DNA from: Luminiphilus syltensis NOR5-1B
GTDB lineage: Bacteria > Pseudomonadota > Gammaproteobacteria > Pseudomonadales > Halieaceae
DNA: 64,000 nt
Direction of reading: 5' to 3'
Assembly (NCBI RefSeq): GCF_000158175.1
Contig: NZ_DS999411.1
Location: 357,009-421,008, forward strand
Shown piece by piece: positions 1 to 64,000 of the stretch. Under the pieces are notes generated by a model. The model made no database searches. It was not told where the DNA came from and worked only from the letters and a program-made list of their open reading frames with translations. Both the position numbers and the translations under genes were made by a program. Positions within the stretch are counted from its first letter, which is position 1. Each line of letters begins with the position of its first letter.

Positions 1-35
1 AAAGGCGCGCCCCCGATCCATCGGAGCGGGGGCGC
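1..35 (-). terminator. Rho-independent terminator of rnpB
   Basis: On the minus strand a perfect 9-bp GC-rich stem (positions 27-35 pairing with 7-15) with an 11-nt loop follows the 3' end of the RNase P RNA by about 5 nt. The window edge cuts the tract after it, where three T residues are visible at 1-3. Position next to rnpB and the stem composition support an intrinsic terminator; the full T-run cannot be seen. Confidence 0.75.
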
Positions 36-40
36 ATAGT

Positions 41-377
41 GAGTTGGTCGATAAGCCGGGTTCTGTCTTGGACGATCATTCATCTGCGACGGGCGTCACC
101 GCCCGCCTGAAGCGACCTACCCGAATCCGCCGAGGGTCACGGCTATTGGATTCCTATTTGGTCTTGCTCCGAGTGGGGTTTACCATCGCCACGCCTGTTG
201 CCAGCCGCGCGGTGCGCTCTTACCGCACCTTTTCACCCTTACCGGACAATGCCCGGCGGTTTCCTTTCTGCTGCACTTTCCGTGGACTCACGTCCCCCAG
301 GCGTTACCTGGCACTCTGACCCGTTGGAGCCCGGACTTTCCTCTGCCGCATTGCGACAGCGATCGCCTAACCAACTC
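41..377 (-). ncRNA. rnpB: RNase P RNA (M1 RNA), bacterial type A
   Basis: This is the catalytic RNA of ribonuclease P, which trims the 5' leader of tRNA precursors. The minus strand reads GAGTTGGT at the 5' end and ACCAACTC at the 3' end, which pair as the closing P1 stem and set both ends. Inside are the conserved core blocks GAGGAAAGTCCGGGCTCC (about 325-342), the GCCAGGTAACGCCTGG hairpin, the GGTAAGGGTGAAAAGGTGCG segment, and AGAACCCGGCTTATCG near the 3' end, all close to the E. coli molecule. Length is about 337 nt. It lies just downstream of rsmI on the same strand and has its own promoter-like sequence. Protein-like frames across this segment are shadows. Confidence 0.97.
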
Positions 378-386
378 GGGGCGCAC

Positions 387-413
387 TGTATACCTCATGC
401 TCCCGGCGCTCAA
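387..413 (-). promoter_or_regulatory. Predicted sigma-70 promoter of rnpB
   Basis: On the minus strand TTGAGC (408-413) and TATACA (387-392) are separated by 15 nt, with a GC-rich discriminator before the RNA 5' end at about 377. The -10 matches well and its distance to the mapped 5' end of rnpB is right; the spacer is short, so the -35 assignment is uncertain. Confidence 0.5.
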
Positions 414-455
414 GCGAGCGTCACGCTATCTGCGACTAAACCGGAAAGCGGGCAA

Positions 456-1286
456 TTACTCCTTTTGCCGCAACAGCTCATCGTAGAGCGCACGGCCCCG
501 GATACCGAAAAACTCGCCGGTGATGCTCGCCGCCTTGCGCGGGGGCAACGCCTTGGCCAACAGCGCCAGCAGGCGACGCGCCTCGGCATCAACTTCCCCC
601 GCCGCTTCGGCGCCACTGATCAGCAATACGATCTCACCGCGCTGCTGGTTAGTATCGCTCGCCACCCACTGCGCCAACTGCGCCAGCGGCAGCCGTCGCA
701 CCGTTTCAAACGTCTTGGTCAACTCACGAACCAGGGTCGCTTCACGAGCCTCCCCGAGAATCTCACCGGCATCCTGAAGTGTCGCCAGTATGCGATGGGG
801 CGCCTCATAAAAGACCAGCGTCGCCTCAACCGACAACAGCGCCTGTAAGCGTTTACGCCGGCCGCTCGCTTTATTGGGCAAAAAGCCCTCGAAGTGGAAT
901 CGATCCGTGGGCAATCCCCCCGCACTCAATGCCGTCACCGCTGCGCAGGGACCCGGTAACGGTACGACGGGCACATCGGCGTCCTGCGCCGCGCGAACCA
1001 GGCGATAGCCGGGATCGGATACCAGCGGCGTCCCGGCATCGGAAATCAGTGCGATTGCCGCGCCCGAGCGCATTCGATCACAGAGTTCCTGAGTGGTCTG
1101 CGCAGTGCTGTGCTCGTGATAACTGATCATTGGTGTGTCGATGTCATAGTGTCGAAGCAGCGTACCGCTATGGCGAGTGTCCTCCGCGGCAATCACATCC
1201 ACGGTTTCCAATACCGACCGCGCGCGCAAACTCAGGTCTTCGAGGTTGCCAATTGGCGTTGGCACGATGTACAAACCGGACTCCAT
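456..1286 (-). CDS. rsmI: 16S rRNA 2'-O-methyltransferase RsmI
   Basis: RsmI methylates the ribose of C1402 of 16S rRNA using S-adenosylmethionine, in the cytoplasm. The 276-residue product has the tetrapyrrole-methylase fold signatures: N-terminal YIVPTPIGNLEDL, AAEDTRHSG, the SAM-loop ALISDAGTPLVSDPG, and PLPGPCAAVTALSAGGL. Length is normal for the family. An upstream in-frame start at 1310 exists, but ATG at 1286 is preceded by AAGGGGAA and begins exactly at the conserved MESGLYIVPTP. It is divergent from lpoA with only 26 bp between the starts, the arrangement seen in many gammaproteobacteria. Confidence 0.96.
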   Translation of the reverse strand: MESGLYIVPTPIGNLEDLSLRARSVLETVDVIAAEDTRHSGTLLRHYDIDTPMISYHEHSTAQTTQELCDRMRSGAAIALISDAGTPLVSDPGYRLVRAAQDADVPVVPLPGPCAAVTALSAGGLPTDRFHFEGFLPNKASGRRKRLQALLSVEATLVFYEAPHRILATLQDAGEILGEAREATLVRELTKTFETVRRLPLAQLAQWVASDTNQQRGEIVLLISGAEAAGEVDAEARRLLALLAKALPPRKAASITGEFFGIRGRALYDELLRQKE

Positions 1287-1312
1287 AGGCTGGTTCCCCT
1301 TATACTGCACTG

Positions 1313-3082
1313 ATGAATACTCTTTGTTTAAGCGCCGCCCTGCGCCTACTTAAAACACCGCGAAAGTCCGTCAGCGTCTACGGCGTGCTCATCGTTCTGG
1401 TGATTGCCGGTGGCTGCTCAAGCGATCCCCGGCAACCCCAGCCCCCTATCGATCCCGGCGTCGATCCTGTCGCGCGGATTCCAGAACCCATCCCCGCCAA
1501 GCCCGAACAGGAAATCAACACCCAGGCATTGGACCGGGTTCAAAGCGTCGCCTTGGCAGAGGGTACACTGGCCGCGCGGGGAGAGCGCTGGAAATTGCTC
1601 AACCGGGGCATTGACAGTGTCAGTCTTGCCATTATTGACTCTCGACTGGCCTGGCTCGAAGGCGACATTGAGGAAGCCGAGCGCCTGATTGCCGGCTTGA
1701 ATACCGATCGTCAAGGGCAGCTTCTTTTATTACGAGAGCAGGAAACCCGGGCCGCATTACAACGGGAGTGGATGGAGGCATCCCAGGCGCTGCATCGCCA
1801 AATGGAGCTGTCAGGCACCGACAGTACGGAACAACGGGATCGCCTGTTTTCCTACCTCATGCAGGTACCCAGCAACCGCTTGACAACCGTCAGCAGATCC
1901 CTGCCCCGAAACGACTGGCGCGGCTGGCTGGAATTGGTGGTGGCTTATCGCGAGGGGCATCTAGCTTTTGATGAATGGTCGCGGCGATTCCGCGGCTTTC
2001 CCGTCACACTCCGTCCACCGGCGGCACTCGATCTCTGGAGAGCGCAGCCAAGGCCGCAAAGAATCGTGATGATGCTGCCACTCAGTGGCCCCCTGCGCAG
2101 TGCCGGGGAAGCGGTTCTTGCCGGAGCTATTGAGGCGCTGTATGCGGAACATGCCGATTCGACTCAACGCCCGGCGCTATCGGTCATCGATACCACTCGC
2201 TATGCCGATGCCCGCGCGGCTTACCGCGCCGCGGAAGCGGAGGGGGCCGACATCATCGTGGGCCCTTTAACCAAGGCAAAGACAAGGGAGCTCAGTCTGC
2301 TCTCGCCGAGGAATACCCCCGTGGTGGCCCTCAACCGCCCGGAGGCAGTACCCCCAGCGGCGGCGGCGCGCTGGAGCGCACTCGCGCTGGCTCCCGAGGA
2401 CGAGGCACGACAGATCGCCGAGCTTGCCTTCGCACGCGGCGCACGTCGCGCCATGATTACGGCGCCGGATACCGACTGGGGAATCCGGATGACGTCGGCT
2501 CTCACCCAGCGCTGGCGAGCGCTCGGTGGCGTGATTGCCAGCACCGCTCTCCTGGGCAATGAGGAAACGCCCTCAGAGACTATGGGTAAAGCCCTGGGCG
2601 CGCTATCCAGCGAGACTCGCATCGGGCAGCTGGAAGACGCTTTTGAAGCGCCCGTCCAGGCGCGGCCGCGACGCCGTAACGATATTGATACGGTATTCCT
2701 GCTGGCGCCATCCGCCAGTGAAGCACGGGAGCTGCGCCCGCTCCTCGTCTTCCATTTTGCAGGGGATGTGCCGGTTTACATGCCTGCAACCGTGGTGGAT
2801 GGGTCACTGATACTGCCCAGCCGGGATCTCAATGACGTCAATTTTGTCGAGATTCCCGATGTCCTGGGCCGTAAGGACCTCGATCGATACACGCGGCTTC
2901 GTGCACTCGGCGGCGACGGCGTTACCTTCTGCAGTCACTGGCAGCAGGCAGAGGCCACCGACGCTGTTCTTTTTGCGGGGCGCACGGGACGGCTTAAGCG
3001 CACCGCCAACGGCGAGGTCGAAAGAGATCTGGAACCGGCCAGAATCGATGGTGCACAAGTACATCGCGCAGCACTACCCTGA
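1313..3082 (+). CDS. lpoA: LpoA/LppC-family outer-membrane lipoprotein activating PBP1a
   Basis: Penicillin-binding-protein activator of the LppC family (PF04348). In E. coli LpoA reaches from the outer membrane through the peptidoglycan to stimulate PBP1a. The 589-residue product has an N-terminal hydrophobic segment ending in VIAGGC, a lipoprotein cleavage site with Cys at about residue 35. A Pro-rich linker, a helical TPR-like domain (about 55-230) and a periplasmic-binding-protein-like domain (about 250-580, starting near RIVMMLPLSGPLRSAGEAV) follow. It heads the conserved lpoA-yraN-diaA-dolP run and is divergent from rsmI. The start is the first ATG; a TTATACT sequence lies immediately upstream. 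Confidence 0.93.
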   Translation: MNTLCLSAALRLLKTPRKSVSVYGVLIVLVIAGGCSSDPRQPQPPIDPGVDPVARIPEPIPAKPEQEINTQALDRVQSVALAEGTLAARGERWKLLNRGIDSVSLAIIDSRLAWLEGDIEEAERLIAGLNTDRQGQLLLLREQETRAALQREWMEASQALHRQMELSGTDSTEQRDRLFSYLMQVPSNRLTTVSRSLPRNDWRGWLELVVAYREGHLAFDEWSRRFRGFPVTLRPPAALDLWRAQPRPQRIVMMLPLSGPLRSAGEAVLAGAIEALYAEHADSTQRPALSVIDTTRYADARAAYRAAEAEGADIIVGPLTKAKTRELSLLSPRNTPVVALNRPEAVPPAAAARWSALALAPEDEARQIAELAFARGARRAMITAPDTDWGIRMTSALTQRWRALGGVIASTALLGNEETPSETMGKALGALSSETRIGQLEDAFEAPVQARPRRRNDIDTVFLLAPSASEARELRPLLVFHFAGDVPVYMPATVVDGSLILPSRDLNDVNFVEIPDVLGRKDLDRYTRLRALGGDGVTFCSHWQQAEATDAVLFAGRTGRLKRTANGEVERDLEPARIDGAQVHRAALP

Positions 3083-3108
3083 GAAGCCTTACCAGAACGA
3101 GAGTAGAC

Positions 3109-3495
3109 ATGCGCTCAGAGGGCAACCAGTGGGAAATCAAGGCCGCCTCATTCCTGCGAGGGCACGGGCTTACTATCATTGTCCAAAATTTCACGTGCCC
3201 CTTCGGTGAAATAGATCTCATTGGGGATGATCAGGGAGTCATCGTGTTTGTCGAGGTTCGAAAACGAAAACGATCGCGTTTCGGTAACGCAGCGAGTTCC
3301 GTAGGACGGGCCAAGCAAAAAAAAATCATCCGCAGTGCTGCATTTTACCTGCAGCAGCATGGCGCGATGGCCGACACCCACTGTCGATTCGATGTCATCG
3401 CTTATGATGTCGGGGCAGATGATCCCGACACTCCGAAGTGGCTTCGGAGTGCGTTCAGCGCCAATGCCATGGCCCATGGATACCAGACCCAATGA
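3109..3495 (+). CDS. yraN: YraN, UPF0102 endonuclease-like protein
   Basis: A small cytoplasmic protein of the UPF0102 family with a restriction-endonuclease-like fold; its exact function is not established. The 128-residue product carries the family motifs G-EIDLI (about 37-42), VFVEVRKR (about 52-59) and the later Lys/Arg-rich helix. The EID and EVR residues correspond to the metal-binding core of such nucleases. Start ATG at 3109 is preceded by GAGAGTAG. The stop overlaps the diaA start in ATGA, indicating translational coupling. Its place between lpoA and diaA is conserved. Confidence 0.93.
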   Translation: MRSEGNQWEIKAASFLRGHGLTIIVQNFTCPFGEIDLIGDDQGVIVFVEVRKRKRSRFGNAASSVGRAKQKKIIRSAAFYLQQHGAMADTHCRFDVIAYDVGADDPDTPKWLRSAFSANAMAHGYQTQ

Positions 3496-4043
3496 ACCAT
3501 TACGATCAAATTGCCCGACATTTCGAATCCCACATCGGGGCATTGAGCCTGTCGGTAGACATCATCGCAGAAGTGATCGGGCATGCTGCGGACAATGCAG
3601 CCGAAGCCATATTCACCGAGCAAAAGCTGTTCAGCTGTGGCATCGGTGCCGATGGCGCCAACGCGATTCTGCTGTCCGAATTACTCCAGCGCGGCGTGTT
3701 TCGGGAGCGCCCCGCGCTTCCCGTCATCGAATTGGTTGCCAGGCACTCGGTGAACGCCAGCGATGGCGCCTCCTGGGTGAGCCATCAGCTGCAGTCGCTG
3801 GGCCAACCGGGCGATATGGCCATTATTTTTGCCAGCGGTTTGCCCGCGTCAGGTGTTCAGGAGATCAGCGGCGCGCTGGCGGCGCGGGATATTGCCGGCG
3901 TCTGGATCGGAAATTCCGGCAAGGGCATTGAACTCACATTTCCCGAGACCAGTGCCGCCACCGCACTGGCCTTGAGCAGTGCGAGCGCCATCGCGCTTGC
4001 TGAATTGATCGATATCACGGCATTTGGACCACTGGAGGGTTAG
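3492..4043 (+). CDS. diaA: SIS-domain protein DiaA (GmhA-like)
   Basis: DiaA is a sugar-isomerase-fold protein that in E. coli binds DnaA and times replication initiation; it is a paralogue of phosphoheptose isomerase GmhA. The 183-residue product starts MNHYDQIARHFESHIGALSL and shows an SIS domain with GIGADGANAILLSELLQRG and IIFASGLPASGVQEIS. The start ATG overlaps the yraN stop. A longer frame upstream lies inside yraN and has no ribosome site. Position between yraN and the BON lipoprotein favours DiaA over GmhA, but activity as a heptose isomerase cannot be excluded from sequence alone. Confidence 0.88.
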   Translation: MNHYDQIARHFESHIGALSLSVDIIAEVIGHAADNAAEAIFTEQKLFSCGIGADGANAILLSELLQRGVFRERPALPVIELVARHSVNASDGASWVSHQLQSLGQPGDMAIIFASGLPASGVQEISGALAARDIAGVWIGNSGKGIELTFPETSAATALALSSASAIALAELIDITAFGPLEG

Positions 4044-4045
4044 TC

Positions 4046-4630
4046 ATGATTCGGACTTGGGGTTTGCTCGCGCTACTCTTTTCCCTTTGCCTCAGCGGTT
4101 GTGGGTCACTATTGGCTACGCTTGAAAGCGATGCCATTGAGGAGGACCCCGGTGAACGCAGCCTCGCCGCGCAGGTGCTCGATGAGAGCATTGAGACAAA
4201 AGCGATCGTGAATTTAAGGGCGGGAAACGACGGCTTTGATGACGCCCATCTGGTGATCGTCGCTTACAACGGTTTTGTTTTGCTCGCCGGGCAGGTCAGC
4301 ACCCGGGCGCTCAAAGATGAGGCGCCCGATATCGTAAAAAAAATCGAGGGCGTAAGACGCATTTACAACGAGCTGACCGTTGCCAGTAACAGCGACGCCA
4401 CTGACAGAGCCCACGATACCTGGCTGACCAGTCAGGTGAAGAGCGCCCTCCTTTTCAGTTCGGACACACCGTCGACCCGCATAAAGGTTGTCACTGAAGC
4501 GGATGTCGTTTACCTGATGGGCCTACTGACCGAGGAGGAAGCGGACAGGGCGGCCGCGGTGGCTGCCGATGTCGGCGGCGTTGAGCGCGTTATCAAGATG
4601 TTTGAGATTATTTACCCGCGGGCTATTTAA
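4046..4630 (+). CDS. dolP: Dual BON-domain outer-membrane lipoprotein DolP (YraP)
   Basis: DolP is a periplasmic-face outer-membrane lipoprotein that binds anionic phospholipids and helps keep the outer membrane and the BAM machinery intact. The 194-residue product has a signal peptide ending in LSGC (Cys about 19) and two BON domains (about 50-115 and 125-190), each with the usual hydrophobic VVIAYNG/VYLMGLL strands. It follows diaA by 2 bp in the lpoA-yraN-diaA-dolP run. Its 3' end overlaps the convergent sspB gene by 8 bp. Confidence 0.92.
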   Translation: MIRTWGLLALLFSLCLSGCGSLLATLESDAIEEDPGERSLAAQVLDESIETKAIVNLRAGNDGFDDAHLVIVAYNGFVLLAGQVSTRALKDEAPDIVKKIEGVRRIYNELTVASNSDATDRAHDTWLTSQVKSALLFSSDTPSTRIKVVTEADVVYLMGLLTEEEADRAAAVAADVGGVERVIKMFEIIYPRAI

Positions 4631-5003
4631 CGACCCGCAGCGCTGGTCGCGTCCGATCGGGCTCCGGGGTCGGCGAATCGGGGGGCTCAGGTTCCGGCTC
4701 GGCATCAAACACCATGCCCTGTCCATTCTCCCGGGCATAAATTCCCATCACCGCCGCTATCGGGACAAAAATATCGAACGGCCGCCCGCCAAAGCGACCA
4801 TTGAATGAAATGGCATCGTTGCCAAGCTGCAGGCTCACGACGGCCGTCGGCGAGATATTAAGAACGATCTGCCCGTCGACCACGTAGGATTCCGGGACCT
4901 CGACGTCCGTCATTGCCGCGTCAACCAGAAGGTGCGGAGTGCAATCGTTATCCACAATCCAATCGTAGATGGCGCGGATAATATAGGGTCTACTCGGCGT
5001 CAC
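4623..5003 (-). CDS. sspB: ClpXP specificity-enhancing factor SspB
   Basis: SspB delivers ssrA-tagged and RseA fragments to the ClpXP protease in the cytoplasm. The 126-residue product has the compact substrate-binding domain (about 1-95, with RPYIIRAIYDWIVDN and VVSLQLGNDAISFNGRF), a Pro/Glu-rich flexible linker (about 96-118) and the C-terminal ClpX-binding tail RPALRVVK, identical to the E. coli tail. It is shorter than the 165-residue E. coli protein, mainly in the linker. Cotranscribed with sspA, as in most gammaproteobacteria. Confidence 0.95.
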   Translation of the reverse strand: MTPSRPYIIRAIYDWIVDNDCTPHLLVDAAMTDVEVPESYVVDGQIVLNISPTAVVSLQLGNDAISFNGRFGGRPFDIFVPIAAVMGIYARENGQGMVFDAEPEPEPPDSPTPEPDRTRPALRVVK

Positions 5004-5012
5004 AGGGTCGCG

Positions 5013-5663
5013 TTAACGCAGTTCCTGTTCCTGATCGGACAGACTCTCCTGGAAAGCCTCGCGGTTGAACATACTGTCCATGTAATTCATCAGCGGCTTC
5101 GATTGCTTGCTCGGCCGAATATCCACACCCAGGGAGGGCAATCGCCAAAGAATCGGCGCAATACAGCAATCCACCAGCGTGAATTCTTCACTCATAAAAA
5201 AGGGCTTTTCGTTAAAGATAGGCGCAATTGAAACAATCCCGTCCCGCAGCTCCTTGACCGATTTTGAAACCACATTATCACTGCGGGAATTCTGGATAGC
5301 GTCCACCAGTGCGCACCAATCCCGCTCAATCCGATGCATGAGTTGGCGGCTCTCAGCGCGCGCTACCGGATAAACCGGCAGTAAGGGCGGGTGCGGAAAG
5401 CGTTCATCGAGGTACTCCATCATCACCTTGGACTCAAAAAGAACAAGGTCGCGATCGACCAGCGTCGGCATGCTGTTATAGGGGTTGAGATCGCCAAGCT
5501 CAGCGGGCGGATTACCCGAGTCAGAAGTGATCATGTCTACAGTCACGCCCTTCTCGGCAAGTACGATACGTACTCTGTGGCTATAGTGGCTTGTGTTATC
5601 CGAGAACAACGTCATCGAAGAACGTTTTGAGACCAGCCCTTGGGCATCGTCAGAGAGCTTCAT
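5013..5663 (-). CDS. sspA: Stringent starvation protein A, GST-fold RNA polymerase-associated regulator
   Basis: SspA binds RNA polymerase and alters transcription under starvation and acid stress. The 216-residue product has an N-terminal thioredoxin-like domain (SKRSSMTLFSDNTSHYSHRV, then YNSMPTLVDRDLVLFESKVM) and a C-terminal helical glutathione-S-transferase-like domain. There is no catalytic cysteine or serine, as in other SspA proteins. ATG at 5663 with upstream ACGGAG is preferred over the internal Met at residue 17, because the KRS-MTLFS segment is shared with E. coli upstream of that Met. Lies between the bc1 operon and sspB, the usual order. Confidence 0.95.
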   Translation of the reverse strand: MKLSDDAQGLVSKRSSMTLFSDNTSHYSHRVRIVLAEKGVTVDMITSDSGNPPAELGDLNPYNSMPTLVDRDLVLFESKVMMEYLDERFPHPPLLPVYPVARAESRQLMHRIERDWCALVDAIQNSRSDNVVSKSVKELRDGIVSIAPIFNEKPFFMSEEFTLVDCCIAPILWRLPSLGVDIRPSKQSKPLMNYMDSMFNREAFQESLSDQEQELR

Positions 5664-5740
5664 GGATCAACTCCGTAAATCCACCTCTGGAGGCAGATGA
5701 AAGGGACACCCCACGAGGGATGCCCAAGCTAACTTTTGAA

Positions 5741-7762
5741 TCAGTGAACGTCTTTCCAGTATTCACGACTCAACAGCCAGGCGAAAATAAAGAATACAGC
5801 GAGGAACAACAGCACGTAGATACCCATACGCTGACGATCCGCCTTCATCGGTTCCGCGGTGTAGGCGAGAAAATTAACCAGATCGTAGATAACACCATCA
5901 AATTCTTCAGGCGCCATAGTTCCTTCTTCAACGATCTTGAGGGTCCCACAGGGATCCGCCATCACCGCCTCGCCGCTCAGGGGATCAACGCCCTCCTGGC
6001 CCCCTGCCGCGCACTCCTGCATGCCCTGCAGCTCAAGCAGCACGTGGGGCATGCCCACATTCTCGAACACCTTGTTGTTCACCCCATAGGGCCGCTTGTC
6101 ATCGCGATAAAACGTGCGCAGGTAAGTGTACAACCACTCGGGCTGACGCGCCCGGGATACCAGGGTGAGATCCGGCGGCGTCGCTCCGAACCACACCTTG
6201 GCATTGCCTTTATCCATGGTGTTATCCATCAGGGAACCGATCTTTACCGAGGGATCGAACATCAGGTTTTCTTTGTAAAGATCTTCAGGGACGCCGATAT
6301 CGCGCGCCACCCGGTTGTAACGCGAATACTGCAGCGAGTGACAGCCCATGCAGTAGTTCATGTAAAGCGTTGCCCCACGTTGCAGCGAGGCATGGTCGCT
6401 GGAATCGGCTTCAAAGGGAATCGCAGGCATCGAGCCGCACTGGTACGCCGAGCTTGCACCCACGGCCTTGAGGGGCAACACGGTTAGCAGGGCGATAACA
6501 ACCACGACACCAAGACTCTTCCAGATAGGCATACCACCATCCATGGTAACCCGCTCGGGCACCGGCTTGGTTTTGTCCATAGCGGACCAGATCGGCATGG
6601 CGAGGAAGAATGCGAAGTAGAAGATCGAACATATCTGAGCCAATACGGTTCGCGCCGGTGTTGGGTTCTTGACACCCAGCACACCGAGGATCAGGAAGCT
6701 GGCGACGAACAGTACCAACATCACTTTGTTGATATTGCCGCGATAGCGCCAGGAGCGCACCTTACAGCGATCGAGCCATGGCAGGGCGAAGGGGATCGCC
6801 ACCGATGCGGCAAAGAAAACAAAGCCCCAGAACTTATCGGGAACCGCACGCAGCACCGAGTAGAACGGCGTGAAGTACCACACGGGAGCGATATGATCCG
6901 GCGTTTTCAGGGCGTTAGCCTCCTGGAAGTTAGCGAACTCCAGGAAATAGCCCGACATCTCCGGTGCAAAAAAGATGATGGCGCAGAAGAAGAACAGGAA
7001 GACCGCGATACCCTGGATATCGTGCACCGAGTAATACGGGTGGAACCGGATTCCATCCAGCGGCACGCCGTTGGCGTCCTTGTTCTTTTTGATGTCGACC
7101 CCATCCGGGTTATTCGAACCCACTTCGTGCAGCGCCAGAATATGCAGCACCACCAGGGCGAGCAGTACGATGGGCAGGGCCACCACGTGTAGTGCGAAGA
7201 ATCGATTGAGTGTGATACCGGAAATCAGGTAGTCACCACGAATCCAGGTGACCAGGTCCTCGCCGATAACAGGGATGGCGCCAAAGAGCGAGATAATTAC
7301 CTGAGCGCCCCAGTACGACATCTGACCCCATGGCAGCACATACCCAACGAACGCCTCTGCCATCAGCACAACAAAAATGAGCATGCCGAATATCCAGATC
7401 AGCTCTCTGGGCTTTTTGTAGGAACCGTAAATCAGTGCACGGAACATGTGCAGGTAAACGACAATAAAGAACGCAGAGGCACCGGTGGAATGCATGTAGC
7501 GCAGCAACCAACCGTAATCGACGTCGCGCATGATGTACTCGACCGATGCAAACGCTTCCTCCGCGCTCGGCGTGTAGTTCATCGTCAGCCAAATGCCTGT
7601 GAGCAACTGGTTGACCAGCACAAGCAGCGAGAACACACCGAAGAAATACCAGAGGTTGAAGTTTTTGGGCGCGTAGTACTCGCCCATGTGGGTGTTCCAT
7701 GCCCGAGTGACGGGCAGACGCTCGTCGACCCAGCCAATAAATGACGTCAAAGCCTTTTCCAC
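5741..7762 (-). CDS. Fused cytochrome b / cytochrome c1 of the bc1 complex
   Basis: Core subunits of ubiquinol:cytochrome c oxidoreductase in the inner membrane, encoded as one 673-residue frame. Residues 1-400 are cytochrome b with heme-ligand His91, His105, His192 and His207, GYVLPWGQMSYWGA, and a PVWY Qo-site motif at 293-296. After a short linker a hydrophobic segment (about 414-432) ending near AVGASSA resembles the c1 signal sequence. It is followed by cytochrome c1 with CMGCH (471-475) and a C-terminal membrane anchor (about 647-663). Start is GTG at 7762, overlapping the petA stop by one base. Most gammaproteobacteria have separate petB and petC; the fusion resembles the fbcH layout of Bradyrhizobium, where the product is cut at the internal signal. 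Whether cleavage occurs here is inference. Confidence 0.95.
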   Translation of the reverse strand: MEKALTSFIGWVDERLPVTRAWNTHMGEYYAPKNFNLWYFFGVFSLLVLVNQLLTGIWLTMNYTPSAEEAFASVEYIMRDVDYGWLLRYMHSTGASAFFIVVYLHMFRALIYGSYKKPRELIWIFGMLIFVVLMAEAFVGYVLPWGQMSYWGAQVIISLFGAIPVIGEDLVTWIRGDYLISGITLNRFFALHVVALPIVLLALVVLHILALHEVGSNNPDGVDIKKNKDANGVPLDGIRFHPYYSVHDIQGIAVFLFFFCAIIFFAPEMSGYFLEFANFQEANALKTPDHIAPVWYFTPFYSVLRAVPDKFWGFVFFAASVAIPFALPWLDRCKVRSWRYRGNINKVMLVLFVASFLILGVLGVKNPTPARTVLAQICSIFYFAFFLAMPIWSAMDKTKPVPERVTMDGGMPIWKSLGVVVVIALLTVLPLKAVGASSAYQCGSMPAIPFEADSSDHASLQRGATLYMNYCMGCHSLQYSRYNRVARDIGVPEDLYKENLMFDPSVKIGSLMDNTMDKGNAKVWFGATPPDLTLVSRARQPEWLYTYLRTFYRDDKRPYGVNNKVFENVGMPHVLLELQGMQECAAGGQEGVDPLSGEAVMADPCGTLKIVEEGTMAPEEFDGVIYDLVNFLAYTAEPMKADRQRMGIYVLLFLAVFFIFAWLLSREYWKDVH

Positions 7763-8379
7763 TACGCTGCCTCCGAATCTACGCCGACGACAAGAACGTT
7801 GTCGTCTTCAAATGAGTAGGGGGGAACTTCAAGATTGGTGGGCGCGGGCACACCAGAAAATACACGTCCGGCCAAATCGAACTTTGAACCGTGACAGGGA
7901 CAGAAGAAGCCGCCGACCCAGCTGTCACCACCCATGTCCGCAGCACCCACTTCGGGACGGAAGGCAGGTGCGCAGCCCAGGTGGGTACACAATCCGACCA
8001 CCACCAGGAACTCGGGCTTGATCGCACGACCAATGCCGGAGATGTATCCAGGCTGCTTTGAGATCGCCGAGGACGGATCCTTGAGGTTGCCATCAAGCTG
8101 TGACAACGCGTCAATTTGCTCGGGGGTGCGACGAACCACGTAAACCGGCTTGCCGCGCCACTCGACAACAACCATCTGGCCGGGCTCAATCTTGCTGATA
8201 TCGGCTTTGACGGGGGCGCCCGCCGCTTTGGCTTTCTCGGAGGGATTCCAGCTACCGAGGAAGGGAACGGCTACGCCAGCAACGCCAGCAACGCCGACAG
8301 CCGAAGTCGCCGCGATCAGAAAACGGCGCCTGGTTTGAGTTGACGCCTGACTATCGGCGTTATTGCTGTTTTCGCTCAT
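7762..8379 (-). CDS. petA: Rieske iron-sulfur subunit of the cytochrome bc1 complex
   Basis: Carries the [2Fe-2S] cluster that takes electrons from ubiquinol at the Qo site and passes them to cytochrome c1. The 205-residue product begins with a twin-arginine signal (TRRRFLIA) that also serves as the membrane anchor. The cluster motifs are CTHLGC and CPCHGSKFD, giving the two Cys and two His ligands and the disulfide pair. First gene of the operon petA-cytb/c1; its TAG stop overlaps the next GTG. A promoter-like pair lies about 110 bp upstream. Confidence 0.97.
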   Translation of the reverse strand: MSENSNNADSQASTQTRRRFLIAATSAVGVAGVAGVAVPFLGSWNPSEKAKAAGAPVKADISKIEPGQMVVVEWRGKPVYVVRRTPEQIDALSQLDGNLKDPSSAISKQPGYISGIGRAIKPEFLVVVGLCTHLGCAPAFRPEVGAADMGGDSWVGGFFCPCHGSKFDLAGRVFSGVPAPTNLEVPPYSFEDDNVLVVGVDSEAA

Positions 8380-8488
8380 CTAAGTCGGTCTCCGGATGAG
8401 TGGAAAGACGCACAACGACCCGCGGGGCTCATTGCGCACGCACTGCTGCCAAACACATAGGCGCAGGTGCACCATTTTTGGATCGCGA

Positions 8489-8517
8489 AGTCTAAAGGGA
8501 TGTGCGCTAATGAGCAA
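8489..8517 (-). promoter_or_regulatory. Predicted sigma-70 promoter of the bc1 operon
   Basis: On the minus strand TTGCTC (8512-8517) and TAGACT (8489-8494) are separated by exactly 17 nt. They lie between the rpsI terminator and petA, leaving an untranslated leader of roughly 100 nt. Sequence match only. Confidence 0.5.
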
Positions 8518-8572
8518 CCCAAAGCACCGGTCAAAACCTCTACGAAACTCGCTTAACCACCTGAATTTAAGA

Positions 8573-8598
8573 CAAAAAAAAGCCGGCACTCGCCGGCT
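8573..8598 (-). terminator. Intrinsic terminator of rplM-rpsI
   Basis: Downstream of the rpsI stop on the minus strand a 7-bp perfect stem AGCCGGC/GCCGGCT with a 4-nt loop is followed by seven to eight T residues. Textbook rho-independent terminator separating rpsI from the petA promoter. Confidence 0.92.
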
Positions 8599-8618
8599 CT
8601 CGCATTTGCAACAGTCGC

Positions 8619-9011
8619 TTAGCGCTTGGAGAACTGCGGACGACGTCGAGCTTTGCGCAAACCGACCTTCTTCCGCTCTACAGCGCGCGCGTCCCGGGTG
8701 ACGAAACCCGCTGAACGCAAGGTGGGACGCAATGACTCATCGTAATCCATCAGGGCTCTGGTCAACCCGTGCCGAATGGCGCCGGCCTGACCAAAACTAC
8801 CGCCACCAGCCACCGTCACATTGGCGTCAAACTTATCGACCAGATCAGCGGTCTCAAACGGCTGACGGACAATCATTTGGGCCACTTTTCTGCCGAAGTA
8901 CTGGTCAAGCGGTCGACCATTGACGGTAATCGTACCGTTGCCTGAGGTCAGAAATACCCGCGCGGTTGATGTCTTTCGTCGACCAGTGCCGTAATACTGT
9001 GTTGATGCCAT
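8619..9011 (-). CDS. rpsI: 30S ribosomal protein S9
   Basis: S9 sits in the head of the small subunit, and its C-terminal tail reaches the P-site tRNA. The 130-residue product has [16 protein letters not shown] at the start, the [16 protein letters not shown] segment, and the basic C-terminus ending RPQFSKR, whose final Lys-Arg is the conserved P-site contact. Second gene of the rplM-rpsI operon, 13 bp after rplM, followed by a strong terminator. Confidence 0.98.
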
Positions 9012-9024
9012 TTACCAATACTCC

Positions 9025-9453
9025 TTAAATAGCCAGCTGCTGAGGCTGCTGGGCGGTATGCGGGTGCTCGGGACCCGCATACACCTTTAACTTCCTGAAC
9101 ATTGCTCGACCAAGCGGGCTGCGCGGCAGCATGCCCTTAACAGCACGCTGGAGCACGCGCTCGGGAGCGCGATCGATCAACTTTTCGAAGCTGTAGGACT
9201 TGATACCACCCGGATAACCCGAATGGTGGTGATACATCTTGTCGGTGCGCTTGCGGCCAGTGACCCGCACTTTCTCGCAGTTAACCACGACAATGTAGTC
9301 GCCCATGTCCATGTGCGGCGTGTACTCGGGCTTGTGCTTACCCCGCAGCCGGTGAGCGATCTCCGCCGCCAGACGGCCTAGCGTCTTGTCTGCCGCGTCG
9401 ACGATGAACCAATCGTTTTGAACATCGCCTGCTTTGGCGCTGTAGGTTTTCAT
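9025..9453 (-). CDS. rplM: 50S ribosomal protein L13
   Basis: Early-assembling protein of the large subunit. The 142-residue product shows the family signatures [35 protein letters not shown], the YHHSGYPGG loop and [17 protein letters not shown]. Length is exactly that of E. coli L13. Its leader of about 35-40 nt carries a small GC-rich hairpin just before the start; L13 autoregulates its operon in E. coli, but no conserved regulatory structure can be claimed here from sequence alone. Confidence 0.98.
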
Positions 9454-9491
9454 GATCTTTGCCCTCGGGGGCCGTACTTAAAGGAGCGCGG

Positions 9492-9520
9492 ATGTTACTG
9501 GAACCCTCCACCCATTTCAA
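9492..9520 (-). promoter_or_regulatory. Predicted sigma-70 promoter of rplM-rpsI
   Basis: TTGAAA (9515-9520) and TAACAT (9492-9497) on the minus strand are exactly 17 nt apart, in the 80-bp gap between zapE and rplM. This gives ribosomal-protein transcription its own start downstream of zapE. Confidence 0.6.
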
Positions 9521-9533
9521 CACTCAATTGCCC

Positions 9534-10628
9534 TTAGGGCCGATGCTCTCTGGCGAGATACTCCTTGGATTGCATCTCCAATAGCCGCGACAGGGTGCGC
9601 TGGAATTCAAACGTCAGCCGCTGTCCCGAATACAGCGCTTCCGGGGATACCTCGGCGGTCAGAATCAGTTTCACATTGCGATCGTAAAACTCATCCACCA
9701 AATTGATAAAACGACGCATGGCATCATCGGCGGCGGAGTCCATTTGCCGCACGCCCTCGATCAGAACCGTTCCGTAAATACGCGCCAATTCGACGAAATC
9801 GCTGGCACTGCGGGGCTTGCGGCAGAGCTCGTCAAAATCAAACCACGCCATTCCCTCTACTTCATGGAGCACTTTCAGCGTTCGGTTATTGATCTCGATC
9901 TCACCGGGACGTCCCTCCGCGCCATTGGCGAGCGCCCGAAAACTATGCTCGAGGGCGGCCTGGGCCGCACTATCGAGCGGCGCATGAAAAATCTCGGCCT
10001 GCTCCAGCGTTCGCAGGCGATAGTCGACTCCGGAATCCACATTGACGATTAAAGTGTGATTTTTTATCAATTCGATGGCAGGCAAAAAGCGCGCGCGCTG
10101 TAAACCGTCCTTGTAAAGCAGATCGGGGGTGATGTTGGAGGTCGCCACCAGCGTGACGCCGCGCTCAAAAAGCGCCTCCATCAGGCCACCCAGCAGCATG
10201 GCGTCAGCGATATCGCTGACGAAGAACTCGTCAAAGCAAATAACAAGCGCCTCTGAGGCCACCCGGTCAGCGATCAGCTCTAGCGGATTCTTTTCGCCCG
10301 CCAACGCGGTGAGATCATGGTGCACCCGCTGCATAAAGCGATGGAAGTGCACCCGGAGCTTTCGCTCAAAGGGCAGGCTGTCGAAAAAGGTATCGACCAG
10401 GTAGGTCTTGCCCCGGCCCACGCCTCCCCAAAAATAAAGCCCCGTTTCTGGAGGGCGCGGTCCGCGGGTTAACCGCCACAATTTACGGGCGATGCCCTGG
10501 TCCGTTGCATCGCGTTCGACCAATCGCTGGTACAGCGCATCGAGATGGGCCACCGCGTTGGCCTGCGCCTCGTCGCGCACAAAGTCGGGTCGTTCGAGGT
10601 CCTGTAAATAGCGCTGCTTGGGGGTCAA
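9534..10628 (-). CDS. zapE: Cell-division ATPase ZapE (AFG1-like)
   Basis: ZapE is an AAA-type ATPase that in E. coli associates with the Z-ring under stress; it belongs to the AFG1/LACE1 family. The 364-residue product has a Walker A motif GGVGRGKT (68-75), a Walker B region around LVICFDEFFVSDIADAM, the sensor segment LVATSNITPDLLYKDGL, and the family C-terminus ALYSG-RL-FEFQRTLSRLLEMQSKEYL. Lies upstream of rplM on the same strand, as in E. coli. Confidence 0.95.
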   Translation of the reverse strand: MTPKQRYLQDLERPDFVRDEAQANAVAHLDALYQRLVERDATDQGIARKLWRLTRGPRPPETGLYFWGGVGRGKTYLVDTFFDSLPFERKLRVHFHRFMQRVHHDLTALAGEKNPLELIADRVASEALVICFDEFFVSDIADAMLLGGLMEALFERGVTLVATSNITPDLLYKDGLQRARFLPAIELIKNHTLIVNVDSGVDYRLRTLEQAEIFHAPLDSAAQAALEHSFRALANGAEGRPGEIEINNRTLKVLHEVEGMAWFDFDELCRKPRSASDFVELARIYGTVLIEGVRQMDSAADDAMRRFINLVDEFYDRNVKLILTAEVSPEALYSGQRLTFEFQRTLSRLLEMQSKEYLAREHRP

Positions 10629-10805
10629 AGCTCGTTATCCGGTCTCTGTGTCAGTCGATGTACGCGCCCGTCATCTCAGCTGATGACTCTCGATCGCGCC
10701 CGCACTCTAGCCGCGGCGTCTTCGCTTCGCAATTGATGTATGACTACGCATCCGCCCGGACAACGGGTTAAACTGCATCCTCAATCATTGTTGCCGGAGT
10801 TTTTA

Positions 10806-11321
10806 ATGGACGTGGAACCTCTTGTAATTGCCGTAGGCGCAATTGCCCTGATACTCGGATTTCTGGCCGGTTGGAGCCTGGGTATGCGCAAGAAAAGCAG
10901 GCGTGCCGAGATTCTCGACCTTCAGCATCGACTTGAGGCTGCGATGGAGGCCAAAGCCGATTATGAAGCACAAGTCACCGAGCACTTTACAACGACGGCG
11001 CAATTGGTGACCCAGATGGCGGATAACTACCGCGCGGTGTACCACCACGTCGCCAACGGCGCCGAACGGCTGTGCGACGGATCGGTGACCCTGGCCCCGC
11101 CTTCGAGCGCTGACGGAGAAAGCCCGGAGATCCCACCAGAGAAAATTGACGTTGCGCAGCCGCTCGACTACGCCCCTCGCAAAGACGACGAGGACGGGCA
11201 ACTATCCGAGCGCTTTGGCCTGGAAAAGCCTGAGCACCCGGAGGCTGGAATGCCCAGCGACAGTGATTTCGCATCCGAGGCCGATGACAAGCCGTCGGAT
11301 GAGGACAAACCCAACCCCTGA
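10806..11321 (+). CDS. zapG: Inner-membrane division/envelope protein ZapG (YhcB, DUF1043)
   Basis: YhcB/ZapG is a single-pass inner-membrane protein linked to cell division and envelope synthesis in E. coli. The 171-residue product has one N-terminal membrane helix (about 5-25, LVIAVGAIALILGFLAGWSL), a basic stop-transfer RKKSRR, a coiled-coil stretch (about 33-85), and an acidic, Pro-rich disordered C-terminus. ATG at 10806 with upstream GCCGGAG is chosen; the frame is open further upstream but without a ribosome site. Divergent from zapE, the E. coli arrangement. Ends 11 bp before the convergent NIF3-like gene. Confidence 0.88.
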   Translation: MDVEPLVIAVGAIALILGFLAGWSLGMRKKSRRAEILDLQHRLEAAMEAKADYEAQVTEHFTTTAQLVTQMADNYRAVYHHVANGAERLCDGSVTLAPPSSADGESPEIPPEKIDVAQPLDYAPRKDDEDGQLSERFGLEKPEHPEAGMPSDSDFASEADDKPSDEDKPNP

Positions 11322-11332
11322 GTCAATCGAGG

Positions 11333-12088
11333 CTAGGCGGGGCTGTCGATATCGACAAATTGGTGTTCGAGGTCAAAGGTCCGCGCCAGCCACTCACCCA
11401 CCGCCTGTGCGCCGAAACGTTCAGTCGCGTGGTGGCCTGCAGCGATAAAGCCAATTCCCCGCTCCCGGGCAACATGTACCGTCTGCTCTGAAATTTCGCC
11501 GCTGACGAACAAATCGGCGCCCGCATCCGCTGCGGCGTCGATATAACCCTGGCCACCCCCGGTACACCAGGCCAGCCTATGGACCTCGCGTTCAGCGACC
11601 GACGTTACCGGCCGACCCAACTCGGTGGTGAGCCGATCCACCAGCGACTGCTGCGCACAGGGTCTCGCCAGATTACCAATAAATACGGGGAAGGTAGGAT
11701 CGCCGGGGTCGAGTGGCCCCATGCTGGTAACACCGAGCGCCCTGCCCAAACCCGCGTTGTTGCCGAGCTCAGCATGACAGTCCAGCGGCAGATGATAAGC
11801 CAGCAGGTTGATGTCTGCCTGAAGCAAGGTCCGGATCCGACGCCCTTTCATGCCGGTGATACACGGGTCCTCTGAGCGCCAGAAGTAGCCGTGGTGCACC
11901 AGAATCGCGTCGGCCTGGTATTCCACCGCCGCATCAATCAAGGCCTGACATGCGGTGACGCCACTCACAAGGCGTTCAATCGACTCGCAACCCTCAACCT
12001 GCAACCCATTGGGGCAGTAATCCGCAAAGCGATCGGGGGCAAGCAGCTCACTCAGCGCCTCAACCAACCGATCTCTGGAAACAGACAT
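11333..12088 (-). CDS. NIF3-like dinuclear metal-binding protein (GTP cyclohydrolase I type 2 homologue, YbgI family)
   Basis: NIF3/DUF34 family protein with a di-metal site; its biochemical function is unresolved. The 251-residue product shows YCPNGLQVEG near the start, the metal-binding AILVHHGYFWRSED and LLAYHLPLDCH segments, and near the end GADLFVSGEISEQTVHVARERG and IAAGHHATERFG. These supply the His/Glu ligands typical of the family. ATG at 12088 follows GAGGA; a TTG two codons upstream is less likely. It is divergent from the DegS/AlgW-like protease, a pairing common in Pseudomonas relatives. Confidence 0.92.
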   Translation of the reverse strand: MSVSRDRLVEALSELLAPDRFADYCPNGLQVEGCESIERLVSGVTACQALIDAAVEYQADAILVHHGYFWRSEDPCITGMKGRRIRTLLQADINLLAYHLPLDCHAELGNNAGLGRALGVTSMGPLDPGDPTFPVFIGNLARPCAQQSLVDRLTTELGRPVTSVAEREVHRLAWCTGGGQGYIDAAADAGADLFVSGEISEQTVHVARERGIGFIAAGHHATERFGAQAVGEWLARTFDLEHQFVDIDSPA

Positions 12089-12175
12089 CAGCAAAAATCC
12101 TCATTTAGCGGCATACTCACCTCCAGAATAACGCGGACCGCGTGGTTTACAATGCGGCGGCAGAGGAGACACCCA

Positions 12176-13282
12176 TTGAAAGATGCCATTATCACATTTG
12201 TGTGGCCCGCTATTGCCGGGCTCATGGCTGCTTTGCTTATACTCGACCATTGGGTCCTCGAGGAGCCCCTGCTGGCACCCCACAGCAAGGGCAACTCATC
12301 GGGATACCGGGAGGCCGTTGCTTCGGCGACCCCGTCAGTTGTAAACATTTACACCGCCAAGCTGGTGTCCCAGGGTCGAACCGCGCGACTAAATGACCCG
12401 CTTTTGCGGCGCTTCCCGGAGCCGAGCACCCGCAGGCAGCGGGTTGAGCGCTCGCTCGGCTCCGGCGTCATCATGACCGCCGATGGCCACATTATCACCA
12501 ATAATCACGTGATCGCTGAAGCCGATGCCATACAGGTTCTGCTCGCCGATGGCCGCTCCGCGAATGCAGCCGTCGTCGGTACCGACCCTGCCACCGATCT
12601 CGCTGTACTGAAAATTAATCTACCCGGTCTCAGTCCCATCGAGCTTACCGATTCTGATTCAATTTCTGTCGGCGACGTGGTCCTCGCGATTGGCAACCCC
12701 TATGGGTTCGGTCACTCGGTCAGCCAGGGCATTGTTTCCGGCCTCGGCCGGTACGGTTTGCAGCTATCGGACTACGAGGACTACATCCAAACCGATGCCA
12801 GCATTCACCTCGGCAATTCCGGCGGCGCACTGATTGACAACGCGGGAGGACTCGTCGGGATCAATACGCTGATTTACACCGCGGGGAGTGGATCGGAGGT
12901 TTCGAGCGGCATAGGGATTAACCTGGCCACCCCCAGTAATCTTGCGAGCTTTGTACTGGAGGACATGATTCGCTACGGCCGTGTCATACGCGGCTGGCTG
13001 GGGGTTAGTGTGGAGCTGCTACTGGGGCGCGATGAAACCGGACGCCAGGCTCAGTTTCTGGTGGTATCGTCGCTTTCCGAAGGAGGGCCTGCGGAGCGCG
13101 CCGGCATCCGCCTTGGCGATATCATCGTTTCCATCAATGGTGACCCCGTAACGGACGGTCGTGTCGCCATGCATCGAATTGCGCGACTGCGACCGGGAGA
13201 GCAGGTTGCTGTGGGTATTAAACGCGGCGAGAATGCGTTTGAAATCAGCGCCGTAGTGGGCACCCGGGAGCTGCCGAGCTAA
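12176..13282 (+). CDS. degS: Membrane-anchored periplasmic serine protease DegS/AlgW
   Basis: Site-1 protease that senses misfolded outer-membrane proteins through its PDZ domain and cuts the anti-sigma factor RseA/MucA to release sigma-E. The 368-residue product has an N-terminal membrane anchor (FVWPAIAGLMAALLILDHW) and a trypsin-like domain with catalytic His in TNNHVI, Asp in ATDLAVLK and Ser in HLGNSGGAL (the usual NPGNSGGAL with NP replaced by HL). One PDZ domain follows (about 270-360). TTG at 12176 is preferred because AGAGGAGA precedes it by seven bases and it aligns with the AlgW N-terminus; an ATG at 12152 is the alternative. Its 3' end is 5 bp from hisD. Confidence 0.9.
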   Translation: MKDAIITFVWPAIAGLMAALLILDHWVLEEPLLAPHSKGNSSGYREAVASATPSVVNIYTAKLVSQGRTARLNDPLLRRFPEPSTRRQRVERSLGSGVIMTADGHIITNNHVIAEADAIQVLLADGRSANAAVVGTDPATDLAVLKINLPGLSPIELTDSDSISVGDVVLAIGNPYGFGHSVSQGIVSGLGRYGLQLSDYEDYIQTDASIHLGNSGGALIDNAGGLVGINTLIYTAGSGSEVSSGIGINLATPSNLASFVLEDMIRYGRVIRGWLGVSVELLLGRDETGRQAQFLVVSSLSEGGPAERAGIRLGDIIVSINGDPVTDGRVAMHRIARLRPGEQVAVGIKRGENAFEISAVVGTRELPS

Positions 13283-13287
13283 GCGTC

Positions 13288-14589
13288 TTACTCACCGCGT
13301 AATTCAGCGCTGCGCGCATGAGCAGTCAGGGACTCTCCCCGGGCGAGGACCGAGGCGACTTTGCCGAGCGCCGCCGACCCCTGTTCGGAGCAGTGAATGA
13401 CCGAACTCCGCTTCTGGAAGTCATAGACACCCAACGGCGAGGAGAAGCGCGCCGTATTCGATGTCGGCAGAACGTGATTAGGGCCCGCGCAATAGTCTCC
13501 CAGCGCCTCGGAGGTCATCGGACCGACAAAAATAGCCCCGGCGACATCAATTCGATCAACCAGTTGCTCTGCATCCCGGGTCGCAAGCTCAAGGTGCTCA
13601 GGGCCTATGCGATTCGACAACATAATTGCCGCATCGATGTCTGCAACCTGAATCAGCGCGCCACGATTTCCCAGTGATTCACGAATAATGTCGGCGCGCT
13701 CCATATCCGGTAGCGCCGCCGCTATCGCGGCTTCCACCGCATCCAGATACGCGGCATCGGTGCCAAGAAGGATCGCCTGCGCCTGCTCATCGTGTTCCGC
13801 CTGCGAGAACAGGTCCATGGCCATCCAGGCAGGGTCGACACTGCCATCGGCGATAATCAGAATCTCCGAGGGACCGGCGACCATATCGATACCGACGGCG
13901 CCAAAGACCTGCCGCTTGGCCTCCGCGACAAAGCGATTGCCCGGCCCTACGATTTTGTCGACCCTCGGCACGGTTTCCGTGCCATAGGCCATAGCAGCGA
14001 TCGCCTGGGCACCACCGATCGTCACCACACGACTGACCCCGGCAATGGCTGCGGCCGCCAATACGAGATCATTGAGGTTTCCCTCCGGGGCCGGAACCAC
14101 CAAGGCGATTTCATGAACCCCGGCCACTGTGGCGGGGATCACATTCATCAGTACCGAAGACGGATAACTGGCTTTCCCACCGGGCACATAGACCCCCGCG
14201 CGCGCCAGCGGCGTTACGCGCTGTCCCAGCTGGTTGCCATAGTCGTCAGTAAAAGACCAGCTCGCGGATAACTGGTGCTGGTGATAATCCCGGATACGTT
14301 CCGCGGCCATCTCCAGTGCGTCGCGGTCAATGGGGTCGATTCTGGCCAGTGCCGCCTGAAGGGCCGCTCCGTCCAGAACCAGGTCGTCCATGCGCTCGAC
14401 GGCACGTCGATCAAATTTCCGGGTGTACTCCACCAGAGCCGCATCACCCCGGCTTCGCACCTCGCTGATAATGTCGGCGACGACGCCGACCAGCGTCGGG
14501 TCGCGCTCATCGGCATGGGACGTTAGCGCCTGAAATTGTGCCTCAAACTGAGCGTCATCGGCCTTCAGACGGTTAATCAACCCGCTCAT
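13288..14589 (-). CDS. hisD: Histidinol dehydrogenase
   Basis: Catalyses the last two oxidations of histidine synthesis, L-histidinol to L-histidine, with NAD+ and zinc. The 433-residue product shows the signature [19 protein letters not shown], the [27 protein letters not shown] block (quoted in parts) and [11 protein letters not shown] and GPNHVLPT with Zn-ligand residues. Length is normal. Its start overlaps the hisG stop by 4 bp (ATGA), so the two are coupled. Last gene of the mlaC-ibaG-murA-hisG-hisD run. Confidence 0.97.
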
Positions 14590-15236
14590 GCCGCGACACC
14601 CTGCTCAACCGCCCCCCGAAGTGCCTTGACCAGGGCGTCGATGCTGGAATGCCGGGTTCGCATGGCCGCCTTGTTAACAACGAGGCGCGAACTCACATCG
14701 GCGATATGCTCGAGCGGCACCATGCCATTGGCCCTCAAGGTGTTACCCGTATCGACAATATCGACAATTTCATCGGCCAGATTCATCAGGGGCGCAAGCT
14801 CCATGGCGCCGTAAAGCTTGATCAGTTCCGCTTGTATACCTTTGTTGGCGTAGTGTCGGCGCGCCAGATTGACGAATTTACTCGCGACCCGCAGCCGGGG
14901 GCGCGAGCGCGGTGCATCGGGAAATCCCGCCGTCATCAACCGACATCGGGATATCCCAAGATCGAGGGGCTCGTAGAGGCCCTCGCTGCCAAACTCGAGC
15001 AGCATATCCTTACCCACAACACCCACATCGGCCGCGCCATGACGCACATAAGTGGGTACGTCCGAGCCCCGCAAGATAACCAGCCTGAGATCGGGCCGGT
15101 TCGTCTCGAAAATGAGCTTGCGACTGCTGTGCACGTCCTCGAGCGGCTCGATACCCGCCGCTGCCAATAACGGCAGCGTCTCCTTCAGAATACGGCCCTT
15201 GGTCAGTGCCATAACCAGCGGTTGCGTCATTGCCAT
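14586..15236 (-). CDS. hisG: ATP phosphoribosyltransferase, short form
   Basis: First, committed step of histidine synthesis: ATP plus PRPP to N1-phosphoribosyl-ATP. The product from ATG 15236 is 216 residues, starting [20 protein letters not shown], after GGAGAACAGC. It carries [24 protein letters not shown] and [16 protein letters not shown], the PRPP-binding stretch. It lacks the C-terminal regulatory domain of the long form, so it belongs to the HisG(S) type that needs the HisZ subunit; no hisZ is in this window. The frame is open farther upstream, but it would run into murA. Confidence 0.96.
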
Positions 15237-15252
15237 GCTGTTCTCCGCAAGC

Positions 15253-16515
<1,263 letters not shown>

Positions 16516-16752
16516 CTAACCGGCATCCCGCTCTGAGGGAGTCAACGCTTTGATATTGACCGCATGTATCGTGCCCTGGGCAATCACTGGCGCGAGGGGT
16601 GCATACACCCGCTGCTGGCGCGCAACCGGACGCACCCCCTCAAAAGCAGCGGAAACCACAGTTACGGTGTAGTGGCCACCATCCAGGTCGACCCGGACCT
16701 CGCCATCGGGGAAAGCCGTCGCAACCAGTGCCTGTACTTCGTTCGCTTCCAT
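16516..16752 (-). CDS. ibaG: BolA-family protein IbaG (YrbA)
   Basis: Small BolA-like cytoplasmic protein that partners monothiol glutaredoxins in iron-sulfur handling and is linked to acid stress in E. coli. The 78-residue product has the BolA fold: GGHYTVTVVSAAFEGVRPVARQQRVYAPLAPVI (given in shorter parts: GGHYTVTVVSAAFEG and VARQQRVYAPL), with the conserved loop and the ending IHAVNIKALTPSE. It lies between mlaC (2-bp gap) and murA (no gap). Confidence 0.94.
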   Translation of the reverse strand: MEANEVQALVATAFPDGEVRVDLDGGHYTVTVVSAAFEGVRPVARQQRVYAPLAPVIAQGTIHAVNIKALTPSERDAG

Positions 16753-16754
16753 GG

Positions 16755-17459
16755 TCAGGCCTCCTCACCAGCGTCATCGAACGCCACTGTATTCCACGCG
16801 TCGATAACCGCATCAATATCACCGTCCTCCGCCTTGACGGCGGCTTCGAACTGACCACGGTAAATCTCTCCGAGGTTGATGTTCTCGATAATCATATTTC
16901 GCAAGCGCCACTGCCCATCCCGATACTGCCCCATCTGGTATTTGAGGGTGTAAACGCGGCTGTCGTCGGCGCGAACCAGCTGCGTAACCGAGGCGACACG
17001 GACACTGTCCGGGGAAAGCTCCACATCCTTTAGTTCTACGTCGGATCCGCCAAAAGCAAGCAGGCCTTTGCTGTACGTAGTGATCAGGCCGTCTCGAACC
17101 ACACCGGTAAATCGATCGAGTTGTGCCCGCAGGTTTTCCTGACCCGCCTTGTCCAGACTGCGAAAGCGTTCAGAACTCGCGTAGCTGCCCATAATGCCGC
17201 GGGCAAATCCGCGAAAATCGACCACTTTATCGAGTTCAGCACCGACCTCGGCGTAGTAACGCTCAGGATCGGTATCGAAATACTCGGGCGCCTCAGCGAC
17301 TGCCGCCATAATGTGATCGGTCGCCGCTTTGACAACAGCTCCCGGCCCTGGTGCGGCCATCTCTTCGGCCACCAGCAGCGGCGCCAGCGACACGCCTACC
17401 AACATCACGACGCCGCGGATCACGCGCCCGAAGGCAGCGGACATGTTAACTACTCTCAT
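16755..17459 (-). CDS. mlaC: Periplasmic phospholipid-binding protein MlaC (Ttg2D)
   Basis: MlaC shuttles phospholipids across the periplasm between the outer-membrane MlaA complex and the inner-membrane MlaFEDB transporter. The 234-residue product has a signal peptide (about 1-31, ending LLVAEE) and the MlaC/Tol-Tol-Ttg2 domain, with FRGFARGIMGSYAS, VTQLVRADDSRVYTLKYQM and WRLRNMIIENINLGEIYRGQF. Start ATG at 17459 follows GGAGAAAAC. In E. coli and Pseudomonas mlaC is flanked by mlaD/E/F and mlaB. Here it is the first gene of its unit, directly next to ibaG, with none of those genes adjacent. Confidence 0.94.
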   Translation of the reverse strand: MRVVNMSAAFGRVIRGVVMLVGVSLAPLLVAEEMAAPGPGAVVKAATDHIMAAVAEAPEYFDTDPERYYAEVGAELDKVVDFRGFARGIMGSYASSERFRSLDKAGQENLRAQLDRFTGVVRDGLITTYSKGLLAFGGSDVELKDVELSPDSVRVASVTQLVRADDSRVYTLKYQMGQYRDGQWRLRNMIIENINLGEIYRGQFEAAVKAEDGDIDAVIDAWNTVAFDDAGEEA

Positions 17460-17640
17460 TGTTTTCTCCGATTCTTACCAAGGTGGGTTACACTTCGCGG
17501 CAACCCCATCCATGCCGGGCGCGCAGTCACTGCGGGCGGGTTAAAGCGGGCCCCGGGTTGCCAATGATACCCGATCCGCTGACCTGACGCCGACAACAGC
17601 GCCCTGCTTCTGAAGACAACGACCTCACAGCGAAGTTTCC

Positions 17641-18609
17641 ATGCTGCTCAACTTCATCGTCATCACCGTCGGATTGGCCACACTGCTGTGGAGCGCCGAT
17701 CGTTTTGTCGAGGGTTCGGCGACCATCGCTCGCAGCATGGGCATGCCCCCGATACTCATCGGCATGACCATCGTCTCCATCGGCACATCGGCCCCCGAGA
17801 TTCTGGTATCACTGATGGCATCGATCACCGGATCCGGCGATCTGGCGGTTGGCAATGCCTTTGGCTCCAATATCGCCAACATTGGTCTCGTGCTCGGCAT
17901 TACCCTACTGATTTCACCCTTCACGGTGGGCCGAACCACCGCGACCAAGGACCTGCCTCTGCTGCTGCTGACCATTATTACCTGCGGCTTTTTACTGCGC
18001 GATGGCGTCCTCTCACTACTCGACTCGCTGGTATTGACGGTCGGACTGGTTATCTTTTTCGCCCGCCTGTCGGCCCATCTCAAGCACCCGGATATCAACG
18101 ACCAACAACCGGATATTCCGCAACTGCCCCTGGCAAAAGCGTGGTGGCTCTTTTTGATCGGCACAACACTCCTGATCGCCTCCTCCCGCGCGCTGGTGTG
18201 GTCAGCATCCAATATCGCAGCAGCATTTGGCGTATCGGAGCTGGTCATCGGACTGACCATCGTCGCCATTGGTACCAGCCTGCCCGAACTGGCGGCCTCC
18301 GTCGTGAGCGCCCGGCGCGGTCATGCCGATATCGCCATTGGCGCCGTCGTGGGGTCCAATATGTTCAATCTTGTGGTGGTCTTGGCCATACCGGGCTTCT
18401 TCGGTAATTTGACCATCAGCACCGCCGCGCTCGGCCGCGATTTGGGTACGGTTCTGATCAGCACATTATTACTGACCCTGTTCGTGTTTCTGGGCTGGAA
18501 TCGAACCAGCCACAGGGGCCACCTGGGGCGGAGCGCGGGCATCGCTTTTCTGGCACTCTATGCCCTCTACACCGGGTGGCTGTTTGCACAGCCCAATTTA
18601 GGTAGTTGA
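17641..18609 (+). CDS. yrbG: YrbG-type Ca2+/Na+ antiporter (CaCA family)
   Basis: Inner-membrane cation exchanger of the K+-independent CaCA family. The 322-residue product is almost entirely hydrophobic with about ten helices and two inverted alpha-repeats. The repeats are marked by SIGTSAPEILVSL/GNAFGSNIANIGLVLG in the first half and AIGTSLPELAASV/GAVVGSNMFNLVVVL in the second, containing the ion-coordinating Glu and Asn residues. Start is ATG at 17641. In E. coli yrbG sits between mlaF and kdsD; here it is followed by kdsD but preceded by the divergent mlaC. Confidence 0.93.
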   Translation: MLLNFIVITVGLATLLWSADRFVEGSATIARSMGMPPILIGMTIVSIGTSAPEILVSLMASITGSGDLAVGNAFGSNIANIGLVLGITLLISPFTVGRTTATKDLPLLLLTIITCGFLLRDGVLSLLDSLVLTVGLVIFFARLSAHLKHPDINDQQPDIPQLPLAKAWWLFLIGTTLLIASSRALVWSASNIAAAFGVSELVIGLTIVAIGTSLPELAASVVSARRGHADIAIGAVVGSNMFNLVVVLAIPGFFGNLTISTAALGRDLGTVLISTLLLTLFVFLGWNRTSHRGHLGRSAGIAFLALYALYTGWLFAQPNLGS

Positions 18610-18618
18610 GCCACTGTG

Positions 18619-19593
18619 ATGTTCGATGATGATCAGCTAGTAGCGTCGGCAAAGCGTACCATTACCATGGAGCAGAGTGCCGTTGGCGCGCTCGTGGAGC
18701 ATGTGGGAGACACCTTCGCACACGCCTGCCGGGCTTTGCTGCGTACTGAAGGTCGTGTTGTGGTTACCGGTATGGGTAAGTCCGGCCACATCGCCAACAA
18801 AATCGCAGCCACCCTGGCATCGACGGGCACCCCCGCCTTTTACGTTCATCCAGCAGAGGCCTCCCACGGGGATATGGGCATGATTACGGCACGGGATGCG
18901 GTAATCGCCTTGTCCAATAGTGGCACCACCCCTGAAGTACTGACCCTCTTACCCCTACTCAAGCGTCTCAACGTTACTCTGGTCGCAATGACCGGCGCAG
19001 CCGGATCGGCGCTGGCGGAAGCCGCCGATTTTCATTTGTATGCGGGCGCTGAAACAGAGGCATGCCCACTCGACCTGGCACCCACATCCAGTACGACCGC
19101 CGCGTTGGTGCTTGGCGATGCCCTGGCGATTGCATTGCTCGAAGCCCGCGGCTTCACCGCTGATGACTTCGCCTTTTCCCACCCCGGTGGCGCATTGGGT
19201 AGAAAGCTGTTGCTGAAGGTCGAAGACGTCATGTCCGCAGCCGGTGATGTACCGCGGGTGGCGCCCGGGGCGACGCTGGCCGAGGCTTTGATGGAGATCA
19301 CCGCGAAAGGACTTGGTATGACAACCGTAACCGACAGCACCGGTCGGCTTCTCGGTATCTTTACCGATGGCGATCTGCGTCGGGCGCTCGAGGCGCGGCC
19401 GGACATCAACCAGACGCCCATAGACAGCCTGATGTCCACGGGTGGCATTACCGTTACCGAAGGCACCCTCGCCGCCGAAGCTCTGGGAATGATGGAAGAG
19501 CACCGCATCAGCGCACTGGTAGTCACCGACCGTAACGGTGCGGTCATTGGCGTGGTGCATCTGTTGGCACTGCTGCGCGCGGGGCTTGCCTGA
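18619..19593 (+). CDS. kdsD: D-arabinose-5-phosphate isomerase KdsD
   Basis: Converts ribulose-5-phosphate to arabinose-5-phosphate, the first dedicated step toward KDO for lipopolysaccharide. The product (324 residues) has an SIS domain (about 30-170) with TGMGKSGHIANKIAATLAST and PAEASHGDMGM, the conserved FSHPGGALGRKLL stretch, and two CBS domains (about 205-325). GTG at 18616 immediately precedes the ATG; ATG is chosen. Its TGA stop overlaps the kdsC ATG by one base. Confidence 0.95.
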   Translation: MFDDDQLVASAKRTITMEQSAVGALVEHVGDTFAHACRALLRTEGRVVVTGMGKSGHIANKIAATLASTGTPAFYVHPAEASHGDMGMITARDAVIALSNSGTTPEVLTLLPLLKRLNVTLVAMTGAAGSALAEAADFHLYAGAETEACPLDLAPTSSTTAALVLGDALAIALLEARGFTADDFAFSHPGGALGRKLLLKVEDVMSAAGDVPRVAPGATLAEALMEITAKGLGMTTVTDSTGRLLGIFTDGDLRRALEARPDINQTPIDSLMSTGGITVTEGTLAAEALGMMEEHRISALVVTDRNGAVIGVVHLLALLRAGLA

Positions 19594-20123
19594 TGGATAC
19601 CCTCGCGCTCTCCGCAAAGGCACAGCCGATTCGATTTTTAGCGTTGGATGTCGATGGCGTCCTCACCGATGGCGCTGTGATCTACGACAATTCCGGAGAG
19701 GAGCTCAAAGCCTTCAATATCAAAGATGGGCTCGGTATCAAACTGGCGCAGCGTGCGGGTATCGAGGTCGCCATCATCACCGGACGCCAGTCAATGCTCC
19801 TCGAGCGCCGGGCGCAGGAACTGGGCATCACCACGCTCATTCAGGGACGTGAAGACAAGCTCGCTGTTTTGCGTGACTTGCTCGACGAACGTGAACTATC
19901 GCCTGAGCAAGCCGCGTACATGGGCGATGATCTTCCTGATCTTGCCGCCATCATGAGCGTGGCCGTCGGCGCCTGTCCATCGGATGCAACGGCCGAAGTC
20001 CTGCAGGCCGCCGACTGGGTAAGCCATAAGCCCGGCGGATCCGGTGCCGTTCGCGAGCTCATCGAGATGTTACTCATCGCGCAGGGGCGCTGGGACGGAT
20101 TAATCGAGCGCTTCAGGCCATGA
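19593..20123 (+). CDS. kdsC: KDO-8-phosphate phosphatase KdsC
   Basis: HAD-family phosphatase that removes phosphate from KDO-8-P. The 176-residue product has the catalytic pair Asp19 and Asp21 in LDVDGVLTDG, motif II IITGRQS, and motif III/IV GDDLPDLAAI. There is no large cap domain, as expected of tetrameric KdsC. Both ends overlap the neighbouring genes (kdsD by 1 bp, lptC by 4 bp). Confidence 0.96.
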   Translation: MDTLALSAKAQPIRFLALDVDGVLTDGAVIYDNSGEELKAFNIKDGLGIKLAQRAGIEVAIITGRQSMLLERRAQELGITTLIQGREDKLAVLRDLLDERELSPEQAAYMGDDLPDLAAIMSVAVGACPSDATAEVLQAADWVSHKPGGSGAVRELIEMLLIAQGRWDGLIERFRP

Positions 20124-20659
20124 GAAAGCGGTTCTCAACCCTGTCAGCGATTATTGGCATCGGCTTGATATGGCTCACTATCGAATCAACTGAAATTACA
20201 TGGGAAAAGCAACCTGAGCCCGTCAATCCGCCAACCGAATCGTATTTTGAGGGGCTGGACCAATGGCGCTTTGGCGTCGATGGGACACCTGAACAGCAGG
20301 TCGTCATCACCAGTGGCAGCCGCCCGGTTGGAAGACCGGTTCGTTTCAAGGGACTGTCCTTCCTGGGCAGCGACAACAAGGGCCGGTATTGGGATATTCG
20401 GGCGGGCCGTGGCGTCCATAAAATCATCGACGATGAACTCCGACTTTTTGACGGTGTCGAAATCAGGGTCCCTGGAGGGGGCGCGGTACTGACTACGCCA
20501 AAGCTGATGCTTGAGCCGGGAAACCAGAAGGCCTATAACAACTCGCCTGTAGAACTCGTTACTGAGACCAGTGTCACCACGGCGCGCGGTCTGGAGATCG
20601 ACCTGTATGAAACAACGGCGAAGTTCCTCGCCAATGTCGAGACGATTTATGAGGGTTGA
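20120..20659 (+). CDS. lptC: LPS export protein LptC
   Basis: Bitopic inner-membrane protein of the Lpt bridge that takes LPS from LptB2FG and hands it to LptA. The 179-residue product has one N-terminal helix (about 7-23), then a periplasmic beta-jellyroll of the LptC/YrbK type (YFEGLDQWRFGVDGTP at the start, LELEP-like repeats toward the end). Start overlaps the kdsC stop in ATGA. Position between kdsC and lptA is the main support, as LptC sequences diverge strongly. Confidence 0.9.
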   Translation: MRKRFSTLSAIIGIGLIWLTIESTEITWEKQPEPVNPPTESYFEGLDQWRFGVDGTPEQQVVITSGSRPVGRPVRFKGLSFLGSDNKGRYWDIRAGRGVHKIIDDELRLFDGVEIRVPGGGAVLTTPKLMLEPGNQKAYNNSPVELVTETSVTTARGLEIDLYETTAKFLANVETIYEG

Positions 20660-21299
20660 GGCGACGGTACAAAAGTGCATCGGACAGCGATTTATTCCGG
20701 CGCTACTTACTCTGCTTGTCCTTGGCACGGTTGCACCACCGATCGCAGCGCTCAAGGATGATCGCGAACAGCCCATTAAGATATCGGCCGATTCAGCGGA
20801 GCGTGACGAGCGCAGTCAGCGCACCCAGTACATTGGCAGTGTGGAGTTGGTTCAGGGCTCACTGCACATCAAGGCGGATCGATTAACCGTGTTTCACGAC
20901 AAGGCCAACGCCGATCGTATTATTGCTGTTGGCGATCCGGCGACACTGACCCAATTGCCTGCTGTGGGCGACCCGCCCATCGAGGCGGAGGCGGGTAAAA
21001 TTGAATATATCCGGAGCGAGGATCTGATCAAGCTGACGCAAACCGCACGTATTGAGCAGGACGGTGCCGTCGTCACCGGTGATTCGATTGACTATCTCAT
21101 CACCGAACAACGAGTGCTTGCGCGCGCGGGTGAGCGTATCGAGGGTGGGCAACGCGTCGAAGTCACTATTCCACCGCAGGTAACCACGCCTGCACCTGCG
21201 AAGCCGGCAACTCCGGAGCGCCCACTTCCCGAGCCGGCAGTGCCCGAAACGGCCGAGCCAATCTCGCCGCCCGCCGATGACACGGATCCGTCAGAGTGA
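20649..21299 (+). CDS. lptA: Periplasmic LPS-transport protein LptA
   Basis: Forms the periplasmic bridge carrying LPS from LptC to LptD. The product from ATG 20649 (216 residues) has a signal peptide (about 1-36, cleaved near PPIAA-LKDD) and the OstA-type beta-jellyroll ([20 protein letters not shown] to the [13 protein letters not shown] region). After the jellyroll comes a 45-residue tail rich in Pro, Glu and Ala (about 172-216) that E. coli LptA lacks. The start lies inside lptC by 11 bp; a longer upstream frame would have no signal peptide at its N-terminus. Confidence 0.92.
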
Positions 21300-22030
21300 A
21301 CTCCGCTTCAGAACTGCAGGTTAAAAATCTGGCCAAGTCCTTTCGCGGCCGAAAAGTGGTTAGTGACGTCTCACTGAGTGTGGGTTCAGGCCAGGTAGTG
21401 GGCCTGCTGGGCCCCAATGGCGCCGGCAAAACCACTTGCTTTTATATGATTGTTGGCCTGATTGATGCCGACCATGGCCGTATTTTTCTCAATGGCAATG
21501 ACATCACCGGCATGGCGATTCACCAGCGTGCGAGAGCGGGGTTGGGTTATCTTCCCCAGGAAGCCTCGATCTTCAGGCGCATGACCGTCAGAGACAATAT
21601 CCTGGCCATACTGGAGACGCGCAAAGAACTGTCAAAGTCCGAGCGTAAAACCGTCTGCAACGCGCTGCTCGAGGAGTTCCACATCGGGCATCTCGACAGC
21701 GCGCTGGGCCAGGCGCTGTCCGGCGGAGAACGCCGTCGGGTCGAGATCGCCCGCGCATTGGCCACTGACCCTGCCTTCATTCTGCTCGATGAACCCTTTG
21801 CCGGCGTCGACCCCATATCGATTAGTGATATCAAAGGCGTTATCAGCCACCTCAAGGAGAGAGGTATCGGGGTTCTGATTACCGATCACAACGTTCGCGA
21901 GACCCTCGATATTTGTGAGCGCGCCTATATCGTCGGCGAAGGCAAGGTCCTGGCCAGCGGCACGCCGGATCATGTGCTCAATGATGCGCAGGTGCGGGCC
22001 GTATACCTCGGTGACAGCTTCCGTCTTTAA
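21296..22030 (+). CDS. lptB: LPS-export ABC transporter ATPase LptB
   Basis: Cytoplasmic ATPase that powers LPS extraction by LptFG. The 244-residue product has Walker [10 protein letters not shown] (39-47), Q-loop LPQEAS, signature [15 protein letters not shown], Walker [14 protein letters not shown] and switch-region [14 protein letters not shown] start at 21296 overlaps the lptA TGA, so translation is coupled. Followed by rpoN as in most gammaproteobacteria. Confidence 0.97.
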
Positions 22031-22146
22031 CCGGTTCAGGGGCGACACAAGCAGCGCACCTGACACGGCTTAAGCAAATTTCGAGCCAATGTTTGCTGGA
22101 AAGCACCGCCGGGGCTAAACTCAGGCTTTCAGCCACTCTGAAGCCC

Positions 22147-23598
22147 ATGAAACAATCCCTGCAACTCAAGCTAGGTCAGTCACTGACACTGACCCCCCAG
22201 CTACAGCAAGCCATAAAGCTGCTGCAGTTGAGCACGCTTGATTTACAGCAGGCCATTGAGGAGACGCTGGAGAGTAACCCCCTGCTGGAGCGGGAGGAAG
22301 AGGCCGCGCTGGAGCAAGCCGCCGACGACGACGGCAACGCGCCTGGTGAGAACGCGGTTGACTTCAGTGAACCAGAGAGCAACACCGCTCCCGACTCATC
22401 AGATGATTTACCCGTCGATACCCGCTGGGAGGATTTGATTCCCAGCTCGGCACCTACAAGCTCGGGTCCGTCCGGTGATGACTACAATTTTGACGATCGC
22501 GATTCAAACCCAGACTCGCTGCAGACCCAGTTGCAATGGCAACTTAACCTCACCCGATTTTCAGATACCGATCACGCCATCGCGCTGGCGCTAATCGACT
22601 CGGTCGACAGCGATGGCCGCCTGACGCAAACACCCGATGAAATAAGGATCGCTCTCGACGACCCCGACATCGAGCTCGACGAGGTGGTTGCGGTACTGCA
22701 CCGTCTGCAACATTTCGAACCCACCGGGGTTTTCGCTCAGGATCTGCGCGAGTGTCTACTCATTCAGCTGCGTCAAATGCCTCTGGATACGCCTTACCGG
22801 GAAACTGCGGGCGCACTGGTCAGTAGGTACCTCGATCAGCTCGCCAGCGGCTCAGATATCCGCTCGCTCGCGCGCCGGTTGCGCTGCGACGAAGACACCG
22901 TGTCGGGCGCAGTAGCACTCATTCGATCGCTGGATCCGACACCGGGCGCGTCGCTCAATAGCGAGGATACCGAATACATCGTTCCTGATGTTTTTGTCCG
23001 AAAAGTAAACGGTCATTGGCGCGTCGAACTCAATCCCGACATTGCTCCAAAACTTTGCATTAACAACCAATACACCAAACTGATGGAAAAAGGCCACTCT
23101 GACGGCGATCGCTCCTTCGTAAAAGATAATCTTCAGGAGGCGCGCTGGTTCATGAAGAGCTTGCAGAGCCGCAATGAGACGCTTCTCAAGGTGGGGAGCA
23201 AGATCGTGGAGCATCAGCGTCAGTTCCTTGAGGTGGGTGAGGAGGCAATGCGACCGCTGGTACTGTCCGAAATCGCCAGCCAAATTGGCATGCACGAATC
23301 CACGGTTTCCCGAGCGACCACGCGTAAGTACATGCACACTCCCCGCGGCGTCTTCGAACTTAAATACTTTTTCTCCAGCCACGTGGCTAACGTCGGTGGC
23401 GGGGAGACGTCCTCCACTGCGATCAAAGCCCTTATCCGGAAGTTGGTTCAGGGCGAAGACCAGCGCAAACCGCTAAGCGACAGCAAACTGTGTACACTAT
23501 TGGAGCAGCAAGGCGTGACGGTGGCACGCCGCACGGTGGCTAAATACCGCGAACAACTGAACATCGCTCCGTCGAATGAACGGAAGCGTCTGATTTAA
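22147..23598 (+). CDS. rpoN: RNA polymerase sigma-54 factor
   Basis: Alternative sigma factor for -24/-12 promoters that need enhancer-binding ATPases. The 483-residue product has the Gln/Leu-rich activator-responsive region I (MKQSLQLKLGQSLTLTPQLQ), an acidic region II (about 55-120), the core-binding domain, the HTH region (LSEIASQIGMHESTVSRAT) and the RpoN box ARRTVAKYRE close to the C-terminus. ATG at 22147 matches the universal N-terminus; a frame open to 22093 is not used. Confidence 0.97.
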   Translation: MKQSLQLKLGQSLTLTPQLQQAIKLLQLSTLDLQQAIEETLESNPLLEREEEAALEQAADDDGNAPGENAVDFSEPESNTAPDSSDDLPVDTRWEDLIPSSAPTSSGPSGDDYNFDDRDSNPDSLQTQLQWQLNLTRFSDTDHAIALALIDSVDSDGRLTQTPDEIRIALDDPDIELDEVVAVLHRLQHFEPTGVFAQDLRECLLIQLRQMPLDTPYRETAGALVSRYLDQLASGSDIRSLARRLRCDEDTVSGAVALIRSLDPTPGASLNSEDTEYIVPDVFVRKVNGHWRVELNPDIAPKLCINNQYTKLMEKGHSDGDRSFVKDNLQEARWFMKSLQSRNETLLKVGSKIVEHQRQFLEVGEEAMRPLVLSEIASQIGMHESTVSRATTRKYMHTPRGVFELKYFFSSHVANVGGGETSSTAIKALIRKLVQGEDQRKPLSDSKLCTLLEQQGVTVARRTVAKYREQLNIAPSNERKRLI

Positions 23599-23632
23599 AC
23601 GGCAGGATCAGATTCAAATAAGGAGAACAGCG

Positions 23633-23920
23633 ATGCAATTAACCGTCAGCGGGCACCACATCGACGTTACGGACGCCCTTCGAAACCACGTATCAGAAAA
23701 ATTTGACAAGCTCCAGCGCCACATCGATCACATCAACAATATTGACGTCAAACTGGTCATCGATGGCCATGTCCACAAAGCAGAGGCCAATCTGCATATT
23801 TCAGGCGCCGACCTCTTCGCTGCGGTGGAGTCAGAAGATATGTACGCCGCCATAGACGCGCTTGCTGACAAGCTCGATCGCCAAATCATCAAGCACAAGG
23901 AAAAACATCGGGGCCATTGA
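23633..23920 (+). CDS. hpf: Ribosome hibernation promoting factor (short HPF/YhbH)
   Basis: Binds the 30S decoding region and favours ribosome dimerisation in stationary phase. The 95-residue product is the short HPF type: MQLTVSGHHIDVTDALRNHV at the start and the basic end LDRQIIKHKEKHRGH. Preceded by AAGGAGAA at a good distance. Located between rpoN and ptsN, its conserved place. Confidence 0.95.
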   Translation: MQLTVSGHHIDVTDALRNHVSEKFDKLQRHIDHINNIDVKLVIDGHVHKAEANLHISGADLFAAVESEDMYAAIDALADKLDRQIIKHKEKHRGH

Positions 23921-23923
23921 ACC

Positions 23924-24385
23924 ATGACTAGGCTTGTCAACCTGCTGTCACCCGCTCGTGTCATGTGGCGTGTCGAGGTCTCGAGTAAAAAAAGGATTTT
24001 TGAGTTGGCCGCCGAGCAGATTGCCGAGGTCGAACCTGACCTCAGCGACGATGATATCTACACCCAGTTGCTTGCACGAGAAAAACTGGGCACCACCGGT
24101 CTCGGTCAAGGGGTCGCCATACCGCATTGTCGCGTGGAAGGCTGTGCGCAGCCGCTGGGCTGCCTGATTACACTCGATCAGGCTATCCCCTTCGATGCCC
24201 CCGACAATGTACCCGTTGATCTGCTTTTCGTACTGCTGGTACCGCTTGAGGCAACCCAGGAGCACCTCGATATTCTCGCAGAGCTCGCCGGGCGCTTTTC
24301 TGACCCGGCCTACTGCAGCGCCTTGCGTAACGCCCATTCCAGCGCAGACCTGCTCGATTCCGCCGTTCACTCCGAGGCTGCCTAG
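23924..24385 (+). CDS. ptsN: Nitrogen-PTS enzyme IIA (EIIA-Ntr)
   Basis: Terminal phosphoacceptor of the regulatory nitrogen phosphotransferase chain, which modulates potassium transport and other processes rather than sugar uptake. The 153-residue product contains the phosphorylation site His68 in GVAIPHCRVEG, with LGTTGLGQ just before it, and the LLVPLEATQEHLDILAELA helix. Starts 3 bp after hpf; rapZ follows 2 bp later. Confidence 0.95.
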   Translation: MTRLVNLLSPARVMWRVEVSSKKRIFELAAEQIAEVEPDLSDDDIYTQLLAREKLGTTGLGQGVAIPHCRVEGCAQPLGCLITLDQAIPFDAPDNVPVDLLFVLLVPLEATQEHLDILAELAGRFSDPAYCSALRNAHSSADLLDSAVHSEAA

Positions 24386-24387
24386 CC

Positions 24388-25257
24388 ATGGAGCTGGTGA
24401 TCATCAGCGGGCGCTCGGGATCGGGAAAATCCACCGCGCTGCACCAGCTGGAAGATATCGGCTATTACTGTGTCGATAATCTTCCGGCGGGGTTGCTGCA
24501 GCATCTCACCCGTGAAATGCTGGGTGGAAATTACACCGGCTACCGTGGCATAGCGGTCTGTATCGATGCGCGCAATAGCCGCAGCGACCTGGGCCAGATC
24601 GACAACGTACTGTCGCAGCTTTCGACCGATATCTCACGACAGATCGTGTTCCTCGACGCGGATGAATCGGTTTTGATCAAGCGCTTCAGCGAGACTCGAC
24701 GCAAGCATCCGCTGAGCGATGCAGACCACTCGCTGGCAGAGTCGATCGCCAGTGAGCGCGAACTTCTGGAGCCCCTCGCAGCGGCCGCCGATCTGACCAT
24801 TGATACCACGGAATCGAATATCTACGACCTTCGGGCCGTCATTACGTCGCGACTGGGCCAGGTCGAGGATAATGAGCTGTCGTTGCTCATCGAATCCTTT
24901 GGCTTCAAACGCGGCGTTCCAGCCGACGCCGATCTTATGTTCGATGCCAGATTACTGGTTAACCCACACTGGAAATCAGAGCTGCGTCCGTTCACGGGTC
25001 GAGATTCCGAAGTCGCCGAATTTTTACAGCAACATTCCGAGACCGATCGATTTGTTGCGGACATCGTCGACTTCCTGTCGCGTTGGCTACCCCACTATGA
25101 AGCGAGTCAACGACGTTACATGACTGTGGCCATTGGCTGTACCGGAGGCCAACACCGCTCGGTCTTTGTAGCCGAGCAGGTCCATCGCACACTGTCCAGG
25201 GATCATCCGAAAATCCAGTTGCGACACCGCGACTTGACGGAGATTACCCGGCCATGA
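24388..25257 (+). CDS. rapZ: RNase adaptor RapZ
   Basis: RapZ binds the small RNA GlmZ and presents it to RNase E, thereby sensing glucosamine-6-phosphate. The 289-residue product has a P-loop GRSGSGKS (8-15) in its N-terminal kinase-like half and the C-terminal ligand/RNA-binding half with FGFKRGVPADADLMFDARLL and GCTGGQHRSVFVAE. Full length for the family. Its stop overlaps the ptsO start (ATGA). Confidence 0.96.
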   Translation: MELVIISGRSGSGKSTALHQLEDIGYYCVDNLPAGLLQHLTREMLGGNYTGYRGIAVCIDARNSRSDLGQIDNVLSQLSTDISRQIVFLDADESVLIKRFSETRRKHPLSDADHSLAESIASERELLEPLAAAADLTIDTTESNIYDLRAVITSRLGQVEDNELSLLIESFGFKRGVPADADLMFDARLLVNPHWKSELRPFTGRDSEVAEFLQQHSETDRFVADIVDFLSRWLPHYEASQRRYMTVAIGCTGGQHRSVFVAEQVHRTLSRDHPKIQLRHRDLTEITRP

Positions 25258-25523
25258 TTGAGACCGAAATTGAAATCATTAACAAACTGGGTCTGCACGC
25301 ACGTGCGGCTGCCAAGCTGGTGGATTGCGCCGCGCATTATTCTTCGCGGGTAATGATCGGCAATTCAGATAAAATGGTCGACGCAAAATCCATCATGTCA
25401 GTGATGATGCTGGCAGCGGGCAAAGGCACGCGCCTGCAACTTCATGTCGATGGGCGGGACGAGGATGCGGCTGCCGCAGCGATTATCGAACTCATCGCCG
25501 ATCGCTTCACCGAGGCCGAGTAG
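25254..25523 (+). CDS. ptsO: Phosphocarrier NPr of the nitrogen PTS
   Basis: HPr-like protein that passes phosphate from EI-Ntr to EIIA-Ntr. The 89-residue product has the phosphoryl-accepting His15 in KLGLHARAAAKL and the second HPr signature region around VDAKSIMSVMMLAAGKGT. Last gene of the long yrbG-to-ptsO unit; the EI-Ntr gene (ptsP) is not in this window. Confidence 0.95.
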   Translation: MIETEIEIINKLGLHARAAAKLVDCAAHYSSRVMIGNSDKMVDAKSIMSVMMLAAGKGTRLQLHVDGRDEDAAAAAIIELIADRFTEAE

Positions 25524-25595
25524 CCACTGACCGTTACATTGGCGCCCCAGCTGCCAGAGGTTTAACAATCACATTCAAACGTGAGGGGATTCGCT

Positions 25596-26942
25596 TTGAA
25601 CACCGCAGCAGGGTCACAAAAGCAGCTTGATCGGTTAGATCGCGCCCTTTCTGCGGGAACCCTCGGCGATGTCGCAAACCTGATGGGAGAGCTCTCCCCC
25701 GGTGATATCGCCCACCTGATCAGCTCATCACCACCACCCTTCCGGCATGTGTTGTGGCAGCTTCTCGAGCCAGAACAAGAGGCCGATGTCCTCAATGAGC
25801 TGCCCGACGAACTGCGCAACGTCTTCCTTGAGGAAATGCAGCCGGAAGCCCTCGCCGATATTGTCGGCAAGCTCGATGACGATGACGTTGCGGACATTCT
25901 TCAGGAGCTCCCCGACGCCCTGACCAATCAGGTGCTCGAGGTCATGGATGAGCAGGACCGCGCACGGATCGAGACCGTGCTCGGTTATTCAGACGATGTG
26001 GCTGGCGGCCTCATGAGTACCGACACCATCACGGTGCGCGCCGATATGAAACTCGAGGTCGTCCTGCGTTATCTGCGTCGACATGCTGTGCTGCCTGAAA
26101 ATACCGACGCTGTGATTGTGGTGAATCGGAAAGATCAATACGTGGGGCTTCTACCGGTCAGAACCCTCTTGGTTTCCGACCCTGGAGTCTCGGTCAGGGA
26201 GATGATGGACACCACACGAGATCCCATCCCGGCGATGCTGCCGGCTACGGAAGTCGCTCGGCGATTCGAACGTAATGACTGGATTTCGGCTCCGGTCATC
26301 GATGATGACGGCGCACTGCTCGGTCGAATCACTATTGATGATATCGTCGATGTCATTCGCGAAGAGGCGGACCATTCGCTAACCTCCCTGGCTCGCATCG
26401 GGGAAGAAGATACCTTCTCCACCGTACTTCATACGGCGCCAAGGCGCGCCATTTGGCTCGGTATTAATCTGCTGACTGCCTTTATTGCCTCATCGGTGAT
26501 CAATCTGTTCCAGGGCACCATCGAGAAAGTGGTCGCGCTTGCGGTGCTAATGCCCATTGTTGCCTCAATGGGAGGTATTGCCGGCACCCAGTCACTCACG
26601 GTTTTGGTGCGAGGGATGGCCATGGGTCATATCAACAAGCGTAACGAAGGCTGGCTGATTGGTCGCGAGGCAATGGTGGGGGTTCTCAATGGTGTGCTCT
26701 GGGCATCGGTGGTCGCGGTCGCCGCATCACTCTGGTTTGACGACTGGACTCTCGGCTTTGTCATTGCCGCCGCATTGATCATCAATTTGATCACCGCTGG
26801 CGTGACCGGCGCTGTACTGCCGTTAATACTGCAGCGCCTGAGTATCGATCCGGCACTGGCTGGGGGCGTGGTACTGACGACCGTTACCGATGTCGTTGGG
26901 TTCCTGTCTTTTCTCGGCCTTGCCACACTTTTTTACATGTAA
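25596..26942 (+). CDS. mgtE: Magnesium transporter MgtE
   Basis: Homodimeric Mg2+ channel gated by cytoplasmic Mg2+. The product (448 residues from the chosen start) has the N-terminal superhelical domain (about 1-125, including LPDELRNVFLEEM and LDDDDVADILQELPD), two CBS domains (about 130-255) and five membrane helices (about 280-448) with the pore signature MPIVASMGGIAGTQSLTV. TTG at 25596 is preceded by GAGGGGA at six bases; a GTG at 25581 overlaps that ribosome site and is less likely. Confidence 0.94.
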   Translation: MNTAAGSQKQLDRLDRALSAGTLGDVANLMGELSPGDIAHLISSSPPPFRHVLWQLLEPEQEADVLNELPDELRNVFLEEMQPEALADIVGKLDDDDVADILQELPDALTNQVLEVMDEQDRARIETVLGYSDDVAGGLMSTDTITVRADMKLEVVLRYLRRHAVLPENTDAVIVVNRKDQYVGLLPVRTLLVSDPGVSVREMMDTTRDPIPAMLPATEVARRFERNDWISAPVIDDDGALLGRITIDDIVDVIREEADHSLTSLARIGEEDTFSTVLHTAPRRAIWLGINLLTAFIASSVINLFQGTIEKVVALAVLMPIVASMGGIAGTQSLTVLVRGMAMGHINKRNEGWLIGREAMVGVLNGVLWASVVAVAASLWFDDWTLGFVIAAALIINLITAGVTGAVLPLILQRLSIDPALAGGVVLTTVTDVVGFLSFLGLATLFYM

Positions 26943-26950
26943 CCCGAACT

Positions 26951-27487
26951 ATGAATACAGCACCCGATTCATCCGCCGAACACGATCCAGAAGATCTCAC
27001 TCCCAGTAAAAGTGCGCGCAAGCGGGAGATGCACGCCTTGCAGGCCATCGGGACCCGGTTGGTGGCCCTGTCCGACAATGAGCTGGCGACCATCCCCATC
27101 GAGGACGAGACATTGCGCGAGGCTATCGATCTGGCACGGCGTCTCAATGCCCGCGGCGGGCTGCGCCGGCAAATGCAATTTATCGGCAAGCTGATGCGCA
27201 CCATTGACCCTCAACCCATAGAAGATGCGCTGCAGGCCCTGGACGGCAAACATCAGGCAACGGCCGCACAGTTTCATCGCCTGGAAGCACTGCGCGATGG
27301 ATTGATCGAAAGCGGCGACGGCGGAATCAACGCGGTGCTGGCCGCGCTTCCCCAGGCTGAACCCAGCCAGCTGCGACAGCTGCTGCGCCAGCACCGCAAA
27401 TGTCTGGCGGCGGGAAAGCCCTCAGCCGTGCCCAGGAAGCTGTTTCGCTATCTGAAATCACTGGACGAGATCAGCAACGACTACTGA
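26951..27487 (+). CDS. darP: Ribosome-associated protein DarP (YjgA, DUF615)
   Basis: DarP binds late 50S precursors and promotes large-subunit maturation. The 178-residue product is rich in charged residues with the family pattern KSARKREMHALQAIGTRLV near the N-terminus, LRRQMQFIGKLMR in the middle and RKLFRYLKSLDEI at the end. Starts 8 bp after mgtE; its stop region overlaps the convergent yhdP by 7 bp. In E. coli the gene lies near pmbA, so the context here is different. Confidence 0.9.
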   Translation: MNTAPDSSAEHDPEDLTPSKSARKREMHALQAIGTRLVALSDNELATIPIEDETLREAIDLARRLNARGGLRRQMQFIGKLMRTIDPQPIEDALQALDGKHQATAAQFHRLEALRDGLIESGDGGINAVLAALPQAEPSQLRQLLRQHRKCLAAGKPSAVPRKLFRYLKSLDEISNDY

Positions 27488-30400
27488 GTCGTTTCGACTT
27501 CGGGGGCTTCCTGTTCACGCGAGCGCGTCTTCGTGCTGGTGGCGTCAAACAAACGCTCAAATTTCACAATGGGCTCGTCGAGACTGCCTTCCACCGAATA
27601 AATGCCACTGGTCAGTTGCTTTACCTGATCCTCAAAGACTTTGCTGATCAAAAATGCTCCTGCCGCTATGGGCAAACCGCCGGCAAGGGCCGCCACCCAG
27701 GGAATATTGTCCGCCAGCGGGAGCGTGACGATCAGTTCCCCGTCGATGGTCTCCTGAATCAGGTCAATATCGCTATCAAATTTGAAATCGCCACCCGACC
27801 CCACCAGCGTCAATTCAGAAACATCGAGCTGCCCCCCGCCGATAGTCATCGCGCCTGTTGCCGAATCAAAGGTCAAACCGGGGTCAAATAACTGGGTAAT
27901 ATCCGCGCGCGCCAGCAATCCCGAGACATTAAAAACGCCTATCAGCTTGAGCAATCCAGACGCCTCTGCAGGAACAGGGAGAAAGGCCCCTTTCTCAAGC
28001 TTCAGATCAAGCTCGCCTTGAACACCTTCCAGATTCAATGACCCCGGAGTTCCCGGCCATGACAGCCGCGCCACCAGTTCTCCCGAGTCGGTTTCGATGA
28101 CGCGTTCGGAGCCCAGCTGCTCCAGCGTATTACCAATATCACCCAGGGTCGCAGCGAGGGTCATAGAGGTCCCTGATACGGCTTCACCGGGCACCCACCA
28201 AATCATTTCACTGCCTTCGTCAAGATAAATACCGGCGAGCTGGCCACGAACAGCGGTCGCTCGCAAGTTACCGGACTCGGGCTCGGTCTCCAGCTGGAAC
28301 CGAAGGGCACCGAGCGACTCGTCGCGGTGGATCAGATTAGCCACCACAACCTCCAGCGGCCTGTCAAAAACCGGTGGCTTAGGATCACCACCCTCCCTTG
28401 ACCGTGACGGCATTCTTTCGAGATCCAGTGTGTTGATCAATAATGCTGATCGCCCTTCCGATCTCGGCCTCAGGAACTCTGCCTGAAACCAATCAGCCTC
28501 GAGACTGATGACATCAGTATTTTCGCGCTGCCTGAGACCGACCCCCAGCTTCCCGGTATTTTGACCCTGGAATAAGACCCGAGCCACGGTGAGATTCTTG
28601 ACGGCCATTGCCGGGTAGGATTCCGAGGAAGACGCAGCATCGAGGTCGAGGGTGTGTTTCGCGCCTAACCAGGCAGTGATATCGATTTCGGGGAGAAAGC
28701 CCGTCACCGTGAAGCTATCAGGCGCGCCGTCTTTGGGAAGCGGGAAGGGCTGATCACTCGGCGTGACATCAACCAGAGCGCCTGTGATCGCACCGTCCTC
28801 ACGATAGACCTCACCCACAGCGCGTGCGTACCAGAAGAACGGGATCTCACCCGATGGGTCGTCGAGAGGGAAGTCGACCGAGACACGGGTTGGCTCATCG
28901 GCCTGTTTGCCCAGTGGCGCTGGCAGCGCAATATCGATTCCAACCAATTCTGAGCTAACACTGACCCGAGATTCGTCGGCGACGACGATATCGACAGTCA
29001 CCTCACTCGCCCCACGGACCGCCGGCGTCTCCGGTAGATCGAGCCAGTCCATCACCCGTGTTGACTCGAGGACGCTCTTGAGCTGCATCTGGAACCGTGG
29101 TGCGTCATCTGAATCGGCGACCTCGCCACCAATAGTCCCAGTGACGGGACTGCCGAAGACTCGACCCTCGAGCCCACTCCCGAAAAAGCCTCTGGTATCG
29201 GTGTAGCTGAATGTGCCGTTAAGATCGGAGAGGCGCAAATCGAGTGCCTGTGAATAGGCACTCGCGTCCCGCAGGCTGAGGTCCAGATCGACGCGGGTAC
29301 GTGCATCGCTGCCTAAAGGTATTGAAAGTGCCAAATCTCCGGCAACGTGACCCGAGACGCTAATGTCGTCTATCAGCGGTTCAAGGCCTGCCACCAGCGG
29401 CGTCCGCTCCAGAATGCTTAAACCGTCATCGATGTTGTTGAAGAAACTCGCCGCAATATTAATGGGCGAACTTGAGGAGGATACAGCGGCCTCTACAGAA
29501 ACATAATCCAGCGCTGCCTGCGCCATTCGCGCGGTATCACTCCAAACGCTGACGCGAGCGTCATCAATCAGCAAGGTCCCTGCAAGATCCTCGATTTGTG
29601 GCCACTTTTCATCAAACGCCAGAGTGGTGGCGCTCAGACCCACCCCCAGCTGATAGGAGCGTAACGACGGATCGTCGACGAGAAAACCACCACGCCATAT
29701 AAACAGGGCGCGCTCTACCTCGCCCTTGGGTATCGCCTTATCCAGCCAATCCAGCAGTGATTGATTCAGCGTATAGGGTATGTAGCGGTCCCGCGCCATT
29801 GCCGAGCTACTGTCTGCGGCCACCGTAAGATTCATCGCCACAGGGTCCGCTCCCTGTTTAAGCGGAATATCCATTCCAAACTGGACACGGGCGTCGTGCT
29901 CCGGCGCGGAGGTATTCAGCAGGCCGTCCTCAAGATAAAGCCAATCTGCTCCATCCCAGCGGATCGCCAGTCTCCCGGTTACACGGTCGAAGACCAGTGG
30001 CTGCTCGTAGACCTGCGGCAGTTCGAGAACAAAACCGGGACTGTCAATCCAAGCCTGTATATCACTGTCGGCGCCTATCAACGTCGCTGAGATATTCGAT
30101 AATCCGGGTACGTTCTCGTAGGGTCGCGTTGAGACCGAATTGACATCGGCCACTATCGACCATGAATCCAGAGGGGCGCGCCAATCGTCCAGCAGAAGAT
30201 CCGCGGTGCGAATGACACCGGTCGGCGATAAACGCTCTGTGACGACGGCTACACGCTCCGGCAGCACACCGGCGAGGCGAGTCAGTCGCTCCAATTGCTC
30301 GAGGTCTAGCGCGGCGACCTTTACCCGGGTTCCTTTTCCGTCTCCCCGCAACTGCAGTCGTGGAACTTCAAGCTGCTCGCCACCGGCCGCGATCAAAATA

Positions 30401-31299
30401 TCCTCCAACTGTGCGCGCCAGTCATCGGAGTCCAAATCAATCGCACCTTTGAATCCAACGTTGGAGAATCTGAGCTGAGCGTCATCACCTCTGGAATCTG
30501 ACACAACCACATCGCGAAGCTCGGTTCGAACCGCCACTGAGGGTCGCCTGTCCGAAACCTGGTACCAGACCTCGGTTTGGCCCGTGCCTTGTACCTCGAG
30601 GCCCACCAGCGATGCCAGATCACTCAGCGATCCCAGCGAGAGTGAGGCATAAATCTCACCGGCAAACCGGTCTAACCGGAGTGGATCTCCCACCCCGGAA
30701 CCGCGCAGTGACAAGGCAGGAACGGTGTTACGGGAAACCACGGCGTTAAAACGACGGAAGCTCCCCTCTCGACGATAGGTCAAATCCAGCCCAAGGCTTA
30801 GCGGGGCCGCATTACCCCGTCGCAATGCCAGAGAGGACCCCGCAATATCCACCCTCTCGAATGAGCGCAGAAAATCAGATAGCTTGACCAATTCAGGCGC
30901 CGAGGCGGTGTTATCGTCGCTGACGATAACGTTGATCCTGACACCATTGAGCGTGACCTGCCGGAAACGCAGCTGACGCGCCACAAGGCTATCCCATGCA
31001 TCTACCACTACGGTCGCGGAATCGAATCGTAGGTGATCGTCATCGTTGTCGGTAAAGTCAATGTCCCCATCGCGCAACGTAAAACTCGGTGAAAAACCCT
31101 CCAAATCACCAGAAATGTGCGCGAAGTCAACTTCTACCCCTGAGCGCTGCACCAGCTCCTCAAGCCATAGTGCCCGCGTACCATCGAGATGGCTGAGCAG
31201 GACACGAGCAAATGAGACATAGAGCGCAAGCGCCACCGCTGCCGCAACCAGCAGATACCAAATCGTGCGTCCAACACCCCGGTGAATGCGCTCAACCAT
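27481..31299 (-). CDS. yhdP: YhdP, AsmA-like inter-membrane phospholipid transport protein
   Basis: Very large single-pass inner-membrane protein with an AsmA/TamB-type periplasmic beta-groove (DUF3971 plus C-terminal AsmA_2), implicated in E. coli in bringing phospholipids to the outer membrane. The product is 1272 residues with one N-terminal helix (about 12-33, WYLLVAAAVALALYVSFARV). The rest is repetitive beta-structure, and near the C-terminus a hydrophobic patch (IPWVAALAGGLPIAAGAFLI) is typical of the family. ATG at 31299 overlaps the maf stop by 8 bp; an earlier in-frame start at 31332 would lie deep in maf. Last gene of mreB-mreC-mreD-maf-yhdP. Confidence 0.93.
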   Translation of the reverse strand: MVERIHRGVGRTIWYLLVAAAVALALYVSFARVLLSHLDGTRALWLEELVQRSGVEVDFAHISGDLEGFSPSFTLRDGDIDFTDNDDDHLRFDSATVVVDAWDSLVARQLRFRQVTLNGVRINVIVSDDNTASAPELVKLSDFLRSFERVDIAGSSLALRRGNAAPLSLGLDLTYRREGSFRRFNAVVSRNTVPALSLRGSGVGDPLRLDRFAGEIYASLSLGSLSDLASLVGLEVQGTGQTEVWYQVSDRRPSVAVRTELRDVVVSDSRGDDAQLRFSNVGFKGAIDLDSDDWRAQLEDILIAAGGEQLEVPRLQLRGDGKGTRVKVAALDLEQLERLTRLAGVLPERVAVVTERLSPTGVIRTADLLLDDWRAPLDSWSIVADVNSVSTRPYENVPGLSNISATLIGADSDIQAWIDSPGFVLELPQVYEQPLVFDRVTGRLAIRWDGADWLYLEDGLLNTSAPEHDARVQFGMDIPLKQGADPVAMNLTVAADSSSAMARDRYIPYTLNQSLLDWLDKAIPKGEVERALFIWRGGFLVDDPSLRSYQLGVGLSATTLAFDEKWPQIEDLAGTLLIDDARVSVWSDTARMAQAALDYVSVEAAVSSSSSPINIAASFFNNIDDGLSILERTPLVAGLEPLIDDISVSGHVAGDLALSIPLGSDARTRVDLDLSLRDASAYSQALDLRLSDLNGTFSYTDTRGFFGSGLEGRVFGSPVTGTIGGEVADSDDAPRFQMQLKSVLESTRVMDWLDLPETPAVRGASEVTVDIVVADESRVSVSSELVGIDIALPAPLGKQADEPTRVSVDFPLDDPSGEIPFFWYARAVGEVYREDGAITGALVDVTPSDQPFPLPKDGAPDSFTVTGFLPEIDITAWLGAKHTLDLDAASSSESYPAMAVKNLTVARVLFQGQNTGKLGVGLRQRENTDVISLEADWFQAEFLRPRSEGRSALLINTLDLERMPSRSREGGDPKPPVFDRPLEVVVANLIHRDESLGALRFQLETEPESGNLRATAVRGQLAGIYLDEGSEMIWWVPGEAVSGTSMTLAATLGDIGNTLEQLGSERVIETDSGELVARLSWPGTPGSLNLEGVQGELDLKLEKGAFLPVPAEASGLLKLIGVFNVSGLLARADITQLFDPGLTFDSATGAMTIGGGQLDVSELTLVGSGGDFKFDSDIDLIQETIDGELIVTLPLADNIPWVAALAGGLPIAAGAFLISKVFEDQVKQLTSGIYSVEGSLDEPIVKFERLFDATSTKTRSREQEAPEVETTQ

Positions 31300-31873
31300 C
31301 GGCGGACGCAACCCAGTGCGGCAAGATGTCAAAACTCGTCAGTAATTGACGGGTTTCGCACAATGGGAGTCCAACGACAGCGCTATAGCTGCCGCGGACA
31401 GCGCTCACAAAGCAGCCCGCCAGACCCTGTATCCCGTAACTGCCCGCCTTATCCCAGGGTTCGTCAGTGGCCAGGTAGGCATCGATGAGGGACTCGGAAA
31501 GCGTTGCGAAACTGACCTCGGTGCAGACGGTCCGGCTGTCGATTCGCCCCTCGCCCGCAATCGCTACAGCAGTCCAGACATGATGAGCCCGGCCCGACAA
31601 CGATTGGAGCATCCGCCGAGCATGACTTTTATCAAGCGGCTTACCCAGCAAGTCGCTGTCGCGTACCACCGTCGTATCGGCGGCAAGCACCAGCCGATCA
31701 TCGGCCGCAAACCGATGGGCCTTGGCCCGGGCCAGGCGCTCGACATAGGCCGACGGCAATTCATCGTCCAATGGGCTTTCGTCAATATCGGCGGGCCGAC
31801 ACTCAAAAACATCAATCAATTGCTTTAGCAACGCCCGTCGTCGAGGACTCCGGGACGCCAATATGATGTCCAT
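31292..31873 (-). CDS. maf: Maf-family nucleotide pyrophosphatase (YhdE type)
   Basis: Hydrolyses non-canonical or dTTP/UTP nucleotides to monophosphates. The 193-residue product starts MDIILASRSPRRRALLKQL, contains the catalytic Asp in LVLAADTTVV, GKPLDKSHARRML, and the GSYGIQG and SYSAVVGLPL motifs that match the YhdE (dTTP/UTP) subgroup. Overlaps mreD by one base and yhdP by 8 bp. In many relatives rng (RNase G) lies between maf and yhdP; it is absent here. Confidence 0.94.
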   Translation of the reverse strand: MDIILASRSPRRRALLKQLIDVFECRPADIDESPLDDELPSAYVERLARAKAHRFAADDRLVLAADTTVVRDSDLLGKPLDKSHARRMLQSLSGRAHHVWTAVAIAGEGRIDSRTVCTEVSFATLSESLIDAYLATDEPWDKAGSYGIQGLAGCFVSAVRGSYSAVVGLPLCETRQLLTSFDILPHWVASADG

Positions 31874-32355
31874 CAGGTCACCCCGTAGTAGCGACGCAAA
31901 CCCCGCAGCGGCTTTCTGATGACCGCCCAGAACGGCATCGAAACTAACGCCGGCCAGAGAAACTGCATACCTCCGGTCGGTAGCGCCATGAACTTATGAA
32001 CCCAGTTTTCTACCGTCAGCGCTAAAGCAATCAGCAGGCCCATGAGCAGACATTGCTGGAACAGATTGAATTGTCGGATTCGTTGGTAGGTAAAGAGTAG
32101 CACCAGCGTTGAGACCACCAGGCCAAGCGCCAGCCCGCCCAGTGCACTACCCTCGAGTAAATCGATGCCAATACCAATGACAGCCGCGCTGAGTAGGCCA
32201 ACGCGCTGCGGAAGCGCCAACACCCAGTAAAACAGTACCAGCAGCGGTAGTTCGGGACGGAACCAGCGCCACTCAAAGGGTAATGGGGCAGCGTGCAGTA
32301 AAAGAGCGACCATCAGCGTGACCGGAATAACCCAGACTGCCTGTGCACGCTCCAT
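31873..32355 (-). CDS. mreD: Rod-shape determining protein MreD
   Basis: Integral inner-membrane subunit of the elongasome. The 160-residue product has about five hydrophobic helices, starting with WVIPVTLMVALLLHAAPLP and including LPQRVGLLSAAVIGIGIDLLEG (cited as LPQRVGLLSAAVIG), the typical MreD core. Follows mreC by 2 bp and overlaps maf. Identity rests on membrane pattern and context because MreD is poorly conserved. Confidence 0.93.
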   Translation of the reverse strand: MERAQAVWVIPVTLMVALLLHAAPLPFEWRWFRPELPLLVLFYWVLALPQRVGLLSAAVIGIGIDLLEGSALGGLALGLVVSTLVLLFTYQRIRQFNLFQQCLLMGLLIALALTVENWVHKFMALPTGGMQFLWPALVSMPFWAVIRKPLRGLRRYYGVT

Positions 32356-32357
32356 CC

Positions 32358-33194
32358 TCAGTACTCGCCGGCGTCTGGGTCTTCACCGATCGCCAACATC
32401 ACGTGGCGCCCCCGATCGAGTGGCGCCAGCGGTTGCGCAGAAACGGTGGAAAAAGCGGCCCCTGCCTCAAGATCCACCGCGGTAACCTGCGCCACGGGAT
32501 ATCCAGGGGGAAAGCGGCGACCCAGGCCCGAGGTTTCCAGCATATCGCCAACCACAATATCAGTAGTCGCCGCGACATGGCGGATGATGAGACGATCCAG
32601 ACCGCCGGTGCCCTCCGCTACCGCGCGCACACCGTTGCGCACCACCTGAACTGGCAATGCGTGGGAAGAATCGGTAATCAACATGGCTCGACTACTCGAA
32701 TTACCGACCCAAACCACCTGCCCCATCAGCCCATCGGCGCCGAGTAGTGGCTGGCCGGCGACCACGCCGTGCGAGACGCCTTTATCAAGGACCAGCAAAT
32801 GTCGCGCGGGATCTGACGCGACAGCAATAATTTCAGCCACCATCACGTCGTCGTCGACAATACCTGCAGAATTGAGCAGTGCCCGATAGCGAGCATTCTC
32901 CGCCTGCAAGGCCGCCAGTCGCTGCAGCCTACCTTTGAAGATAAAGTTTTGCTGACGCAGGCGCTCGTTATCCTCGCGCAGCTGTTCCTGGCTTACGAAG
33001 TAACCGGTCACACCATTCCACAGCGTCACTGGCGCGGCCGCGATTGAATAAAACACACTGGTGACGTCGCTGACTACCGCACGGGCGGGGGCCAGCCGGG
33101 GATCATCGCGAAAATAAAAAAGAACGGCGCAGAGGGACACGACCACCGCGAGGCGGACACCGACATAGCTCTCTTTGAGGAAGAGCGGTTTGAT
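32358..33194 (-). CDS. mreC: Rod-shape determining protein MreC, apparent ATC start
   Basis: Bitopic scaffold of the elongasome that activates PBP2. Conserved MreC begins MxKPLF, then a membrane helix. Here the matching residues IKPLFLKESYVGVRLAVVV are encoded from ATC at 33192-33194, seven bases after a perfect GGAGG. There is no ATG, GTG or TTG between the mreB stop (same frame) and GTG codons inside the membrane helix at about 33146. Using ATC gives 278 residues: helix about 11-27, coiled coil (about 65-100), then the beta-rich MreC core. The GTG alternative would delete the cytoplasmic tail and half the helix. Gene identity is certain; the start codon is inference. Confidence 0.9.
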   Translation of the reverse strand: MKPLFLKESYVGVRLAVVVSLCAVLFYFRDDPRLAPARAVVSDVTSVFYSIAAAPVTLWNGVTGYFVSQEQLREDNERLRQQNFIFKGRLQRLAALQAENARYRALLNSAGIVDDDVMVAEIIAVASDPARHLLVLDKGVSHGVVAGQPLLGADGLMGQVVWVGNSSSRAMLITDSSHALPVQVVRNGVRAVAEGTGGLDRLIIRHVAATTDIVVGDMLETSGLGRRFPPGYPVAQVTAVDLEAGAAFSTVSAQPLAPLDRGRHVMLAIGEDPDAGEY

Positions 33195-33227
33195 CTCCCG
33201 ACCTCCGGCAGTTTTGCTGTTATCCGA

Positions 33228-34268
<1,041 letters not shown>

Positions 34269-34401
34269 CTATTCCCTTTTGCCTTACCGAGCGCCCCGTG
34301 GGCGGCGCATCCAACGGCTAAAGCTGAATTCTGTGAGGCGTCCCTGACAGCCGCGAGCTACTGTGCTCAGCGCTGGCCACCTCCGGACACGAAACGAGTC
34401 T

Positions 34402-34425
34402 GCTGCCCCCAAACGCGGGGGCAGC
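34402..34425 (-). other. GC-rich hairpin at the predicted 5' end of the mreB transcript
   Basis: GCTGCCCCC (34402-34410) and GGGGGCAGC (34417-34425) form a perfect 9-bp stem with a 6-nt loop. On the minus strand it begins about 7 nt after the transcription start implied by the mreB promoter. No T-run follows, so it is not a terminator. A 5'-terminal stem of this kind can protect an mRNA from decay; that role is inference. Confidence 0.55.
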
Positions 34426-34438
34426 TCCAATGCGGGGA

Positions 34439-34467
34439 AATGTAACAACGCGGGGGTTTTTGGGCAA
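34439..34467 (-). promoter_or_regulatory. Predicted sigma-70 promoter of mreB
   Basis: TTGCCC (34462-34467) and TACATT (34439-34444) on the minus strand are 17 nt apart. On the plus strand a TACAAT (34470-34475) right beside the -35 could be the -10 of gatC, so two divergent promoters would nearly overlap in this 252-bp region. Confidence 0.5.
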
Positions 34468-34517
34468 GGTACAATGTGGTAGCTTCGCGCCTTTAATTTA
34501 CCCAGGCTTCTTCTCTT

Positions 34518-34805
34518 ATGTCGGTCACACCTGAGGATGTGGTGCAGATTGCTCACCTCGCGCGTCTCGAAATTGCCGAGAATGAGCTCGACACCGTGGT
34601 TGAACGGTTTGGCCGCATTCTCGAACTGGTCGATGAATTACAGGCGGTAGACGTCTCGGATACGGCCCCCATGTCGAACCCCCACGACGATATCCAGCGA
34701 TTGCGCCCGGACGTCGTATCTCGGGGTGACAACCGTGAGGCCCTGCAGTCGGCAGCTCCCGCGGTAGAAGAGGGCTATTTTCTGGTCCCCAAGGTGATCG
34801 ATTGA
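34518..34805 (+). CDS. gatC: Asp-tRNA(Asn)/Glu-tRNA(Gln) amidotransferase subunit C
   Basis: Small subunit that stabilises the GatAB amidotransferase, which makes Gln-tRNA or Asn-tRNA by transamidation. The 95-residue product has the GatC pattern [35 protein letters not shown] and the LRPDVV...YFLVPKVID ending. Its TGA overlaps the gatA ATG by one base. Divergent from mreB. Confidence 0.96.
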
Positions 34806-36280
34806 TGTCACCCACCGACCCGACAAAGGCCTCCGCAACCGAGCTCTCCACTGCACTGGCCAATGGAGACGTATCCAGTCTTGAGCTGACCGAGCACTTT
34901 CTGGAGCGAATCAAGCGCCTGAACCCCACCATCAATGCGGTGATTACCGTGACGGAGGATGCTGCGCGGCAGGATGCTATCGAGGCTGACCAGCGTATTG
35001 CAGCAGGCGATCAGGGGCCTTTGACGGGGATCCCGCTGCTGCACAAGGATATTTTCTGTACCAATGGGGTTCTAACGACCTGCGCCTCGCGCATGCTCGA
35101 TAATTTTGTACCGCCCTACGACGCCACCGTCGTGGCGCGATTGCGCGATGCCGGCACCGTCATGCTCGGCAAAACCAACATGGATGAGTTCGCCATGGGC
35201 TCCTCCAATGAAACCAGCTTTTATGGTCCAACCGTCAATCCCTGGGATGTCAGTCGCGTCCCCGGCGGCAGCTCGGGCGGATCGGCCGCAGCGGTAGCCG
35301 CGGGATTTGCACCCCTAAGCACCGGGACCGACACTGGCGGCTCCATCCGACAACCGGCTGCCCTGTGCGGTATTACCGGCCTGAAGCCGACCTACGGTCG
35401 GGTCTCGCGGCTAGGTATTATTGCCTTCGCGTCGTCGCTGGACCAGGCGGGGCCCATGACACGAACCGTGGAGGATGCGGCGCTCATGCTTTCTGCAATC
35501 GCCGGTATGGACAGTGGCGATTCCACCTCGGCCGACAGGCCGGTACCGGATTTCCGGGCGGACCTTGGCGGCAACATCGAGGGCTTGCGCATCGGAATAC
35601 CCCGGGAATACTTCAGCGATGATCTCGACACGGCGATCGCAGCACAGGTCAAAACGGCGCTGTCCGAGCTCGAGTCCGAAGGCGCCAAGCTCATTGATAT
35701 CGACCTGCCCCACACCCGTGACGCGATTGCCACCTATTACGTCATTGCCCCCGCAGAAGCTTCAACGAATCTGTCGCGGTACGACGGTGTTCGCTTCGGC
35801 CATCGTTGTGCGCAGCCCAAGGATCTCGAGGACCTCTATTTCCGCTCAAGAACTGAAGGCTTTGGCGATGAAGTGAAGCGCCGGATCTTGGTAGGCACCT
35901 ATGTGCTGTCCTCGGGCTTCTATGACGCCTACTTTAAGCGCGCCCAGCAGGTACGACGAATCATCTCCGAGGATTTTTCAAGGGCGTTTGAACAGGTCGA
36001 TGTTATTGCCGGCCCCGCGACACCGGGTACCGCCTTCCCGCTGGGTTCGAAAAATAACGATCCCGTATCAATGTACATGGAGGATATTTATACCCTCGCC
36101 GTCAATCTTGCCGGGCTGCCCGGTTTATCACTGCCCGCCGGCGCCGTTAACGGGCTTCCTGTTGGGCTGCAACTGATTGGCCGAGCCTTTGACGAGAGTA
36201 CCCTGCTGAAAGCGGGTCATCGTCTGCAGCAGCGTACCGACTGGCATCGTCGCGCACCCGATGTCGAGGTTAGCCGCTGA
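34805..36280 (+). CDS. gatA: Asp-tRNA(Asn)/Glu-tRNA(Gln) amidotransferase subunit A
   Basis: Amidase subunit that releases ammonia from glutamine or asparagine. The 491-residue product has the amidase-signature triad: Lys81 in LLHKDIFC, Ser156 in [13 protein letters not shown] and nucleophile Ser180 in [11 protein letters not shown]. Length is normal. ATG at 34805 is used rather than the TTG directly before it. Ends one base into gatB. Confidence 0.97.
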
Positions 36281-37725
36281 TGCCATGGGAAACGGTAATG
36301 GGGCTGGAGGTGCACCTCCAGCTGGCCACTGATTCAAAGATATTCTCGGGATCGCCCAGCCGGTTCGGGGCGGAGCCCAACGTACAGGCCGATGCGGTCG
36401 ATCTGGGTATGCCGGGAATGCTGCCCGTTCTGAATACCCGTGCCGTCGAGTTCGCAGTCCGGTTTGGACTCGGCGTGGGCGCTAAGATAGGACGTCGTTC
36501 GGTCTTTGATCGTAAAAACTATTTTTATCCTGACCTGCCCAAGGGTTACCAGATCAGTCAGTTTTTTGAGCCCATCGTCGGCGAGGGCCTATTCGAGGTT
36601 CCCATGCCCGATGGGTCACTGTTTCCCATTCGTATTTTACGGGCGCATCTCGAGGAAGACGCAGGCAAATCAGTCCACGATGCCTTCCCCGATCAGACCG
36701 GCATCGATCTCAATCGCGCCGGCACTCCCCTGCTGGAGATTGTGACTGAACCGGACTTCCGCACGGCGGAACAGGCCGTCGCTTACCTCAAGGCCCTGCA
36801 CTCGCTGGTGACCTATCTCGGCATCTCGGATGGGAACATGTCTGAAGGATCGATGCGCTGCGATGTCAATATCTCACTTCGCCCCGTGGGCAGTGACACA
36901 CTGGGAACCCGAACCGAAATCAAGAACGTCAACTCCTTCCGCTTCGTAGAAAAAGCGATCGAGGTTGAAACAGAGCGTCAGGCAGACCTGCTGGATAATG
37001 GCGAGACCGTAACCCAGGAAACTCGGCTTTATGACGCGGATCGCAACGAAACCCGCTCGATGCGGAGTAAGGAAGTTGCCAACGACTACCGCTATTTTCC
37101 GGAGCCGGACCTGCTTCCGGTGGTGCTGGATGAGGCAACTATTGAAAGCATTGCCCAATCACTGCCTGAACTTCCGGGACCCAAACGTGCACGCTTTATC
37201 GAGCAGTACACACTGAGCGATTACGATGCCGCGCTTTTGGTGTCGAGCAGGGCAATGGCCGATTATTTTGAATCGGCGGTAGCAGACTGCGATGAGCCCA
37301 AGCTGGTTGCCAATTGGATATTGGGGGATCTCAGCGCGGCGATGAATCGTGAAGATCTCGACATTGACCAGACCCCGGTATCGGCGTCTGCACTGGCAGG
37401 CCTCATCACCCGCATTGCCGACAACACCCTGTCCAGCAAGCTGGCCAAGCAGGTTTTCGAAGGTCTGTGGTTGGGAGAGGGTTCGGCGGATGACATCATC
37501 GAAGCCCGCGGACTGAAGCAGGTCAGTGACACCGGCGAGCTTGAAGCGATGATTGACGACGTCATCACCAACAATCCCGATCAGGTCGCACAGTACCAGG
37601 CGGCGGATGAAGCCAAGCAGAAGAAACTCAGCGGGTTTTTTGTCGGCCAGATCATGAAGGCGTCGAAAGGCCAGGCTAATCCGCAGCTGGTCAGTCAGCT
37701 ACTTATGAAAAAGCTGTCCGATTAG
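36280..37725 (+). CDS. gatB: Asp-tRNA(Asn)/Glu-tRNA(Gln) amidotransferase subunit B
   Basis: Kinase-like subunit that activates the mischarged aminoacyl-tRNA with ATP. The 481-residue product has [34 protein letters not shown] and [20 protein letters not shown], plus a C-terminal YqeY-like tRNA-binding helical domain (about 330-480). The presence of gatCAB implies the indirect route for Gln-tRNA and/or Asn-tRNA in this organism. Its end overlaps the convergent Smr gene by 4 bp. Confidence 0.97.
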
Positions 37726-38315
37726 CGGTTGTCGTAGGGCACACGGCCTTTCATAAAGCGCTCGCGGTTTTCGCGTTTCTTTTCCGCGCTTTTTCTCAAC
37801 AACACATAAACCGCACCGGTGCCGCCGTGCACCGGCTGCGCTGAATGATACGCCTGCACGTCCTCGATATCCTGCAACCAGCGGTTGACGTAGCCCTTGA
37901 TGACCGCGGTTCGTTGCTGATCGATCTTTTGCTGACCTTTACCGTGCAAGATCAATACGGTGCGCAAGCCAAGCTCCATCGATTCGCGGACAAACTCCAT
38001 GACTTCATCCCGGGCCGTTTTCACCGTCATTCGGTGCAAATCGAGCCGGGCGTCGATGTCATAGCGGCCCATGCGAAGCTTTTTGAATACCCCATTCTGA
38101 ATGCCCGGGCGCTTGAAATTCAGCACAAACCAGCCGTCGAGGGGTTCCACACCTTCGTCGACCAGTGGATTGGTAGCCTTTTGGCGACCCTCCGCCGCCT
38201 CCCGGCGCGCCTCAGCCGATACCGTCTTTGGTGTTCGAATCAAGCGCTCTCGAGGTTCGGAGCGCAGCGGCTTTACACCCGCCATCTCGGATTCAAAGAG
38301 ATCATCTTCGGTCAT
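37722..38315 (-). CDS. Smr-domain protein (SmrA/YdaL-like DNA endonuclease family)
   Basis: Carries the small MutS-related (Smr) domain found in nicking endonucleases and in MutS2. In the 197-residue product the domain spans about 90-180, with the motifs [15 protein letters not shown] and [10 protein letters not shown] in the right order. The N-terminal half is charged and includes a conserved [11 protein letters not shown] segment of the SmrA/B group. ATG at 38315 is chosen; an upstream TTG at 38342 is possible. Divergent from cysZ. Precise cellular role unknown. Confidence 0.88.
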
Positions 38316-38346
38316 CGCCTTGTCACCTGCCGCTTCACCCAATCAG

Positions 38347-38352
38347 TATAAT
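38347..38352 (+). promoter_or_regulatory. Consensus -10 element upstream of cysZ
   Basis: A perfect TATAAT lies 30 bp before the cysZ start in the 66-bp divergent gap with the Smr gene. No good -35 stands at 16-18 nt upstream (TTGTCA is at 21 nt), so the promoter call is tentative. Confidence 0.4.
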
Positions 38353-38381
38353 GGGGTTGAACACCAACAGAAGGTAACCCT

Positions 38382-39110
38382 ATGCGCGGCAATGCGATCA
38401 CGGGAGCGGGCTATTTCTTTCGCGGGCTGAGCATGCTCACAGAACCCGGCATACGCGGCTTCGTCCTTATTCCGCTATTGGCTAATGTGGTGCTATTTCT
38501 TTCCCTGGGCAGCGTCGCCTATTCCTACATGGATGGGATTTATCAGGACACCACCGAGAGCCTGCCCGGATGGTTGAGCTTCCTCTCCTGGATTATCGCA
38601 CCGCTGTTCTGGATACTCGGTGGGCTGCTCACCGGCTACTTATCGACCTTTGTTGTTCTTTTACTGACGTCGCCCTTCCACTCCCTGCTTGCTGAAAAGG
38701 TAGAAGAGCGGATAACAGGCAGGCAGGTACCGGCACTTGAGGGTATCGGTGCGGCGCTGTTGGAAATCCCGCGAGCACTCGTCAGGGAATTGAGCAAATT
38801 GGTGTATTACCTGCCGCGAGCGCTGCTGGTGCTGGTGTTAACGCTGATTCCCGGGCTAAACGCCCTGTCCCCGGTGCTGTGGTTCTTACTCGGCGCCTGG
38901 ATGATGAGCCTGCAGTTCGTCGACTATCCCATGGATAACCACCGACTCAAATTTAGTGACGTCAAGGACGCCTGCGCTGCACGGCGCATCAGCAGCCTGG
39001 GGTTTGGCGGTGTCGTGGCATTCGTCTCGGGGATACCGCTGGTTAACCTGATCGTCATCCCAGCGGCAGTAGTCGGCGCGACTATCCTCTGGTGCGAGGA
39101 ACTCGCTTAG
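38382..39110 (+). CDS. cysZ: CysZ-type sulfate transporter (EI24 family)
   Basis: CysZ is an inner-membrane protein that brings sulfate into the cell for cysteine synthesis. The 242-residue product has the family pattern: GAGYFFRGLSMLTEPGIRGF near the start, four hydrophobic stretches, LLTSPFHSLLAEKVEERITG and QFVDYPMDNHRL. No cysteine-biosynthesis gene is adjacent, so the sulfate role rests on family membership. Starts after AAGGTAACCCT; ends 3 bp from the convergent rhlB-like gene. Confidence 0.9.
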   Translation: MRGNAITGAGYFFRGLSMLTEPGIRGFVLIPLLANVVLFLSLGSVAYSYMDGIYQDTTESLPGWLSFLSWIIAPLFWILGGLLTGYLSTFVVLLLTSPFHSLLAEKVEERITGRQVPALEGIGAALLEIPRALVRELSKLVYYLPRALLVLVLTLIPGLNALSPVLWFLLGAWMMSLQFVDYPMDNHRLKFSDVKDACAARRISSLGFGGVVAFVSGIPLVNLIVIPAAVVGATILWCEELA

Positions 39111-39113
39111 CTT

Positions 39114-40343
39114 TCAGCGCAACAGGGATTCCGGTGGCTGAATGCAGGGCAGTGGCTCACCCAGCAGGGCTTCAATGTCAGGCAACAGAAAGCCGTCGTC
39201 CTCACTGGCAAAACTAATGGAAATGCCGGTAGCACCCGCTCTACCCGTTCTACCAATCCGGTGAACATAATCCTCCGGGTCTTCCGGCAGGTTGTAGTTC
39301 ACCACGTGGCTGACGCCATCGACATGAATCCCGCGTCCCGCGACGTCGGTCGCGACCAGCACCGAGATAGTTCCATCCTTGAACTGGGCCAGTGTCTTGG
39401 TGCGCTTGGCCTGATTGACCTCGCCCGAGAGGATGCCACAGGAAATTCCCGCTTTTCTAAGCTTCTCGTAAACATTGCGCACCTGATCCCTGCGGTTGGC
39501 GAATACAATGACGCTGGTCGCTTCGTCCGAGCGCAGAACGTTGAGTAAAACGCGCATACGTTCATGGCTGGCGACGAGGTAGACCTTCTGGTCCACAGAG
39601 TCAGTGGCCACGTGGTCGGGCTCGATTTCAATGGTCACGGGATCGAAGGTCCACTGACGCGCCAGATTCATGATATCGGGGGTAAAGGTCGCCGAAAAAA
39701 GCAGGGTTTGGCGATCTTCCTTCCGCGGAGTCGAGCGCACTATCCGTTTAACCTGCGGGATAAAACCCATATCCAGCATTCGGTCCGCTTCATCAAGCAC
39801 CAGGGTTTCCACACGATCCAGATACAGGTCCCGTCGCTCGACGAAATCGATCAAACGGCCAGGCGTTGCGACGATAAGGTCCGTGACCCGACGCGACACC
39901 TTCTGCAACTGCTTCTGGTAGTCAGCCCCACCGATGAGCGCCACCGTATTGAGCCCGGTGTGCCGTCCCAAATCCTCGGCATCGGCGGCAATTTGCATCA
40001 CCAGCTCACGGGTAGGTGCGATGATCACCGCCCGGGGCTCGGCGAGAAAACGCTCACCCTCCAGCGGATTGCAAAGCAAGTCATTGAAGATGGTAATCAG
40101 GAATGCCGCCGTTTTTCCGGTGCCGGTCTGCGCCTTGCCGATGGCATCATGCCCCTGAAGCGTATGCGGCAGAATCTGGGCCTGAATAGGTGAGCAATAT
40201 TCAAAGCCCGCCTCCGCCACTCCGTGCATGATCTCCTCGCGCAGATCAAGGTCGTGAAAACGGGTTTTGCCGTCAGCAGGGGGGACGGAAAAATCGGAGG
40301 GGACCCAGCTCGATTCGGGTGCTGGTTTCTTGTGCTTGCTCAA
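39114..40343 (-). CDS. rhlB: DEAD-box ATP-dependent RNA helicase RhlB
   Basis: RNA helicase that unwinds structured RNA, in E. coli as part of the RNase E degradosome. The product (409 residues from the chosen start) contains the Q motif region [13 protein letters not shown], motif I AQTGTGKT (71-78), PTRELV, TPGR, DEAD in [16 protein letters not shown], and [10 protein letters not shown]. The [18 protein letters not shown] start region and overall sequence fit RhlB of Pseudomonas. No ATG fits: TTG at 40343 matches the RhlB N-terminus, while a GTG at 40385 lies in the loop of an inverted repeat at the promoter. The start is therefore uncertain. Confidence 0.9.
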
Positions 40344-40364
40344 CGGGCGACTCGATGCTCTAAA
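40336..40364 (+). promoter_or_regulatory. Predicted promoter of the MATE exporter gene
   Basis: TTGCTC (40336-40341) and TCTAAA (40359-40364) are 17 nt apart on the plus strand, inside the 5' part of rhlB. The implied transcription start is at the left arm of the 14-bp inverted repeat. Sequence match only. Confidence 0.35.
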
Positions 40365-40370
40365 AGACGC

Positions 40371-40409
40371 CGCGGAGTTTAGCACAGCTCGTACATGCTA
40401 AACTCCGCG
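40371..40409. repeat. Perfect 14-bp inverted repeat between rhlB and the MATE gene
   Basis: Arms CGCGGAGTTTAGCA (40371-40384) and TGCTAAACTCCGCG (40396-40409) are exact complements with an 11-nt spacer. The repeat lies in the divergent promoter region, 28 bp before the MATE start. It could be an operator for a dimeric regulator or a stem-loop at the 5' end of either message. No T-run flanks it. Confidence 0.8.
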
Positions 40410-40437
40410 CCCCAAACGCAAAACCTAGCCGACATCC

Positions 40438-41859
40438 ATGTCCGCACTAACCGACATCCCCCTGCTGAGGACTGAGCTCAAATATACGTGGCGAATTGCC
40501 TGGCCACTGTTTGTCGCGCAGTTGGCACAAATGGGTACCGGTGTTGTCGATACGATCATGGCCGGCCACTACAACGCGGGCGATCTGGCGGCAATCGCCA
40601 TTGGCTACAATGCCTGGCTACCGCTTCTGCTGTTCATCGTTGGCGTCATGGTCGCCAGCGCAGCGATTGTTGCGCAGGATTTTGGCGCCGGCCGCATTGA
40701 GAAAATAAGATCCCTGTTGCCCCAGTCACTGTGGGTCGCTGCCCTGCTGGGGCTTCTCAGTACGCCATTGGCGTTTTTCAACGAACCGGTGCTGGGACTT
40801 CTCGACCTCGCCGCCGACACCGAAACCAAGGCAAGCGCTTATTTGCGCATGGTCGCACTTGGATTGCCGGCCGCCGCGGTGTTTCAGGCACTACGCTTCC
40901 ACACCCAGGGCGTTGGCATCACCATGCCTTTCGCCTGGTCAAGCGCGATTGGATTCGTAGCCAATATTCCGCTCAATTACGCTTTTATTTACGGTGAGTG
41001 GGGGGCACCCGAGCTCGGCGCCGAGGGCTGTGGTATCGCTACCGCACTCTCGATGTGGCTCACCCTGGTGCTGATCGTCGGCTACATGCTGATGTCGACT
41101 CGGGTTGCCCCATACATCCCACCGCTGCGATGGGCGCCACCGGATCGTGCCGCTCTGGGGGAAATTCTGGGTTTGGGGATCCCCATTGGCCTGACTCTCT
41201 TCCTCGAAGTGGGGGTGTTTTCCATTATCGGGCTGCTGGTGGCAACACTCGGTGATACCGTGATGGCGTCGCACCAGATCGCCTTCAATATCTGGGACGT
41301 CTTCTACATACCGATGCTATCGATTGCGTCGGCAATGTCGACACGTATAGGTCATGCGATCGGCGCAGGGGACAAGGTGGGGGTGAATCGGGCGCTGCTG
41401 GTTGGCAGCCTGGTCTCCCTGATCATCGCCCTCGGTGCCCTCCTGATATTGGTGTTGGTCCCCGAGGCCATCATCTCGATCTACACCGATAGCGAGAGTA
41501 TTCGTACCGTCGCGGTCCGCCTGATTCGTCTGGCTGCCTTTTTTATTGTTATTGACGCCGTCCAGATCATCATGTCGTTTGTGTTGCGGGCCTACAAGGA
41601 TACGCGCTTTCCCTTCTGGGCCATGCTGGTGTCGTATTGGTTTATCGCGCTGCCCGTTGGCTACTGGCTGGGATTGGTGTCTGCAACGACCCCCGCCGAT
41701 GGCGCCGCGGGCTTTTGGTACGCCAGTATTCTTGGAATCACGGCCTGCGCGGTGCTACTGCTGTGGCGGGTCTGGCGCTTACTGCACCGACCCCTGCCCA
41801 ATCCCGACACCTTCGAACCCGAAGTGATGCCGGGAATTACTGAGGAGATGAGCCATTGA
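40438..41859 (+). CDS. norM: MATE-family multidrug efflux protein (NorM type)
   Basis: Inner-membrane exporter that expels cationic drugs or toxins using a Na+ or H+ gradient. The 473-residue product has about twelve hydrophobic helices in two similar halves. It begins with a conserved WRIAWPLFVAQLAQMGTGVVDTIMAG segment (cited as WRIAWPLFVAQLAQMG), the usual MATE start with the cation-site Asp in helix 1. ATG at 40438 has no evident Shine-Dalgarno. Substrate cannot be told from sequence. Its last 23 bp overlap the convergent moeB. Confidence 0.92.
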   Translation: MSALTDIPLLRTELKYTWRIAWPLFVAQLAQMGTGVVDTIMAGHYNAGDLAAIAIGYNAWLPLLLFIVGVMVASAAIVAQDFGAGRIEKIRSLLPQSLWVAALLGLLSTPLAFFNEPVLGLLDLAADTETKASAYLRMVALGLPAAAVFQALRFHTQGVGITMPFAWSSAIGFVANIPLNYAFIYGEWGAPELGAEGCGIATALSMWLTLVLIVGYMLMSTRVAPYIPPLRWAPPDRAALGEILGLGIPIGLTLFLEVGVFSIIGLLVATLGDTVMASHQIAFNIWDVFYIPMLSIASAMSTRIGHAIGAGDKVGVNRALLVGSLVSLIIALGALLILVLVPEAIISIYTDSESIRTVAVRLIRLAAFFIVIDAVQIIMSFVLRAYKDTRFPFWAMLVSYWFIALPVGYWLGLVSATTPADGAAGFWYASILGITACAVLLLWRVWRLLHRPLPNPDTFEPEVMPGITEEMSH

Positions 41860-42604
41860 CAGGACCGCAGTAGGGGCACTGGGGATTGCGCTGCAGATTC
41901 AACCGCTGCACCTCCTCAGAGCGCATATCGAGCAACGATAAGCGCCCCCAGGCAATGGATTCGGGATCGGCCAGGTACTTCAGTGCCAGCGCACTTTGAG
42001 CCGACGCCACCATGGCGACAACAGGGCCCAGTATGCCCAGCGTGGCACAATCCGCCGGCTGTCCTGAGACCGAATCCGGCATCAGGCAGTGGTAGCAACC
42101 TTCGCTCCGCCCGGGGCTGAACGCCGCCCACATTCCGCTCATCTGCACCGCAGCACCCATGATCCAGGGTATTTGCCGCTCGCGCGTCGACAGGTCAATC
42201 AAACTTCGCGTGCCACGGGAGTCGCTGGCGTCGATCACCAAATCAATATCGGCCAGCATCTGCTGCGCGTTGTCGGATGTGAATCGTGCGAAGTAAGCGT
42301 CGACCGTTACCTCACTGTTCAGCGCCTGCAAGCGCGCCTGTAAGGCACCGACCTTCGGCTGATCAATATCGGCTTCCGTGAAGGCGATCTGCCGCGCAAG
42401 ATTACTCAACTCAACGCAGTCATCGTCGACGAGGCGCAACGTCTGCACGCCGGCGCCCGCAAGATAGAGCGCGATGGGACACCCGAGCCCGCCGCAACCG
42501 ACAACGAGTACTCGGGCGCTGGAAATGGCCTCCTGACCCGCGAAATCGATACCGGGAACCAGAATCTGTCGCGAATAACGTTCAAGTTGCTGGTCACTAA
42601 TCAC
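41837..42604 (-). CDS. moeB: Molybdopterin-synthase adenylyltransferase MoeB (ThiF/HesA family)
   Basis: E1-like enzyme that adenylates the C-terminal glycine of a sulfur-carrier protein such as MoaD. The 255-residue product has QQLERYSRQILVPGIDFAGQ, the nucleotide-binding VLVVGCGGLGCP, the DASDSRGTR segment, and two CxxC zinc motifs, CYHC and CPYC. GTG at 42604, preceded by GGGGGA, aligns with E. coli MoeB; a GTG five codons upstream is possible. Follows prmC with an 8-bp overlap, the usual hemA-prfA-prmC-moeB order. ThiF-type activity is not excluded. Confidence 0.9.
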   Translation of the reverse strand: MISDQQLERYSRQILVPGIDFAGQEAISSARVLVVGCGGLGCPIALYLAGAGVQTLRLVDDDCVELSNLARQIAFTEADIDQPKVGALQARLQALNSEVTVDAYFARFTSDNAQQMLADIDLVIDASDSRGTRSLIDLSTRERQIPWIMGAAVQMSGMWAAFSPGRSEGCYHCLMPDSVSGQPADCATLGILGPVVAMVASAQSALALKYLADPESIAWGRLSLLDMRSEEVQRLNLQRNPQCPYCGPVNGSSPQ

Positions 42605-43406
42605 CGCGATATCCCCCACTTACCCGTTCGCGTCCCGCCAGATCACGGCGCGTCTCAACCCCTTCGAAACCGGCCCGCTGCAAATGCGTGCGCACGGCCG
42701 AACCCTGATCATAGCCGTGCTCAACGAGCAGCCAGCCCGCAGGCTCGAGGTGCTCGGGTGCCGCCGCAACAATACGCTCAACACAGTCCAGACCCTCAGT
42801 GCCCCCCAACAATGCCAACTGGGGTTCTGCTGACAAGCTGGCGAGATGCGGGTCGCCCTCCGCCACATAGGGGGGATTGCTCACAATAAGCGACCACCGC
42901 TCGTCATTGAGTGCGCCAAACCAATCGCTCTCCACCCACTGAACCTCGAGGGAAAGACGCTCGCCGTTCGCGCGCGCCGTCGCCAGGGCCTCGGCGCTGA
43001 TATCAGCGGCTGTTACACAGGCATCGGTCAGCTCGCTCGCCAAAGCCAGCGCAATCGCTCCGCTGCCGGTGCCGAGATCGAGGATTCGCGGTGACGTGCG
43101 ATGGCGAAAAAGATCCAGCGACCACTCGATGAGCGTTTCGGTATCCGGACGCGGCACCAGCACACCGGGACCCACGTTCAGGGTCAGTGACCAAAAATCC
43201 TGAACCCCTGTCAAATAAGCGACCGGCTCTCCCCGGAGACGGCGTCGGTTAAGGGCCTGAAAATCGGCAGCGACCGACGCGGGAACCTCATCATCACCGT
43301 GGGCGTAGAGCCATGCCCGATCTCGCTCCAGACAATGCAACAGCAGCGTTTCGGCCGCCATAAGCGGCGCACCGGCGCTGGCAAGAAGTGCGCGAACACT
43401 CGCCAT
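42597..43406 (-). CDS. prmC: Release-factor glutamine methyltransferase PrmC
   Basis: Methylates the glutamine of the GGQ motif in RF1 and RF2, raising termination efficiency. The 269-residue product has an N-terminal helical domain (about 1-75), PVAYLTGVQDFWSL, the SAM-binding ILDLGTGSGAIALALA and the catalytic NPPY in IVSNPPYVAEGDPH. Starts immediately after the prfA stop with no gap, so enzyme and substrate are cotranslated. Confidence 0.96.
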   Translation of the reverse strand: MASVRALLASAGAPLMAAETLLLHCLERDRAWLYAHGDDEVPASVAADFQALNRRRLRGEPVAYLTGVQDFWSLTLNVGPGVLVPRPDTETLIEWSLDLFRHRTSPRILDLGTGSGAIALALASELTDACVTAADISAEALATARANGERLSLEVQWVESDWFGALNDERWSLIVSNPPYVAEGDPHLASLSAEPQLALLGGTEGLDCVERIVAAAPEHLEPAGWLLVEHGYDQGSAVRTHLQRAGFEGVETRRDLAGRERVSGGYRGD

Positions 43407-44489
43407 CTAATCGGCCAGTGCTGCGAGCAGGTCTGCCTGATACTCCCGGCGCAGCGGCTGGATTAGTGCATCCAAATCCCCCTCGATGACCTCATCGAGC
43501 TTGTAGAGCGTCAGGTTGATTCGGTGATCAGACACCCGGCCCTGGGGGAAGTTATAGGTTCTGATTCGATCCGATCGATCTCCCGTACCGACGAGATTTC
43601 GACGCTCCTCGGCCTGCTCCGCCGCGGCCTGCTGCTCCGAAGCACTGGCCAGTTTGGCCTGAAGCAGTGACATGGCGCGGGCGCGGTTCTTGTGCTGGGA
43701 ACGTTCATCCTGGCATTCCACCACAATCCCGGAGGGCAAATGGGTAATCCGGACCGCCGAATCAGTGGTGTTAACGTGCTGGCCGCCGGCGCCCGAAGAG
43801 CGAAAAGTGTCGACGCGAAGATCGGCCTTGTTGATTTCGATATCCTCCACCGCGTCGGGTTCCGGCAGAATGGCCACGGTACAGGCCGAGGTATGGATTC
43901 GACCCTGGGACTCGGTTTCCGGCACCCGCTGAACCCGATGCGCTCCGGATTCAAACTTCAGATGGGCATAAATATCGTCGCCCTGGATTCGGCTGATAAT
44001 TTCCTTGAATCCGCCGTGCTCTCCCGGGCGCTCGGATATCACCTCAATACGCCAGCCGCGGGATTCAGAGTAGCGCTGGTACATGCGAAACAAGTCGCCG
44101 GCAAAAATCGCCGCTTCATCGCCGCCGGTACCCGCTCGAATCTCGAGGTAGACGTTCTGGCTGTCTCTGGGGTCGCGGGGTAGAAGTAGAAGCTGGAGCT
44201 TTTCTTCCATGGCCGCGAGCTCAGGCTCCCCTGCATCCAACTCATCGCGAGCCATGGATTGCATCTCAGGATCACTGTCCTTCAGCATCTCACGGGCCTC
44301 AGAGAGATCAGACTGGCAGCGCTGGTAGGCCTCGAAGACACGAACGACCTCATCGAGTTGTGAAAACTCTTTCGATAGATCGCGGAATTGATTCTGATCG
44401 GAGATAACGTCGGCATCGCCCAGCATCGCCGAGACCTCCTCGTGGCGATCGCGGAGCTGCTCTAACTTACTGACTAATGACGCCTTCAC
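43407..44489 (-). CDS. prfA: Peptide chain release factor 1
   Basis: Reads UAA and UAG stop codons and triggers peptide release. The 360-residue product has the GGQ motif at 235-237 in [17 protein letters not shown]. The codon-recognition tripeptide is in [13 protein letters not shown] (PET at 190-192, where E. coli RF1 has PAT, i.e. RF1-type PxT). [16 protein letters not shown] is also present. Length equals that of E. coli RF1. Start overlaps the hemA stop by 4 bp. Confidence 0.98.
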
Positions 44490-45796
44490 TGTAGAGTGGT
44501 TTTTTCATCCCGCTCCAAGTGGGGATATGACACGCCCAGCAGGGCGGCGACTCGCGACACATTACCGGGATCGCCCTCCTGAGCAACCTGCCTCAGACCT
44601 GCGGTGGGGGCGTGAATGAGCTTATTGGTGAGGTCCCGCGCCAGTCGCTCTAGAACCTTCTCCGGCGATTCGCCTTTTTCCAGCATCTTGTGTGCCCGGG
44701 TTAGCGCCTCATGCTGGATAGCGAGCGCCGATTCCCTGTAGCTTCGGACCACATCCGAAGAGCGTCGGGCAACAAATTCGCGCTCAACCCCGGCGATACC
44801 CTCGGCGATAATCTCATCCGCCTTGCTGGCCTCGGAGGCGCGCAGTCGCAGATTCTCCTCAATGACGTCGCGCAGGTCGTCAACGGTGTAGAGATAGACG
44901 TCCGACAACTCGGAGACCTGGGGTTCGATGTCCCGGGGCACAGCGAGATCAACCATGAGCATGGGTCGCCAGCGTCGGGCCTTGAGTGCGCGCTCGACCG
45001 CCCCTTTACCCAAAATGGGCAACTGGCTTCCCGTCGAGCTAATGACAATGTCCGCTTCTGCGAGGCGATCGGGAACATCGGCCAACATGATTTCTTCAGC
45101 GTTGAATTGGCGTGCCAGGGCCTCCGCGCGCGCCAGGGTTCGATTGGCAACAATCAAACGACCGAGATTGGCCTCCTTGAGATGCCGTGCGACCAATTCG
45201 ATTGTCTCACCCGCGCCGATAACGAGCGCGGTGCAGCTTGCCAGGTCGGAAAAGATATGGCCGGTCAGGTCCACCGAGGCGTAAGCGACCGACACGGGGT
45301 TTTCACCGATCGCCGTGTCCGTGCGAACCTTTTTGGCGACTCGGAATGCGGCGGGAAAAAGCTGGCTCAGGCGGCCGCCGATAGCCCCCGCTTCCTCTGC
45401 GACCGCGTAAGCAGACTTAAGCTGCCCGAAGATCTGTGGTTCACCCAGCACCATGGAATTGAGTCCCGCGGCCACCCGCGTCAAGTGAACCAGGGCCTGC
45501 TCGCCGTAATTTCGATAGGTACAGGTTGCCAGCTCGTTAACAGCAACGCCGTGGAAGTCCGCAACCCAACGCATCACGGACTCGCTGAGCGCTGCGGGAT
45601 CCTCGGACTCGGCCGCCATCCCGTAAACCTCGGTGCGATTACAGGTCGAGAGAATCACCGCCTCCTCGAGTGCCGTATGCTCAATAACGCTGGTGAGGGC
45701 CTCGGCCTGGCGCTCCGGTGCAAATGCCACCTGCTCGCGAAGAGCCACCGATGCCGAATCGTGGTTAATACCGATGGTTAATAAATTTCGAATCAC
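44486..45796 (-). CDS. hemA: Glutamyl-tRNA reductase
   Basis: Reduces glutamyl-tRNA to glutamate-1-semialdehyde with NADPH, the first step of C5 heme synthesis. The 436-residue product has the catalytic Cys in [33 protein letters not shown], the NADPH-binding [13 protein letters not shown] and [13 protein letters not shown], and a C-terminal dimerisation helix. GTG at 45796 starts [16 protein letters not shown], the conserved N-terminus. The frame stays open upstream, but a likely transcription start near 45829 rules out the longer version. First gene of hemA-prfA-prmC-moeB. Confidence 0.95.
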
Positions 45797-45835
45797 GCCG
45801 CGCCCTGTGCATCCAGCCACTTCTTTTGTGGCGAC

Positions 45836-45844
45836 ATCATAGCA
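45836..45844 (-). promoter_or_regulatory. Extended -10 promoter of hemA
   Basis: TGCTATGAT on the minus strand is an extended -10 (TGn plus TATGAT), about 40 bp before the hemA GTG. It lies in the 110-bp divergent region with the TPR lipoprotein gene. No convincing -35 is seen, as expected of extended -10 promoters. Confidence 0.45.
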
Positions 45845-45906
45845 AGTTCTGAAAAATCGCGGGGGGCCGTGGGTTTGGCGTCTACCATGTGTCATCATTT
45901 GGTCCT

Positions 45907-47661
45907 ATGACATCTCTCCGACAACGTTTTCTTTTAGGCCCGCTACTGTTCAGCGCGGTGCTGGCCGGGTGCGCCACGCAGCCCGAAACGCCCGAGCCCG
46001 TCGACCCCGTGGCGGAAGCAAAGCCCGATGCGCCGCCGGTAACGCCAGAATCTGAGGTCGCCGAGCAGCCGATTCCCGCAGCCAGCGTCTACCCGCTGTT
46101 GGCGGCTGAATTTGCGCTGCGTAATCGGGACTTCCAGACCGGCCTCCGGTTATTACTCGAGCAGGCCATGATTCTCGACGATCCCGCGTTGGCGCGGCGC
46201 GCGCTGCAGCTGGCAGAATTCATGCAGGTCAATGATGCAGCGCTGATCGCTGCCATGCGACTCGCCGATCTCGATCCCGATGACAGCGCAGCCGCAGCCA
46301 CCGCAATGCGACTGTTAATCGCCGTCGGGCAACCCGCTCGAGCCATCGAATACGCCCGAAAAGCCAAAGCCGGGGGCAGGCGTATCAACGCCCCAGCGCT
46401 GCTTCAGGATTTCTCACAACGCCCCGCAGCGGAACGCAGAATCATCGCAACAGGCATCAACGAATTGGCGATGCAGTATCCCGAGGATGTGGACCTCACG
46501 CTGGCGCAGGCGCTATTGAAGCGTGAGCAAGGTGATACCGCCGCGGCCATCGAGCAGCTCGATGCGCTGCTCAGTCGCGAACCCGATGATGAACGCGCCC
46601 TGGTGGTCTGGACGCAGCTCGCGCTCGACACGGATAGGGATAAGCCATTTGGCCGCATCGACGACGCCGTCAATGAGAATCCCGACAACGAACGATTGCG
46701 ACTCCAGTATGCGCGCCTGCTCGCCAGTAATGACCAACTCGATCGCGCTCTCGAGCAGTTCGACGTACTGATTGCGAGCTCCCCCAGAAATGGTGACTAC
46801 CTTCTCTCTGCCGCGCTGGTTGAACTCGAGCGCGAGGATTACGAGGCGGGTCGCCAGCGACTCGATCAACTCCTGGCCCTCGAACAGCGGGTTGACGAGG
46901 CTTACTATTACCTCGGGCGGCTCGAGGAAGCGGTGGGGAATCCAAGGGCCGCCATCGACGCCTACGATCGCGTTGAATCAGGCAGGGAGCAGCTCGATGC
47001 AGTGGGCCGGGCCGGCGGACTGTTGTTGAATGCAGGTGAGCTCGACGAGTTCGATGCCTTTTTTGACGACCACCGGTGGCGCAGTCCCGATCTGGACGAA
47101 CGTTTGTTTGCCCTGCAGGGAGAGCTGCTGCAGGACAGAAAGGCGCTTGAACGCGCACTGCGGGTGTACAACGAAGGGATTGAGATCCACAGCGAATCCA
47201 TGCCCCTGATCTACAGCCGCGCCATTGTTCACGAGCAATTGGGCGACATCGCCGCAATGGAGGCGGATTTCCGGCGCATATTGAGCTTTGACCCGGAAAA
47301 TGCCACCACCCTGAACGCCCTGGGCTACATGCTGACCAATCAGTCCGATCGGTTCGAGGAAGCGGCGGGACTCATTGAGCGAGCACTTGCGCTCAATCCG
47401 GGAGACCCCGCCACTCTCGACAGCCTCGGTTGGGTGTATTTCAAGATGGGGCGTCTGGAAGAAGCACTCACGCACCTGGAGCGCGCCTATCAGCAGTTCC
47501 CCGATCCCGAGGTAGCCGCTCACCTCGGCGAGACGCTGTGGGCGCTCGGGCGGTTTGACGCCGCCAAAGCCATATGGACACGCGCCCTGCGGCAGGACTC
47601 CGACAATACCCACGTCAATGAAACCATCGGCAGGCTCGGTGTCGACCTCCCACTGCCCTGA
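45907..47661 (+). CDS. TPR-repeat outer-membrane lipoprotein
   Basis: The 584-residue product has a lipoprotein signal (FSAVLAGC, Cys about 21), an acidic Pro-rich linker, and then tetratricopeptide repeats nearly to the end. The clearest repeats are around YYLGRLEEAVGNPRAAIDAYDRV and, near the C-terminus, ATTLNALGYMLTNQSDRFEEA (both given in part) and ATLDSLGWVYFKMGRLEEAL. A homologue of this kind sits between hemA and lolB in Pseudomonas; its function is not defined, but the neighbourhood suggests an envelope-assembly role. ATG at 45907 is used; a GTG at 45889 is the alternative. lolB starts inside its last 23 bp. Confidence 0.88.
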   Translation: MTSLRQRFLLGPLLFSAVLAGCATQPETPEPVDPVAEAKPDAPPVTPESEVAEQPIPAASVYPLLAAEFALRNRDFQTGLRLLLEQAMILDDPALARRALQLAEFMQVNDAALIAAMRLADLDPDDSAAAATAMRLLIAVGQPARAIEYARKAKAGGRRINAPALLQDFSQRPAAERRIIATGINELAMQYPEDVDLTLAQALLKREQGDTAAAIEQLDALLSREPDDERALVVWTQLALDTDRDKPFGRIDDAVNENPDNERLRLQYARLLASNDQLDRALEQFDVLIASSPRNGDYLLSAALVELEREDYEAGRQRLDQLLALEQRVDEAYYYLGRLEEAVGNPRAAIDAYDRVESGREQLDAVGRAGGLLLNAGELDEFDAFFDDHRWRSPDLDERLFALQGELLQDRKALERALRVYNEGIEIHSESMPLIYSRAIVHEQLGDIAAMEADFRRILSFDPENATTLNALGYMLTNQSDRFEEAAGLIERALALNPGDPATLDSLGWVYFKMGRLEEALTHLERAYQQFPDPEVAAHLGETLWALGRFDAAKAIWTRALRQDSDNTHVNETIGRLGVDLPLP

Positions 47662-48238
47662 GCTCCCGCGCCTGAGGGGTCTCAGCCTACTGGCGCTGTT
47701 ATCCATTGCCCTGGGGGTGGGATGCGCGGGCCCGGTATCAAAGTCCGATGTGGAGGGCGGCGCTAGACCCGAAGCCACGCTCACGCCCTGGCAAGCCCGA
47801 GGAAAAATGGCGCTTAGCACCCGCGAGCAGAGAGAATCGGTCAACTTTAACTGGCAGCGGCTCAGCCTCGACAAGGAAGTGCTGACCCTGACCGGGCCGA
47901 TCGGTATGGGTGGGGTGCAGATCACCCGCACTGGGTCCGACGTGATCTGGGACGACGGTGATGGTGAAGTGCCGCTGGCCGATGTGGAGGACGTCTCCGA
48001 CGAGGCATCGCGGTTACTGCAAACACTGCCCTTCGATCAGCTCGGCGGCTGGCTGATGGGGGCTGCGGAGCCTACTGAAGACTGGTCCACCACAGTAAAC
48101 TCGTGGCAACGCGCCGGTGCCTGGAGCGTCCCCAGGAAGCTGACGCTTCAGGGCGCAGGGGTGAATGCAGGAGTGAGCGTCCTCGTGGTGATACTGGACT
48201 GGAATCTTCCAGAATCCACAGCAGCCCGGGCACAATGA
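47639..48238 (+). CDS. lolB: Outer-membrane lipoprotein receptor LolB
   Basis: Accepts lipoproteins from periplasmic LolA and inserts them into the outer membrane; itself a lipoprotein. The 199-residue product has a signal peptide ending ALGVGC (Cys about 28), then the LolB beta-barrel half with WQARGKMALSTREQRESVNFNW and LPFDQLGGWLMGA (each given in short form). Start is taken as GTG at 47639 inside the end of the TPR gene, because it puts the signal peptide at the N-terminus. Stop overlaps the ispE start (ATGA). Confidence 0.88.
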   Translation: MSTSHCPELPRLRGLSLLALLSIALGVGCAGPVSKSDVEGGARPEATLTPWQARGKMALSTREQRESVNFNWQRLSLDKEVLTLTGPIGMGGVQITRTGSDVIWDDGDGEVPLADVEDVSDEASRLLQTLPFDQLGGWLMGAAEPTEDWSTTVNSWQRAGAWSVPRKLTLQGAGVNAGVSVLVVILDWNLPESTAARAQ

Positions 48239-49074
48239 GTACACCCGTGATCGAGGTTCTATCGCCAGCCAAAATCAATCTGTTCCTGCATATCACCGGA
48301 AGACGGCCTGACGGCTACCACACGCTGCAAACCGTTTTTCAATTACTCGACTGGGGCGACACCATGCGCTTTAGCCCGCGAGCCGAGCCCGGCGTTGTTC
48401 TCAAGCACCCCATGCCCGGCGTCGCCGAGTCCAACAATCTCATTCTCAGGGCAGCGGCATTGCTCCTCGAAAGCTACGGAGGATCGGAATCCGGCGCCGT
48501 TATCGACATCGAAAAACGACTTCCCATGGGAGGCGGACTCGGAGGGGGGAGTTCGAATGCGGCGACCACGCTGATCGCGCTCAACACGCTTTGGAATCTC
48601 GGCGCCTCCGTATCGGAACTCGCCGAGATTGGCCTGCGACTCGGGGCGGACGTGCCCGTATTCGTCCGCGGATACAGTGCCTGGGCGGAGGGTCTGGGTG
48701 AGATTCTGACGCCCCTGACACTACCACCGCGCTGGTTCGTCGTCGCCATCCCCAAGGCCGAGGTCCAGACCGCTGAAATCTTTCGCCATCCCGGATTGAC
48801 ACGCAACACCAAGCCCATCACAATGTCGGCCCTTTTCGCAGGGCAGGTGCGCAACGATCTAGAGCCAGTGGTCGTTGAACACTACTCCGCGGTGCGTAAC
48901 GCGCTGAATTGGTTGAGCAATTCGGCGCCGGCGATGATGACCGGAAGCGGCGCTTGCGTCTTTGCTGGCTTTGACAGCGAAGACACTGCCCGGACGGTTG
49001 CTCTTGACGCACCACAGGACCTGCGGACCGTTGTAGTGCGTGGAATCAATGAGAGTCCCGTTTTGCGCATTTAG
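48235..49074 (+). CDS. ispE: 4-diphosphocytidyl-2-C-methyl-D-erythritol kinase
   Basis: Fourth step of the MEP isoprenoid pathway; phosphorylates CDP-ME with ATP. The 279-residue GHMP kinase has [21 protein letters not shown] at the start (substrate-binding Lys/Asp region, cited in part), the ATP-binding [18 protein letters not shown] and the C-terminal [15 protein letters not shown] at 48235 overlaps the lolB stop; earlier frame is a shadow of lolB. Followed after 15 bp by tRNA-Gln. Confidence 0.96.
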
Positions 49075-49089
49075 CGGGAAACCGTCTAC

Positions 49090-49164
49090 TGGGGTGTCGC
49101 CAAGTGGCAAGGCACCGGGTTTTGATCCCGGCATTCGCAGGTTCGAATCCTGCCACCCCAGCCA
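49090..49164 (+). tRNA. tRNA-Gln (anticodon TTG)
   Basis: 75-nt cloverleaf with encoded CCA. Acceptor arms TGGGGTG and CACCCCA pair. The anticodon stem CCGGG/CCCGG encloses a TTTTGAT loop with anticodon TTG at 49122-49124, and the T-loop is TTCGAAT. Strong match to E. coli tRNA-Gln. It sits between ispE and prs, as in Pseudomonas. Confidence 0.97.
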
Positions 49165-49196
49165 ATTTTTACCGGCGCAGCAGTGAGGCTAGCAGC

Positions 49197-50147
49197 ATGT
49201 CATCCAAGATGATGGTCTTTTCGGGGAACGCAAACCCGGAACTCGCCCGTGGCGTCGCCGATCGACTGTATCTTTCGTTGGGCAATGCAAAGGTCAGTCG
49301 CTTCTCTGATGGCGAAGTCACGGTAGAGCTCGAAGAGAACGTCCGCGGCAAGGACGTATTTGTCCTGCAAAGCACCTGCTACCCCACCAACGACAACATC
49401 ATGGAACTGGTCCTGATGATCGACGCGTTGCGCCGGGCATCCGCGGGGCGCATCACCGCCGTGGTTCCCTATTTCGGCTATGCCCGACAGGATCGACGGG
49501 TACGGTCCAACCGCGTTCCGATTTCTGCGAAAGTCGTTGCCGACATGATGGTGAGTGTTGGCGTGGATCGCGTATTGACCGTCGATCTCCACGCCGAGCA
49601 GATTCAGGGCTTTTTTACTGTGCCTGTGGATAATGTCTATGCCTCAACGATTCTTAATAACGACATCGTTAAATGTAATCACAGCGATCCCATTGTGGTG
49701 TCGCCGGATATTGGTGGTGTGGTACGAGCACGCGCCATAGCCAAGCAACTGAACGACGCCGAGCTTGCGATTATCGACAAGCGGCGACCACGGGCTAACG
49801 AAGCCCAGGTCATGAATCTGATCGGTGACGTGGACGGTCATACCTGCATTCTGGTCGACGATATGGTCGATACCGCGGGAACCCTGTGCATGGCGGCGAG
49901 TGCCCTGAAGGAACGAGGCGCCACCAAGGTGGTCGCCTATTGCACCCACGCCGTGCTGTCGGGTAAAGCTTTGGCCAATATTCGCAACTCGGAACTCGAT
50001 GAACTGGTCGTGACCGATACCATCCCGCTTTCCGCAGAAGCACAGGCCATCGACAAGATTCGCCAATTGACCATTGCCGACCTGCTCGCTGAATCCATAC
50101 GCAGAGTCAGTAACGAAGAATCCATTAGCGCGCTGTTTGGAGAATAA
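49197..50147 (+). CDS. prs: Ribose-phosphate pyrophosphokinase
   Basis: Makes PRPP from ribose-5-phosphate and ATP for nucleotide, histidine, tryptophan and NAD synthesis. The 316-residue product has [49 protein letters not shown], the PRPP-loop signature [15 protein letters not shown], and class I length. ATG at 49197 follows GTGAGGCTAGC; a frame open from 49104 covers the tRNA and is discarded. Confidence 0.97.
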
Positions 50148-50163
50148 ACAGCGTAAACCAACC

Positions 50164-50194
50164 CACCACCGCGCCGGTCGCAAGCAAGGTGGTG
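50164..50194 (+). other. Stem-loop in the prs-rplY gap
   Basis: CACCACC (50164-50170) pairs with GGTGGTG (50188-50194) around a 17-nt loop, followed by TTTAAAT and the rplY ribosome site AAGGAG. It may be a weak terminator/attenuator or an RNA-processing site. Support is only the base pairing. Confidence 0.35.
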
Positions 50195-50214
50195 TTTAAA
50201 TAAGGAGACAGACC

Positions 50215-50904
50215 ATGTCTGATTCTTTTGTGATACCAGCCGAGGTCCGGGCCGACACGGGGAAAGGTGCGAGCCGCCGCCTACGTCGTTCCGGCGGAAA
50301 AATGCCCGCCGTCGTTTACGGCACCGACAAGGAGCCCACCAGCATCACGTTGATCCGCAAGGACTTCGAAAAAATGCTGGAGGCTGAAACCTTCTATACC
50401 GCCATTATCGACATCGATGTCGAGGGTACCCACGAGAGCGTAATTCTCAAGGACCTGCAGCGTCACCCCGCCAAGGGTTTCCCGATGCACGCGGACTTCC
50501 TGCGAATCAATGCCGATACCGAACTCAAGGTGGCAATCCCGATTCACTTCATGAATGAAGATACCTGTGTCGGCGTGAAGGTCAACGGTGGTGTCATCCA
50601 GCGCCAGGAAACCGACATCGAGGTCAGCTGTCTGCCGAGAAACATCCCGGAATACATTGAAGTCGACATGGCAGCACTCGATATCGGTGACAGCATCCAT
50701 TTGACCGACGTCACGCTGCCGGAAGGCGTTGTGTCTACTGCACTCGAGTTCGGCGAGCTTACCGACCTGATGATTGTTTCCGTGGTTGCACCACGCATGG
50801 AAGCTGAGATCGAGGAAGAGGATGCGGCTGCCGCTGAGGATGCCGCTGAAGACACCGATTCCGGTGATGATGCCGAGGAATCCACAGAGGACGGCGAGGA
50901 CTGA
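50215..50904 (+). CDS. rplY: 50S ribosomal protein L25, general stress (CTC) form
   Basis: Binds 5S rRNA in the large subunit. The 229-residue product has the L25 domain (about 5-95, GKGASRRLRRSGGKMPAVVYG), the CTC/TL5 C-terminal domain (about 100-190), and an acidic tail rich in Glu, Asp and Ala (about 200-229). E. coli L25 has only the first domain. Preceded by TAAGGAGACAGACC. Between prs and pth, the conserved order. Confidence 0.96.
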   Translation: MSDSFVIPAEVRADTGKGASRRLRRSGGKMPAVVYGTDKEPTSITLIRKDFEKMLEAETFYTAIIDIDVEGTHESVILKDLQRHPAKGFPMHADFLRINADTELKVAIPIHFMNEDTCVGVKVNGGVIQRQETDIEVSCLPRNIPEYIEVDMAALDIGDSIHLTDVTLPEGVVSTALEFGELTDLMIVSVVAPRMEAEIEEEDAAAAEDAAEDTDSGDDAEESTEDGED

Positions 50905-50913
50905 GCAACTGCC

Positions 50914-51510
50914 ATGACCGCAATCCGACTCATTGTCGGGCTCGGTAATCCAGGCAGTGAATACGAAGGCACCCGCCACAATGCGGGTGCCTTTTTCGTT
51001 CATGCCCTGGCTAACCGTGCCGGCTGCCGGCTCTCTCCGGAGAGTAAGTTTTTCGGTGATACCGCCAGCGGTACCATCAATGGCCTTCCGTTGCGCTTTC
51101 TCATTCCTACTACGTTTATGAACCGCAGTGGCAAAGCCGTCGCGGCGATGGCTCACTTTTTCAAGATCAATCCCGAGGAGATCCTGATTGCCCATGACGA
51201 GCTCGATATCCCGCCTGGACAGGCGCGGTTCAAGCACGGCGGGGGGCATGGGGGTCACAATGGACTCAGGGATATTATTCCTGCGCTGGGTGGCAGCAAG
51301 GACTTTTACCGGCTTCGCGTCGGTATCGGCCACCCCGGGCATGCCAGTAAAGTCAGTGGCTACGTATTGCGCAAACCGGGCGCCGGAGACCGAGATGCCA
51401 TTGCTGCAAGCATCGATGCTGCGATTGAGGCGTTACCCAAACTACTGGCGGGAGACATGGTCAAGGCCATGACCCAGCTGCACAGCTTTCAGTATCACAA
51501 CGACGCCTGA
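50914..51510 (+). CDS. pth: Peptidyl-tRNA hydrolase
   Basis: Frees tRNA from peptidyl-tRNA dropped from ribosomes. The 198-residue product has [20 protein letters not shown] with catalytic His at [18 protein letters not shown], and [13 protein letters not shown] with the catalytic Asp. [14 protein letters not shown] is also present. All catalytic residues are intact. Starts 9 bp after rplY. Confidence 0.97.
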
Positions 51511-51532
51511 AGACAGGCACACAGGGCAAAGT

Positions 51533-52625
51533 ATGGGAATCAAATGTGGCATCGTTGGTCTGCCGAACGTTGGCAAATCCACGCTCTTCAATGCACTCAC
51601 CAAGGCGGGCATCGAGGCGCAAAACTTTCCGTTTTGTACGATCGAACCCAACGCCGGGGTAGTTCCGGTACCCGATCCGCGTCAGGACAAAATCGCCGCT
51701 ATCGTGAAGCCTGATAAAACCATTGCCACCACCATGGAGTTTGTCGACATCGCAGGGTTGGTCGCCGGTGCCTCAAAGGGAGAGGGGTTGGGCAACCAGT
51801 TCCTCGCCAACATCCGGGAAACCGACGCCATTGCCCATGTGGTGCGTTGCTTCGAGGATCCAAACGTCATTCATGTCGCCAACGCCATCGACCCGCTGGC
51901 AGACATCGAAATCATTAACACCGAACTGGCCCTGTCCGATCTCGAGAGTTGTGAAAAACGCCTGCAAAAGGTCGTACGCACCGCCAAAAGCGGCGATAAA
52001 GAGTCCGTGGCGATGAAATCACTGCTTGAAGACAAGCTGCTGCCACATCTCAACGAAGTGCAACCCGTGCGCAGCCTGATGGTAAACGATACCGAAGCCG
52101 AGTTGATAAAAACGCTGCACCTCCTTACCGCCAAACCCACGATGTATATCGCCAACGTGGCCGAGGACGGTTTTGAAGAAAATCCACACCTGACGGCAGT
52201 GGAAACCCTGGCGGCCGAAGAAGGCGCCCAGGTGGTGGCAATCTGTAACAAACTCGAAGAAGAAATTATTGAGCTTGAAGAGGATGAAAAGCTCGAGTTC
52301 CTGGAAACCATCGGCATGGAGGAGCCCGGTCTCAATCGCGTCATCCGCGCCGCCTACCAATTACTCGATCTGCAAACCTACTTCACCGCCGGCCCCAAAG
52401 AAGTCCGCGCCTGGACGTCAAGTCGGCGCCACCGCTCCACAAGCCGCCCGTGTCATCCACACCGATTTCCAAAAGGGGTTTATCCGCGCTGAAGTGGTGG
52501 GCTACGAGGATTTTATCGATGGCAACGGCGAGCAGGGCGCCAAAGAAGCCGGCCGCTGGCGGCTCGAGGGCAAAGACTACATTGTCAACGACGGCGACGT
52601 GGTGCACTTCCGCTTTAATGTGTGA
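51533..52625 (+). pseudogene. ychF: ychF, redox-regulated ATPase, reading frame broken near the C-terminus
   Basis: YchF/OLA1 is an Obg-family P-loop protein with ATPase activity that binds ribosomes. Frame one (from ATG 51533) is normal through the G domain ([34 protein letters not shown]) and into [16 protein letters not shown]. It then becomes unrelated sequence and stops at 52492. The true TGS-domain continuation, [19 protein letters not shown] to the end [11 protein letters not shown] at 52625, is in another frame. The switch lies at about 52412-52424 and needs two extra bases (or one fewer). Both halves are otherwise perfectly conserved, so a sequencing or assembly indel is as likely as a recent mutation. 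Confidence 0.93.
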
Positions 52626-52665
52626 GTCCGGCCGAGAATCTGCCGCCGCGAAGATGCGTTGGCGC

Positions 52666-52694
52666 TTGACTTGAATGGGCTCTCTGTAGAAAAT
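52666..52694 (+). promoter_or_regulatory. Predicted promoter of tRNA-Met
   Basis: TTGACT (52666-52671) is followed by TAGAAAAT (52687-52694) and a GC-rich discriminator ACGCCCCC, typical of stringently controlled stable-RNA promoters. Depending on register the spacer is 15 or 17 nt. It starts 40 bp upstream of the mature tRNA. Confidence 0.5.
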
Positions 52695-52733
52695 ACGCCC
52701 CCGCTGAGAGCAACCGCTCCTCAGCGTCCTTGT

Positions 52734-52810
52734 GGCTACGTAGCTCAGCTGGTTAGAGCACAGCATTCATAATGCTGGGGTCGGTGGTTCAAGTCCACCC
52801 GTAGCTACCA
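52734..52810 (+). tRNA. Elongator tRNA-Met (anticodon CAT)
   Basis: 77-nt cloverleaf with encoded CCA. Anticodon CAT at 52768-52770 sits in a TTCATAA loop closed by CAGCA/TGCTG. D-loop GCTCAGCTGGTTAGAGC and T-loop TTCAAGT are present. The D- and anticodon-arm sequence resembles elongator tRNA-Met of E. coli rather than initiator tRNA. The first acceptor pair is G1-U72 instead of the usual G-C. Confidence 0.95.
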
Positions 52811-53127
52811 TTTTTCTCCCTCAAAAACAGCAGATTAGACAGGCTCTCGGCTCTGCCCAATCAACGGGAGTGGACCGGTTTTCACTAAACTCGGTTAATG
52901 ATGCCATCCCACTCGCAATGGGCCAAGACGCGCAATCGGTAGTTTTCAAAATTCCTGAATCCGTACGCTCTACGGGTCATCATCTCCATCTGGCTCTCCC
53001 CAGTACGTTCAATAGGGGGGTCTCAACTACCTGGCGGCGACAAATCGGGTATGATTCCCGTTTGAAATTTGGGTGCATACCTAAACGCGCATTTAGATCG
53101 GACACAGGCAGGACCGAGATCAGAAAC
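52811..53127 (+). other. 317-bp upstream region of the DUF11-repeat gene
   Basis: No gene is supported here. A T-rich stretch directly after the tRNA may end its transcription. Within the last 90 bp are a TATGAT (53050-53055) set in CGGG/CCCG arms, and an inverted repeat CTAAA-N6-TTTAG (53081-53096), either of which could be regulatory. The DUF11 gene's frame is open back to 52870 but without a signal peptide or ribosome site. Confidence 0.4.
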
Positions 53128-55752
53128 ATGGCCCTCTTAACTTGCCGCACCCGCAGACGCCACCCTCTATCCCCCGGATTGTTACTGACCTTCATTCTGT
53201 GCGCGCTATCCGGCGCGGAAACCGTTGCCCAGACGCTCCCGGGGGAAGGCAACAGCTGCCTGCCGAGTCTCGGCAACGGAAACACCTGCACCGCAAACGA
53301 TCTGCGCCTGCAGGCCGAAGTGCTCACAGGCCCTCCCAGCTGTGAGCTTGGAGAAACCATCAGCGTCACGTTTAGAACCTCGATCGGGTCGACGGCGGCA
53401 TCAAGAGCGGCGAGCGAACGCTACAATCTAGGTTTCTTCATCGGGGAGAACGGCAGCGCCACGATTGATCCCGGAGCGGGGGAAACCTGCTCCGTTTCCT
53501 ACCTCACTCCGAACACGGGTACTCCCGATCTCGCCAGCGGCGTGGGGCCTTATAGGGAGCTCACCGGAGACCAGTGTGGTGATATTGAGGACGCCGACAC
53601 AACGCTTCATGACATCACAAGCACGCAGATTCTTTGCCGCGATAACGACGGCGACGGACGTCTCGACATTTCTGCGTCGGTAACCTGGAAGACCAACAAA
53701 AATAACGCTAGCTGTGCATCGCCGCCGACGGTTGCGGACTTCGTGCCCGATCAGAAATCTAAGTGTATAAGCTCCGTGAATCTGGGTTTTGATATCCCCG
53801 TCGAGACGCCGCCCGAAGTCACAGTGAGCAAGACCGCAATTCCCGACATCATTGAAGCCCCCGGGGCATCCGTAACTTACGAGGTAGTGGTTACGAATAC
53901 TTCAGGCCGCACCGACACGGTTACTATCAGTTCGGCGGTCGACGACAAGTTCGGCGACATCACGACGCTTCCCGGCGACTGCGACGTACTTCTGGATCCC
54001 GACGGGATCGAACCGGGCAGTTCCAGCACCTGCCGCTTTGAGGCAAACGTGTTCGGGGCTGCGGGAGACACCCACACAAACACCGTGACCGTAAACGGTG
54101 CGGATGAGGAGGGCAGCGCCGTATCGGCCTCCGACAGCGCCGTCGTTTCCATCATCGCGGGGGCTCCACCGCCCGCGTCCATGACGGTCGTCAAGGGCGC
54201 GGCGCCGTCCAGCGTTCCCGAGCCCGGTGGCGAAGTGGAATACACACTACAGGTGATCAATACCGGTGACGACACCCTGACCCTCACGACACTGGACGAT
54301 AACCAGCTCGGTGGCTCCGCGGGCGGCGTTGGTAATTGCTCGCTGCCTCAGACGATCCCACCCGGCTCGGCTTACGACTGCTCGTACCCCTTCAACGTTG
54401 CGGGAGCAGCCGGCGACGTTATCATCAACACGGTTACCGCCACGGCACAGCCCAACTCGGACCCGGGCAATGCCCTCGTCGAGTCGGACCGCGCTGAAGT
54501 CGAGATCCTGGATATCCCGGCGTTGATCTCCGTAAGCAAAACGCCGGTGCCCGAGGAAATTCCCGATCCCGGCGCCGGCAACAACACCCCGATCGATTAT
54601 CGACTCATCGTTTTCAATCAATCGCTGACAGACACAGTCACGATCAATTCCCTGACCGATATTCAACAGGAGGGGGTCAATCCCCCCAGCGTGCCTACAG
54701 ACGTGCTCACGCTGCCGGCTTCGCCGGGCAAGCCCGCCTGCTCCTTGCCCCAGACGCTCACGACCGGTTTTGGCCGGGTATATAGCTGCTGGTTTCAACG
54801 GTCCATCAGCGGCGACAACGTTAGTGAGGGTGATGTCGTATCCAACACGGTGCGTGCTGCGGGCATCGATGACGACGGCATGCCCCTCGAAGCCTCCGGC
54901 GGCGCCAATGTGTCGATCGTGGCGACACCGGTAGGAACCCTTGACGTGCTTAAGCGGGCCGACCCATCCGTCGTGACCCCCGAGGCGAATGTGGTGACCT
55001 TCTCGGTTGAGGTGCTCAACACGAGCACCGTCGAGGTGACCATCGACAGTCTCACGGACAGCGTCGAGGGTGGCACGGCCTACGACATTACAAATGCGGG
55101 TGCGGTCGTGAGCACAAGCTGCGCCGTACCCCAGACCCTGGCATCGGGAGAAACCTACACTTGCGCGTTTGTGCAGGCGGTGACCGGCAATCCCGGCGAA
55201 GGCATCACGGATATCGTGACCGCCTCCGGCGAGGACGAACTCTCCAACACCGTCGCAGCCGATGACAGCGCCACCGTAGCCATTGTCGATTCGGACCTGG
55301 ATATCCGCGTTGTAAAAACCGCCAGTCCGAACCTTGCGGCATCCGGCGCGCCGATCAGCTTTCTGGTTGAGGTGACGAACACCGGTTCTCAGGTGTTGCT
55401 CCTGGGCGAACTTGACGACTCGGAGTTCGGCGACCTCGACGGTCAGGGCACCTGTTCCCTACCCCAACGTCTTTCCATCGACGCAACCTACTCGTGCTCC
55501 TTCGATGCCGTGGTGAACGGCGGCGGGGTGGGCGTCCACATCAATACGGTGACCGTAACCGGCAGGCAGATTCTCCGTATCGCGAATCCCGGCGGAGACG
55601 CGGTGAGTGATTCGGACAGCGCCTACGTGCTGACCATCACCCTACCCGGACTCGACGACATCAAGGCCGTACCGATTTCCATCTGGGCGGTGCTGTTTTC
55701 AGCACTGGGGATCGTCCTTATCTTGCTCAGAAATCGGCGGCGCACTGGCTGA
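53128..55752 (+). CDS. Exported protein with five DUF11 repeats and an IPTL-CTERM-like anchor
   Basis: I recognise no specific function. The 874-residue product has a signal peptide (basic start, hydrophobic core about 15-30, cleavage near TVA-QT at 34), an N-terminal Cys-containing domain (about 35-225), and five DUF11 (TIGR01451-type) beta-repeats. The repeats begin near residues 232, 352, 467, 605 and 724, each opening with a V-K/S-K-x-P pattern and carrying Cys in a CSLPQ-like context and again about a dozen residues later. The C-terminus has VPISIWAV (848-855), a hydrophobic helix and RNRRRTG, resembling the IPTLxxW-CTERM sorting signal. No exosortase is in the window. Predicted to be cell-surface or secreted. 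Start at 53128 is set by the signal peptide. Confidence 0.85.
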   Translation: MALLTCRTRRRHPLSPGLLLTFILCALSGAETVAQTLPGEGNSCLPSLGNGNTCTANDLRLQAEVLTGPPSCELGETISVTFRTSIGSTAASRAASERYNLGFFIGENGSATIDPGAGETCSVSYLTPNTGTPDLASGVGPYRELTGDQCGDIEDADTTLHDITSTQILCRDNDGDGRLDISASVTWKTNKNNASCASPPTVADFVPDQKSKCISSVNLGFDIPVETPPEVTVSKTAIPDIIEAPGASVTYEVVVTNTSGRTDTVTISSAVDDKFGDITTLPGDCDVLLDPDGIEPGSSSTCRFEANVFGAAGDTHTNTVTVNGADEEGSAVSASDSAVVSIIAGAPPPASMTVVKGAAPSSVPEPGGEVEYTLQVINTGDDTLTLTTLDDNQLGGSAGGVGNCSLPQTIPPGSAYDCSYPFNVAGAAGDVIINTVTATAQPNSDPGNALVESDRAEVEILDIPALISVSKTPVPEEIPDPGAGNNTPIDYRLIVFNQSLTDTVTINSLTDIQQEGVNPPSVPTDVLTLPASPGKPACSLPQTLTTGFGRVYSCWFQRSISGDNVSEGDVVSNTVRAAGIDDDGMPLEASGGANVSIVATPVGTLDVLKRADPSVVTPEANVVTFSVEVLNTSTVEVTIDSLTDSVEGGTAYDITNAGAVVSTSCAVPQTLASGETYTCAFVQAVTGNPGEGITDIVTASGEDELSNTVAADDSATVAIVDSDLDIRVVKTASPNLAASGAPISFLVEVTNTGSQVLLLGELDDSEFGDLDGQGTCSLPQRLSIDATYSCSFDAVVNGGGVGVHINTVTVTGRQILRIANPGGDAVSDSDSAYVLTITLPGLDDIKAVPISIWAVLFSALGIVLILLRNRRRTG

Positions 55753-55758
55753 GTACCG

Positions 55759-55777
55759 GGTCAAAAGACCGATTTTT
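55759..55777 (+). terminator. Weak terminator-like hairpin after the DUF11 gene
   Basis: GGTC AAAA GACC followed by GATTTTT begins 6 bp after the stop. The stem is only four to five base pairs, so termination may be inefficient. This is the only convergent gap in the window with real space (220 bp, facing the LysR gene). Confidence 0.35.
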
Positions 55778-55972
55778 ACAAAAACCCGGTTCAGCACCCA
55801 ATATCCCCGCCCGCGCCGGCACTGCTTCACGACACGGCCCCTGCCCCGCTCGCTCGCTCGGGGCAATGCTGCGCGCGGCACCCGCATCACTGGTTTACGT
55901 CCATGGCCAGCAACGACATCTGCCGCTGCCCCCGATCGAGCCAGCGGGGACAGGCTCGCTCGCCTAAAACGT

Positions 55973-56875
55973 TCAATCCACGGGCGCGTGACCCACAGAC
56001 AGTCTTTCGATAAACCACTTGAGCGCACGACCGCGATCGCGCCGGCGCCAGGCAATAAACAGCAGACTGTCGGGGATCGGCTCCTGCAGCGGGACCTCGA
56101 CCAGTTCGCCGGTATCGAGCAGGCGCTCGACCCTCGGACGGGGAAGAAAGCCCGCGCCCAAACCTGCGCGCTGTACGGCGATCTTGTCCGCCATGCTCGA
56201 TACGGTCATTCGCGGCTGGCGCTCAAAAACCCGCAGCGTCACCGCGGGGTGCTCCCGGGATGAATCCCGAACCACGATCGCGCGGTGCTGCAGCCGCACG
56301 TCCTCACTCACCGGGGCTGCCTGCTCTGCAAGCGGGTGATGGGGCGCTACCGCAAACACCCAGGGGATGGTCATGATAGGTCGGGACTCGACCCCCGCCG
56401 ATTCGGGACTCGCCTCCGCCGCAGCAACAACGAGGTCGGCGCGATCGAGCTGCAACGCCTCCCAGGTGCCGCCGAGAACTTCGCTGGCAATATCGACTTC
56501 GGTATCCGGTTGCTCATCACAAAATGCCTGCAGGTGCGGCAGCAGAAAATCCGAATCCAATACCGTATCGAGTGCGATTCGCAGCCGTGACTCCCAGCCG
56601 CGCTCGAGCTGCTTTGTCTTTTCCACCAGACGGTCGGCGGCGTCCAGCAACTCTCGACCCTGCTCGAGCAATAACTTACCGGCGGGCGTAAGTACCGAGC
56701 GTCGCCCCTCGCGCACAAACAGCGTCACGCCGAGATCGTCCTGCAGCTTGTTCACGGTATAGGTGATTTTCGAAGGGACCCGGTAAAGACTCGCGGCAGC
56801 GGCCGAGAAGCTGCCCTTACGATCGATGGCGTCGAGTACTTCCAGGCTTTCCAGAGTAATACGGCTCATAATCAT
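55973..56875 (-). CDS. yhaJ: LysR-family transcriptional regulator, YhaJ-like
   Basis: The 300-residue product has an N-terminal winged helix (about 5-65: LEVLDAIDRKGSFSAAAASL, RVPSKITYTVNKLQDDLG, LFVREGRRSVLTPAG) and a substrate-binding domain (about 90-295). Both the helix region and motifs such as QPRMTVSSMADKIAVQRAGLGAG (cited as QPRMTVSSMADK) resemble E. coli YhaJ, which activates yqjF in response to aromatic electrophiles. It is divergent from doxX; its start abuts the 44-bp repeated element, a classical arrangement for LysR self- and target regulation. ATG at 56875 or the one at 56869 may be used. The link to quinone sensing is inference from homologue and context. Confidence 0.85.
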   Translation of the reverse strand: MIMSRITLESLEVLDAIDRKGSFSAAAASLYRVPSKITYTVNKLQDDLGVTLFVREGRRSVLTPAGKLLLEQGRELLDAADRLVEKTKQLERGWESRLRIALDTVLDSDFLLPHLQAFCDEQPDTEVDIASEVLGGTWEALQLDRADLVVAAAEASPESAGVESRPIMTIPWVFAVAPHHPLAEQAAPVSEDVRLQHRAIVVRDSSREHPAVTLRVFERQPRMTVSSMADKIAVQRAGLGAGFLPRPRVERLLDTGELVEVPLQEPIPDSLLFIAWRRRDRGRALKWFIERLSVGHAPVD

Positions 56876-56919
56876 ATTTTCATTTTATTTGAACATAAAT
56901 AACAGAATATTTCGATTTT
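56876..56919. promoter_or_regulatory. 44-bp repeated regulatory element, copy 1 (lysR/doxX)
   Basis: AT-rich element directly upstream of lysR and 77 bp before doxX. It contains TTCA-N7-TGAA (56879-56893), whose core is a T-N11-A LysR box, and a downstream TTTCGATTTT. It matches copy 2 at 63192-63235 in 35 of 44 positions in the same orientation. Likely binding site of the adjacent regulator. Confidence 0.7.
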
Positions 56920-56996
56920 AATAAAAAAATCAATGTTTATATTGATCTAAACGCTTCAAATAAAGCGAAATTTAAACGGCAACTGGAGGACTGATT

Positions 56997-57449
56997 ATGG
57001 AACAGACCAATACCTTTACCCAGCGACTGCTGACCAGCGAGAGCGGCATTGGCCCACTCGCCCTGCGCGTCCCTGTAGGCATTATTCTCAGCGCCCACGG
57101 CGCACAAAAACTGTTCGGCTGGTTCGGGGGCTACGGCCTTGAGGGCACCGGCCAATGGATGGCGTCCGTTGGTTTTGAGCCAGGCGTATTCATGGCGGCC
57201 CTCGCGGGCAGCGCCGAATTTTTTGGCGGTCTGCTACTGGTGCTTGGACTGCTCACACGCCCCGCCGGTGCACTGCTCGCCTTCACCATGGCCATGGCCA
57301 TGACGGTGCATCTGCCCAACGGGCTGTTCATCACCAACAACGGCTACGAATTCGCCTTCACGCTGCTTGCCGCATCCACTGCACTCGCCTTCCTCGGCGG
57401 CGGATCACTATCACTGGACCGGTGGCTCTCAGTGCGCGCCAACCGATAA
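56997..57449 (+). CDS. DoxX-family inner-membrane protein (YqjF-like)
   Basis: The 150-residue product has four hydrophobic helices and the DoxX pattern LALRVPVGIILSAHGAQKLFG, AGSAEFFGGLLLVLGLLTRPAG (in part) and MTVHLPNGLFI. DoxX proteins are poorly understood; E. coli YqjF responds to nitroaromatic degradation products under YhaJ control. Preceded by CTGGAGGA. It is the first gene to the right of the LysR regulator and probably heads a transcription unit through the Kef gene. Function here is inferred from context only. Confidence 0.87.
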   Translation: MEQTNTFTQRLLTSESGIGPLALRVPVGIILSAHGAQKLFGWFGGYGLEGTGQWMASVGFEPGVFMAALAGSAEFFGGLLLVLGLLTRPAGALLAFTMAMAMTVHLPNGLFITNNGYEFAFTLLAASTALAFLGGGSLSLDRWLSVRANR

Positions 57450-57519
57450 ACCTCACCCGCCTGGCTACACCGGGCACCACCATCAAACTAACGTTAAAAC
57501 GCTACAGGAGATTGACATC

Positions 57520-58245
57520 ATGCGTATATCAACCCACTTCTCTCGCTGGATACTATCGGCCCTGCTGGTTCTCGGTACTGGTCAGGTAATCGCATCGACG
57601 GCTACCCCCACACCCGCGGGTGGCTTACTTACCCCGGAGAATCACGCACTCATACTGATCGACCACCAACCACAAATGGCCTTCGCCACCCACTCAATCG
57701 ACATAGTCGAGCTGCGCAACAATGTGACGGGGCTTGCCAAAGCGGCCAAAGCGTTCAGCGTACCGACGATCCTCACAACGGTGGCAGAAGAGTCGTTTGC
57801 CGGCCCACTGTTTCCTGAGCTCAAGGCAGTGTTCCCGGAACAGAGCCCGATCGACCGGACCACGATGAACACCTGGGAGGATCCGCGTATCGCCGAGCGG
57901 GTCAACGAAATTGATCGCAAGAAGATTGTGGTTGCCGCGCTCTGGACCGAGGTTTGCGGGGTTGGACCGGTGCTGTCGGCGATTGACCAGGGCTACGACG
58001 TTTACTTCGTGACCGACGCCTCGGGCGGCGTGAGCAAAGAAGCCCACGACATGGCCGTACAACGCATGGTGCTGGCCGGTGCGCAGCCGATCACCTGGCT
58101 TCAGTACATGCTTGAACTGCAGCGTGACTGGTCTCGGACAGATACCTACGAAGCGGTCACCGGAATCGCCAAGCAGCACGGTGGGGGTTACGGCCTGGGC
58201 ATAATCTACGCCAAAGAGATGTTCGGCGCCAAAGAAGGAAACTAG
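57520..58245 (+). CDS. Exported YcaC-like isochorismatase-family hydrolase
   Basis: Cysteine hydrolase of the isochorismatase superfamily. The 241-residue product has a Sec signal peptide (about 1-25, cleavage near VIA-ST) and a domain close to E. coli YcaC: LILIDHQPQMAF with catalytic Asp48, LTTVAEESFAGPLFPELK, the catalytic Cys146 in WTEVCGVGPVLSA, and VTDASGGVSKEAH. YcaC itself is cytoplasmic, so the signal peptide is notable. ATG at 57520 follows CAGGAG; the frame extends upstream through doxX but without support. Substrate unknown. Confidence 0.88.
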   Translation: MRISTHFSRWILSALLVLGTGQVIASTATPTPAGGLLTPENHALILIDHQPQMAFATHSIDIVELRNNVTGLAKAAKAFSVPTILTTVAEESFAGPLFPELKAVFPEQSPIDRTTMNTWEDPRIAERVNEIDRKKIVVAALWTEVCGVGPVLSAIDQGYDVYFVTDASGGVSKEAHDMAVQRMVLAGAQPITWLQYMLELQRDWSRTDTYEAVTGIAKQHGGGYGLGIIYAKEMFGAKEGN

Positions 58246-58353
58246 GTCAACCACCGCCCGGCAGTCCTGTGACGACTGCCGGGCGCACCCCGAACAGACC
58301 CGAACCGCATCATCAGGACGCAACGTTTCTGCCAATAGAAGGGGATAACGCCC

Positions 58354-60192
58354 ATGAAATCATCCAAGCAACGTCCGTCGGTGACACGACGCCAGCTCTT
58401 ACGGACAGCGGCCACGGCCACCGCCGCTGCGGGAGCAGCCCAGTTCGGACTGGCTAAACCACCCCACGCGCCCGAGACCATCTTCTGGAACGGCAAGCTG
58501 CTGACCCAGGACCCCAGCCGGCCCAGCGCATCGGCCATGGCAATCAGCGACGGACTCTTAACCGCCGTTGGCGGCGATCGGGAAACACTTGCGCTACGGG
58601 ACGAGAAAACAGAAATCATTGATCTCAAGGGACACACCGTCATACCCGGTCTGAATGACAGCCACATGCATCCGACCCGCGCCGGTCGTTTTTATGCCCT
58701 GGAATTACGCTGGGATGGTGTCCGATCACTCAAGAAGGCACTGGCCATGGTCGCAGACCAGGCCAAACGCACGCCAAAAGGAGAGTGGGTGCGCGTGGTC
58801 GGCGGTTGGTCACCCTACCAGTTTGAAGAGCAGCGCTTGCCCACACCAGCCGAACTGACTAGAGCGGCGCCGAATACGCCCACATTTGTCCTGTTTCTCT
58901 ACAGCCGCGGTTTTCTCAATCGAGCAGCGGTCAATGCGCTGGGACTGGGACCTGAAGCCGTCGCACCCGAAGGAACACGCTACGAATTTACCGCCGACGG
59001 CGGCGCCATTCTCCACGCCGAACCCAATCCGGATCTGCTTTACGGCACGATTGCCAGACTGCCACAGCTTAACGCGGATCAGCAGCGCCTATCGACCACG
59101 CATTTCTATCGCGAACTCAATCGCTTTGGCTTAACCAGTGTCATCGATGCCGGCGGCGGTGGGCATCGCTACCCCGACAATTACGGCGCAACTCTGGCCC
59201 TTGCGGAGGACCGGCAATTGCCCTTGAGAATTTCGAAGTATTTGTTCCCCCAGAATAAAGGCCGTGAGTACGCAGAGTTCCAGCAATGGATGCAGCAGGT
59301 CGAGCCGGGGGATGAAACCCTCAGTAACCTGATGCACGGCTACCACCTTTCGGGCGCCGGTGAATTCCTGGTCTGGGCGGCGGGGGATTATGAAAATTTC
59401 CTCGCGCCCGCGCCCGATATTACCAGCAGACCCGAGTGGCGCAGCCAACTGCTTCGCGTGACACGATTACTACTGCAGGCGCAATGGCCACTGCGCATAC
59501 ACGCCACCTACGACGCCTCTGTCAACGCAATCCTCGACGTTTTTGAGCAGGCGCACGCCCTCGAAGTGGCCGAACACAGAGCCGGATTCTCGGGAATTCG
59601 CTTTGTCGTCGACCACGGTGAGACACTCCAGATCAGCACCATCAAACGGCTGCGAATGCTCGGTGCGGGGGTCGCCATGCAGTCTCGAATGGCGTATGCC
59701 GGTGAGTACTTCCTGGAGCGCTACGGCAAGGCCGCGACGCGGCGCGCACCGCCCTTGCGCGAGGTGTTGGCCTCGGGCATCCCACTCGGACTCGGTTCTG
59801 ACGCCACCCGCGTGGCCAGCTATAACCCCTGGGTCACACTGGCCTGGGCCACCACGGGACGAAGCGTTGGTGGTACACCTTTACACGGTCCGGAGCAGCG
59901 GCTGAGTCGGAGCGAGGCACTGTACTGCCACACGGTGGGATCAGCATGGATCAGCGGCGAGGAGCGCTTGAAAGGAAGACTGCGCGCCGGCCAGTTCGCC
60001 GACTTTGCCGTACTGAATGCACCCTACCTTTCTGTTGCAGATGCGGACCTACCCCTCATAGAGAGCGCACTGACCGTGGTGGGGGGCGAGGCGGTCTACA
60101 GCGACGGATCATTGACGCCGCCGCTTAAGCCCTTCGCTCCGCTGGATCCTGATTGGCTGCCGGTGAACACCTATGGCGGTTATCAGACGTGA
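58354..60192 (+). CDS. Tat-exported amidohydrolase (YtcJ-like, amidohydrolase family 3)
   Basis: Metal-dependent hydrolase of the PF07969 group. The 612-residue product has a twin-arginine signal (TRRQLLRT at 11-18 and an Ala-rich core to about 34), then the composite beta/TIM-barrel: metal-binding His104 and His106 in NDSHMHPTR, later His in RIHATYD and VDHGET, and catalytic-type Asp in GLGSDATRVASYNP. Twin-arginine export suggests folding with its metal before transport. The start lies about 108 bp after the previous gene. Substrate cannot be assigned. Confidence 0.87.
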   Translation: MKSSKQRPSVTRRQLLRTAATATAAAGAAQFGLAKPPHAPETIFWNGKLLTQDPSRPSASAMAISDGLLTAVGGDRETLALRDEKTEIIDLKGHTVIPGLNDSHMHPTRAGRFYALELRWDGVRSLKKALAMVADQAKRTPKGEWVRVVGGWSPYQFEEQRLPTPAELTRAAPNTPTFVLFLYSRGFLNRAAVNALGLGPEAVAPEGTRYEFTADGGAILHAEPNPDLLYGTIARLPQLNADQQRLSTTHFYRELNRFGLTSVIDAGGGGHRYPDNYGATLALAEDRQLPLRISKYLFPQNKGREYAEFQQWMQQVEPGDETLSNLMHGYHLSGAGEFLVWAAGDYENFLAPAPDITSRPEWRSQLLRVTRLLLQAQWPLRIHATYDASVNAILDVFEQAHALEVAEHRAGFSGIRFVVDHGETLQISTIKRLRMLGAGVAMQSRMAYAGEYFLERYGKAATRRAPPLREVLASGIPLGLGSDATRVASYNPWVTLAWATTGRSVGGTPLHGPEQRLSRSEALYCHTVGSAWISGEERLKGRLRAGQFADFAVLNAPYLSVADADLPLIESALTVVGGEAVYSDGSLTPPLKPFAPLDPDWLPVNTYGGYQT

Positions 60193-60255
60193 TCCGGCGG
60201 CCGCAATTGGTGTAAATTGACCTGGACCCATGGCCCTCGATAGGGAGAATTCTGC

Positions 60256-61164
60256 ATGACTCATTTTGAAGCCGATGCGGCGCCCTGCCGGTCCACCGGC
60301 GGAATCATCTCGTTGCGCGTCGAGCCGCGGGAGAAGGACCTGGGGGACTTTTCGGTCCGCCGCGTACTGCCCGCCACGGAACAGCGATCTGTCGGGCCAT
60401 TTGTTTTTTTCGATCACATGGGACCGGCCGTATTTCCGCCGGGGCGCAGTATTGACGTACGGCCACATCCACACATTGGAATTGCAACGATTACCTACCT
60501 GTTTGAGGGGGAAATCCTGCACCGCGATAGCCTGGGTGTAGTGCAGCCGGTCCGCCCGGGGGAAGTCAACCTGATGACTGCCGGCCGCGGCATCGTGCAC
60601 TCTGAAAGACCGGGCGAAGATGTCGATCGTGAATCCTACCTGCACGGCATTCAGAGCTGGATTGCGCTTCCCGAAGACGCCGAGGAAATGGCGCCGGCAT
60701 TTGCACATTATTCGAAAGCGGATCTCCCTGAATGGCACAGCAATGGCGCTACCCTGCGCCTGATCATGGGAGAGCTGGAGGACTATCGCTCGCCGGTAAC
60801 CACCTACTCCAGAACGCTCTACGCCGATATTTTTCTGTCTGCCGACTCCCAGTTGTCACTTCACCCGGAGGAACAGGAACTGGCCCTTTACGTCGCCGAG
60901 GGCCTGGTGCAAATTGGCGATGAGACCATCGGTGCCGGGGTAATGGCGATCATTGCCAATCCCGCTGCGCTGGAAATTAGCGCGCATGAGGATAGCCGTG
61001 TGCTCTTAATCGGTGGCAGTCCGCTGGGGCGGCGATACCTGTACTGGAACTTCGTCAGCACCCGGCCGGAACGCATCGATTCGGCAAAGACCGCCTGGCG
61101 TGAGAATCGCTTCCCAGAGGTGCCCGACGACCCGGAGCGCATTCCGCTTCCCGGCGACGACTGA
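60256..61164 (+). CDS. Pirin-family bicupin (YhaK-like)
   Basis: The 302-residue product has the pirin metal site: His71 and His73 in RPHPHIGIATITYLF, then His115 and Glu117 in GRGIVHSERPG, all four ligands present. Two cupin halves span about 40-150 and 170-290. Bacterial pirins such as YhhW cleave flavonols (quercetinase), and E. coli YhaK responds to redox state; yhaK lies next to yhaJ in E. coli. Starts after TAGGGAGAATTCTGC. The enzymatic substrate is unknown. Confidence 0.92.
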   Translation: MTHFEADAAPCRSTGGIISLRVEPREKDLGDFSVRRVLPATEQRSVGPFVFFDHMGPAVFPPGRSIDVRPHPHIGIATITYLFEGEILHRDSLGVVQPVRPGEVNLMTAGRGIVHSERPGEDVDRESYLHGIQSWIALPEDAEEMAPAFAHYSKADLPEWHSNGATLRLIMGELEDYRSPVTTYSRTLYADIFLSADSQLSLHPEEQELALYVAEGLVQIGDETIGAGVMAIIANPAALEISAHEDSRVLLIGGSPLGRRYLYWNFVSTRPERIDSAKTAWRENRFPEVPDDPERIPLPGDD

Positions 61165-61181
61165 CTCGCAGGAGCGACCCC

Positions 61182-63065
61182 TTGACCGGATTACTACTTG
61201 ACGCCTTTATCTATCTGGCTGCGGCTGTGGTCGCTGTACCACTCACCAAACGTCTCGGGCTCGGTTCAGTACTGGGCTATCTGCTCGCAGGGGTGATAAT
61301 CGGCCCGGTACTGGGTCTGGTTGGCTCCGAGGAGAGCACCACCATTCAGCACTACGCCGAGTTCGGTGTTGTCATGATGCTGTTCCTGGTGGGACTCGAG
61401 CTGGAGCCTGCAATGCTCTGGCGGATGCGTACCCGTTTGCTCGGGCTGGGCGGCTTACAGGTTTCGCTGACAGCGGCGCTTTTTACCCTCGTTGCCTGGT
61501 GGTTCGGAACTGACTGGCGCAGCGCCATCGCCATCGGCCTGTTGTTATCCTTGTCGTCCACCGCCATCGTGCTGCAAACCTTTCAGGAGAAGGGTTTATC
61601 GGGCTCCGAAGGCGGGCGCAGTGCCTTTTCGGTGCTGCTGTTTCAGGACATCGCCGTTATTCCCATGCTCGCGCTGATACCCCTGCTGGCTATTCCAGAG
61701 CTGGGCAGCGGCCAGTTGTCGGCAGCCGGTGCGGCGGATCATCACGACCTCAGTCTGGTTGCCGGCCTCTCCGGATGGAGCTATGCACTGGTGATTGTCG
61801 GCGCGGTGGGTGGCGTTATTGTCGGCGGGCATTTTTGCTCACGCCCGCTGTTTCAGGCGGTGGCAAGTACGGGTCTACGCGAGGCGTTTACCGCAGCGGC
61901 CCTGCTCCTCATTATTGGTATCGCACTGCTCATGAGCCTGGTCGGCCTGTCTCCGGCACTGGGTACTTTTCTGGCCGGAGTAGTGCTCGCGAACAGCGAG
62001 TTTCGCCACGAACTGGAAACCGACATCGAGCCCTTCAAAGGGCTGTTGCTGGGTTTGTTTTTCATCACCGTCGGCGCGGCGGTGCAATTCAGCATACTGA
62101 TCGAGCACGCCGGACTTATTATTGGCCTGACGATCGCCGTTATTGTCGGCAAAGCACTCTTGTTGTACGGCCTGGCGCTTTTGTTCCGAGTGCGCCGCGC
62201 TGACGGCTGGCTGTTCACGCTGAGTCTTGCCCAGGCAGGTGAGTTCGGTTTTGTCCTGATCAGCTATGCCACTCAGAACCGGGTCCTGCCCGACTCGTTG
62301 ACCTCAGTGCTATCGCTGGTCGTGGCGCTGTCGATGTTCTGCACGCCGCTACTGTTCATCGCCTTTGATCGGCTGGTAACGCCCCGCTACGCGGGCAATG
62401 ACGCTCAGGCACCACCGGATAGCATCGACAAACACGGCACAGTCATCATCGCCGGCAGCGGACGCTTTGGCCAAATCGTCAACCGCATGCTGAGGGGTGC
62501 CGGTATTGATACCGTAGTCATCGACCGCACGGCGCAGCAGATCGAAAACATGCGGGCTGTGGATATTCGCAGCTACTTCGGCGACGCCACGCGGCCGGCC
62601 CTGTTGCACGCGGCAGGCATTGAACAGGCATTACTGTTTGTGATCGCTATCGACGACGTCGATCAGGCGACCGGGCTTGCTCGCCATTTGCGCAGCAGCC
62701 ACCCCAATCTGAAAATCCTGGCAAGAGCCTTTGACCGCGGTCATTTCTATACCCTCAAGGAGGCCGGCGTCGACTGGGTTGTTATAGAAACCTATCACTC
62801 GGCGCTGGAGACGGGGAAGCAGGCCCTGACAAGCCTTGGCATCGGCAGCGAGCAGGCCGCAGATCTGGCGTCTGCTTTCCATGATGCGGAAGTTCGTGGT
62901 CGCGACATTCTCTACGAACAGTGGCGTGAAAAAAGTGAAGGGGAACGCTACGGACACGGTTTCCGCAGCCTCTATATCGAACTCGAAGAAGCGCTGCGCG
63001 AGCTCATGCAGGAAGAGAAAGAAAACGACAACCCACAAACCAGCGGCAATAACGCGCAGGACTGA
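61182..63065 (+). CDS. Kef-type K+/H+ antiporter with TrkA-N domain
   Basis: Monovalent cation:proton antiporter 2 family. The 627-residue product has about twelve membrane helices (1-390), then a cytosolic TrkA-N/RCK nucleotide-binding domain (about 408-540, with IIAGSGRFGQIVNRMLRGAG). The conserved loop RHELETDIEPFKGLLLGLFF is nearly that of KefC, whose channel is held shut by glutathione and opened by glutathione adducts of electrophiles. TTG at 61182, seven bases after CAGGAG, is the only start with a ribosome site. The neighbouring glutathionyl-hydroquinone reductase strengthens the link to electrophile defence; gating here is inference. Confidence 0.9.
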   Translation: MTGLLLDAFIYLAAAVVAVPLTKRLGLGSVLGYLLAGVIIGPVLGLVGSEESTTIQHYAEFGVVMMLFLVGLELEPAMLWRMRTRLLGLGGLQVSLTAALFTLVAWWFGTDWRSAIAIGLLLSLSSTAIVLQTFQEKGLSGSEGGRSAFSVLLFQDIAVIPMLALIPLLAIPELGSGQLSAAGAADHHDLSLVAGLSGWSYALVIVGAVGGVIVGGHFCSRPLFQAVASTGLREAFTAAALLLIIGIALLMSLVGLSPALGTFLAGVVLANSEFRHELETDIEPFKGLLLGLFFITVGAAVQFSILIEHAGLIIGLTIAVIVGKALLLYGLALLFRVRRADGWLFTLSLAQAGEFGFVLISYATQNRVLPDSLTSVLSLVVALSMFCTPLLFIAFDRLVTPRYAGNDAQAPPDSIDKHGTVIIAGSGRFGQIVNRMLRGAGIDTVVIDRTAQQIENMRAVDIRSYFGDATRPALLHAAGIEQALLFVIAIDDVDQATGLARHLRSSHPNLKILARAFDRGHFYTLKEAGVDWVVIETYHSALETGKQALTSLGIGSEQAADLASAFHDAEVRGRDILYEQWREKSEGERYGHGFRSLYIELEEALRELMQEEKENDNPQTSGNNAQD

Positions 63066-63191
63066 TCTCGTGCGTCACACCGGGCGACGCCACCCAAGTG
63101 ACTCACGCGGTCCGTCACCTGTCGGCCGCGGACAAAAATGCGAATGGGCTGTGGCATCGATGGATTCTTCCCGAGACCCGTCGGCGACCAA

Positions 63192-63235
63192 ATCTTCATT
63201 TTTATTGAAGAAAAACATCAGAAATTTTCGATTTT
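63192..63235. promoter_or_regulatory. 44-bp repeated regulatory element, copy 2 (yqjG)
   Basis: Located 66 bp before the reductase start. TTCA-N7-TGAA at 63195-63209 is kept, extended to CTTCA/TGAAG, and followed by TTTTCGATTTT. Same orientation and similar distance to the gene as copy 1 upstream of doxX, with 35 of 44 identical positions. Likely operator of the same LysR protein. Confidence 0.7.
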
Positions 63236-63301
63236 TTTGTCGTTTTCACAACCATAGACTGTGGGTTGATGCGTTAACCAACCGACATAACGGAGGAAAC
63301 C

Positions 63302-64000
63302 ATGGGCTTACTGGTCGACGGACAATGGCAGGATCGCTGGTATGACACCAGCGAATCAGGTGGTCGTTTTATTCGCGAGGACGCACAGTTTCGCGAGTCT
63401 ATCGGCGGCGGTTCGGAGCAGTACCCCGCCGAAAGCGGTCGCTATCATCTATACGTTTCACTCGCCTGTCCCTGGGCGCACCGCACATTGATGGTACGCG
63501 CACTCAAAGGTCTCGAGGAGCACATCTCGGTGTCGGTCGTCAGCCCCATCATGCTGGAGAACGGCTGGACCTTTAGGACCGATGAAGGCAGCACCGGCGA
63601 TGCCCTGCACGACGCCGATTTCATGCACCAGATTTACACCACCGCCCAGTCCGACTATAGCGGGCGTGTCACCGTGCCGGTGCTTTGGGATAAAAAAACC
63701 AACACTATCGTCAGCAATGAATCCTCCGAGATCATCCGTATGCTGGGTACCGCGTTCAATCGTCTGACTGGAAACACGCTGGACTTTTATCCCGAGCCGC
63801 TACGCCAGAAGATCGACGACTGGAATGCACGTATCTACCCCGCAATCAACAACGGCGTCTATCGCGCGGGCTTTGCGACGACACAAGACGCCTATGAAGA
63901 AGCCTACGAGGAATTGTTTGCTGAACTGGATGTGATTGACGAGCACCTGCGCAGCAACCGCTACCTGTGTGGTCCGGCACTGACCGAAGCCGATATTCGC
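63302..64000 (+). CDS. yqjG: Glutathionyl-hydroquinone reductase (YqjG/ECM4 family), cut by window edge
   Basis: Xi-class glutathione transferase that reduces glutathionyl-hydroquinones back to hydroquinones using glutathione. The visible 233 residues start MGLLVDGQWQDRWYDTSESG after CGGAGGAAACC and include the catalytic CPWAH motif in SLACPWAHRTLMVRALKG, the thioredoxin-fold VTVPVLWDKKTNTIVSNESS with the glutathione-binding ESS, and the start of the helical domain. About 90 residues are missing beyond 64000 compared with the family. E. coli yqjG is adjacent to yqjF and close to yhaJ/yhaK, matching the genes here. Confidence 0.93.
   Translation, partial: MGLLVDGQWQDRWYDTSESGGRFIREDAQFRESIGGGSEQYPAESGRYHLYVSLACPWAHRTLMVRALKGLEEHISVSVVSPIMLENGWTFRTDEGSTGDALHDADFMHQIYTTAQSDYSGRVTVPVLWDKKTNTIVSNESSEIIRMLGTAFNRLTGNTLDFYPEPLRQKIDDWNARIYPAINNGVYRAGFATTQDAYEEAYEELFAELDVIDEHLRSNRYLCGPALTEADIR

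Follow-up and report, generated by a model that had tools for sequence, protein, structure and literature searches.

Do the seven genes at positions 55973-64000 of the window (the whole stretch of 64,000 nucleotides that was analysed) make up a single response to quinones, and if so, how is it controlled? The first-pass annotation had described seven consecutive genes, and these are real: all seven ORFs were confirmed in place. The lysR gene is divergent from doxX and the genes for a YcaC-like hydrolase, an amidohydrolase, a pirin and a Kef antiporter, after which comes ghr. Their Pfam domains, in that order, are HTH_1 and LysR_substrate; DoxX; Isochorismatase; Amidohydro_3; Pirin and Pirin_C; Na_H_Exchanger and TrkA_N; and GST_N_2 and GST_C_2. 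In E. coli, yqjF, yqjG, yhaH, yhaI, yhaJ and yhaK are indeed neighbours, as the annotation had it. We read the island, with a probability of roughly 0.6, as a compact regulon that responds to quinones or quinols and belongs to the YhaJ type known from E. coli. What is new would then be a variant, with a different gene set, of a quinol-response regulon that is already known. This reading starts from features that were observed directly, namely the genes, the predicted operators and their restriction to the island, the recurrence of parts of the set elsewhere and an altered Kef pocket.

The regulator and its candidate operators

The regulator, a protein of 300 aa encoded on the minus strand (55973-56875), was compared with two LysR proteins of E. 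coli K-12 only, and is closer to YhaJ (40% over 287 aa) than to PunR (34%). Its place beside YhaJ is not settled by the tree, in which it groups with the proteins of two other loci (L017 and L018; 96/94), YhaJ groups with that of L024 and PunR lies on a long branch; that the window protein is not adjacent to YhaJ counts against the main reading. Among the best 25 of 49 NCBIfam matches, PunR ranks first (224.5 bits, cut-off 345), followed by AllS, both below cut-off, and no YhaJ model is present. These results, together with a related but weaker operator site at the E. coli punR locus (28.9), speak for a PunR/AllS-type regulator of another signal, whose likeness to YhaJ would go no further than the family. 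Against this stand the closer match to YhaJ, operators that fit YhaJ promoters in both sequence and distance to the ATG, and the identity of the genes linked to LysR in relatives, which are those for DoxX, GHR and pirin. We consider such a regulator very improbable.

The new evidence for a YhaJ-type regulon is a 44-base element, found in the gap between lysR and doxX (candidate operator 1, 56879-56922, plus strand) and again in that between kef and ghr (candidate operator 2, 63195-63238, plus strand). Its layout is TCA-N7-TGA, with CA(G/A) 10 bases on and a TCG-bearing block at 17 bases, and the distance from box to ATG is 117 bases for doxX (box at 56880) and 106 bases for ghr (box at 63196). 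When the 64-kb window was scored with a matrix built from other genomes alone, without the E. coli sites, these two came out as its top sites, with 29.3 for operator 1 and 34.9 for operator 2 against 6.9 for the third site; with two E. coli sites included, the same two gaps held the best sites. The genome (3.26 Mb) was also searched with a pattern that matched both with 0 mismatches; it had been composed with the window sites in view, a point to be set against the main reading. Because these gaps contain the two best sites of the window and the only genome matches with fewer than 3 mismatches, the predicted joint control of both promoters by the island's LysR protein is well supported, in keeping with the YhaJ-like control proposed at first pass.

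Outside the window, 11 of 11 sites scored at least 20 when left out one at a time, as did 15 of 23 LysR loci unseen by the matrix, compared with 0 of 13 controls. Four of the six published E. coli YhaJ promoters were recovered. The two published targets that were not recovered, ygiD and yceP, count against the main reading, as does the lack of an operator site scoring at least 20 in all 20 Kef loci. A scan for sigma-70 promoters over 55700-64000 gave no matches. E. coli reporters that detect landmine chemicals use YhaJ as their sensor. The conserved 44-base element is a concrete candidate for the layout of YhaJ promoter recognition and activation, the sites of which are described, in the relevant part of a 2025 paper, as still without definite assignment (PMC11739112).

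A recurrent core and a separate enzyme module

DoxX is a membrane protein of 150 aa (56997-57449, plus strand) that matches YqjF at 31%. The ghr gene (63302-64000, plus strand) is cut by the window edge at 64000 and is whole in the genome, where it encodes 324 aa and ends at the equivalent of window position 64276. Its product, a glutathionyl-hydroquinone reductase (GHR), is like YqjG over its full length (56% identity over 324 columns; E 2.5e-119 to 3r3e) and keeps residues C63, Y195, Y253 and Y296, which we take, in YqjG numbering, to be the active-site Cys and Tyr residues of YqjG, an enzyme that reduces glutathionyl-hydroquinones. Unlike YqjG-type loci, the window has a candidate operator for ghr alone and four genes between doxX and ghr; the distance between these two is at most 100 bases in L025, L026, L027, L031 and L046. 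Around 34 LysR genes of other loci, GHR is near in 8, DoxX in 8 and pirin in 13, with DoxX and GHR both near in 6. LysR, DoxX and GHR are a recurrent core.

The YcaC-like hydrolase, of isochorismatase fold (241 aa; 57520-58245, plus strand), matches YcaC at 41% and conserves positions D19, R84 and C118, presumably the Asp-Arg-Cys set of YcaC, and scores below the cut-off of the NCBIfam YcaC equivalog (149.1 of 310 bits). The Amidohydro_3 amidohydrolase (612 aa; 58354-60192, plus strand) has H104, H106, H383, H421 and D483 in common with all of 18 relatives. Judged by a hydrophobic N terminus in the former and a TRRQLL twin-arginine start in the latter, both are probably exported. Among 80 amidohydrolase loci, the hydrolase is found in 64, pirin in 43, DoxX in 23 and tyrosinase in 9. 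The pair to which the island points is a separate, widespread module, present in several phyla, that often keeps company with pirins and DoxX and at times with tyrosinase; no description of it was found in the open-access literature. The quinone theme of the first-pass annotation is borne out by these associations and by those of DoxX and GHR with LysR. Its expectation of co-occurrence stands for the parts, which recur elsewhere, and fails for the full seven-gene set, which is absent around 34 LysR, 80 amidohydrolase, 20 Kef and 20 pirin loci, misses that are weakened by contigs shorter than 8 kb at 5, 6, 2 and 1 of these, respectively. Nor was a description of the whole set found in the open-access literature.

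Might the four inner genes have nothing to do with quinones? If only DoxX, GHR and the regulator answered these compounds, the hydrolase–amidohydrolase–pirin–kef block would have arrived between doxX and ghr as a passenger with a different catabolic role. The hydrolase and amidohydrolase are found in none of the 34 LysR loci, which counts against the main reading, and most of the 80 amidohydrolase loci have the pair without LysR, DoxX and GHR. A perfect 12-bp hairpin without a T-run (58255-58285, plus strand; the gap folds at -36.8 kcal/mol, with a z of -2.44) separates the hydrolase and amidohydrolase genes of the supposed operon, which also counts against the main reading, and it could cut transcription. 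On the other hand, searches of the block gave neither a further operator nor a terminator that has a clear T-run, ghr retains its own operator downstream of the block, and the pair is accompanied elsewhere by pirin, DoxX and tyrosinase. We regard a passenger block as unlikely and retain the single regulon.

With regard to distribution, LysR and Kef go together in the order but not in the class, where one genome has both, a result that counts against the main reading; they were found in 0 of 56 congeners. This absence from congeners, and a nearby tRNA-Met gene (52734-52810) that a DUF11 gene separates from lysR, are what an integrated genomic island would show. Two other marks of such an island are lacking: no copy of the tRNA 3' end was found in the genome, and base composition has no break at the island, GC being 0.55-0.64 along a 20-kb stretch. 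There is a repeat at 52848-52989.

The Kef antiporter and the pirin

Kef, a K+/H+ antiporter of 627 aa with an RCK domain (61182-63065, plus strand; TTG start as listed), is KefB/C-like over its whole length (41% to each of KefC and KefB). It shares with KefC/KefF and KefB/KefG of E. coli the CPA2 membrane domain, the RCK domain and the K+ site residues T127, Q155, D156 and K307, but differs from them in that R516 of the glutathione pocket is replaced by Ile, the aromatic switch F441 by Val and N551 by Glu, neither KefF nor KefG is encoded beside kef, and a pirin gene occupies the place that kefG has in relatives (PMC10224563, PMC11150392). Of the relatives in the comparison, the seven closest have Ser or Pro at position 516 and the other 13 have Arg. 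A KefG query found nothing in the genome, which has one distant Flavodoxin_2 match; a search there for a second KefB/C gave only distant matches, and the NCBIfam equivalog cut-offs were missed for both KefC (626.7 of 752 bits) and KefB (544.8 of 804 bits).

Since Arg516 and the aromatic switch are replaced and KefG was not found in the genome, gating of Kef by glutathione adducts, as the annotation had suggested, is doubtful. An ordinary glutathione-gated KefB/C, opened by quinone–glutathione adducts formed before their reduction by GHR, would nevertheless account for the full-length likeness, the retention of Q412 and R416 and the place of kef in a common regulon with ghr; furthermore, position 441 is variable and some working Kefs have no partner, according to part of one source (PMC10224563). 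The residues at 516 and 551, the missing KefG match and the two missed cut-offs make this rather unlikely in our judgement. Kef with its altered pocket raises the question of what else can gate such antiporters.

The pirin is a two-cupin protein of 302 aa (60256-61164, plus strand) with 6d0g as its nearest solved chain. It was initially called YhaK-like, a label that is weak because the match to YhaK is limited to 27% over only 78 aa; the Pirin_C domain is present. Of 20 Kef loci, two (L164 and L165) have a pirin nearby; the two genes are also close in L114, and Kef is near none of the 20 pirin loci examined out of 26 pirin matches outside the own genome. A fixed pirin–Kef pair was thus rejected as a rule.

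A proposed mechanism and its known counterparts

In the single-regulon reading, the LysR protein would occupy the two operators and, by analogy with YhaJ, bind a quinol-like effector; it would then activate the genes from doxX to kef, presumably as one operon, via operator 1, and ghr via operator 2. GHR, with its active-site residues kept, would reduce cytoplasmic glutathionyl-hydroquinones by YqjG chemistry, and pirin would probably oxidise or cleave quinol-like aromatics. Outside the cytoplasm, the hydrolase and amidohydrolase may take as substrate either the parent compound or an adduct of it. Kef would exchange K+ for H+ under the transcriptional control of LysR, its RCK domain probably responding to some ligand that is not a glutathione adduct. 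The island may have been assembled from the LysR–DoxX–GHR core, with the hydrolase–amidohydrolase pair, pirin and a KefG-less Kef placed between doxX and ghr.

A bolder version is on balance doubtful, and we offer it tentatively. It envisages a portable, single-locus YhaJ regulon in which a KefC-fold antiporter that lacks the glutathione pocket and KefG is run by a quinol-sensing LysR, with pirin, at the kefG place, perhaps a new redox partner and the exported pair an outer arm; the second conserved block of the operator, 17 bases after TGA, may be the YhaJ activation site. As a minimal regulon that occurs in nature, the island lends itself to finding which genes answer a quinol signal.

The closest counterpart is the YhaJ regulon of E. 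coli, which in the main text of its description comprises yqjF, yhaK, ybiJ, yhhW, ygiD and yceP, with yqjG not named there (PMC5031710). The two share a LysR regulator (40% identity), targets that include DoxX and a pirin, and the operator TCA-N7-TGA with CAG 10 bases on, found at yqjF and yhaK. Whereas the E. coli targets are scattered over the chromosome, the two operators of the window lie in one locus, which adds the hydrolase, amidohydrolase and Kef and has a pirin of another subfamily. A second counterpart, which speaks for the main reading, is found in Pseudomonas fluorescens In5 with Rhizoctonia solani, where, in the part of the study that bears on this, a hydrolase, two quercetinases, pirin, LigB, YqjG, two azoreductases and DoxX rise jointly (PMC5557065). 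Although the In5 locus tags are scattered, a comparable set of functions, its hydrolase likened by description only, is induced together.

The island and its genomic setting

All seven genes that the first-pass annotation placed in window 55973..64000 are present as described. The gene lysR lies on the minus strand and is followed on the plus strand by doxX, the YcaC-like hydrolase, the amidohydrolase, a two-cupin pirin, kef and ghr, with intergenic gaps, from lysR to ghr, of 121, 70, 108, 63, 17 and 236 bases. The window spans positions 357009-421008 of the genome, a single contig of 3,261,541 bases, in which ghr, cut by the window edge, is complete. Compared with E. coli K-12, LysR matches YhaJ at 40% and PunR at 34%, DoxX matches YqjF at 31%, the hydrolase YcaC at 41%, Kef both KefC and KefB at 41%, and GHR (glutathionyl-hydroquinone reductase) YqjG at 56%. 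Active-site residues are retained in GHR and the hydrolase, and the amidohydrolase keeps the invariant histidines and aspartate that presumably hold its metal. Only 78 residues of the pirin, previously labeled YhaK-like, align with YhaK, and the protein has a Pirin_C domain; it thus belongs to another pirin subfamily. A perfect 12-bp hairpin without a T-run, a possible processing or attenuation site, lies between the hydrolase and amidohydrolase genes (58255-58285). The NmrA-like (minus strand), SnoaL-like and MFS-type (assigned by eye) genes 3' of the island have no operator in the genome pattern search and show no sign of belonging to it.

Upstream, a tRNA-Met gene (52734-52810) is located 3' of a gene that we take to be ychF and 5' of a DUF11 repeat gene. 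The pair of ychF-like and tRNA genes is present in many congeners, and in four of them (G010, G025, G031 and G036) the tRNA 3' end is copied downstream on the same contig, in a scan that scored at most five candidates per genome. The locus thus looks like an integration hot spot. The genome of L. syltensis itself has neither a copy of the tRNA-Met 3' end nor a base-composition break. In G006 and G031, congeners with a single contig, flanking moxR-like matches map to other places, but moxR has paralogues and these matches may be among them. Judged by LysR and Kef, none of the sampled congeners has the island, which may reflect gain by transfer or loss elsewhere. The ychF-like reading frame (51533-52625) meets an early stop at 52492, and the remainder expected at the C terminus runs on in another frame (ORF 52269-52625), through either a frameshift or a sequencing error. 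The DUF11/DUF7507 repeat gene (52870-55752) begins within the segment 52848-52989, which recurs as an 88% copy elsewhere in the genome, at C1:2291928.

Candidate operators

The YhaJ box of Palevsky et al. 2016 (PMC5031710) is TCA-N7-TGA. Two gaps of the island contain it, lysR/doxX (56880) and kef/ghr (63196); there are 29 copies in the whole window, and beyond 55000 the two non-gap copies are inside the hydrolase and kef genes. Both gap sites share the longer pattern TCA-N7-TGA-N10-CAG with E. coli yqjF and yhaK, and a TCG-bearing block 17 bases past the TGA with relatives. The distance from box to ATG is 117 bases at lysR/doxX and 106 at kef/ghr, compared with 93 to 150 for the four E. coli promoters recovered below.

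A 44-column matrix built on 11 LysR loci from genomes other than this one, with E. coli and the window left out, ranks 63196 first in the window (34.9) and 56880 second (29.3), the third site scoring 6.9. With an earlier matrix that included two E. coli sites, the gap sites score 41.0 and 40.3; the third site, in the kef/ghr gap on the opposite strand, reaches 18.3, and the highest score among 100 Markov windows is 17.9. Shuffling each AT-rich gap 5000 times gave no score of 40 or more (highest 34.7 and 30.0). Because the 11 training sites were hand-picked from 34 loci for carrying the box near lysR, the box columns are biased and the later columns are not; when the post-box part of the earlier matrix is scored alone, the gap sites still rank 1 and 2 of 127,914 positions. 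A genome search allowing up to 3 mismatches, with a pattern composed with the window sites in view, found seven places, the two gap sites with 0 mismatches and five others with 3; the reversed control pattern found three.

Leave-one-out scoring returned at least 20 for all 11 training loci, and 15 of the 23 LysR loci outside training reached the same score, with 10 sites at most 300 bases upstream of lysR and 5 before a pirin or ghr gene. The threshold was reached in none of 13 control stretches, 20 Kef loci or 20 pirin loci, and in one of 32 proteobacterial amidohydrolase loci. AT-rich loci among the 48 other amidohydrolase loci, left out of that count, score up to 32.7 with the matrix containing the two E. 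coli sites, and AT-rich genomes therefore inflate the operator score. Applied to the six E. coli YhaJ promoters in the literature, the 44-column matrix without E. coli sites ranks yqjF, ybiJ and yhhW first in their own loci and yhaK second, and misses ygiD and yceP. Joint regulation of the island genes is well supported. In a Halieaceae MAG, an operator-like site (L074:7012, score 24.4) precedes the hydrolase match by about 200 bases, and the LysR gene in its vicinity is a different one.

Two neighborhoods that recur separately

Relatives of the island LysR (E <= 1e-55) are found in 8 of 96 related genomes, all 8 among the 36 of the order, with 0/56 in congeners and 0/4 in others of the family, and (E <= 1e-60) in 26 of 274 other genomes of a class sample. 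The stretches surrounding all 34 matches contain GHR and DoxX in 8 cases each, some pirin in 13 and a weak Kef match in 1, and neither hydrolase nor amidohydrolase in any of the 34. DoxX and GHR occur together in six (L022, L025, L026, L027, L031 and L046), their genes at most 100 bases apart in the last five; in the window, four genes stand between them. In the 13 control stretches, a single LysR match was the sole hit to any of these families. In a tree of 41 LysR rows, the window protein groups with L017 and L018 (96/94) and YhaJ with L024, and orthology is not decided by the tree.

For the amidohydrolase, 80 loci (L069-L148) were drawn from 130 matched relatives, those matched in genome contigs; by record title they fall in Pseudomonadota, Bacteroidota, Planctomycetota and one Gemmatimonadota. 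The hydrolase lies within ~10 kb in 64 of these 80; the 80 also contain an alginate-export-type porin (49), pirin (43), YceI (25), DoxX (23), a CPA2 antiporter match (10), tyrosinase (9), a LysR match (8) and GHR (1). An isochorismatase-type hydrolase paired with an Amidohydro_3 protein is thus widespread. Tyrosinase and porin are absent from the loci of the other anchors (34, 20, 20 and 13), all from the window's class and hence an unmatched control. By a simple hydrophobicity rule, 73 of the 80 amidohydrolase relatives have a hydrophobic or twin-arginine N terminus, and export is predicted to be common among them. The same rule finds such an N terminus in 37 of 41 hydrolases outside Pseudomonadota versus 2 of 22 inside (phyla assigned by hand from record titles), which makes the predicted-exported window hydrolase unusual for its phylum. 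On a Sulfitobacter plasmid (L177; NZ_CP081124.1 40509-66221), the hydrolase and two amidohydrolases accompany tyrosinase, DoxX, an antibiotic-biosynthesis-type monooxygenase, a ring-cleaving dioxygenase and a LysR gene, a set suggestive of phenol/quinone chemistry.

The expectation that the island families co-occur elsewhere is thus borne out in two parts, LysR with DoxX, GHR or pirin and hydrolase with amidohydrolase, pirin or DoxX; the set as a whole was not seen in the loci examined. As the LysR loci lack the hydrolase pair and the pair recurs elsewhere, the window joins two separately recurring neighborhoods.

The antiporter and the overall reading

Kef relatives (E <= 1e-120) are present in 9 of 96 related genomes, 0 of 56 congeners and 28 of the 274 class-sample genomes. 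LysR occurs in 8 of 40 non-congeners and Kef in 9, and 7 of these genomes carry the two together (upper-tail hypergeometric 1.5e-5, with no correction for kinship). Only one genome of the class sample (G230) does so, against ~2.7 expected, and the two genes are not neighbors in the loci examined. A KefG match adjoins Kef in 11 of the 20 loci examined out of 38 Kef matches. None stands beside Kef in the window, and the E. coli KefG query that detects those 11 has no match in the L. syltensis genome, where the single Flavodoxin_2 match is distant from the island.

Residue roles were taken from PMC10224563 and PMC11150392. The window Kef and seven relatives (L149-L155) have Ile, Ser or Pro in place of KefC R516, and the 13 remaining rows have Arg, as do KefC and KefB; kefG is nevertheless adjacent in five of the seven. 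Seven of these eight rows have Val or Ile at position 441, and L154 has Phe. N551 is Glu or Asp and R498 varies throughout, and neither N551 nor R498 is telling alone. Q412 and R416 are retained in all eight. According to PMC10224563, position 441 varies among Kefs and some lack a partner. We infer that the Kef lineage of the window may sense glutathione in another way or may not sense it. In another genome of the order (L157), a GHR-YqjF pair lies ~2 kb from a Kef gene, with no operator site of 20 or more.

YhaJ responds to quinol-like compounds (PMC5031710), among them methylhydroquinone (PMC11739112). The island is best read as a putative compact YhaJ-type quinone-response regulon to which a pirin, a Kef of probably changed gating and a pair of hydrolases predicted to be exported have been added. 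A response on the same theme is described in PMC5557065 for Pseudomonas fluorescens In5 with R. solani, where a hydrolase, two quercetinases, a pirin, LigB, YqjG, azoreductases and DoxX rise jointly, from genes in a scattered layout.
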